Source of the DNA: Mesorhizobium sp. 61-13
GTDB taxonomy: Bacteria; Pseudomonadota; Alphaproteobacteria; Rhizobiales; Rhizobiaceae
Length of the DNA: 37,172 nt
Assembly: GCA_001897075.1 (NCBI GenBank)
Contig: MKRZ01000213.1
Location: forward strand, 8,053-45,224
Direction: 5' to 3'
The translations under genes and the position numbers were made by a program. Below, piece by piece: positions 1-37,172 of this stretch (the first letter of the stretch is position 1; every line of letters begins with the position of its first letter). The notes beneath the pieces were generated by a model that did no database searches, had not been told where the DNA came from, and was given only the letters and a program-made list of their open reading frames with translations.

Positions 1-714
1 ATTCATCTGCTGCGCGATCTGCGCATCGCTATGACCCTTCACGGTGAGTGACGACAGCGAATAGGTGTCGCCAGCCGCAGGGGCTGCGCCCGCCGTCGGA
101 ACCTGAGCCGTACCGGTGACCGCACCAGTCGTGCCAAGGCGGGCTGCATCGAGAATGCCCTTCTTGGTCGGTGCCGCGCCAGCGTCGTAAAGCTTGATGT
201 CGTCGACCTTGATGTCGATGGTGGAGATCGACGCTGCGCCGGCTGAACTGCGGTTGAAGGCAGACACGACTTTGACGTCAGCCGAAGCGCCAGTGGCGTT
301 CGAAACCGACAGCATGTTCGTGCCGGAGAAAGTCGCAGCATCGGCATAAGACTTCATCTGCGCCTGAAGCGATGCGATTTCCGTCTGGATCTTTTCCTTG
401 TCGGCGTCGGTTGCACCGTAGGCCGCCACCAGCTTGACCTTGATCTGGTTAACCGTGTCGATGGCTTTGTTCATGCCGGTGTAGGCAGTGTCGACCTTGG
501 AAGCGCCGAGGCCGAGGGCGTCCTGCACCGTCGTCATTGCCTGGTTGTCGGAACGCATCGTGGTAGCGATCGACCAGTAAGCGGCGTTGTCGCTGGCGTC
601 GTTGACGCGGTAGCCGGTCGAGATGCGCGACTGGGTCGATTCGAGGTTCTTGTTGGTTGCATTCAGGCTCTGCAGAGCCGTCAACGCCGAAGCGTTGGTC
701 ATGATACTGGCCAT
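1..714 (-). CDS. fla: flagellin (3' end truncated by window edge)
   Basis: Reading minus from ATG at 714: MASIMTNASALTALQSLNATNKNLESTQSRISTGYRVNDASDNAAYWSIATTMRSDNQAM..., the canonical flagellin N-terminal D0/D1. Open to the window edge; not listed in the ORF track because the stop lies outside the window. Confidence 0.95.
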   Translation of the reverse strand, partial: MASIMTNASALTALQSLNATNKNLESTQSRISTGYRVNDASDNAAYWSIATTMRSDNQAMTTVQDALGLGASKVDTAYTGMNKAIDTVNQIKVKLVAAYGATDADKEKIQTEIASLQAQMKSYADAATFSGTNMLSVSNATGASADVKVVSAFNRSSAGAASISTIDIKVDDIKLYDAGAAPTKKGILDAARLGTTGAVTGTAQVPTAGAAPAAGDTYSLSSLTVKGHSDAQIAQQMN

Positions 715-813
715 GTACTCGTACCTTTACACGTATTGCTGTGACATACCGGCTTGTCCGGTATGACGGTACGGCATCATGCCAATGATCGCTCAAACCC
801 GATCACCCGCCAT
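715..813 (-). repeat. duplicated flagellin leader, copy 1
   Basis: Near-identical to 2095-2201, including the start context, the CATACCGG/CCGGTATG hairpin and GGCATCATGCC. Confidence 0.85.
745..765 (-). promoter_or_regulatory. leader hairpin upstream of flagellin 1
   Basis: CATACCGG-CTTGT-CCGGTATG: perfect 8-bp stem with a 5-nt loop, 30 nt upstream of the ATG. Confidence 0.65.
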
Positions 814-957
814 TGCCCGCAACGTGGCAGAGACTTCCTAGGAAACCGATAAGCGCCGTGGTTAACAGTGTGTTTTACGTAACATTGTGCGGTTGAAGAT
901 CTGAATCAAGAAGCTGATTTCTTGATTCCAGTAAGCCGGTCAAGACTCTGATTTTAA

Positions 958-990
958 AAAGAAAAGGGCCGCGCTTTTTGGCACGGCCCC
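958..990 (-). terminator. Rho-independent terminator of the complete flagellin gene
   Basis: On minus, about 20 nt after the stop: GGGGCCGTGCC AAAAA GCGCGGCCC followed by TTTTCTTTTT. Confidence 0.8.
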
Positions 991-1011
991 GATTGGCGAA
1001 GTTTGGTTGGT

Positions 1012-2094
1012 TTAGCGGAACAGCGACAGGATCGACTGCGAACCAGAGTTGGCGATCGACAGCGCCTGGATGCCCAACTGCTGCTGAACCTGCAGCGCCT
1101 GAAGGCGGGTCGATTCCTTGTTCATGTCGGCATCGACGAGCTGGCCGACACCGCGGTCGATGGAGTCCATCAGGCTCTGCGTAAAGGTCTTCTGCAGGTC
1201 GATGCGACTCTTGGCAGCGCCGAGGTTGGTCGCTGCCGTCGTCATCTGCTTGAGCACCGAGTCGACCTTGCTGAGCATCGCACCGATCGTGCCATCAGCA
1301 GCAGCGGTGATGTCGAGATTGAAAACGGACTTTGTCGCGATGACCGTCGCGGTGCCGTCTGCTGCCGTTGCGGCCGTCGCCGCAGCCGTCTTGGCTGCCG
1401 TGTCGGTTGCGCCGCCGGCAATCTGCGTGGCGAAGGTCGATTCGAAAGCGTCCTGTGCTTTCGCCGTGCTGTAGATGGCCGTTTCCCGATCAAGAACGCC
1501 GGCATTCTTGAGGTTCGCCGCCGTGCCGGAATCAAACAGCTTTGTGCCTTCGACCTTGATGTCGATGGTGGAGATCGACGCAGCGCCGGAAGAATTACGA
1601 TTGAAGGCCGATACGACCTTGACGTCCTGCTGGACGCCCGTGTCGGCCGCAGCCGCCGCACCGGCGGCATCCTTGGTCGATGTCACCGACAACATGTTGG
1701 TGCCGGAGAAGGTTGCGGCCTCGGCATAAGACTTCATCTGCGCCTGAAGCGACGCAATTTCGGTCTGGATCTTGGCCTTGTCGGCGTCGGTCGCACCGTA
1801 GGCCGCCACCAGCTTGACCTTGATCTGGTTGACCGTGTCGATCGCCTTGTTCATGCCGGTGTAAGCGGTGTCGACCTTGGAAGCGCCGAGGCCGAGTGCA
1901 TCCTGAACCGTCGTCATGGCCTGATTGTCGGAACGCATCGTGGTGGCGATCGACCAATATGCAGCGTTGTCGCTGGCGTCGTTGACACGGTAGCCGGTCG
2001 AGATGCGCGACTGGGTCGCTTCGAGGTTCTTGTTGGTTGAATTCAGGCTCTGAAGAGCCGTCAACGCCGAGGCGTTGGTCATGATGCTGGCCAT
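1012..2094 (-). CDS. fla: flagellin, tandem paralog of the first
   Basis: 360 aa with complete D0/D1 N-terminus and C-terminus (QALSIANSGSQSILSLFR). N-terminal third nearly identical to the adjacent truncated flagellin. Confidence 0.97.
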   Translation of the reverse strand: MASIMTNASALTALQSLNSTNKNLEATQSRISTGYRVNDASDNAAYWSIATTMRSDNQAMTTVQDALGLGASKVDTAYTGMNKAIDTVNQIKVKLVAAYGATDADKAKIQTEIASLQAQMKSYAEAATFSGTNMLSVTSTKDAAGAAAAADTGVQQDVKVVSAFNRNSSGAASISTIDIKVEGTKLFDSGTAANLKNAGVLDRETAIYSTAKAQDAFESTFATQIAGGATDTAAKTAAATAATAADGTATVIATKSVFNLDITAAADGTIGAMLSKVDSVLKQMTTAATNLGAAKSRIDLQKTFTQSLMDSIDRGVGQLVDADMNKESTRLQALQVQQQLGIQALSIANSGSQSILSLFR

Positions 2095-2201
2095 GTACTC
2101 GTACCTTTACACGTTTTCACGCATTACTGTGACATACCGGCTTGCCCGGTATGACGGTACGGCATCATGCCAATGATCGCTCAAACCCAATCACCCGCCA
2201 T
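2095..2201 (-). repeat. duplicated flagellin leader, copy 2
   Basis: Near-identical to 715-813, with an 8-nt length difference between the hairpin and the ATG. Confidence 0.85.
2133..2153 (-). promoter_or_regulatory. leader hairpin upstream of flagellin 2
   Basis: CATACCGG-CTTGC-CCGGTATG: identical stem to the one at 745-765, 38 nt upstream of the ATG. Confidence 0.65.
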
Positions 2202-2288
2202 CACCGGGACCATGACAGGCAGTCCCTGCAAATTGGATAAGGGTTATGGTTAGCGAAATCTAAATCGGCGCTGATCGACGAATTCTTG

Positions 2289-3020
2289 TCAGGTGAAGGA
2301 GCGCACGAGGCTACCGACCAGCAGGTTCCATCCGTCTATCAGGACGAAGAACATGATCTTGAACGGCAACGACACCACCGTCGGAGGCAGCATCATCATG
2401 CCCATCGCCATGGTGATGGTGGCAACGATGAGATCAATGACAAGAAATGGCAGCACGATCAGGAAGCCGATCTCGAAACCTCTTCTGATTTCGGAGATCA
2501 TGAAGGCCGGGACGAGAATGCGCAGGTCCACGGTGTCGCGCGAGACGGTCTGCCCGCGCTCGCGAGCAAGGTCGGCAAACAGGTCGAAATCCTTGTCGCG
2601 GACGTTGCGCAGCATGAAGGTCCGGAAGGGATCGGCGATCTTTTCCATCGCCTCGGTCTGGTTGATCTGGTTGTCCATCAGCGGCTTTACGCCGTTGTTC
2701 CATGCCTGATCGAAGGTCGGGGCCATGACGTAGAACGTCATGAACAAGGACAGCGAGATCAGGATCAGGTTCGCAGGCGTCGATTGCAAGCCGATGCCCG
2801 CACGCAGGATCGAGAAGGCAATGATGAAGCGCGTGAAGCTCGTCACCATGATCAGCAGGCCGGGCGCCACCGATAGCACGGTGAGCAGGCCGAACATCTG
2901 GATGATGTAGCCGACCGTCGTGTTGTTCATCTGGCCGATGCCGCCAAGGTCGATCTGCTGGGCAGATGCGGCCGTGACTGTGACTACAACAATTGCGAGT
3001 GAGACGAGGAGCGCTCTCAT
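2289..3020 (-). CDS. fliP: flagellar type III export protein FliP
   Basis: 243 aa with FliP motifs (GLLIMVTSFTRFIIAFSILRAGIG, PNLILISLSLFMTFYVMAP-like). Overlaps fliL by 4 nt. Confidence 0.96.
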   Translation of the reverse strand: MRALLVSLAIVVVTVTAASAQQIDLGGIGQMNNTTVGYIIQMFGLLTVLSVAPGLLIMVTSFTRFIIAFSILRAGIGLQSTPANLILISLSLFMTFYVMAPTFDQAWNNGVKPLMDNQINQTEAMEKIADPFRTFMLRNVRDKDFDLFADLARERGQTVSRDTVDLRILVPAFMISEIRRGFEIGFLIVLPFLVIDLIVATITMAMGMMMLPPTVVSLPFKIMFFVLIDGWNLLVGSLVRSFT

Positions 3021-3505
3021 TCGTACAACAGCGTCCTGATCAGCACGTCTTTCACGTGGCCGTCACCGCGCATAGAAGCGCGCTCCAAAAGATCTGCCTT
3101 GAGGTGAAGTAAGCCGCTGGCGCCTTCGACCTGATGCATCTTCACCGTGCGCATGAATGTCAGCAGATCTTGATGGATCGCCTCCACCGTTTCCGTCGGC
3201 AGGGGTGCATCCAGCAGCAGGGAAACGTCCATGCGCACCCAGGTTTCCACCGGGGCGGCCAGATTGGTCGTGATCGAGGGGAGTTCCGCCACGATGAAGG
3301 CGGCGGCTTGCTCGGTCGACGGCTCGGCGGTGGCGTGCTCGCCGCCTTCAGCGGCAGGACCCTTTGCCGGCACTTCCGAGCTTTTGAGGTACAAACCCGA
3401 AGCCCAACCAATCCCGAGGGCTGCCACAGTCATGCCAAGCAGCATCGCGGCCTGGATGACCAGGGATGGTCCCTTGGCGACTGGGATCTGCTCGGCGTTC
3501 GCCAT
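3017..3505 (-). CDS. fliL: flagellar basal body-associated protein FliL
   Basis: 162 aa with an N-terminal TM segment and FliL-like C-terminus (VKDVLIRTLLYE); position next to fliP. Confidence 0.88.
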   Translation of the reverse strand: MANAEQIPVAKGPSLVIQAAMLLGMTVAALGIGWASGLYLKSSEVPAKGPAAEGGEHATAEPSTEQAAAFIVAELPSITTNLAAPVETWVRMDVSLLLDAPLPTETVEAIHQDLLTFMRTVKMHQVEGASGLLHLKADLLERASMRGDGHVKDVLIRTLLYE

Positions 3506-3529
3506 GTGGCCTTTCCTCGTTGCGATCGC

Positions 3530-4234
3530 CTAGAAAGGCAGGACCTTGTCAAGCACCTGTTGGCCATAGGCCGGCTGCTGGACTTCCGAGATGCGGCCGC
3601 GTCCGCCGTATGAAATGCGGGCCTCGGCTATACGCTCGTAAGAGATCGTGTTTTCAGCACCGATGTCGGACGGGCGCACCATGCCGGCGATGTTCAACAC
3701 GCGCAATTCGGCGTTGACGCGAACCTCCTGCGACCCCTTGATCATCAGGTTTCCGTTGGGAAGAACCTCGGTGACAACGGCTGCGACGTTAAGCGCTATG
3801 GTTTCCGAGCGTTCGGTTGCACCATCCGCATTGGTTTCGGTCTTGGATTTCAGGCTGCCTTCGCCGGAACCGCCGGTCGAGGCTCCGTCCCAGCCGATAT
3901 CGGCGTCGAAACCTAGCGACCTGCTCGCCGTGCGGCTGCGGTCATTCTGGTTCTTGAAGCGAGCCTTGTCGTTGATCTTGATGTTGACGGTGAGGATGTC
4001 GCCGGCGCGCAGCGCACGCGGGTCCGTGAAAAGGCGGCTCTGGCGGTCGTCCCACAATGAGAACTGCTTGACCGGCTTGGCCGGTGTTTCCGGATATTGA
4101 TAAACGGATGCGCTGCCACCTGCGACGCCCGAGCCAACAGGTGAAAGGGCAGGTTCCTTGCCGACCTCCCTCAGGTCGCTGGCACAGCCGGCGAGCACGG
4201 TAAAGGCGAGAAGAGTGGTAAGCTTGCGGATCAT
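3530..4234 (-). CDS. flgH: flagellar L-ring lipoprotein FlgH
   Basis: Lipobox LAGC (VLAGCASDLREVG), SLWDDRQSRLFTDPRALRAGDILTV and GNLMIKGSQEVRVNAELRVLNIAGMVRPSDI. Confidence 0.96.
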   Translation of the reverse strand: MIRKLTTLLAFTVLAGCASDLREVGKEPALSPVGSGVAGGSASVYQYPETPAKPVKQFSLWDDRQSRLFTDPRALRAGDILTVNIKINDKARFKNQNDRSRTASRSLGFDADIGWDGASTGGSGEGSLKSKTETNADGATERSETIALNVAAVVTEVLPNGNLMIKGSQEVRVNAELRVLNIAGMVRPSDIGAENTISYERIAEARISYGGRGRISEVQQPAYGQQVLDKVLPF

Positions 4235-4818
4235 GACGGGTCCGTTCTGCGGGCTGCGCTCGCCATGATGCCGGTCAGTTTGGCGGCGGCCTTCTGGTCC
4301 ATCTCGTTGAGGATGACGCCAGCCTTGCGGGATTCGAGTTTCATCAGGATTGCGGCCGCCAGATTGACATCTACGATGGCCAGGCGTTCGGCGGCGGCAT
4401 CTGGCTTCATGCCGGCGTAGATGTTTACGACGCCTTCTTCGGCGCGGGCGAGGAAGACTTCCCGGCGCTTCAGCCAGGTTTCATACTCGTTGCGCTTTTC
4501 TTCCAAAGCCTTGATCCGGGTGTCGACTTCGCTCTGCAATTGCTTCAGTTCGGCCGCCTGCAATGCATAGCGCCGGTCACGAGCGGCGTCGGCGATGTTC
4601 GAGCAAAAGCGCTCAACTTCGCTTTGACTGCCTGACACGGCCGGTACCGCCTCGCGCGCCAATTTTTGCGGCTCGGGTGCCGCCGGTGCGCCCGGCAACA
4701 CCTGCCTCACCGTTTCGGCGTGGGCGGACGACTGCACGGCAATACCGCCAATTGCACCGCATGAAATCATGGCGCTTGCGGCGAGGACGGCAAATTGCGG
4801 GCGCTTCAACATCGGCAT
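4231..4818 (-). CDS. motE: MotE-family periplasmic motility protein
   Basis: Signal peptide, coiled coil, then the MotE-like C-terminus (YAGMKPDAAAERLAIVDVNLAAAILMKLESRKAGVILNEMDQKAAAKLTGIMA); between flgI and flgH. Confidence 0.88.
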   Translation of the reverse strand: MPMLKRPQFAVLAASAMISCGAIGGIAVQSSAHAETVRQVLPGAPAAPEPQKLAREAVPAVSGSQSEVERFCSNIADAARDRRYALQAAELKQLQSEVDTRIKALEEKRNEYETWLKRREVFLARAEEGVVNIYAGMKPDAAAERLAIVDVNLAAAILMKLESRKAGVILNEMDQKAAAKLTGIMASAARRTDPS

Positions 4819-4821
4819 GAC

Positions 4822-6060
4822 CTATTGCAGAACCAGATCGGCCTGGAGGGCTCCGGCCGACTTGATGCCTTGAAGAATGGCGATGATCCCATCCGGCTTT
4901 ACGCCAAGCCGGTTGAGCCCAGCTACCAGCGTCTCCAGATCGGGTCCATCCAGTACCGCAACGCGGGCGTCAGGTTGCTTGACGTCGATTGCGGTGTTGG
5001 GCTCGACAGCGGTTACGCCCTTCGAGAACGGTTCGGGCTGGACCACGCGCGGAGCTTCGGTGATGCGCACCGTCAAAGTGCCGTGGCTGATGGCGACGCG
5101 CGAAATCTTGACCTGATTGCCGATGACGATCGTTCCGGTCCGCTCGTCGATTACGACCTTTGCCGGTGTATCGGACTGGATGATCAGATTCTCGATTTCG
5201 GCGTAGAAGCGGGCGGCAGAGATGTTCTTCGGCTTCTTGATCGAAACGGTGCGGGCGTCGCGTTCCGCGGCTACCCGTGCGCCGAAGCGTTGGCGCGTAT
5301 AGTCGTTGATGGCGTCGGCGATGCGCACGGCGGTCGAGAAATCAGGGTTGCGCAGTTGCAGGGTCAGGATCGACTGGTCGCCGAACTCGGCCTCGACAGC
5401 GCGTTCCACAATTGCGCCGTTTGGAACACGGCCTGAAGTCGGCACGCCTTGGGTCACCTGCTCGGCTTGGCCCTGCGCATTGAAACCGGACACGATGACC
5501 GGACCTTGACCGACCGCATAAATCTCACCGTTCGCGGCCTTCAGCGGCGTCATGATGAGCGTGCCGCCGGCCAGCGATGTCGCGTCGCCCATGGATGAAA
5601 CCGTGATGTCGATGCGCGCACCAGACTGGACGAAGGGCGGCATGTTCGCGGTGACGATGACGGCGGCCACGTTCTTGGCACGAGCACTGCCGCCTTCGGT
5701 GGCAATGCCTAGGTTCTCCAGCATTGCCCGGATCGACTGTTCGGTGAACGGCGAATTGCGCAGGCTGTCGCCGGAACCGGCCAACCCGATCACGAGACCG
5801 TAGCCGACAAGCTGGTTGTCGCGGGCGCTCTGCAATTGCGCCACATCCTTGATGCGTGAAGCGACCTGGCCGGGTGGCAGCGAGCTCGGCGCGGAGGCCA
5901 CCTCGAACATGCGCTCGGTGGCCGCAGGAGCATAGTCGACATCGGCGACGCCGCCGTTTTTGGCGGCGAGTTCGCGTTTGGCTTTGGTCGACAAACCATC
6001 GGCGAGCGCCGGCTGCATCGCAACCGCTGTTGCCATCAAGAGGAGCACCAGCCGCCTCAT
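4822..6060 (-). CDS. flgI: flagellar P-ring protein FlgI
   Basis: 412 aa; SRIKDVAQLQSARDNQLVGYGLVIGLAGSGDSLRNSPFTEQSIRAMLENLGI is a FlgI signature. Confidence 0.97.
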   Translation of the reverse strand: MRRLVLLLMATAVAMQPALADGLSTKAKRELAAKNGGVADVDYAPAATERMFEVASAPSSLPPGQVASRIKDVAQLQSARDNQLVGYGLVIGLAGSGDSLRNSPFTEQSIRAMLENLGIATEGGSARAKNVAAVIVTANMPPFVQSGARIDITVSSMGDATSLAGGTLIMTPLKAANGEIYAVGQGPVIVSGFNAQGQAEQVTQGVPTSGRVPNGAIVERAVEAEFGDQSILTLQLRNPDFSTAVRIADAINDYTRQRFGARVAAERDARTVSIKKPKNISAARFYAEIENLIIQSDTPAKVVIDERTGTIVIGNQVKISRVAISHGTLTVRITEAPRVVQPEPFSKGVTAVEPNTAIDVKQPDARVAVLDGPDLETLVAGLNRLGVKPDGIIAILQGIKSAGALQADLVLQ

Positions 6061-6527
6061 GCGCCGACCCTGATGGTGCCATCGGCCATAACGGTGCCGG
6101 AGAAGACCTTGCCGCTGTCGATGTTGCGGACCTTGACCATGTCGCCGGCCGAACCGGACTGGAGCGTGACGGCGGTGGCCGAGATGGTGAGACCGCCGGC
6201 AAGGAAATAAACTTGGACAGCCGCGCCCTGTTCAACCAGCCACGCGTCCCTGATTGAATTTATGGTGATGTAGCGCCCGGGGAGCAGCGTGCGCTTGGCC
6301 ACCTTGCCGTCAAGTTGGTCAAGTTTCGTCGCTACCGCGTCCGGGCTGTGCTTGCCGGGTACGAGCGTCACCTGCCGAAGCGCTTCGGGGGCGATGGTCT
6401 CACCGGGATAGATGACCCGGTTGGGAATAAGCACGACCTCCTGGGCGAACGCTGCCGCGCTGCCTGCAAGCAGCGCCAGCGCAAGAATTGCGCCGCGCCA
6501 GCCGATGCGGGAGATCCGTGCCAACAT
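6057..6527 (-). CDS. flgA: flagellar P-ring assembly chaperone FlgA
   Basis: SAF-like domain (VIYPGETIAPEALRQV) and C-terminus GSAGDMVKVRNIDSGKVFSGTVMADGTIRVGA. Confidence 0.93.
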   Translation of the reverse strand: MLARISRIGWRGAILALALLAGSAAAFAQEVVLIPNRVIYPGETIAPEALRQVTLVPGKHSPDAVATKLDQLDGKVAKRTLLPGRYITINSIRDAWLVEQGAAVQVYFLAGGLTISATAVTLQSGSAGDMVKVRNIDSGKVFSGTVMADGTIRVGA

Positions 6528-6532
6528 CCCTG

Positions 6533-7321
6533 CTACCTGATGTTCTTCGAGACGACCGCAGCCATTTCGTCTGCCGCCTGGATCACCTTGGAGTTCATCT
6601 CGTAGGCGCGCTGGGCCGATATCAGCTCGGTGATTTCCTTGACCGGATCGACGTTGGAGCTTTCGAGATAGCCCTGCTCGATGGTAGCGAAGCCCGGATC
6701 GCCGGGAACGCCGACCGTCGCTGGACCGGACGCTGCCGTTTCCTGGAAAAGGTTATCGCCCAACGGGGCAAGACCAGCCTCATTGGCGAAATTGGCCAGT
6801 GTCAATTGACCAAGGTCCTGAAGATCCACCTGACCGTCGATGCGGGCAAAGACCTGTCCGGTCTTGTTGACGATCACTTCCACCGCATCTGGCGGCACGG
6901 TGATCGACGGAACCACATTGGCGCCATCGACGGTAACGAGCTGGCCGGTCGCATTGGTGTTGAAGGCGCCTGCACGGCTGTAGAGCGTGCCGCCATCGGC
7001 GCTTTCAATCTGAAACCAGCCCTTGCCGGTCAGCGCGAGATCGAAACTGTTGCCCGTATTGGTGAGCGAGCCCTGGGTGTGGACGTTGCGAACGGCCGTC
7101 GTCTTGACGCCAAGACCGACTGAAATGCCTTCGGGAACGATAGAGGAGTTGGAGCGGTTGGGGACGCCTTGAGCGCGGTCAACCTGATAGAGAAGATCGG
7201 AGAATTCGGCGCGGGCGCGCTTGTAGCCTGTCGTGTTGATGTTGGCGATGTTGTTGGCAATGACTTCCAGGTTGGTCTGCTGGGCGTTCATGCCGGTGGC
7301 GGCTATGGCGAGTGCTCTCAT
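6533..7321 (-). CDS. flgG: flagellar distal rod protein FlgG
   Basis: [46 protein letters not shown] and C-terminal [21 protein letters not shown]. Confidence 0.97.
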
Positions 7322-7332
7322 GACGCGGCTCC

Positions 7333-7659
7333 TCAGATACTCATACGACTGACTTCGAGATAGGCACTTACGATCTTGTCTCGGATGGCGACGGCGGCTT
7401 GGAGGGTTTGCTGCGCGCTCATCACCGCATCCACCACCTGGCGCGTGTCGGCATTGCCCTTGAGCGCCTCGATCGACAGCGTCTCCGCGCTTTCCAGATT
7501 GTTCACGGTCTTAGTCGCGGCCTGGGACAGCGCTTCGGAAAACGAGGTTTCGCCTACGTCCTTGGCGCCCGCTATCGCGTTGCCTTGAAAAAGTTCAGCG
7601 CCCTGTTCAGTGGCGCCAACCGAGGGTTTGAAATGGATTGAACCGATTCCGCCGATCAT
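7333..7659 (-). CDS. fliE: flagellar hook-basal body protein FliE
   Basis: 108 aa; [34 protein letters not shown] matches the FliE C-terminus. Confidence 0.92.
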
Positions 7660-7661
7660 CG

Positions 7662-8075
7662 TCAGTTCCTCATCAGGTCGATGGTCATCGAGATCAGGTC
7701 ACGGGCCTGCTTGATAACCTGCAGATTGGCTTCATATGAGCGGTTGGCCTCGGACATATCGGCCATCTCGATCAGCACGTTGACGTTGGGCGTCTTGACG
7801 TAGCCCCTTTCATCGGCAGCCACGTTGCCCGGTTGGAATTCCATCGGAAAAGCCGAAGGATCGCGTTCGATAGAACTTACTTCGACGAGGCTGACGCCGG
7901 AGGTGCGGTCAAGCTCGGAGGTAAAGCTTATCGTCTTGCGCTGATAGGGGTCGGCTCCGGCCGTGTTACCGGTCGACTGGGCGTTGGCAAGGTTTTCAGA
8001 GACAACGCGCAGGCGCTCCGACTGTGCGCCGAGACCCGATGCTGCGACCTTGAGGGCTGCTGTAAGGGCGTCCAT
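7662..8075 (-). CDS. flgC: flagellar proximal rod protein FlgC
   Basis: Rod-protein N-terminus ([30 protein letters not shown]) and C-terminus. Confidence 0.95.
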
Positions 8076-8081
8076 TGTCCG

Positions 8082-8462
8082 TCAAGCCTTCGTAACGGTC
8101 ATCAGCATCGAGTGGAATGCCTTGACGATTGCGGTGTTGAGTTCGAACGAACGCCTGACTTCTCCGGCCTTCATCAACTCGTTTTCCATCACAACGGTGT
8201 TCTTCGATGGCATGAGCACACCGTCAAACTCCTGTGGCTTGGTGGTGAGGCCTGCATTGGTGGCCCCGAAGCCGAGATGGCCTTCTTGTGTGGCGCTCAG
8301 CGAAACGGAGGTGCGATCAAGAACTTTGTCGAATGGCTCAACGTCGTTGGCCGTGTAGCCGGGTGTGTTGACGTTGGCGATGTTGCCGGCAATAGCGGTC
8401 TGGCGCACGGCCAGCCATTGTGACTGTCGCGTCGCGAGATCGAAAAGACTGACGGGCTCCAT
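8082..8462 (-). CDS. flgB: flagellar proximal rod protein FlgB
   Basis: 126 aa; RQSQWLAVRQTAIAGNIANVNTPGYTANDVEPF. Confidence 0.93.
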   Translation of the reverse strand: MEPVSLFDLATRQSQWLAVRQTAIAGNIANVNTPGYTANDVEPFDKVLDRTSVSLSATQEGHLGFGATNAGLTTKPQEFDGVLMPSKNTVVMENELMKAGEVRRSFELNTAIVKAFHSMLMTVTKA

Positions 8463-8556
8463 GAGACTTCTCCGGGCAGGTTTCCAGAGAATAGGCGTCG
8501 AGTCTTGCGCGGGCCTTGCGCGAGACGAGGAGCTTTATTTGGCTGAAAAGTCGGGC

Positions 8557-8589
8557 AGGGCGCGCTGGTTATTGTCCCCCGCGCGCCCT
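8557..8589 (-). terminator. hairpin between ALDH stop and flgB
   Basis: AGGGCGCGC (8557-8565) and GCGCGCCCT (8581-8589): 9-bp perfect stem, 8 nt downstream of the ALDH stop. No strong U-tract follows. Confidence 0.5.
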
Positions 8590-8596
8590 TAAACTG

Positions 8597-10111
8597 TCAG
8601 TCGATGTCGAAGCTGACGCCCTGGGCCAGAGGCAGGGCCTTCGAATAGTTCACCGTGTTGGTGGCACGGCGCATATAGGCCTTCCACGCGTCGGAGCCGG
8701 ATTCACGGCCGCCACCGGTTTCCTTCTCGCCACCGAAGGCTCCGCCGATCTCTGCTCCGGACGTGCCGATATTGACATTGGCGATGCCGCAGTCGGAGCC
8801 GTCCGCACCGAGGAAGCGTTCCGATTCCTGCAGATCGCGCGTGAAAATCGACGACGAAAGGCCCGCGCCGACTGAATTGTGCAGTTCAAGCGCGGTATCG
8901 AAGTCGGTGTACTTCATCACGTAGAGGATCGGGGCAAAGGTTTCTTCCGTCACCGGGGCAACCTGTTCAGGCATTTCGACCAGGGCAGGGTGCACGTAGT
9001 AGGCATCGGGGTGGCCGTTTTCGACCCGCTTCCCGCCGGTGGTCTTGCCGCCGTGGGCGGCTGCTTCCTTCAGCGCCTTCTGCATGTGGTCGAAGGCGGC
9101 CTTGTCGATCAGCGGCCCGACGAGCGCCTTACCTTCCAGCGGGTTGCCGACCGATACGCTCTCATAGGCCTTCTTCAGGCGCGGCACGATCTGGTCATAG
9201 ACGCTCTCATGGACGAAAAGGCGGCGCAGGGTCGTGCAGCGCTGGCCGGCTGTGCCCATGGCTCCGAAGGCAATGGCACGAAGCGCCATGTCGAGATCAG
9301 CCGAAGGGCAAACGATGCCGGCGTTGTTGCCGCCCAGTTCCAGCACGGCACGGGCGAAACGCTTGGCAAGGCGCGGTCCGACTTCACGACCCATGCGGGT
9401 GGAGCCGGTGGCCGACACCAGCGCCACCTTGGGGTGATCGACAAGAACTTCGCCGACCGCGCGGTCACCGATCAGGACCTGAAGCAAGCCTTGCGGTGCA
9501 TCCGCGCCGAAGCGCTTGACGGCACGCTCGAAGATTGCCTGGCAGGCGAGCGCGGTAAGTGGGGTCTTTTCAGACGGTTTCCAAACGACGGAATCGCCGC
9601 AAACCAGCGCCAGAGCCGAATTCCAGGACCAGACCGCGACCGGGAAATTGAAAGCCGAGATGACGCCGACGACGCCCAGCGGATGCCAGGTTTCCATCAT
9701 GCGGTGGCCGGGACGTTCGGTGGCAATGGTGAGACCATAAAGCTGACGCGAAAGACCGACTGCGAAGTCGCAAATGTCGATCATTTCCTGCACTTCGCCC
9801 AGCCCCTCGGACGGGATCTTGCCAACCTCGATCGACACCAGCCGGCCAAGCTCGGCCTTGTGGGCGCGCAGTTCCTCGCCGAGCAGCCGGACCAGTTCGC
9901 CGCGGCGCGGCCCGGGCACCAGACGCCATGCCTGGAATGCGGTGTGAGCGGCCTCTATCGCCTTGCCGGCATCGGCCGGCGAAATCTGCTTCAGTGCTGC
10001 TACCTGTTCGCCGGTCACGGGGCTGCGAACAGTCAGATCGCCACCCGACAATGCGCCCTTGGCAACGCCCAGTTTCGAAAGAAGCTCGGCGGTCTCGTTC
10101 GATATCGACAT
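8597..10111 (-). CDS. aldehyde dehydrogenase, ALDH7/aminoadipate-semialdehyde dehydrogenase-like
   Basis: 504 aa; FNFPVAVWSWNSALALVCGDSVVWKPSEKTPL, LELGGNNAGIV and GTAGQRCTTLRRLFVHES (catalytic Cys). Confidence 0.92.
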   Translation of the reverse strand: MSISNETAELLSKLGVAKGALSGGDLTVRSPVTGEQVAALKQISPADAGKAIEAAHTAFQAWRLVPGPRRGELVRLLGEELRAHKAELGRLVSIEVGKIPSEGLGEVQEMIDICDFAVGLSRQLYGLTIATERPGHRMMETWHPLGVVGVISAFNFPVAVWSWNSALALVCGDSVVWKPSEKTPLTALACQAIFERAVKRFGADAPQGLLQVLIGDRAVGEVLVDHPKVALVSATGSTRMGREVGPRLAKRFARAVLELGGNNAGIVCPSADLDMALRAIAFGAMGTAGQRCTTLRRLFVHESVYDQIVPRLKKAYESVSVGNPLEGKALVGPLIDKAAFDHMQKALKEAAAHGGKTTGGKRVENGHPDAYYVHPALVEMPEQVAPVTEETFAPILYVMKYTDFDTALELHNSVGAGLSSSIFTRDLQESERFLGADGSDCGIANVNIGTSGAEIGGAFGGEKETGGGRESGSDAWKAYMRRATNTVNYSKALPLAQGVSFDID

Positions 10112-10278
10112 CTATCTTCCCTTTCGGAATCGAGTACCGGCGGCGGCATGGGTCGCGCCAGGTTCTCGTGTGCGAGGTTTGACGATGCATTACCCTTTTC
10201 GGCAGCCGACCGCCACCCCGGCATGGCCCCAGCGAACCCTGGTCGATTGAACCAGATATAGACGTTTTGATGTGGGAA

Positions 10279-11559
10279 TCAGTGTGGAACGGCGGAATGC
10301 CGGACGCGGTGGGCGTCCGCTTCCTTCGTCAACCGGTCGATGTGCTGGCGAATGTGCGCTGCCTCGGCGGCGGTGTTGGCAAGCGCAATCGCCTGGTCAA
10401 ATGCCGTGCGCGCTTCTTCGCTGCGGCCAAGCTGCATCAACAGGCCACCCTTGAGGCCGAAGAAATAGAAGTAACCGGACAGGCGCTCTTCAAGCGGTTC
10501 GACTACGGCAAGTGCCGCTTCCGGTCCGTGCACCTTGGCCACGGCTACGGCCCTGTTCAGCGTCACCACGGGTGAAGGCTGCATCCGTTCCAGCATGCCG
10601 TAGAGGAGTTCAATTTCCCGCCAGTCAGTATCCTCGGCTCTTGCCGCGCGGGCGTGAAGGGCAGCAATTGCGGCCTGCACCTGGTAGGGTCCGGGCTTGC
10701 GATGCCTCAGCGCCTTGTCGACAAGCGCCAGCCCTTCGTCGATCATCTTGCGGCTCCACAGGGTTCGATCCTGATCTTCCAGCAAAACGATCTCGCCATC
10801 GGCATCGAAGCGGGCCGGGGCGCGGGCATGCTGAAGCAGCATCAGGGCGGTCAGGCCCATGATTTCCGGCTCGGTCTGGAACAGCCGCAGCAGCAATCTT
10901 GCCAGCCTGATGGCCTCGTCGCAGAGAGGGGCCCGGGCCGCCGCTTCGCCGGTCGTGGTCGAATAGCCTTCGTTGAAGACTAGGTAGAGCATGGCGGCAA
11001 CCGCGGCGAGCCGCTCCGACCGTTCGACCGGCCCCGGGGTTTCGAATGGTACGCCGGCATTGGCAATACGTGCCTTGGCGCGGGTAATGCGCTGTTCCAT
11101 CGCGCTTTCGCCAACCAGAAAGGCGCGGGCAATCTGCTTGACGCTGAGACCCGACACGATGCGCAGGGCAAGTGCGATCTGCTGCGTTGCGGGCAGATCG
11201 GGATGGCAGCAGACGAACAGGAGCCTCAGGATGTCGTCGCGGTAGTGAGCACCGTCGAGCCGGTCTGCGATATCACCCTCGACATCTTCAAGATCGGAAA
11301 TCTGGTCTTCGTCCGGCATCGCCGTTTGTCGGCTGAGTTTTCGCACTGCGTCGATGCCGCTGTTGCGTCCGACAAAGATCAGCCATGCCGCCGGATCTCG
11401 CGGCGGGCCGTTCTGGGGCCAATTCTTCAGGGCCCGCAGGCACGCATCCTGAAACGCCTCTTCAGCGGTGTCGAGGTTACGGAAATAGCGCAGCAGCGCG
11501 CCCATGGCCTGCGGGCGAGCTGCATTGAGCGCAGAACTGATCCAGGCAGGATCGGTCAT
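10279..11559 (-). CDS. ECF-family RNA polymerase sigma factor with long C-terminal extension (ECF42-like)
   Basis: 426 aa; sigma-2 (LRYFRNLDTAEEAFQDACLRALKNWP), sigma-4, then about 230 aa of TPR-like alpha-helical extension. Paired with a DGPF protein. Confidence 0.88.
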   Translation of the reverse strand: MTDPAWISSALNAARPQAMGALLRYFRNLDTAEEAFQDACLRALKNWPQNGPPRDPAAWLIFVGRNSGIDAVRKLSRQTAMPDEDQISDLEDVEGDIADRLDGAHYRDDILRLLFVCCHPDLPATQQIALALRIVSGLSVKQIARAFLVGESAMEQRITRAKARIANAGVPFETPGPVERSERLAAVAAMLYLVFNEGYSTTTGEAAARAPLCDEAIRLARLLLRLFQTEPEIMGLTALMLLQHARAPARFDADGEIVLLEDQDRTLWSRKMIDEGLALVDKALRHRKPGPYQVQAAIAALHARAARAEDTDWREIELLYGMLERMQPSPVVTLNRAVAVAKVHGPEAALAVVEPLEERLSGYFYFFGLKGGLLMQLGRSEEARTAFDQAIALANTAAEAAHIRQHIDRLTKEADAHRVRHSAVPH

Positions 11560-11930
11560 ATGGTTGCCTTCACGGGGTTGAGGACGCCGACAGGACGGAT
11601 TTCATAAGACCCGCCACTCGGGTTCACGTCGGAAAGCTCGCGCGCGAACTGGACGGCTTCCTCCAGATCGGAGCAATCGACCGTATAGAAGCCGAGGAAT
11701 TGCTCCTTCGTCTCGGCGAACGGGCCGTCGATCACGAGCGGCTCGCCCTTGACCCTGCGCAAGGTAGTCGCGGCCGTTGTAGGCAACAGCCGTGCCACCG
11801 GGCCGAGCTTGCCGGCCTTGGCATATTTTTCCTGCACGGCGGCGAGCTTGCCCATCACGGCATCGTCTTGCTCCTTGGTCCAGGCCGAGACGACGTCTTC
11901 CGAGGCGTAGCACAAAATGGCGTAGAGCAT
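11556..11930 (-). CDS. YciI/DGPF-domain protein
   Basis: MLYAILCYASEDVVSAWTKEQDDAVMGKL... and DGPFAETKEQFLGFYTVDC-type motif. Overlaps the ECF gene by 4 nt. Confidence 0.88.
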   Translation of the reverse strand: MLYAILCYASEDVVSAWTKEQDDAVMGKLAAVQEKYAKAGKLGPVARLLPTTAATTLRRVKGEPLVIDGPFAETKEQFLGFYTVDCSDLEEAVQFARELSDVNPSGGSYEIRPVGVLNPVKATI

Positions 11931-12069
11931 GGGTACCCTTTCCTGTCACTTCCAAGGACGAAAAAGGTAGGGTGGAGCCGACGTCACGTCGACAAAATTA
12001 TTGCTGAGCCGGAGTCGGAAAACGGCTTCTTGCGAGTCGTAGGACGGACTCCAAACCTCGATTTTGTCA

Positions 12070-12116
12070 ATTCGGGTTTGATGTCGGATTCGACAGCGGT
12101 TAAATTTAACCCGAAT
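12070..12116. promoter_or_regulatory. nested inverted repeats upstream of visN
   Basis: ATTCGGGTT (12070-12078) and AACCCGAAT (12108-12116) as a 9-bp inverted repeat enclosing TGTCG-GATT-CGACA (12082-12095); the 14-bp perfect palindrome GGTTAAATTTAACC (12098-12111) overlaps its right arm. Confidence 0.5.
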
Positions 12117-12333
12117 CAGTTGATCCCTTGGGGGGCGAGGCGGGCATTCGCAAGTCAGACGCTCCGGTCTTGGCCGGCGCATGACAGGATGGTTTTCGCG
12201 TTCCTCGGCGAGTCGTCCGATCCGGCGCTTGTCTGCGTCGAGTGAGTTCCAACGTGAATGTGATGCGTATCGAACCAGCCGCTGGCCGTGCCGGCGATGG
12301 TACGTGGATCGATTCTGACCAAAAAAGAACACG

Positions 12334-13044
12334 ATGACCGCTTCTGCAGCACTTCTCAGGTCCGATACAGTAAGCACCCGGCTTGCCTCGCGGGGCGATC
12401 TGACCAGCTTTTTGATGGAGCTTACCGCCGAGATCGGCGCCGACAGTTACATGCTTGTCGCGATCGGGCATGGCGAAGTGAAGAACGATGCCCGCATCGT
12501 TGCCTCGAACTGGATATTCGATGCCATCGAACTGATCGGCAGGCGCCTGATCGCTTCGTTGGCGCAAGGTCCGCTTACTGCGGTTCCGGGTAGCCGCCCT
12601 TCGGCCTTGGTCACAGGCGAAGCGCCTTGCGCGCGTGACTTCCTGAGTGGTGAAGAAGCGACGCTGCTGGATGTGCTTGGCCATGCCGAGATCTACTCGC
12701 TGGCCCTTAACGTCGGCCGGCAGCGTTTTTTCATTCTGATGTCGGCAAGCCAGACTGGCCAAATCGAGCAATCTGCGCTGATGAAGGCGCAGTTGAAATG
12801 CTGCTACGCGCTTTGCCAGGTTCCACAACTCTTGGTTGATACGGCTGCCCAAGATCCGCTCTCGGATAGGGAGCGGGAATGCCTGTTCTGGGTTTCGGAA
12901 GGCAAGACGACCGATGAAGTGGCCGTCATCCTTGGCGTATCGTCCAATACGGTCAACAGCTACATCACTCATGCCATCCAGAAATTCTCGGCCAGCAACA
13001 GGGCCATGGCGATCGCGACAGCGATCAGGAGCGGCATCATTTGA
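12334..13044 (+). CDS. visN: LuxR-family flagellar master regulator VisN
   Basis: 236 aa with C-terminal LuxR HTH (LSDRERECLFWVSEGKTTDEVAVILGVSSNTVNSYITHAIQKF); tandem with a second LuxR protein inside the flagellar locus, as for rhizobial visNR. Confidence 0.88.
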   Translation: MTASAALLRSDTVSTRLASRGDLTSFLMELTAEIGADSYMLVAIGHGEVKNDARIVASNWIFDAIELIGRRLIASLAQGPLTAVPGSRPSALVTGEAPCARDFLSGEEATLLDVLGHAEIYSLALNVGRQRFFILMSASQTGQIEQSALMKAQLKCCYALCQVPQLLVDTAAQDPLSDRERECLFWVSEGKTTDEVAVILGVSSNTVNSYITHAIQKFSASNRAMAIATAIRSGII

Positions 13045-13805
13045 CTTACCAGGCCGCCAGACACGACGACGAAGCTTCCGTCAATGACCAACGGAACCCA
13101 TTCGGATCATCATCTGCTGGAGTGGAGGCGCGACAGGCGGTTTCCATCGCAGATGCCGTGCGACGCTGCCGGTGGATCGCGATAGATCTCAACGCAGCGT
13201 CTTTCGGGTTTTTCATGGTCGGGCCTTCCCCGGATCGTCTCGTTCCATGTTTCGATTCTGCCTATCCAGATTTCAGCATCGGCAAGCTCATAGCGGTACG
13301 CGATTGCGAAGAGATTGTTCGCCATGTCCGTTTGTCGACTCAGCCGCGCTGGTGGGTGGACGATTGCAGCGATGGGGCCATGCGCGCGAGGTTTGAAGCG
13401 CTTTCCTGGGCGGCGTCTACCGCACCTCTCGTGAATGCCAGTACGGGCCTTGCGTTTCCGGTTCATGCCGAGCGTGGACGCTGCGGACTGGTGGTATTTA
13501 CGGGCAACGAAATGACCTTGGAGCAGGACGCGCTCTATGACATCCATGCCCGCTGCTTTTCTTTGTTTTCCGCCGTCTCGCGCATTCGCCCCGGTGACAT
13601 CGGTCTGACGCGTGCGATCTCCAGACGTGAGCTCGAATGTCTCAAACTGACGGCGAACGGATACACCAGTGAAGAGATCGCGGGGTTGCTGAAGCTTTCC
13701 GTGCATACCGCCAACCAGTATCTTACGCAGTCCGCACAAAAATTGAATGCCGTCAGCCGCATGCAGGCGGTGGCAAAGGCCTTGAGGCTGGGGCTTATCG
13801 AGTAG
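13041..13805 (+). CDS. visR: LuxR-family flagellar master regulator VisR
   Basis: LuxR HTH (ISRRELECLKLTANGYTSEEIAGLLKLSVHTANQYLTQSAQKLNAVSRMQAVAKALRLGLIE). Probable TTG start overlapping the visN TGA. Confidence 0.87.
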   Translation: MTYQAARHDDEASVNDQRNPFGSSSAGVEARQAVSIADAVRRCRWIAIDLNAASFGFFMVGPSPDRLVPCFDSAYPDFSIGKLIAVRDCEEIVRHVRLSTQPRWWVDDCSDGAMRARFEALSWAASTAPLVNASTGLAFPVHAERGRCGLVVFTGNEMTLEQDALYDIHARCFSLFSAVSRIRPGDIGLTRAISRRELECLKLTANGYTSEEIAGLLKLSVHTANQYLTQSAQKLNAVSRMQAVAKALRLGLIE

Positions 13806-14235
13806 TGGCAACGGCGGCGGTTCGCCGGATCCTCGCCTTGTCAATCGCTGCTTGCAGAAGATCGGTGTTGCGCTGAGGATCTTCGTGGGGCTTGTCAAAC
13901 GAGACGTAGTTTACAACCACTGAAGCCTCATCTTCCATCAGCGTGAGCTGGAAATATATCGTTGCTCCGCGTGGACGAAGTTCGAGATCCAGCACGATGC
14001 GTGGGCAGCCACCCCAGTCGACATGCGCTTCCCCGCCATGGCCGAGTTTCAGCGTTCCCGGCAAGAAGTAGAGCTCGGCTGCGGACTCCACCAGATCGGA
14101 CAGGCATGCAAAATGCTCGAGCCGGATGAATGCGATGTAGTCCGCGACGTCAACGAGCCTCAGTTCTCCAACCACCTCGCCAATAGCGTTGGCGACGATG
14201 CTTTCGCGGGTATCTGCATGCGGTTGCCTGTTCAT
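13795..14235 (-). CDS. conserved hypothetical protein, distal gene of the motA-fliM-fliN-fliG-flhB operon
   Basis: 146 aa; overlaps the flhB stop region by 4 nt on the same strand and the visR 3' end by 11 nt convergently. Confidence 0.75.
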   Translation of the reverse strand: MNRQPHADTRESIVANAIGEVVGELRLVDVADYIAFIRLEHFACLSDLVESAAELYFLPGTLKLGHGGEAHVDWGGCPRIVLDLELRPRGATIYFQLTLMEDEASVVVNYVSFDKPHEDPQRNTDLLQAAIDKARIRRTAAVATTR

Positions 14236-15314
14236 GACACCTGCCGGCGCGAAGCCTTGTTCGAGTATACGATCCGCACCAACTCGGCGACGGCCTGATA
14301 GAATTGCGACGGGATCACGCTATCGACTGAAACTTGCTTGTACATGGAGCGTGCAAGCGCGACGTCCTCAAACACCGGAATGTTGTGCTCGCGCGCTATC
14401 TCGCGAATCCTCAGCGCAACCAGATCCTGTCCCTTGGCCAGCACCACGGGCGCGGAATCCTCTTCGCGCACATATTTCAACGCGATCGAAAAGTGCGTCG
14501 GGTTGGCAATGATCAGCGTTGCCTGCGGAACGGCGGCCATCATGCGCCTGCGCGCCCTGTCGCGTGCCACGGACCGGATGCGGGATTTGACAATCGGATC
14601 GCCTTCCGACTGCTTCATCTCGTCCTTTACTTCCTGCTTGCTCATCCTCAGGTCCTGCTTCCAGTGGAAACGGGACCAGACGATGTCGGCGGCCGCGATG
14701 GCTCCCATGACGAAGACGATGGCAACCAGAATGTCGATGGTGAAGTCGCGAATGACCATGCCGAATTGTATCGGGTTGGTGATCATCCCCTCGAGAAGCC
14801 GCTCGGCGTCGCCAGATAAGGCAAGGGAGAGCACCAGGATAGCGACGCCTACCTTGGCCAGCGATTTCAGGAATTCGACGAAGCCTTGCACGCCGAACAG
14901 GCGGCTCCAACCCTGGCTGAGCGAAATGCGCGACAGTTGCGGTGTGATGCGTTCGCCCACGAACTGGGGCATGTTCTGGAAAACGGACGCTCCTACGCCG
15001 GCGACAATCAGAAGCACGAGAAGGCTGACGACCGCGCGGCCGATCTCCATCATCACGTCCTTGTACAGCGCAATGACGTCGGACTCGGTATTCAGCGGCC
15101 ATGCCTCCGGCTTTTCCAGGAACATGGACAGGAATACGCCCAGATCGACCGCAGCGTCCTTTGCGTAGAAGACCACGTAGGCGAGAATGGCGACGAAGGA
15201 GGTGAAGATCGCGGTTTCCCTCGAGTGGGGCAGCTTGCCCTTCTCGATGGTGTCGCGGATTTTCTTCTCGGTCGCTTCCTCTGTCTTGGATTCTTTGTCC
15301 GGAGCGTCTGCCAT
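14232..15314 (-). CDS. flhB: flagellar export switch protein FlhB
   Basis: 360 aa; EEATEKKIRDTIEKGKLPHSRE and the autocleavage motif NPTH (LIIANPTHFSIALKYV). Confidence 0.97.
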   Translation of the reverse strand: MADAPDKESKTEEATEKKIRDTIEKGKLPHSRETAIFTSFVAILAYVVFYAKDAAVDLGVFLSMFLEKPEAWPLNTESDVIALYKDVMMEIGRAVVSLLVLLIVAGVGASVFQNMPQFVGERITPQLSRISLSQGWSRLFGVQGFVEFLKSLAKVGVAILVLSLALSGDAERLLEGMITNPIQFGMVIRDFTIDILVAIVFVMGAIAAADIVWSRFHWKQDLRMSKQEVKDEMKQSEGDPIVKSRIRSVARDRARRRMMAAVPQATLIIANPTHFSIALKYVREEDSAPVVLAKGQDLVALRIREIAREHNIPVFEDVALARSMYKQVSVDSVIPSQFYQAVAELVRIVYSNKASRRQVS

Positions 15315-15327
15315 GGCGGCTCAACCG

Positions 15328-16344
15328 TCAGGCGGCTTCGGCCGTCTGCGCTCCGGGAAGGTCGAATGCGCCTTCGCGCGACAACCGCACGGTCGAAGAC
15401 GAGATCGACTTGCGCGCCTCCACGATATCGGCCAGCGCAATCCCTTCCGATCCTTGCGCAAGTTCGGACTCGATCATGCGTCGTGCGCGAGCGCCGATCG
15501 AGGACAAGATCGATTCCGTCAGGTCCGGCGGAGCTCCGCGCAGCGCCATCGTTACCAGTTCGGTCGACAGGCCGTCGAAAATGAGCACGCGCGCTTTTTG
15601 GGTGAGAAGCGGGATGTCGTCGAACGAGAAGACCCGTGCCTTGACGCCCGCGAGATCAGGCGTGCCGGCGGCTTCGAGATCCTGCATGATTTCGTCGAGT
15701 TGGGACTTGTCCATCTCGTTGAGCACGCTGGCGACGCGAGCCTGCCCTGCCGATGTATCCTTAGCCGAGGAACTGTCGAGCAGCCGGTTGCGAAGCTGGT
15801 TCTCGATGATCCGCGTCGCAGTCGGCGGGGCGCTCGACATGGTGACCATGCGTTTCATGATTTCGCTGCGCAGTGGCTTTTCCAGCGTCAAAAGAACGTT
15901 GGCCGCTATCTGCGGCGACAATTTTGCCAACACCATTGCCGATGTCTGCGCATGTTCGCCGGAAAGGAAAGTGCCGAGCCGCAACGGTTCCAGCTTTTCG
16001 ACTTCCGGCCAGATTGGAACCGGCGCCTCGTTGGCGACTTCCTCCTGCCTGCCGTTCATGATGGCGCTGACTTCTTCAGGCGACAGGGATTCGCTCAAGA
16101 TGGTGTCCATCTTGTCGGCGGAATCGAGAAGGCCGGCTCCTTCGGTGAACTCGGCTTCGAATTCGGCGACGATGCGCTCAAGGTCGGCTTGCGGAATGGT
16201 GCGCAGGAGGCGGGCGGCCTCGATCAAGGCCTTGAGTTCTTCCTGCTTGAAGAATTTGAGCAGCCGGCTGGCCGATGGCTTGCCCATGGCGACGAGTATC
16301 GCGGCAGCCTTTTGCGAGCGCGTCAGCGACATTGCCGCCGTCAT
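15328..16344 (-). CDS. fliG: flagellar motor switch protein FliG
   Basis: 338 aa; LTRSQKAAAILVAMG and C-terminal VTMALRGAPPDLTESILSSIGARARRMIESEL. Confidence 0.95.
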   Translation of the reverse strand: MTAAMSLTRSQKAAAILVAMGKPSASRLLKFFKQEELKALIEAARLLRTIPQADLERIVAEFEAEFTEGAGLLDSADKMDTILSESLSPEEVSAIMNGRQEEVANEAPVPIWPEVEKLEPLRLGTFLSGEHAQTSAMVLAKLSPQIAANVLLTLEKPLRSEIMKRMVTMSSAPPTATRIIENQLRNRLLDSSSAKDTSAGQARVASVLNEMDKSQLDEIMQDLEAAGTPDLAGVKARVFSFDDIPLLTQKARVLIFDGLSTELVTMALRGAPPDLTESILSSIGARARRMIESELAQGSEGIALADIVEARKSISSSTVRLSREGAFDLPGAQTAEAA

Positions 16345-16390
16345 GGCCTATCTCCCTTGCCGCGAACTGTGCCGGCGACGACTATTGCCA

Positions 16391-16777
16391 TCAGGCGCTC
16401 TTGGTAGCCGCGATGATTTCAGTCAGGCGAATTCCGAAGCGCGACGAATCGCTCTCCAGAACAGTGATCTCTCCCCGAGCGATCTTGCGCCCGTTGACCA
16501 CCACGTCAACGGGTTCGCCGATACGGCGATCCAGCGCGACGGTGGAACCCTTCTGCAAGGCCATCAATTCGGACACGGGCATTTCGGTTGTTCCCAGCAC
16601 GATCTGAACGTCGACTGGAATGTCCATGATGATGTTTGTGTTGGCGCCGCTTGCGGGCTGCGCCAAACCACTCGGCCGCTTTTCTTCCTGCTGGAGAACG
16701 CCACGCAATTCCTCGATGGCGCGGTCGAGCTCTTCGTCTGGCCGCTCCGCCTGAACTTCCGCGTTTGCCTGGGTCAT
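16391..16777 (-). CDS. fliN: flagellar motor switch protein FliN
   Basis: SpoA domain: [53 protein letters not shown]. Confidence 0.96.
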
Positions 16778-16815
16778 TGCCCTGTCTCCTTAGGTCTTGC
16801 GAATGCAGGCTGGAA

Positions 16816-17742
16816 TCAGCCCGGAATGAGTCCGTCGATGAAATCCTGGCCCGCATCGTATGCATGTTTGACGCGGACAGTGTAGTTGTTTCCCAGCTTG
16901 CCGAATTCGCAGACAAACAGCGTTTTATCGCGTGCCGACAACCGCGCATGTGTCTGCGCGGTTTCTTCGATCTCAAGCACGTCGCCAGCGCGCAGGCCCG
17001 CGAGTTGGCCAAGCGTCAGCCGGGCCAATGGCATCGTAGCCTCCAGCGAGATGGTCGAGCGCATCACTTCGTCGGAGAAATGGGCGTGCCATTCGGACAC
17101 CTCGTCGCCGGCCTCCGTATCCGCGCTGTTGCGGGCCAGAAGTACACGCTGCGGGATGATGACGGTTACAGTGCCGGTATCTGTCGGGGTGGAAAGGCCA
17201 AATACGATCCTTACGGCCGGGCCGTCGCGCAAGACACGCCGCTTGGCGTCTAGCCCTGCTATCGCCCGAAGCACGGGAAGACGCAAATCAAGCGAGCGCC
17301 GGCCGGTGCCATTGAGTATCTGGGCGACTTCCTGGAAGACCAGCGTGGCGACCTCGATTTCGGTCTCCGACAGGTCACGCACGATGGGCGAGACGGACTC
17401 ATCGGGGTCGGCGCCAAAAAGGGCGCAGACCATCACTGTCACGGCGGCGCTGTCCATGACCATGGTCATGGCGTCAGATGAGATCGAAGAGGCAACCACC
17501 GTCATGGCGAACGTATCGTCAACGTGCGAGCGCGCGTCTGAAACGCGGGCGACCTCGACTGCCTGGAGGTCTGCCGTAACGGGCGCGCCGATCTCACCCG
17601 CAAGGCGCTTGTTGATCAGCGGCAGGGCTCGCTCCGCCATGGAGCGGCCGGCGCCAATGACCTGAGAGCTGTCAGCGCTGTCACCGACCAGCCTTTCGAT
17701 GATCAGGGAGCGGGCTTCCGCCGGGCTGCCCGGACTGGTCAT
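16816..17742 (-). CDS. fliM: flagellar motor switch protein FliM
   Basis: 308 aa upstream of fliN, with a C-terminal SpoA-like region (SLEATMPLARLTLGQLAGLRAGDVLEI). Confidence 0.85.
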   Translation of the reverse strand: MTSPGSPAEARSLIIERLVGDSADSSQVIGAGRSMAERALPLINKRLAGEIGAPVTADLQAVEVARVSDARSHVDDTFAMTVVASSISSDAMTMVMDSAAVTVMVCALFGADPDESVSPIVRDLSETEIEVATLVFQEVAQILNGTGRRSLDLRLPVLRAIAGLDAKRRVLRDGPAVRIVFGLSTPTDTGTVTVIIPQRVLLARNSADTEAGDEVSEWHAHFSDEVMRSTISLEATMPLARLTLGQLAGLRAGDVLEIEETAQTHARLSARDKTLFVCEFGKLGNNYTVRVKHAYDAGQDFIDGLIPG

Positions 17743-17777
17743 GACGCCACCTCGCTCCCGGTCATGGCCCTCATCGT

Positions 17778-18653
17778 TCAGGCTGCCTTCTTGTCTGCCG
17801 CGCCGGCATTCATCGTGCTCTGCTCGACAGCGTCGATGGAAGGCCGGTCATGCGAAGAAATGGTCTTGCGTCCGAATTCGATGGCCACCTGCGGCAGCGA
17901 TCCGTTCATGTAGGCCAAAAGGGTCTGTTTGACGATGACGTAGAGGCGGTTCTTCTTTTCGCGCACCGTCTTGATCTTGGTGGCGATCGGTCCAACCACG
18001 GCATAGGACAGGAAGATGCCTAGGAAGGTTCCGACAAGTGCTGCGCCGATCAGCCCGCCGAGAATTTCCGGCGACTGGTCCAGCGCGCCCATGGCTTTCA
18101 CGACGCCAAGCACGGCGGCGACGATGCCCAGCGCAGGCAGGCCATCGCCCACCGCCACCATGGCGTGGTAGGCCTTGAGCTTGTCGGCGCGAATGGTGTG
18201 GATTTCCTCATCCATCAGTGCCTCGATCTCATGTGAGCGGGCATTGCCGATGATGATGATGCGGCAGTAGTCGCAGATGAAATTGGTCAGGTCCTTGTTC
18301 TTCAACACGGTCGGAAAGGCCTGGAAGATGGCGGACTCGCTCGGGTTGTCGATGTGAGCTTCGACCTCACTGCGCGACTTCGAGCGCAGTTCACGCATCA
18401 GGCTATGCAGCACGCCGAGGGTCTCGAGGTAGTCGCGCTCCTTCGGAACGGCCTGCTTGAAAGCCTCGCCAATGGCCTTGCCGGTATCCTTGACGGTTTT
18501 CATCGGGTTGGCGACGAGAAAGGTGCCGAGCGCGGCGCCGCCGATAATGACCAGTTCCCAAGGCTGCATGAGGACGTGCAAGTGACCGCCCATGGCCATG
18601 AAGCCGCCGAGAACGCAGCCCAGCGTGACCACCAATCCGATCAGAATGCCCAC
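17778..18653 (-). CDS. motA: flagellar stator protein MotA
   Basis: 291 aa; [45 protein letters not shown] and [25 protein letters not shown]. Confidence 0.96.
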
Positions 18654-18801
18654 GGTCAGTCCTTCCGCACATCACATCAGACACACCAGATAGCGCGCGT
18701 GGCTTGTGTGAGGCTTGAAGCTTCAGATGTCAGCGGGGTGATTCAGTTTCGCGCAAGGAAACAGCGCTATCTTGTCTGATAGCTTCGGCTGGAGGCCTGT
18801 C

Positions 18802-20613
18802 GTGTTAAGCACTTTTGTCAGCTACCAGCTGATCGCGCGAGATATTCCCAAGGCGATCGACCAGATCGAGCGCCAGCCCGTGGTGGATCGCGAAACCAAG
18901 TACTACCTCGACAATATCACCAAGGTGAAATCGATCGACGAGTTCGTAAAGAACGATCGTCTGTTCAAATACGCCATGAAGGCCTTCGGCCTGAAGGACA
19001 TGGACTACGCCAAGGCCTTCATGGTCAAGGCGCTGAAAGAGGGTGTCACCGACCCTGACAGCTTCGCCAACAAGCTCACCGACAAGCGCTACGCGGACTT
19101 CGTCAACGCCTTCAATTTTGCCAAGCTTGGCGATACCGCCACCATCTACAACAAGGCGCAGCAGGCGACCACCGGCAACTACATCCTGCAGATCCAGATC
19201 GGCCCATCGCAGGATGGTGTCAGCTACTACAAGTCCGAAACATCCTACTATCTGTCCAATATCTCGAACGTGAAATCGGTCGATGATCTGATGGCCGACG
19301 ACCGGCTGCTGACCTATGCGATGGCAGCTTTCGGGCTGGACGCGGAAACCGAACCACCGGCGCGCATTCGCCAGATGCTGGAGGGCGGGGTTACCGATCC
19401 CAACAGCCCCGCGAATACATTTCCAAACAAGAAATATGCGGACTTCGTGTCGGCGTTCGACTTTGTGAAATACGGCGACCAGGCGACCTCGCGCGATCTG
19501 GTCCAGAAAGCTGTTCCCGGCCAATACATGGCAGGTACGGGCCTGACGCTGATAAAGCCAAGCTCCGACTACATCAATGCCGAGGTCAAGTACTACAACG
19601 ACAACATTTCGCAGGTGAAGTCGATCGACGACCTCTTGGCCAACAAGCGGCTCTTGACTGTGGCGCTCGCCGCATACGGCCTCGATGCGGCAAGTGAAAC
19701 GCCGGCGCGCATCAAGGAAATGCTGCAAGGCGGCGTGAGCGATCCAGATAGCCCCGCGAACAAGCTGACAGACAAGAGCTATGCAGCCTTCGTCTCGGCT
19801 TTCAATTTTGCCGAATACGGCACCTCGACCACGTCCCGGGCGGAAGTGAAGCAGCAAACGCCAAACTTCTATTCGGTCAAATCCGGGTTGGGGCTCGTCC
19901 CGCCTACGGTCGAATATGTGAAGAACGAAACCGCCTATTATCTCGCCAACATCGGGTCCGTACGTTCCATCGACGATCTGATGGCGAACTCCCGGCTCTA
20001 CAATTACGCGCTGGCTTCCTATGGGCTCGACGCGTCGACCCAGGACAAGGATACGATCCGCAAGGTCCTAGAAGGCGGCGTCAGCGATCCGCAAAGCCTT
20101 GCCAATACGATGGAAGACAAGCGCTACGCAGCCTTTGCCACGGCCTTCGATTTTGAAGCCTATGGCGAGAACGCGACGACCTACAATTCTGCCCAGCAAC
20201 CGGTCGTCGACAAATACATGCGGCAGACTTTGGAAGAGGATGCAGGCCAGAGCAATGAAGGCGTGCGGCTGGCGCTCTATTTCCAGCGCAAGGCGCCAAC
20301 ATTGACCAACTGGTACGAGGTGCTTGCCGACAAGGCTTTGGCCAGCGTGGTGCGTACCGCCTTTTCTCTTCCGGATTCGTTTGCCTCGGCCGATATCGAC
20401 AAGCAGGTGAAGCTGTTCGAATCCAAGTTCGATATCGCGGACTTTGCCGATCCGGCCAAGTTGACCAAGTTCATCACCCGGTTCACCAGCATGTATGAAA
20501 TCGCCAATCCGACGTCGAGTGCGCAGAGTTCCGTCGGCGTGCTCTTTGCTCAACCAACGACCATCGGCGTGTCCACGGACCTGCTGATGGCCATGCAAAA
20601 GCTGAGGTACTAA
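18802..20613 (+). CDS. DUF1217-like repeat protein of the rhizobial flagellar locus
   Basis: GTG at 18802 preceded by CTGGAGG, in frame with the track ORF that starts at TTG 18772. At least four homologous units (YYLxNIxxVKSIDDLMAxxRLLxYAMAAFGLDA...GGVTDPxSxANxxxDKRYAxFVxAFDFxxYGxxATT). Confidence 0.85.
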   Translation: MLSTFVSYQLIARDIPKAIDQIERQPVVDRETKYYLDNITKVKSIDEFVKNDRLFKYAMKAFGLKDMDYAKAFMVKALKEGVTDPDSFANKLTDKRYADFVNAFNFAKLGDTATIYNKAQQATTGNYILQIQIGPSQDGVSYYKSETSYYLSNISNVKSVDDLMADDRLLTYAMAAFGLDAETEPPARIRQMLEGGVTDPNSPANTFPNKKYADFVSAFDFVKYGDQATSRDLVQKAVPGQYMAGTGLTLIKPSSDYINAEVKYYNDNISQVKSIDDLLANKRLLTVALAAYGLDAASETPARIKEMLQGGVSDPDSPANKLTDKSYAAFVSAFNFAEYGTSTTSRAEVKQQTPNFYSVKSGLGLVPPTVEYVKNETAYYLANIGSVRSIDDLMANSRLYNYALASYGLDASTQDKDTIRKVLEGGVSDPQSLANTMEDKRYAAFATAFDFEAYGENATTYNSAQQPVVDKYMRQTLEEDAGQSNEGVRLALYFQRKAPTLTNWYEVLADKALASVVRTAFSLPDSFASADIDKQVKLFESKFDIADFADPAKLTKFITRFTSMYEIANPTSSAQSSVGVLFAQPTTIGVSTDLLMAMQKLRY

Positions 20614-20618
20614 AGGTC

Positions 20619-21341
20619 GTGCAGGACAGCCTCTACGTCGCCCTTTCGTCACAGATTGCGCTCGAACGGCGCTTGAGCACCATTGCCGACAACGTCGCCA
20701 ATGCCTCGACCATGGGGTTCCGCGCTACAGGCGTGAAGTTCGAGGATGTGGTTTCAGGAGCGGGCGCCAAATCGGTTTCGTTCACTTCGCCTGGCGATAC
20801 ATTCCTTTCAGGCGCACATGGCGGGATACAGCAGACCGGCAATCCGTTCGATTTCGCCATTCAGGGCGATGCCTGGTTCGGGATCGACACGCCTGCCGGA
20901 ACGGTGATGACCCGTGACGGCCGCTTTTCGATGAACGACCTTGGCGAACTGGTCTCCGTTGAAGGCTATCCGGTTCTGGACGCAGGCGGTGCGCCCATAC
21001 AGCTCGACCCTCGCGGCGGACCGCCAAAGGCGGGTGCCGACGGTTCGCTGCGGCAAGGCGAACAGCTTGCCGGTGCCATTGGCTTATTCAGCTTCGACCC
21101 CGGGCCGAATTTCGTTCGCTATGGCAATTCCGGTGTGGTGCCGCCGGTACAGCCGCAGCCGGTGACCGATCGCCGCGATGTCGGGATGGCACAAGGCTAT
21201 CTGGAGCAGTCCAACGTCAACCCGGTGTTGGAAATGACACGGTTGATCCAGGTTCAGCGCGCCTTCGAGAATATTTCGGCGATGATGCGCCAGAACAGCT
21301 CGTCGATGGATGAAGCGATCAAGACCCTCGGCTCGAAATAG
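20619..21341 (+). CDS. flgF: flagellar proximal rod protein FlgF
   Basis: GTG start; LYVALSSQIALERRLSTIADNVANASTMGFRATGVKFEDVV and C-terminal LIQVQRAFENISAMMRQ. Confidence 0.94.
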   Translation: MQDSLYVALSSQIALERRLSTIADNVANASTMGFRATGVKFEDVVSGAGAKSVSFTSPGDTFLSGAHGGIQQTGNPFDFAIQGDAWFGIDTPAGTVMTRDGRFSMNDLGELVSVEGYPVLDAGGAPIQLDPRGGPPKAGADGSLRQGEQLAGAIGLFSFDPGPNFVRYGNSGVVPPVQPQPVTDRRDVGMAQGYLEQSNVNPVLEMTRLIQVQRAFENISAMMRQNSSSMDEAIKTLGSK

Positions 21342-21354
21342 CGAGCCAATCTGA

Positions 21355-22758
21355 ATGTCTCATGAGCAACACATGATCAGGGTTTCGGAGCAGGTGCCGG
21401 GACCGGCGCATGAGACCTCCCTGGTCGTGCTCGAACGCATTTGGCAACGCTTCAGCGATGAGCAGTCGATGCTCAAGCGCGGCGGCAGGATCGCCGAGGT
21501 GTCCGCGACCCATTACAAGGTGCGGGGACTTTCCAGCACCGCCAGGTTGGGCGACCTCGTTGAACATCGCGGCAGGTCCGGCAACAGCCGTGGCGAGATC
21601 GTGCATATTGCGCATGACGAAGTGGTGGTTGCCCCGTTTGACCGTAGCGCGGATGCCGGCATCGGTGACGCCGTGTTTCGGCGTGGTCCTTTGACGGTCG
21701 TGCCGCATCCATCGTGGCGGGGCAGGGCGATCGATGCCTTGGCGCGGCCGATCGACGGCGGGCCTTTCCTTCTCCGGGGCAGCGGCGATACCGGGCGAAC
21801 CGACAAGACACCGAGTGCAATGGCACGTCAGCGTGTCGGCACAAGCTTCCACACCGGTGTCAAAGTGATCGACATCTTCACGCCGCTCTGCTTCGGGCAA
21901 CGTCTTGGCGTCTTTGCCGGATCGGGCGTTGGCAAGTCGACGCTGCTGGCGATGCTGGCCGGCGCAGATGCCTTCGATACTGTCGTGGTTGCCCTTGTCG
22001 GCGAGCGTGGTCGCGAGGTTCGCGAGTTTCTGGAAGACACCATCGGTGCGAGCATGGCCAAGACTGTCGCTGTTGTCGCTACCAGCGACGAAAGCGCGAT
22101 GATGCGCCGCCGTGCTCCCGATACCGCCATGCGCGTCGCCGAGCATTTCCGTGACCAGGGCGACCGGGTCCTGCTCATTCTCGATTCCATCACCCGATTT
22201 GCCCACGCCCTGCGCGAAGTGGCAACGGGGACCGGCGAACCTCCGGTTGCGCGCGGATATCCGGCTTCGGTGTTTACCGATCTGCCAAAGCTGCTTGAGC
22301 GGGCGGGGCCGGGGCTGGAAGGCGCTGGCTCGATTACGGCCGTCATTTCCGTGCTTGTCGATGGCGACGACCACAACGACCCTGTCGCGGATTCGGTCCG
22401 TGGCATTCTTGACGGCCATGTCGTGCTCGACCGCACCATAGCCGAACAGGGGCGTTACCCTCCCGTCAATCCGCTCGCCTCGATCTCGCGCCTGGCCGGC
22501 AAGGCATGGAGCGCGGAACAGCGCGCGCTCGTGACGCAATTGAAAGTGATGATTTCGCGCTTTGAGGATACACGCGATATCCGATTGCTTGGCGCATACC
22601 AGGGCGGAGCAGATGCAGAACTCGACATGGCCGTGCGGCAGGTGCCTCTCATCTATCAGGCGTTGACGCAGTCACCGTCGGACAGAGCCTCGCCCGATGC
22701 TTTCTCCGATCTCGCACGTCACCTGAAGGTCAGTCAGAATGTCGAACCCGCCAACTGA
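21355..22758 (+). CDS. fliI: flagellum-specific ATPase FliI
   Basis: 467 aa; Walker A GSGVGKST, Walker B VLLILDSITRFAHALREVA, PPVARGYPASVFTDLPKLLERAG. Confidence 0.97.
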   Translation: MSHEQHMIRVSEQVPGPAHETSLVVLERIWQRFSDEQSMLKRGGRIAEVSATHYKVRGLSSTARLGDLVEHRGRSGNSRGEIVHIAHDEVVVAPFDRSADAGIGDAVFRRGPLTVVPHPSWRGRAIDALARPIDGGPFLLRGSGDTGRTDKTPSAMARQRVGTSFHTGVKVIDIFTPLCFGQRLGVFAGSGVGKSTLLAMLAGADAFDTVVVALVGERGREVREFLEDTIGASMAKTVAVVATSDESAMMRRRAPDTAMRVAEHFRDQGDRVLLILDSITRFAHALREVATGTGEPPVARGYPASVFTDLPKLLERAGPGLEGAGSITAVISVLVDGDDHNDPVADSVRGILDGHVVLDRTIAEQGRYPPVNPLASISRLAGKAWSAEQRALVTQLKVMISRFEDTRDIRLLGAYQGGADAELDMAVRQVPLIYQALTQSPSDRASPDAFSDLARHLKVSQNVEPAN

Positions 22759-23437
22759 GCGGCAGCAAACCGAGACCCTGCTGAACAACCTTCTGGCCAA
22801 GGCGCGGGCAGAGGAGGAAGCGGAGGCTGCTCGAAATTCCTTGCTGTCGGGATTGTTCAACAAGCCGAAAGCGAACGCGTCCAAGGGCAAGCTCGCTGTG
22901 TCAGCAAATGTCGAATGGCCCGTGCCGCCGCAAGCACCGTTTCCCAGGATAGAAAAGGCGGATCGGCGCGGCGATTTTGTCGTGGCAGCGCTTGGCGTAA
23001 CGCTAAGCCTCATCTGCGCGCTGTTTCCCTGGTACATCTTCTTCAACCAGGAACAGTTCGGCGTGCAAGGGATCAAGTTTGGCGGCAAAGGAGAGAATGC
23101 CGGGCGCCTCGTTACGGAATCCATTTCCGGATCTGATCCGACCCTGATTGGCGTTCGGGAAATATCCAAAAACCTGGACCTTTTCACAACCGGCAATGTT
23201 CCCGACGAAATGCAGAAGGAACCCGCGGATGGCCAGCCGTTTCCAGGCGATGCCATAGCTTTCAAGCTGGTTCACATCGCCAATGGCAGGGCGATGATCG
23301 AGGACAATACCGGGCTGTGGCTGGTTCAGAACGGGTCCAAATTGCCTGATTCAAGCCGCGTAACTTCGATTGAACAGCGCAGCGGCAAGTGGGTGCTGGT
23401 TACCAGCACCAACAAGGTGTTCGAGATCTCGAACTGA
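22739..23437 (+). CDS. uncharacterised bitopic membrane protein coupled to fliI
   Basis: 232 aa overlapping fliI by 20 nt; charged N-terminus, one TM segment (FVVAALGVTLSLICALFPWYIFF), C-terminal beta-rich domain. Confidence 0.82.
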   Translation: MSNPPTERQQTETLLNNLLAKARAEEEAEAARNSLLSGLFNKPKANASKGKLAVSANVEWPVPPQAPFPRIEKADRRGDFVVAALGVTLSLICALFPWYIFFNQEQFGVQGIKFGGKGENAGRLVTESISGSDPTLIGVREISKNLDLFTTGNVPDEMQKEPADGQPFPGDAIAFKLVHIANGRAMIEDNTGLWLVQNGSKLPDSSRVTSIEQRSGKWVLVTSTNKVFEISN

Positions 23438-23555
23438 GGCCGTCCGCTGCGACTGCTGCCGGTATGACGTTGAAACTACGCATTGCTGGCGTGTTCGGGT
23501 GAATGGGCTTTTTTGATGGGCCAAAGCCTCGTTGCGTTTGCCTTGTATCTCTGGA

Positions 23556-24947
23556 TCAAGAGGCGGGTCTTTGCAGATACTCTCCGCTGCCCTTCCTGCC
23601 AATGAGTTCACCGTCTCGCACCACGACTTGCCCTCGCACCATCGTCGTCACTGGCCAGCCGGTGACCGTCAACCCCTCGTAGGGGGTGTAGTCGCAGTCG
23701 TCGTGAAGCAGGTCGTGAGTGATCGTCACGTTTTTGCCTGGGTCCCATATCGCAATGTCGGCGTCGGCACCGACTGCTATCGTGCCCTTGCGTGGGTATA
23801 GTCCGTAAGTCTTGGCGTGGTTGGTGGCGGTAAGGGCGACGAAGCGATTGATATCAATCCGGCCCTTGCCGACTCCTTCTGAAAACAGGATCGGCAACCG
23901 GGCCGCGACTCCCGGGATCCCGTTCGGCACCCAGCGAAAGCTCGACCGGCCTTTCTGTGTCAGCTTTCCACGCGGGTCGTTGTAGCGGAATGGACAGTGA
24001 TCGGATGAGAACAGTTGAAAAACCCCTTGCTGGAGCCCCTCCCAGCAAGCAAGTTGGCTTTCCTTGTCTCGCGGAGGCGGAGAGCAAACGTACTTCCCAC
24101 CCTCCATCCCTGGATGATCGAGATCACTGGCCGTAAGCACCAGATATTGCGGACAAGTCTCTCCGTGGACAGTCAAGCCGCGGCTTTGGGCGCGACGGAT
24201 TTCCTCCATCGCCTGGCGGTTGGAGACGTGAACGACGGTGATCGAAATATCGGCCACTTCAGCCAGCGAAATCGCACGGTGGGTTGCTTCGCGTTCCACG
24301 GCAATCGGACGTGAGTTCGAGTGGAAACGAGGGGCGGTGTTTCCCCCTGCCTCCAGTCGCTCGGTAAGAAAGCGGATGGCGTCGTAATTCTCGGCATGGA
24401 CCATAACGTTGGCGTGGTGTTCGCGTGCCACGGCCATTACCCGCAGAATATCATAGTCCTTCAGGACAAGATCTTCATAGGTCATGAAGACCTTGAACGA
24501 CGTGTAGCCATCGCGGATCAGGGCAGGAAGTTCCTGCCCGAGCACGTGATCCGTGGGGTCGGTGATGATAACGTGAAAGCTGACATCGACGTAGCAATTC
24601 CCGTCAGCTTTGGCGTGATAGTCCTTCACTGCTTCGCGCAGGCTTTGACCGCGCTGCTGCAGGCAGAAGGGAAGCAGCGTGGTCGTGCCACCGAAGGCGG
24701 CCGACCTTGTGCCGCTTTCAAAACCATCGGCCATGACGACGTCTGGCGTGTCTGGCTGATCAAGGTGAACATGGCTGTCGATGCCGCCCGGCAGGACGAG
24801 TTTTCCTTGTGCGTCGATGATGTTGTCGGCAATTCCGAGCCCATCTCCGAGCGCCGAGATGCGGCCGTCCGCTATGGCGATGTCGCACAGGAACGTGTCG
24901 ACAGCAGTAGCGACCTTACCGCCGCGAATGATCGTGTCGAATTTCAC
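23556..24947 (-). CDS. dihydropyrimidinase/D-hydantoinase-family cyclic amidohydrolase
   Basis: 463 aa; GGIDSHVHLDQP, SFKVFMTYEDL (carbamylated-Lys region), VHAENYDAI, VHVSNRQAMEEI, FSSDHCPF. Confidence 0.92.
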   Translation of the reverse strand: MKFDTIIRGGKVATAVDTFLCDIAIADGRISALGDGLGIADNIIDAQGKLVLPGGIDSHVHLDQPDTPDVVMADGFESGTRSAAFGGTTTLLPFCLQQRGQSLREAVKDYHAKADGNCYVDVSFHVIITDPTDHVLGQELPALIRDGYTSFKVFMTYEDLVLKDYDILRVMAVAREHHANVMVHAENYDAIRFLTERLEAGGNTAPRFHSNSRPIAVEREATHRAISLAEVADISITVVHVSNRQAMEEIRRAQSRGLTVHGETCPQYLVLTASDLDHPGMEGGKYVCSPPPRDKESQLACWEGLQQGVFQLFSSDHCPFRYNDPRGKLTQKGRSSFRWVPNGIPGVAARLPILFSEGVGKGRIDINRFVALTATNHAKTYGLYPRKGTIAVGADADIAIWDPGKNVTITHDLLHDDCDYTPYEGLTVTGWPVTTMVRGQVVVRDGELIGRKGSGEYLQRPAS

Positions 24948-24968
24948 GATTGTCTTCCGATCAACAAA

Positions 24969-25733
24969 TCATGCTGGTGGGTTTGTGTCCGTACGGTGCT
25001 CGAACCGTGCCGCAAGGGCACCATGCAACCCTCGTGTTTCCTTGGCTGCGGGACGCCGAAAGCTGCCAGCTTTCGCCTTGCCAGGAGACAGGGCGATGAG
25101 GGCCTCGGCCTGTTTCACTGCGGCAGTAATCGGATCGATGAGGGGCACGGGAATTCGTGCGCGCACGCGTTGGGCCAGCCCAGCGAGCGGCGCACCGGCA
25201 AGTATGACTACGTCGGCATCGTCTGTCTCAACGGCCCGATTGGCCAACGCAACCAGAAGGTCCTCCATCTCGTCCTGGACGTTGGAAATCGAGGCGAAGG
25301 ATTGATCGAGCGCATGAATGCCGGTGCAGCGGTACCCCATGCCATGCAGGTCGACACAGTCGCGATACCAGCCGCGCAATGCCGATGCGAACGTCACGAT
25401 TGCAAAGCGGTGTCCAAGCATACAGGCTGTAAGCATCGCTGCCTCTGACATGCCGATGACCGGAATATCGAAGAGTTCTCGCGCTCCAAGTAAGCCCGGA
25501 TCGCCAAACGCGGCGATGATTGCTGCATCCGCGCCGGCATGGTGATCAGCCAGCATCTCCATGGCGGTTGCGCCGCCAATTTGCGCTTCAGAGCGCGTTG
25601 AGATGTAGGGAACACCGCGGGTGGCCGTCAGCGGCTTGAGTATGGTTCCTGGTGCTGCGACGGCACGGCCTGCGCCAACCAGGAGGTCTGTGACACCCTG
25701 CGTTGTATTAGGATTCAGAACAAGGATTCGCAC
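24969..25733 (-). CDS. Asp/Glu/hydantoin racemase family protein
   Basis: 254 aa; MRILVLNPNTT start, IIAAFGDPGLLGARE, GMSEAAM and ADVVILAGAPLAGLA. Confidence 0.88.
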   Translation of the reverse strand: MRILVLNPNTTQGVTDLLVGAGRAVAAPGTILKPLTATRGVPYISTRSEAQIGGATAMEMLADHHAGADAAIIAAFGDPGLLGARELFDIPVIGMSEAAMLTACMLGHRFAIVTFASALRGWYRDCVDLHGMGYRCTGIHALDQSFASISNVQDEMEDLLVALANRAVETDDADVVILAGAPLAGLAQRVRARIPVPLIDPITAAVKQAEALIALSPGKAKAGSFRRPAAKETRGLHGALAARFEHRTDTNPPA

Positions 25734-25770
25734 GGATTTCCCCCACTTGGGTCGGCTGACAGGTGGTCGC

Positions 25771-26055
25771 TCACGATTGCCGCGGCCATTTCTTCGTGAA
25801 CGGCCAGATTTCCACCCGCTCGTAGACGTCGTTCTTTGTCAGCACCGATTGCTCGACCCACTTCTCCGCTGCTGTCCTGTCGGGAAAATCCATGATCAGC
25901 AGGGAACCCGCCATCGACCCGTCGTCCTTCAGTAGCGGGCCGGCGACCAGCATCTTGTCCTCCGAGGCGGCAAGATATTCGATATTCTTGGGGCGAACCG
26001 CCAGCCGTGTTTCAAGCTTACCTGGCCGATCAATTCCATAGATGACAAACAGCAT
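25771..26055 (-). CDS. YciI-like protein
   Basis: 94 aa; MLFVIYGIDRPGKLETRLAVRPKNIEYLA...LLIMDFPDRTAAEKWVEQ. Confidence 0.83.
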   Translation of the reverse strand: MLFVIYGIDRPGKLETRLAVRPKNIEYLAASEDKMLVAGPLLKDDGSMAGSLLIMDFPDRTAAEKWVEQSVLTKNDVYERVEIWPFTKKWPRQS

Positions 26056-26089
26056 TCTTTCCTCCTCTGGATGGCGCCTGACCCCTGCG

Positions 26090-26773
26090 TTACTGGCTGA
26101 GCGCGAGTTTATGTGTTTCCTTGAACAGACGTGCGGTATGCATGACGTGGTTCATGGCTGCGGCGCCTGCCCGAGCCGAGTCGCGGGCCATCAACGCGTC
26201 CAGAATTTCTCGATGTTCGAGGATCGATTCGTGCCAGCGGTTGGGCACGGTCAGTCCGGCAAATCGAGCTTGCCGGATTTTGGTCATCAGGCGCGCATGC
26301 ATGGAAACCAGAATACTGTTGCCGCTGAACTCGACGACCAATGCGTGGGCCCGGTCGTTTGCGGTGAAGTAGTCGACCTCGTTATTGGTCCGGTAGTGTT
26401 CTTCCATCTCTTCCTGGATATTGCGCAGCGTCTCGAGGTCGTCGCTGCTGGCTTTTTCAGCCGCGAGTTCCGCTGCGGTGCGCTCAAGCCCGGCAACGGC
26501 GTCGAAACACTCGCTTACGAGATGAGGCGAGGTCCCGGCGACACGTGCTCCGCGGTTGGGCAGGAGGTCGACGAGCCCCTCTGAATTCAGCACCTTGAGT
26601 GCCTCTCGAAGCGGCGTTCGTGAAATCTCGAATTGCTCGCACAGCATTTTTTCGTCGATGTGCTGTCCCGGCAGCAGCCGCCCCTCCAAAATCATCTTCC
26701 TCAACATGCCAACGATCTGTTCGTGCAGCGACGAACGGTTGAGCTTCAATTCGCTCTCAAAAAGCATCGGCAT
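26090..26773 (-). CDS. GntR-family (FCD subgroup) transcriptional regulator
   Basis: 227 aa; N-terminal wHTH (GQHIDEKMLCEQFEISRTPLREALKVLNSEGLVDLLPNRGARV) and alpha-helical FCD C-terminus. Confidence 0.93.
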   Translation of the reverse strand: MPMLFESELKLNRSSLHEQIVGMLRKMILEGRLLPGQHIDEKMLCEQFEISRTPLREALKVLNSEGLVDLLPNRGARVAGTSPHLVSECFDAVAGLERTAAELAAEKASSDDLETLRNIQEEMEEHYRTNNEVDYFTANDRAHALVVEFSGNSILVSMHARLMTKIRQARFAGLTVPNRWHESILEHREILDALMARDSARAGAAAMNHVMHTARLFKETHKLALSQ

Positions 26774-26800
26774 TTCCTTCCTGCGATTTGCCTGTCAGCT

Positions 26801-26848
26801 ATTGCATAAATTATATTTGCATTGATTGCAAATGAATGCATAATGCAA
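26801..26848. promoter_or_regulatory. probable GntR operator and divergent promoter region
   Basis: TTTGCA-TTGAT-TGCAAA (26816-26832), TGCAT-A-ATGCA (26837-26847) and a further ATTGCATAA (26801-26809), between gntR and the ABC/catabolic operon. Confidence 0.65.
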
Positions 26849-26904
26849 AAGTCATTTTTACCGAAGCCCACATTGAAGGGCTGTCGCTAGGGAGGAGACC
26901 CAGC

Positions 26905-27951
26905 ATGACCAGGAATGGCTTGACGCGCAGGAGCGTGCTGACCGCGGCGGCGCTATTGCCGCTAACGCGGTTTGCATCGGCGCAATCCGGGCAAGTTGTC
27001 GCCACAGCTTTCCCCGGACCTTATGAAGAGGCTGCGCGCCGCTTGCCGGGAGTGGCGTTTGCAAAGGCGACGGGAGCTCAAGCGCTCATACAGCCGGTTC
27101 TGGCGCAGGAGGCGATGGGCCGCGTCCTCGCTGCCAAGAGTGGCAAGCCGCCTTACGACGTCGTCATCCTCGACGAGGCGACCTACCTGAAATCCTTGAA
27201 GGACGATGTCTTTGAAAAGATTGACCCAGCAAAAGTGCCCAACCTGCAGGACATTGCGAGCGGGTTCGGTGACGAGCGCGGGGTCGGCGCCTTCGTTGCG
27301 GCGCACGTCATCGGAATTGCCTACAATCCCACAACCGTAAAGGAAGCGCCTACATCGTGGGAAGATCTCTGGAAGCCAGAGTACAAGGGCCGAGTGGGCA
27401 TCACCAACCTGAACAGTGGCCTGGGGACGGCTTTCCTGGCGGAGATCAACCGTCTGCGCGGCGGCAGCGTCGAGAATTTCGACCGTGGCTTTGCTGCAAT
27501 GAAGGAATTGCTTCCCAACATTGCGGCGATTGCCGCCAATCCGGGCGCATTGGCAACGCTTTTCCAGCAGGGTGAAATCGACATTGCCTTCAATTTCCTG
27601 TCGGCGGTTGAGCCCTTGCGTCAGCGCGGTGTCGACATAGCTTTCGCACGCCCCAAGGAAGGCTACATCCTGCTTCGCAACAGCATGCACATCATCAAGG
27701 GCACGACGGTTCCTGACCTTGCGGCAGCTTATCTCAACGCCAACCTCGATCCGGCGGTCCAGGCGGCAATGGGCCAGAACCCCTATGTGGTGTTCCCGAC
27801 CAACCGGAAGGTTCCATTCGGGCCGGACCTGTCGCCTTATGCAAAGGACCAAGACGATCTCGTAAAGAACAATGTCATCACGGACTGGGCGGCCATCAAT
27901 CCGCAGCGGCCCGGCCTGATCGAGCGCTTCAATCGCGAGATCCATCAATGA
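26905..27951 (+). CDS. ABC transporter substrate-binding protein, polyamine/spermidine type
   Basis: Track ORF begins at 26836, but ATG 26905 is in frame, has GGGAGGAG upstream and begins a signal peptide (MTRNGLTRRSVLTAAALLPLTRFASAQ). Confidence 0.88.
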   Translation: MTRNGLTRRSVLTAAALLPLTRFASAQSGQVVATAFPGPYEEAARRLPGVAFAKATGAQALIQPVLAQEAMGRVLAAKSGKPPYDVVILDEATYLKSLKDDVFEKIDPAKVPNLQDIASGFGDERGVGAFVAAHVIGIAYNPTTVKEAPTSWEDLWKPEYKGRVGITNLNSGLGTAFLAEINRLRGGSVENFDRGFAAMKELLPNIAAIAANPGALATLFQQGEIDIAFNFLSAVEPLRQRGVDIAFARPKEGYILLRNSMHIIKGTTVPDLAAAYLNANLDPAVQAAMGQNPYVVFPTNRKVPFGPDLSPYAKDQDDLVKNNVITDWAAINPQRPGLIERFNREIHQ

Positions 27952-29225
27952 CCTTGCACGAGCTGTCCCTTGTCGAGGCGGCTCGGGCCATTGCGGCTGG
28001 TGAAATCACCAGCCAGCAATTGGTGAGATCCTGTCTCGAGCGCATCGCCGATCGCGAACCCGCAGTCGGTGCGTGGATCGAGATCGATCAGGACTACGCC
28101 ATCGCGCAGGCTCGCCATCGCGACAACGAGAAGCCGCGCGGACCTCTCCACGGCATTCCGATTGGCGTGAAAGACATCATCGACACCGCCGACATGCCCA
28201 CGGCCTATGGATCGGCGCTCTACCGTGGTTACCGGCCTGCAGCGGATGCCGCCTGCGTTGCGCTGGTCAAGCGGGCCGGTGCTGTTGTGCTCGGCAAGAC
28301 GGTGTCGACCGAATTTGCATTCTTCCCCCCGAGCAAGACCGCGAATCCGCGCAACCTTGCGCACACGCCCGGAGGGTCCTCCAGCGGTTCGGCGGCAGCT
28401 GTTGCCGACAACATGGTGCCGGTTGCCTTCGGGACACAGACCGCGGGTTCGATCTCACGACCGGCATCGTTTTGTGGCGTAGTGGGCTACAAGGCGAGTT
28501 TTGGCCAGCTGCCTTTGGCGGGCATCAAACCGTTTTCCCCGACACTCGATACGCTTGGAACGTTTACCCGCTCGGCGGCAGACATCATGCCGATGCGCGC
28601 GGCGCTGCTGGGCGTCGAGCCCGCAGTTTCCGTCCCATCGAATGCGCCAAGGGTCCTGCTTTGCAAGACACCTCAGGATACAAAGGCGGAAGAATCCAGC
28701 CTCGATGCCGTCGCCTGGGCGGCAGCCCAAAGCGCACGCGCCGGTGCAAAGGTAGACGAGCACGTTCTGCCGGGCATGTTCGAGAGTCTGCCTGAGGATC
28801 AGTCGGCGATCATGGGTTTTGAGGCGGCTCGGGTCTATGCCTATGAGCACGACTTCCGCCCGGCCGAAATCAATCCGGCGTTCAAGGCCTACCTCGATGA
28901 TGCCGACAAGGTTACTTTCGGACAGTATCAGCGCGCGCTTGGCAAGATTGGCCCATGCCGCCAGCACGTCGATGCGCTTTTCGCCGAAGCCGATGTCATC
29001 ATTGCTCCCGCAGCGCAAGGCGAAGCGCCGGAAGGACTCAAATGGTCCGGCGATCCCATCTTCAATCGGATTTGGACGCTACTCGGTTACCCGACGATCA
29101 TATTGCCGGGCTTTATCGGGCCCAAGGGTCTTCCGGTAGGTGTCCAGTTGATCGGCCGTCAGGGTCACGACGACGAACTTATTGCCGTAGCTGAGTGGAT
29201 GGAAAAGGCGTTCCGACATGGCTGA
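27948..29225 (+). CDS. amidase signature-family amidohydrolase
   Basis: 425 aa; GKTVSTEFA (Lys), TPGGSSSGSAAAVA and TAGSISRPASFCGVVGYKAS (Ser-cisSer-Lys signature). Overlaps the SBP gene by 4 nt. Confidence 0.93.
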   Translation: MTLHELSLVEAARAIAAGEITSQQLVRSCLERIADREPAVGAWIEIDQDYAIAQARHRDNEKPRGPLHGIPIGVKDIIDTADMPTAYGSALYRGYRPAADAACVALVKRAGAVVLGKTVSTEFAFFPPSKTANPRNLAHTPGGSSSGSAAAVADNMVPVAFGTQTAGSISRPASFCGVVGYKASFGQLPLAGIKPFSPTLDTLGTFTRSAADIMPMRAALLGVEPAVSVPSNAPRVLLCKTPQDTKAEESSLDAVAWAAAQSARAGAKVDEHVLPGMFESLPEDQSAIMGFEAARVYAYEHDFRPAEINPAFKAYLDDADKVTFGQYQRALGKIGPCRQHVDALFAEADVIIAPAAQGEAPEGLKWSGDPIFNRIWTLLGYPTIILPGFIGPKGLPVGVQLIGRQGHDDELIAVAEWMEKAFRHG

Positions 29226-30603
29226 GCCTACCCGATGCGATATCCTGGTGCGGGACGCGCTGATTGCGACGTTTGATACCGAGGATAGTTTCCTACCTGA
29301 CGGGGCGATTGCGATCACTGGCAACCGTATTGTTGCAGTCGGTCCGACAGATGAGGTAACCTCACGTTTTGCGGCGGACAAGACGATCCGCGCCGCCGGC
29401 CTGTACGCGATCCCTGGTCTCATCAACAGTCACAACCACTCGCCCCTAGGTGTTACTCGCGGCCTGATCGAGGATTCGACGGTCGCCCCGATGTATACCC
29501 GCAGCGTGCCGCAGGGTCATCTTCTGTCTGCGGAAGAATCCCTCGCACTGGCGAGACTGGGGCACTACGAACTGCTCCGATCAGGCTGTACCACTGTTGT
29601 TGATTTCTATCGCCAGCCAGCGACACTTGCGCAGGCTGCAGACGAGATTGGAACCCGCGCCGTCATTACCGGGCGCATCCATGATATCGACCTCGATCTC
29701 CTGACCGAAAAGCGGATGGTTCATCGCGACGCTGTGGGAGAGGAAACGGTTCAGGAGACGCTTGATCTGATTGCAAAATGGGATGGTGCTGCCGGTGGCC
29801 GTATTACCTGCGAGTTCGGGGTGCATGGGACCGACACTTGTTCGGCAAGTCTTCTGCGCAGGGTAGGTGATCTGGCTGCGACCCATGGTGGTCGCATTCA
29901 TCTCCACCTGGCTCATGCCAAGGGCGAAGTTGCGTATGTCCAGGAGCGCGACGGCATGACACCGACGCAATTGTTGGCCGATGTCGGATTGCTGGGTCAG
30001 AAGCTGGTCGCCGCGCATTGCGTGTTCATTGATGGCGCGGATCGCCAAAGGCTCGGCGATGCGAAAGTAACTGTCGCTCATGCTCCGCATCAAAATGCAC
30101 CTGCGGGCAATTCCGCGCCGATCCGCGAACTGGAAGCGGCGGGTGCCCAGATTACGCTGTGCACGGATGCCCGTTCCGGCAACCTGTTCGAGGCGATGCG
30201 CCTGGCTATTGCCAGTTGGCGCTTGCGCAACGGCGGCTATGAGCCGAACGCACGGCGCGCACTAAGCTGGGCAGTCGACGGAGCCGCGAAGGCATTCGGA
30301 TGGCAAGACCTCGGACGGATCGAAGCAGGGTGCCGTGCTGATATCGTTCTGCTCGACCGTCGTGATCCGAACATGGCACCGATTATCGATGGCTATGGCA
30401 TTCTTGCCTACAGCGCGAACGGGTCGAACGTCGATACGGTGATTGTCGACGGCAAAGTAAGATTGGCTGGCAAGCAGCCGGTTGGCTTTGATGGACAGGC
30501 AGTTGTGCGGGATGCGCAAGCCGTCGCCGAACGGTTGTGGCTGCGCTGCGGGCAACGCAGGGCGATCACCGCCACCAGCGCAATTCTTGATGCGGCCCAC
30601 TAA
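29218..30603 (+). CDS. amidohydrolase-superfamily aminohydrolase (cytosine deaminase/TrzA-like)
   Basis: 461 aa; LINSHNHSPLGVTRG, HLHLAHAKGEVAYV, AAHCVFIDGAD, LCTDARSGN. Overlaps the amidase by 8 nt. Confidence 0.88.
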   Translation: MAEPTRCDILVRDALIATFDTEDSFLPDGAIAITGNRIVAVGPTDEVTSRFAADKTIRAAGLYAIPGLINSHNHSPLGVTRGLIEDSTVAPMYTRSVPQGHLLSAEESLALARLGHYELLRSGCTTVVDFYRQPATLAQAADEIGTRAVITGRIHDIDLDLLTEKRMVHRDAVGEETVQETLDLIAKWDGAAGGRITCEFGVHGTDTCSASLLRRVGDLAATHGGRIHLHLAHAKGEVAYVQERDGMTPTQLLADVGLLGQKLVAAHCVFIDGADRQRLGDAKVTVAHAPHQNAPAGNSAPIRELEAAGAQITLCTDARSGNLFEAMRLAIASWRLRNGGYEPNARRALSWAVDGAAKAFGWQDLGRIEAGCRADIVLLDRRDPNMAPIIDGYGILAYSANGSNVDTVIVDGKVRLAGKQPVGFDGQAVVRDAQAVAERLWLRCGQRRAITATSAILDAAH

Positions 30604-30633
30604 CGAGGGACAGCACACGGAGGATGTCTTCCA

Positions 30634-31731
30634 ATGGCAAATGGTTCCGAAGCCCGCGCCGCGCCGGCGCAAGATCTGGCAATCGTCGGCCTTACGCAGC
30701 GCTATGGCGCAGTGACGGCAATTTCAAACATCAATCTCGACATTAAGGGAGGCGAACTCGTCTCGCTGCTCGGCCCATCCGGATGCGGCAAGACGACTCT
30801 TCTTAAGGCCATCGCCGGTTTCGTTCGCCAGACCGAAGGAAACATCGTAATCGGCGGGCAGATTGTTGATGCCCTTCCACCCAATCGCCGCACGGTGGGC
30901 ATCGTCTTTCAGAACTACGCGCTGTTTCCTCATATGACCGTGGCAGCCAACATTGCCTACGGCCTTGATGTGCGTGGTCTCAACCGCTCCGAAAAGGCGT
31001 CGCGGGTCGATGAGATGCTGGCCTTGGTAAAGATGGAGGCCTTTGCAGGGCGCTATCCGCGCGAGCTTTCCGGCGGCCAACAGCAACGCATCGCGATTGC
31101 ACGCGCCATGGCTGTCAAGCCGTCGATCCTGCTGCTCGATGAACCGTTTTCCGCGCTGGACAAGAACCTGCGGCTCGACATGCAGATCGAGGTGAAGCGT
31201 ATCCAGCGGCTTGCCGGCATCACCACCATCCTGGTGACGCATGATCAGGAAGAGGCACTGTCGATGTCGGATCGTGTCGCAGTGCTGTCCAACGGCTCGC
31301 TGGAGCAGTTTGCTCCGCCGACCGAGATTTATGACGCGCCGTCCAGCCTCTTCGTCAACACGTTCGTGGGCTCCGCGAATGTTCTGCCGGGCGCAGTCGT
31401 CGGGCAGGACGCTGGGGAGATTCTGGTTCGTCTGGATGCAGGCGAAACAGTGCGTGCCCGGCGCCCGGTAAATGAAATCGGTTCAGGTGCGCGGGTTTCG
31501 GTTTGTCTTCGCCCCGAGAACATCGTCGTCACGGCGGATGGTTCGGAAGGGCTGCCGGGCTTTATCGAAATGGGACTGCCCCTGGGAGCGACCATCGTTC
31601 ACGAAGTGCGAATGGCCGATGGTACGTCGCTCAAGATTTCCACCCCTCGCGCGGACTTCTCGCCGTTGGCGTCTGGCACTCCCATTCGCCTCAAGGTGAC
31701 AGCGCTTGCCAATGTCTTCCCCTTGGCCTGA
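30634..31731 (+). CDS. ABC transporter ATP-binding protein, PotA-like
   Basis: Walker A GPSGCGKTT, signature LSGGQQQR, Walker B ILLLDEPFSALD and C-terminal TOBE-like domain. Confidence 0.96.
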   Translation: MANGSEARAAPAQDLAIVGLTQRYGAVTAISNINLDIKGGELVSLLGPSGCGKTTLLKAIAGFVRQTEGNIVIGGQIVDALPPNRRTVGIVFQNYALFPHMTVAANIAYGLDVRGLNRSEKASRVDEMLALVKMEAFAGRYPRELSGGQQQRIAIARAMAVKPSILLLDEPFSALDKNLRLDMQIEVKRIQRLAGITTILVTHDQEEALSMSDRVAVLSNGSLEQFAPPTEIYDAPSSLFVNTFVGSANVLPGAVVGQDAGEILVRLDAGETVRARRPVNEIGSGARVSVCLRPENIVVTADGSEGLPGFIEMGLPLGATIVHEVRMADGTSLKISTPRADFSPLASGTPIRLKVTALANVFPLA

Positions 31732-31800
31732 CGGGCGCGCAGACGGAGCGAGACTGGCAGGAAATTCAACCATCGAACCGATAGACATAGGCGGCAACCG

Positions 31801-32664
31801 ATGACCACTACAGGCAAGATGGAAGATGCGATCGGCTACCCGCTGCGGCTGGCGTTGCCTCTCTTTGCATTCTTTCTGGTTTTCTTTGCTGTTCCGCTGC
31901 TCATTCTTGTCTGGATGAGCCTACACTCGGCCCCGGATTCCGCCGATGTCGGGTTCAGTCAATATGTCAAGTTCCTGGGCGACGAGTTCTCGATGGGCGT
32001 CCTGGTTTCCACCCTTTGGGTCGGAGTTGAAGCGACACTGCTTTCCCTGCTGCTTGGCTTTCCGTTGGCGTGGGCATTCACGAAGTCTCCTGGCTGGCTG
32101 CGTTCGGCATTGATGCTTGTCATCCTCATGCCGCTGCTTACCAGCGTGGTCGTGCGAACTTTTGCATGGATCGTGATCCTCGGCAGGCAGGGCATCGTCA
32201 ACGAGACACTCATCAGCCTCGGCCTGATCAACACCCCGCTACGGCTGCTCTATACCGAAGGGGGACTTGTTGTGGCGCTCGCTCAGGTCCTGCTGCCCTT
32301 GATGGTTCTGCCTCTCATAACTGCCCTGTCCCGGATCGACTCGAACCTGTCGGACGCATCCTTCGCCTTGGGTGGGGGGCATTGGCGAACGTTCTTCAAG
32401 GTAACGGTACCGCTGTCATTACCGGGCGTCATGGCCGGGTGCCTGTTGACCTATGCTGCGGCGGTAACCGCCTTCATCACGCAAAGTCTGGTCGGTGGAG
32501 GGCAAAAGCTGTTCATGCCTATGTACATCTACCAGCAAGCCACGTCGTTGCTGGATTGGCCCTTCGCGGCGGCCATATCGATCATATTCCTCGGGGCGGT
32601 GCTGACGGTGGTTTGGCTGTTCAATCGTCTCGGACGGTTGTCCCAAGGCTTCGCACGAGCTTGA
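31801..32664 (+). CDS. ABC transporter permease, PotB-like
   Basis: 287 aa multi-TM; ALGGGHWRTFFKVTVPLSLPGVMAGCLL EAA-type loop. Confidence 0.93.
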   Translation: MTTTGKMEDAIGYPLRLALPLFAFFLVFFAVPLLILVWMSLHSAPDSADVGFSQYVKFLGDEFSMGVLVSTLWVGVEATLLSLLLGFPLAWAFTKSPGWLRSALMLVILMPLLTSVVVRTFAWIVILGRQGIVNETLISLGLINTPLRLLYTEGGLVVALAQVLLPLMVLPLITALSRIDSNLSDASFALGGGHWRTFFKVTVPLSLPGVMAGCLLTYAAAVTAFITQSLVGGGQKLFMPMYIYQQATSLLDWPFAAAISIIFLGAVLTVVWLFNRLGRLSQGFARA

Positions 32665-32692
32665 AATGACCCACACAGCAGGAGTTTCTGCG

Positions 32693-33535
32693 ATGAGCCA
32701 CATGAACGCTCCGGCAATGAGTAGGTCGAACGTAACACTCGATATCGAAGCATTGAGCTTCAAGGCCACCATGCTTTCCCTGGCAGGGATATCGATCGTG
32801 CTGCTTCTGGCGCCTACTGTGATCGTGCTCATCGTGTCGTTTACGAGTGACTATTCACTTCGCTTCCCGCCGACGGGCTTTTCGTTGCAATGGTATGCCG
32901 CGCTGACCGAGGACGCTGCTCTGAAGTTGGCAGCGTGGAACTCCTTCAAGATTGCGATTGCCACCACGCTCGTCTCTGTCGTGCTGGGTGTCGCGGCAGC
33001 ACTGTCGATAGCTCGTTCGAGAACCTTGTCCGCGCAAGCTCTCGATCAACTATTCATGTCGCCGCTCGTGCTGCCAGCGCTCGCCTTTGCACTCGCTGCG
33101 TTGATGTTCTTTTCGGTGATGGGATTCCCGATCTCGACGACATCGCTTGTGATAGGGCACACGATCGTTTGCATCCCCTATGTCATTCGCAACACCGTGG
33201 CGGCGCTGCACCAGCTTGACCCCGCATTGCTCGAGTGCTCGGCAAGCCTTGGCGCTTCGCGCTCCTACACATTCCGCCGGATCACGCTTCCCCTGATCCG
33301 GCCAGGCATTCTGGCTGGTGCCTTTATCTGCTTCATGTCTTCATTCGACAATGTGCCCGTATCCCTGTTCCTGCGGGATGCCGCGACTGACATGCTGCCG
33401 ATCCGGATGTGGCAGAATCTGGAAAACAGCCTCGATGTCACGATCGCGGCCGTGTCGGGCGTGCTGATTGCATTCACCATCGTCCTGATGTTGCTGATGG
33501 AGCGGCTTACAGGCCTATCCAAGCGGCTCGCTTAA
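32693..33535 (+). CDS. ABC transporter permease, PotC-like
   Basis: Multi-TM; SLGASRSYTFRRITLPLIRPGILAGAFICFM EAA loop. Track start 32666; ATG 32693 has an AGGAG upstream and may be the real start. Confidence 0.92.
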   Translation: MSHMNAPAMSRSNVTLDIEALSFKATMLSLAGISIVLLLAPTVIVLIVSFTSDYSLRFPPTGFSLQWYAALTEDAALKLAAWNSFKIAIATTLVSVVLGVAAALSIARSRTLSAQALDQLFMSPLVLPALAFALAALMFFSVMGFPISTTSLVIGHTIVCIPYVIRNTVAALHQLDPALLECSASLGASRSYTFRRITLPLIRPGILAGAFICFMSSFDNVPVSLFLRDAATDMLPIRMWQNLENSLDVTIAAVSGVLIAFTIVLMLLMERLTGLSKRLA

Positions 33536-33671
33536 GTTCGGCGCCTGTTTGCTGCACATACCTCGCGTCGTAGCCGTGATGACATCCATTGCATCAAGCG
33601 GGCAGAGGCGTTTTCCGGCAACCCCTGGCCGCGAAACGCTCGGGCGCAACTGCTCTCGATGACTGCCGACG

Positions 33672-36600
33672 CTACTCTGCAGCGACTGCAAGGGGGTGGC
33701 TGACTTCAGCGCTGCCCGGTTCGAGCGTGTCGTTGTCCGTCTTGGCCAGACGGTTCTTCGGCTCGCGGCCGAAGAACAGCGCATAGCCGGCCGGCAGGAC
33801 GAGGATGGTCAAAACAGTCGCCACAAGTATGCCGCCCATCATGGAGTAGGCCAGCGGCCCCCAGAATACGCCGCGCGAAATCGGGATTAATGCCAGCACG
33901 GCCGTCATAGCCGTCAGCATGATCGGCCGGAAGCGGCTGACGGCAGCCCCGATGATCGCTTCCTTTCGTTCAATGCCGGCGGCGATGTTCTGGTCGATCT
34001 GGTCGACGAGGATGATCGAGTTACGCATGATAATGCCGAGCAATGCGATGACGCCGAGGATGGCGACGAAGCCAAAGGGCGCGCCGCTGATCAACAGCGC
34101 CACCGCCGCGCCGATGATGCCGAGCGGACCGGTTGCCAGCACCAGCATCGACTTGCCGAAGTGCTGGAGCTGCACCATCAGCAACAGCACGATGATGACC
34201 AGCATGATCGGCGCCTTGGCGGCGATCGAGGCCTGGCTCTCGGCCGAATCCTCGGCGCCGCCCTGTATCTCGATCTTGTAGCCCGCAGGCAGGCCGGCGC
34301 GCAGGTCGGTCATTTCGCCGTACAGCTTTGTGACGACATCATTCGACTGAACGCCGTCTGGCAATGTTGCACGGACCGATATCGTCGGCAGTCGGTCGCG
34401 TCGCCATTCGATGCCTTGCTCGAGGACAGGTTCGACCTTGGCGATCTGCGAGACGGGCACGAAGCCGCCGAAATCGGTCGGCACATATACGGAGTTGACG
34501 GCTGACAGGAGCGAACGGTTGCCATCCGGCTCTCGTGCCACGATCGACACTGTTTCCTCGCCGTCGCGGAAGCTGTCCAGCGGCGCGCCCGACATGGCGG
34601 CTTGCAGCATCTGCCGCACGCGCTGAGAGGTCACACCCAGCGCTCGCGCGCGATCCTGGTCTATGACCAGCTTCATCGCCGGGACCGGTTCTAGCCAGTC
34701 GTCGTGGACTGCGCTGAGCAGCGGATCGGCTGCAAAGCGCGCCTTGACCTGATCGGCTATGCGGCGCACCTCCTGCCGGTCCGGCCCCATCACACGCATC
34801 TGCACCGGCCAGCCGGTCGGCGGGCCGAGGAACAGTCGGTCGACCTTGGCGCGGATCGCCGGGAAATCCTCGGCGAGGACGGTGCGTAGCTTGACGATCA
34901 ATCGTTCGCGTGCCGGCTCGTCATTGGCCATGACGAGAAGCTGCGCGAAATTCGGGTTTGCAAGCTGCTGGTCGAGCGGCAGGAAGAAGCGCGGTGCGCC
35001 TTCGCCGATATAGGTGGCGATGAACTTCTTGTCGGGGTCGTCCATCATCTTCGCTTCGAGCGCCTTGGCCTCTTTCTCGACCTCCTTGATGGAGGTGCCT
35101 TCCGGCAGCCACAGGTCGACGAGGATTTCCGGGCGTTCGGACTGCGGGAAGAAATTCTGCGGGATGAACTGGAATGACCACAGGCTCGCGGCGAACGTCA
35201 CCAGCGTCAGCACCAGCACCATGATACGGTGGCGCACTGCCCAGCCGATGGTCGACCTGAGGCGGCGGTAGAAGCCGGTGTCGAACACGTCGTGATGTTC
35301 GCCACCGGCGTGGCGGCGCTGCTTCAGGATCATGTAGCCCAGCCACGGCGTGAAATAGACCGCCACAAACCACGACACGACCAGCGCGATGCCGACCACG
35401 TAGAACAGCGAACGGACATACTCGCCTGCGGCCGAGGCGGCAAAGCCGACTGGAATGAAGCCGGCCGTGGTGATCAGCGTGCCGGTCAGCATCGGGAAGG
35501 CAGTCGAACTGTAGGCAAAGCTCGCGGCATCGAGCTTTTCCAGCCCTTCTTCCAGCTTGCGCTCCATCAGTTCCACCACGATCATCGCATCGTCGACCAA
35601 CAGGCCAAGCGCGATGATGAGCGCGCCGAGCGAGATGCGCTGGAGGTCGATGCCAAGCTCGTACATGATGGCAAAGGTGGCGGCGAGCACCAGCGGAATG
35701 GCAATGGCGATAACGAGGCCCGAGCGCCAGCCGATGGACAGGAAAGAGACTGCGAGCACGATGACCAGTGCCTCACCTAGTGCGCGCATGAACTCGCCGA
35801 TGGCGTCCGTCACCACATGCGGCTGGTTGGCAATCTGGTCCACTGCGACGCCATAGGGCAGGGCGGCTTCGAACCGCTGATAGGTTTCCTCGATCGCTGT
35901 GCCGACGTCGGTGACCTTGAAACCCTTCGCCATGACGACGCCGATCTGCACGCTGTCATGACCGTCGAAGCGGAACTTGCGTTGCTCGGGGTCCTGCAGG
36001 CCGGTCGTCACCGTGGCGATGTCGCCCAGCCGGGTAACTTGACTGCCGGTGCGCAGGCGCAATTCCTTGATGTCGCCCGCCCGCTTGACGTCGCCCTCGA
36101 CGGAGATGCGAACGGAGTGTGTGCCGGTATCGACTGTGCCGGCCGGATCGACGGTGTTCTGGCCCTTGAGGGCATTCTGCAGGTCAACCAGCGTCAACCC
36201 GCGTTCCGCGAGCGCCTTGGACGAAACGTCGATGTAGATGACCTGCGGCTGGTCACCGATGATGACAGCCTTTTCGACGCCAGGCGTCGTCAACAGCATG
36301 TCACGCGCCTGAATGGCGAACTGCTTGAGTTCGGGGTAGCTGTAGCCGTCGCCGCTGATGGAATGCAGGGTGATGAATGTGTCGCCGAATTCATCGTTGA
36401 AGAAGGGACCGAGCAGGCCCGACGGCAACTCGCTCCTGATATCGCCGACCTTCTTGCGCACCTGGTAGAAGGCGTCCGCTACTTGTGCCGCGTCGGTATC
36501 GCCCTTGACCTGCACCATGATGATGGCGCTGCCGGCGCGCGAGTAGGACTTCACGAAATCGAGGTGCGGCGTCTCTTGCAGCTTGCGCTCGATCTTGTTG

Positions 36601-36821
36601 ACGACCTGATCTTCCATGTCGGTCAGCGAAGCGCCGGGCCACACAGCCTGCACCACCATGACGCGGAAGGTGAAGTCCGGGTCCTCGCGCTGGCCCATGC
36701 GCATCAGGCCGAGCGCGCCGGCAACGATGATCAGCCCAACGAGAAAACGCGCGATGCTGGGATGGCCGATCGCCCAACGGGAAAGGTTGAACGGCTTCTT
36801 TTCGTCAGTCGAGGTCGTCAT
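33672..36821 (-). CDS. RND-family efflux transporter permease (HAE1/AcrB-like)
   Basis: 1049 aa; TM4 GLLVDDAMIVVELMERK with the DD pair, and periplasmic duplicated domains. Confidence 0.95.
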   Translation of the reverse strand: MTTSTDEKKPFNLSRWAIGHPSIARFLVGLIIVAGALGLMRMGQREDPDFTFRVMVVQAVWPGASLTDMEDQVVNKIERKLQETPHLDFVKSYSRAGSAIIMVQVKGDTDAAQVADAFYQVRKKVGDIRSELPSGLLGPFFNDEFGDTFITLHSISGDGYSYPELKQFAIQARDMLLTTPGVEKAVIIGDQPQVIYIDVSSKALAERGLTLVDLQNALKGQNTVDPAGTVDTGTHSVRISVEGDVKRAGDIKELRLRTGSQVTRLGDIATVTTGLQDPEQRKFRFDGHDSVQIGVVMAKGFKVTDVGTAIEETYQRFEAALPYGVAVDQIANQPHVVTDAIGEFMRALGEALVIVLAVSFLSIGWRSGLVIAIAIPLVLAATFAIMYELGIDLQRISLGALIIALGLLVDDAMIVVELMERKLEEGLEKLDAASFAYSSTAFPMLTGTLITTAGFIPVGFAASAAGEYVRSLFYVVGIALVVSWFVAVYFTPWLGYMILKQRRHAGGEHHDVFDTGFYRRLRSTIGWAVRHRIMVLVLTLVTFAASLWSFQFIPQNFFPQSERPEILVDLWLPEGTSIKEVEKEAKALEAKMMDDPDKKFIATYIGEGAPRFFLPLDQQLANPNFAQLLVMANDEPARERLIVKLRTVLAEDFPAIRAKVDRLFLGPPTGWPVQMRVMGPDRQEVRRIADQVKARFAADPLLSAVHDDWLEPVPAMKLVIDQDRARALGVTSQRVRQMLQAAMSGAPLDSFRDGEETVSIVAREPDGNRSLLSAVNSVYVPTDFGGFVPVSQIAKVEPVLEQGIEWRRDRLPTISVRATLPDGVQSNDVVTKLYGEMTDLRAGLPAGYKIEIQGGAEDSAESQASIAAKAPIMLVIIVLLLMVQLQHFGKSMLVLATGPLGIIGAAVALLISGAPFGFVAILGVIALLGIIMRNSIILVDQIDQNIAAGIERKEAIIGAAVSRFRPIMLTAMTAVLALIPISRGVFWGPLAYSMMGGILVATVLTILVLPAGYALFFGREPKNRLAKTDNDTLEPGSAEVSHPLAVAAE

Positions 36822-36855
36822 GACCGCCTCTTTTTATTGGTCGGCGAGGATGGGG

Positions 36856-37172
36856 TCAGCGTAATGCGCTGGTTGCCTGCATGGCGACGGGTTGTTCCGT
36901 TTGCGAGACCGCCGCGTCGGGCAGCTTCACCTTCAGGCTCTCGGTCATGAACTGCGTACCGGCTGAGACGACGAGGTCACCCGGCTGCAATCCATCGGCA
37001 ACACGCACGCCGTCGGGCGTGAAGTCGGCAACGGTGATGGCGCGTGCATGCACGGTCGACGTATCGCGGTCGGCCACCCAGACGATAGGTTTGCCGTTCT
37101 TCTCGGCCAGTGCCTGCAGCGGAACAGATGCCAGCGGTTGCGCGGTGGCCACCGCTGCCTTGACCGTTGCCG
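36856..37172 (-). CDS. RND membrane fusion protein (periplasmic adaptor), C-terminal part only
   Basis: Open at the window edge; ...LQALAEKNGKPIVWVADRDTSTVHARAITVADFTPDGVRVADGLQPGDLVVSAGTQFMTESLKVKL is a typical MFP C-terminus. Confidence 0.87.
   Translation of the reverse strand, partial: ATVKAAVATAQPLASVPLQALAEKNGKPIVWVADRDTSTVHARAITVADFTPDGVRVADGLQPGDLVVSAGTQFMTESLKVKLPDAAVSQTEQPVAMQATSALR

Follow-up and report, generated by a model that had tools for sequence, protein, structure and literature searches.

A structured leader RNA ahead of flagellin genes across the order Hyphomicrobiales and its association with one clade of FlbT proteins

Two neighbouring flagellin genes of Mesorhizobium sp. 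61-13 raise the question of what the hairpin shared by their leaders represents. Both genes lie on the minus strand of the stretch analysed here (37,172 nucleotides, the window), and both leaders contain CATACCGG-N5-CCGGTATG (window 745-765 and 2133-2153). The stems (745-752/758-765 and 2133-2140/2146-2153) are complementary at 8 of 8 positions, the loops read CTTGT and CTTGC on the plus strand, and the spacers from hairpin to ATG measure 30 and 38 nt, in each respect as a preliminary description of this DNA had it. That description took the hairpin to be a candidate control element acting in the flagellin mRNA leader, with a constrained stem and a variable spacer, and a possible RNA target of FlbT, FlaF or another RNA-level regulator. 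Comparison among genomes establishes the structure of the RNA, where it occurs, which genes it precedes and, in the sampled genomes, its co-occurrence with one FlbT clade (FlbT-L); the role of the RNA is argued from these observations below.

Architecture of the leader RNA

By comparison of leaders, the hairpin is one part of a larger folded RNA of ~73 nt, with a copy ahead of each flagellin gene. The features are as follows (window coordinates of the element are contig coordinates minus 8052; R1 and R3 are covariance models).

1-714, minus strand: flagellin gene 1, 5' part; ATG at 714-712, translation MASIMTNASALTALQSL..., the gene continuing past the window start
1012-2094, minus strand: flagellin gene 2, 360 aa; Flagellin_N 2.9e-28, Flagellin_C 8.8e-19
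741-813, minus strand: leader RNA element, copy 1, ahead of flagellin gene 1; R1 E=2.1e-15, R3 E=5.1e-14
2129-2201, minus strand: leader RNA element, copy 2, ahead of flagellin gene 2; R1 E=3.3e-15, R3 E=3.0e-13
807-813 (copy 2: 2195-2201), minus strand: P1 5' arm, ATGGCGG; pairs with 763-769
763-769 (copy 2: 2151-2157), minus strand: P1 3' arm, CCGTCAT; its CAT overlaps the outer pairs of the first-noticed hairpin
801-805 (copy 2: 2189-2193), minus strand: P2 5' arm, TGATC; two-sided changes in 5 of 5 P2 pairs
786-790 (copy 2: 2174-2178), minus strand: P2 3' arm, GATCA; evidence from covariation and cross-pairing
773-783 (copy 2: 2161-2171), minus strand: PL hairpin, GGC-AUGAU-GCC; 99.4% paired
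748-762 (copy 2: 2136-2150), minus strand: P3 hairpin, ACCGG-N5-CCGGT; 97.6% of cells paired; core of the first-noticed hairpin
715-728 (copy 2: 2095-2108), minus strand: Shine-Dalgarno region, AAAGGTACGAGTAC; self-complementary in the window

P1 (ATGRCGG/CCGYCAT) has arms separated by ~37 nt in the window and encloses P2 (TGAYC/GRTCA) and PL (GGC-AUGAN-GCC) in a three-way junction. P3 (ACCGG/CCGGT) comes after the junction and abuts P1, its outer pair being seen as A-U, G-C and U-A. PL is the best-conserved part of the element, and its AUGAN loop is near-invariant.

This architecture revises two readings in the preliminary description. The 8-bp stem was mis-parsed in part: the CAT within CATACCGG has its partner in the ATG that opens the element on the 5' side, and across the order CAT is, on the comparative evidence, the 3' end of P1, which leaves the outer CAT/ATG pairs of the hairpin as a local possibility. 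In other genera just the ACCGG/CCGGT portion persists, and the stem as a unit was dropped as a search pattern, as exact-stem scans overlook most carriers. The sequence GGCATCATGCC (plus strand) is present beside both hairpins (773-783 and 2161-2171), where it had been described as a conserved 5-1-5 palindrome; it is really a 3-bp stem with an AUGAN pentaloop, for which GGCATGAAGCC and GGCATGACGCC also occur. Its reading as a DNA palindrome was rejected because the dyad symmetry is lost in other genera. Short upstream reading frames starting at the ATG in CCGGTATG were likewise rejected, neither frames nor stops being conserved.

The window's own genome holds two copies of the hairpin motif in total; a scan allowing up to 2 mismatches found no third, and the reversed pattern, used as a control, gave 0. 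Across the genus, the exact stem occurs in 32 of the 37 genomes of the relatives set (the window's genome counted; the other carriers have one copy each), its 5-nt loops differ freely, and the genus alignment has the leader conserved whole from ATGGCGGG to CCGGTATG, beyond the hairpin alone. Several other members of the genus have a further flagellin leader with a degenerate version (GACGGGC...GGCATGACGC...). A third flagellin gene lies on the same contig upstream of the window start (L003:6468-7541, minus strand, apparent start TTG); its leader is without the element and has an unrelated GC hairpin, CCGGCCC-GTGTAT-GGGCCGG, instead. Directly 3' of flagellin gene 2, between the two flagellin genes, a strong intrinsic terminator-like hairpin occupies window 965-990 (minus strand; 10 bp plus a T-rich tail).

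In most other genera an extra hairpin, P4 (UGUCCC/GGGRCA), follows P3 and lies over the Shine-Dalgarno sequence. A full 6-bp partner is found 10-15 nt before the ATG, over the Shine-Dalgarno sequence, in 33 of 35 TGTCCC leaders; TGTTCC leaders have a GGAACA partner in 4 of 4 cases and UGUCCU leaders have AGGAC in 2 of 2. P4 was counted separately in this way because its cross-pairing score (a test described below) over all leaders reaches z=2.3 only, the window's group being without P4. In the window's genus, where P4 is absent, the Shine-Dalgarno sequence sits within a small self-complementary sequence like GGTACGAGTACC.

The energy-minimum fold of the window leaders differs from the conserved fold and pairs GUACC with the Shine-Dalgarno sequence; it lies 7-12 kcal/mol below the conserved fold with the gene start included and ~6-8 kcal/mol below without it. 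The long-range pairing concerned, UUGGCAUGAUGCCGUACC/GGUACGAGUACAUGGCCAG, was rejected as a part of the conserved structure: it has no covariation support because GUACC is not conserved while GGUAC is. It may be a window-specific alternative at most.

Covariation, distribution and the genes preceded

Helix P1 was recognised because 38 leaders keep a pairable combination between column 4 of ATGRCGG, the 5' segment, and the facing position of CCGYCAT (G-U 20, A-U 11, G-C 7, A-C 0). In divergent leaders the sequence of P1 alters and its pairing stays (ATAGCGAGGT/GCTTCGTTAT, ACAGCAG/CTGCTGT, ATGGTGGG/TCCACCAT, TCGGCGGGG/CTCCGCCGA); P2 likewise swaps bases yet pairs (GATC/GATC, GACC/GGTC, GGTC/GACC, GAAC/GTTC and others), and P3 keeps just ACCGG/CCGGT with a loop of varying length. 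In alignment A4, which comprises 115 sequences fitted to the model, 93.7% of cells are paired and two-sided changes occur in 15 of 20 pairs; for P1 the figures are 95.5% and 7 of 7. None of 500 shuffles scored as high, and sliding by one column cuts pairing to 40-48%.

Since A4 was fitted to the model, model-free cross-pairing tests were run as well, in which, among leaders less than 80% alike, the best stem formed by a leader's own two arms is compared with that formed when arms are swapped between leaders. For 61 leaders P1 reached z=8.5 and P2 z=10.6 (0 of 2000 permutations as high). For 50 further leaders from named public genomes, picked by the pattern of PL, P3 and TGTCCC only, with P1 and P2 not used, the values were 9.6 and 11.2 (0 of 3000), the permutations in both sets leaving relatedness among leaders partly in place. 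Over paired positions read on the mRNA strand, G-U cells outnumber A-C cells by 89 to 45, a bias that would be expected were the mRNA strand the functional one. The RNA structure is well supported by these comparisons. Two-sided changes and cross-pairing agree, and the compensatory changes together with the G-U bias favour an RNA-level element of the flagellin leader, as initially proposed, over a DNA palindrome; the picture of a constrained element in drifting surroundings is likewise borne out across leaders.

The exact stem is present in 22 of the 109 sampled genera of the family (249 genomes), mainly ahead of flagellins and often in tandem. Covariance model R1, built from the 38 leaders, lifts this to 83 genera and has matches in 164 of the 249 genomes, among them tandem arrays such as the eight matches in G196, most ~1.2 kb apart. 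With model R3 the element is found in 72 of 298 genomes of the order, in about 20 families besides the window's. Named carriers include Bradyrhizobium, Sinorhizobium, Neorhizobium, Aminobacter, Brucella/Ochrobactrum, Hyphomicrobium, Xanthobacter, Methylocystis, Microvirga and Roseibium. A strict-filter search of 337 genomes of the class gave one marginal match outside the order (E=0.0035), and a plasmid search using the leader gave no match. Neither the window nor a set of 20 divergent leaders gave an Rfam 15 match, and no earlier description of this leader RNA was found in the literature searched. On this evidence the structured leader RNA is real and spans the order Hyphomicrobiales, with no entry in Rfam and no account in the literature searched.

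The genes after the element are flagellins in nearly all cases, and the rows scored as non-flagellin among the 50 further leaders are mostly flagellins for which the script overlooked the start codon. The leader motif also stands before a protoglobin-MCP gene in several genera (L172-L177, L179-L181, L221, L222). Nine further matches at the family level are of this kind; Pfam confirms three of these genes (L172, L174, L179) and the remainder are assigned by similar translations. Downstream reading frames at L172 and L179 resemble response-regulator and CheA-type genes. In these chemotaxis leaders P1 is imperfect and P4 not evident. Weaker matches in other families stand ahead of MCP, MCP-CheW and CheA-like genes.

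Upstream of P1, TTAACC is enriched, as are GGTAGG ~29-37 nt before it and CCATA mostly ~13-19 nt before it; the promoter-like CCATA is found in 20 of 88 leaders against 3.3 expected. From the positions of these motifs we infer that transcription would begin just upstream of P1. In the window, a conserved TTAACC...TTA...TTTGGTAGGGACT...CATA lies upstream of the elements (830-900 and 2220-2270, minus strand) and is common to flagellin leaders of many genera; it is possibly a CtrA half-site plus -35/-10 sequences. In S. meliloti, CtrA motifs have been reported upstream of the start sites of flaA, flaC, flaD, mcpE and mcpY (PMC3616915).

FlbT and the proposed control of flagellin synthesis

Among flagellar proteins, FlbT is the one with a reported action on the 5' UTRs of flagellin mRNAs, in Caulobacter and in Brucella (PMC4347634). 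According to the same 2015 review it has been proposed to bind the fliC 5' UTR, by a mechanism left unresolved, and its effects are opposite in the two genera (PMC4347634). In Caulobacter, FlbT regulation is reported to reach Che transcripts too (PMC9812332), and flagellin and chemotaxis genes are the two classes that the element precedes.

The window's genome encodes FlbT (G000:C28:10020-10388, E=1.6e-37), and FlbT was found in 70 of the 72 element-bearing genomes of the order, the two without a listed match including one 86% complete genome. In six genera the number of FlbT genes per genome is either one or two; 19 of the 21 genomes with two carry the element, against 0 of the 15 with one (Fisher p=2.4e-8), leaving 2 two-FlbT genomes without an element match. 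A tree of 60 FlbT proteins, from a sample that was chosen and not random, has two deep clades that marker positions tell apart. The FlbT-L clade (support 1.0) has 21 proteins, 21 of 21 being from element-bearing genomes, and 0 of the 33 from element-lacking ones; its members include the window's FlbT and, for the four genomes represented by both of their copies, the second copy; the other clade holds all 33 proteins of element-lacking genomes and the remaining copies. No solved structure of any FlbT relative was found by sequence. The co-occurrence of element and FlbT-L is an association in the sampled genomes, and since a whole flagellar system travels with FlbT-L, the pattern does not distinguish FlbT from the rest of that system. 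Taken with the element on chemotaxis leaders, it is consistent with FlbT as the binder without amounting to proof, and FlbT-L is the leading candidate for a protein that would bind the leader.

The leader is likely to act on translation or stability of flagellin mRNA, and it probably gates translation, most likely through FlbT-L. In the scheme as drawn we infer transcription of the leader, translational gating and FlbT-L binding. Each flagellin mRNA would start with the folded leader, P1 standing at or near its 5' end and enclosing a three-way junction of the variable-sequence P2 hairpin and PL with its invariant AUGAN loop. The GC-rich P3 would abut P1, and in most of the order P4 would then mask the Shine-Dalgarno sequence. 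Folded in this way, the leader would hold back flagellin synthesis until it is needed. A flagellar regulator, most likely FlbT-L with FlaF or flagellin as partners, would read the junction and the AUGAN loop and decide between opening of the Shine-Dalgarno sequence and decay of the mRNA; with the element also on chemotaxis leaders, this would be a shared switch for late motility genes. Counting against the scheme are the absence of P4 in the window's genus, the departure of the window leaders' minimum-energy fold from the conserved fold, and the chemotaxis leaders with their imperfect P1 and no evident P4.

Among other explanations, the structured leader may serve mainly to stabilise the 5' end of a highly abundant mRNA or to enhance its translation, with no dedicated protein, P1 blocking 5'-end-dependent decay and P3 and P4 tuning ribosome loading. 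The spacing of CCATA in a subset of leaders (mostly ~13-19 nt upstream of P1, 20/88 against 3.3 expected) would put P1 near the 5' end, and the sequence of P1 is free to vary provided it pairs, both of which suit a stabiliser. A plain stabiliser would not need the AUGAN loop and the GGC/GCC of PL to be near-invariant across the order, however, and the presence of the element tracks one FlbT clade; this explanation is unlikely. A binder other than FlbT (FlaF, flagellin itself, another RNA-binding protein, a small RNA or a metabolite) would fit the element ahead of chemotaxis receptor operons, which goes beyond flagellin feedback alone, and the FlbT-L co-occurrence equally marks every gene of that flagellar system; such a binder is nonetheless rather improbable given that the one flagellar protein with a reported effect on flagellin 5' UTRs, in Caulobacter as in Brucella, is FlbT (PMC4347634) and that its regulation in Caulobacter is reported to extend to Che transcripts (PMC9812332).

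It is highly improbable that the inverted repeats are DNA operators of a dimeric transcription factor in the promoter region. Within the window's genus CATACCGG-N5-CCGGTATG does form a perfect palindrome at the DNA level, its spacer fixed at 5 bp, and promoter-like elements lie just upstream. Outside the genus, however, the spacer length varies; P2 loops vary in length, the P1 arms are separated by ~35-45 nt of variable content, G-U combinations are favoured over A-C when the mRNA strand is read, and the dyad symmetry of GGCATCATGCC is lost in other genera. That the shared hairpin is a passive remnant of recent flagellin gene duplication has a negligible chance of being right, for although the window's two genes and leaders are close paralogues, the same element with covarying stems in dozens of genera refutes it, and by this comparison the hairpin is more than chance or recent duplication.

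With FlbT-L as the preferred binder, a broader reading can be put forward tentatively: this Hyphomicrobiales-wide RNA family may be a dedicated target of FlbT-L, forming a post-transcriptional regulon that would tie flagellin and chemotaxis mRNAs to flagellum assembly through opening and closing of the Shine-Dalgarno hairpin.

Comparison with known systems

A flagellar RNA already known in the same order is the Rfam family RF01736 (flg-Rhizobiales RNA), which is also a structured cis-regulatory RNA before flagellar genes. It differs in sequence and structure, with GGGAGA motifs, and its matches here precede flgF-like rod genes, not flagellins. At its gathering score (55 bits) it has no match in the window, at E<=10 it has none in the leaders, and none was found in the genus or in the 20 divergent leaders. 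Membership in RF01736 was rejected, as the leaders do not match its covariance model and its matches in relatives precede rod genes. Two sub-threshold RF01736 matches (L033, L034), from two further families within the order, stand ahead of flgF-like genes.

In the CsrA/FliW system of Campylobacter, flagellin mRNA is likewise controlled at the RNA level through its leader (PMC4894983). A CsrA-type leader was rejected here, as there is no conserved GGA in the hairpin loops (PL has AUGAN and the P3 loop varies freely) and the architecture differs.

Other parallels involve FlbT. Brucella melitensis, of the same order, has FlbT-dependent fliC production (Ferooz 2011, as cited in PMC4347634 and PMC8781033), FlbT being proposed to act on the fliC 5' UTR. 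There FlbT is an activator, and the relevant portions of PMC4347634 and PMC8781033 describe no RNA structure; named Brucella species carry the PL/P3/TGTCCC pattern. The FlbT-responsive fljK leader of Caulobacter crescentus (Anderson and Gober 2000, as cited in PMC4347634 and PMC3930126) is likewise a flagellin mRNA leader under post-transcriptional control in a genome with an FlbT gene, and flagellin and Che transcripts are both involved in Caulobacter (PMC9812332), as with the element here. The strict-filter search of 337 class genomes gave no convincing example beyond the order, so homology with the Caulobacter leader is not evident; the covarying three-way junction, AUGAN loop and Shine-Dalgarno hairpin make up an RNA of its own. 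The mechanism of FlbT was still unresolved in the 2015 review (PMC4347634), and a covarying RNA that has an invariant loop and a Shine-Dalgarno hairpin, and that in the sampled genomes co-occurs strictly with one FlbT clade, offers a concrete, mutable target in tractable rhizobia. Should chemotaxis leaders respond as well, the element would define an RNA-level regulon for late motility genes in an order whose members include many soil bacteria as well as nitrogen-fixing symbionts.
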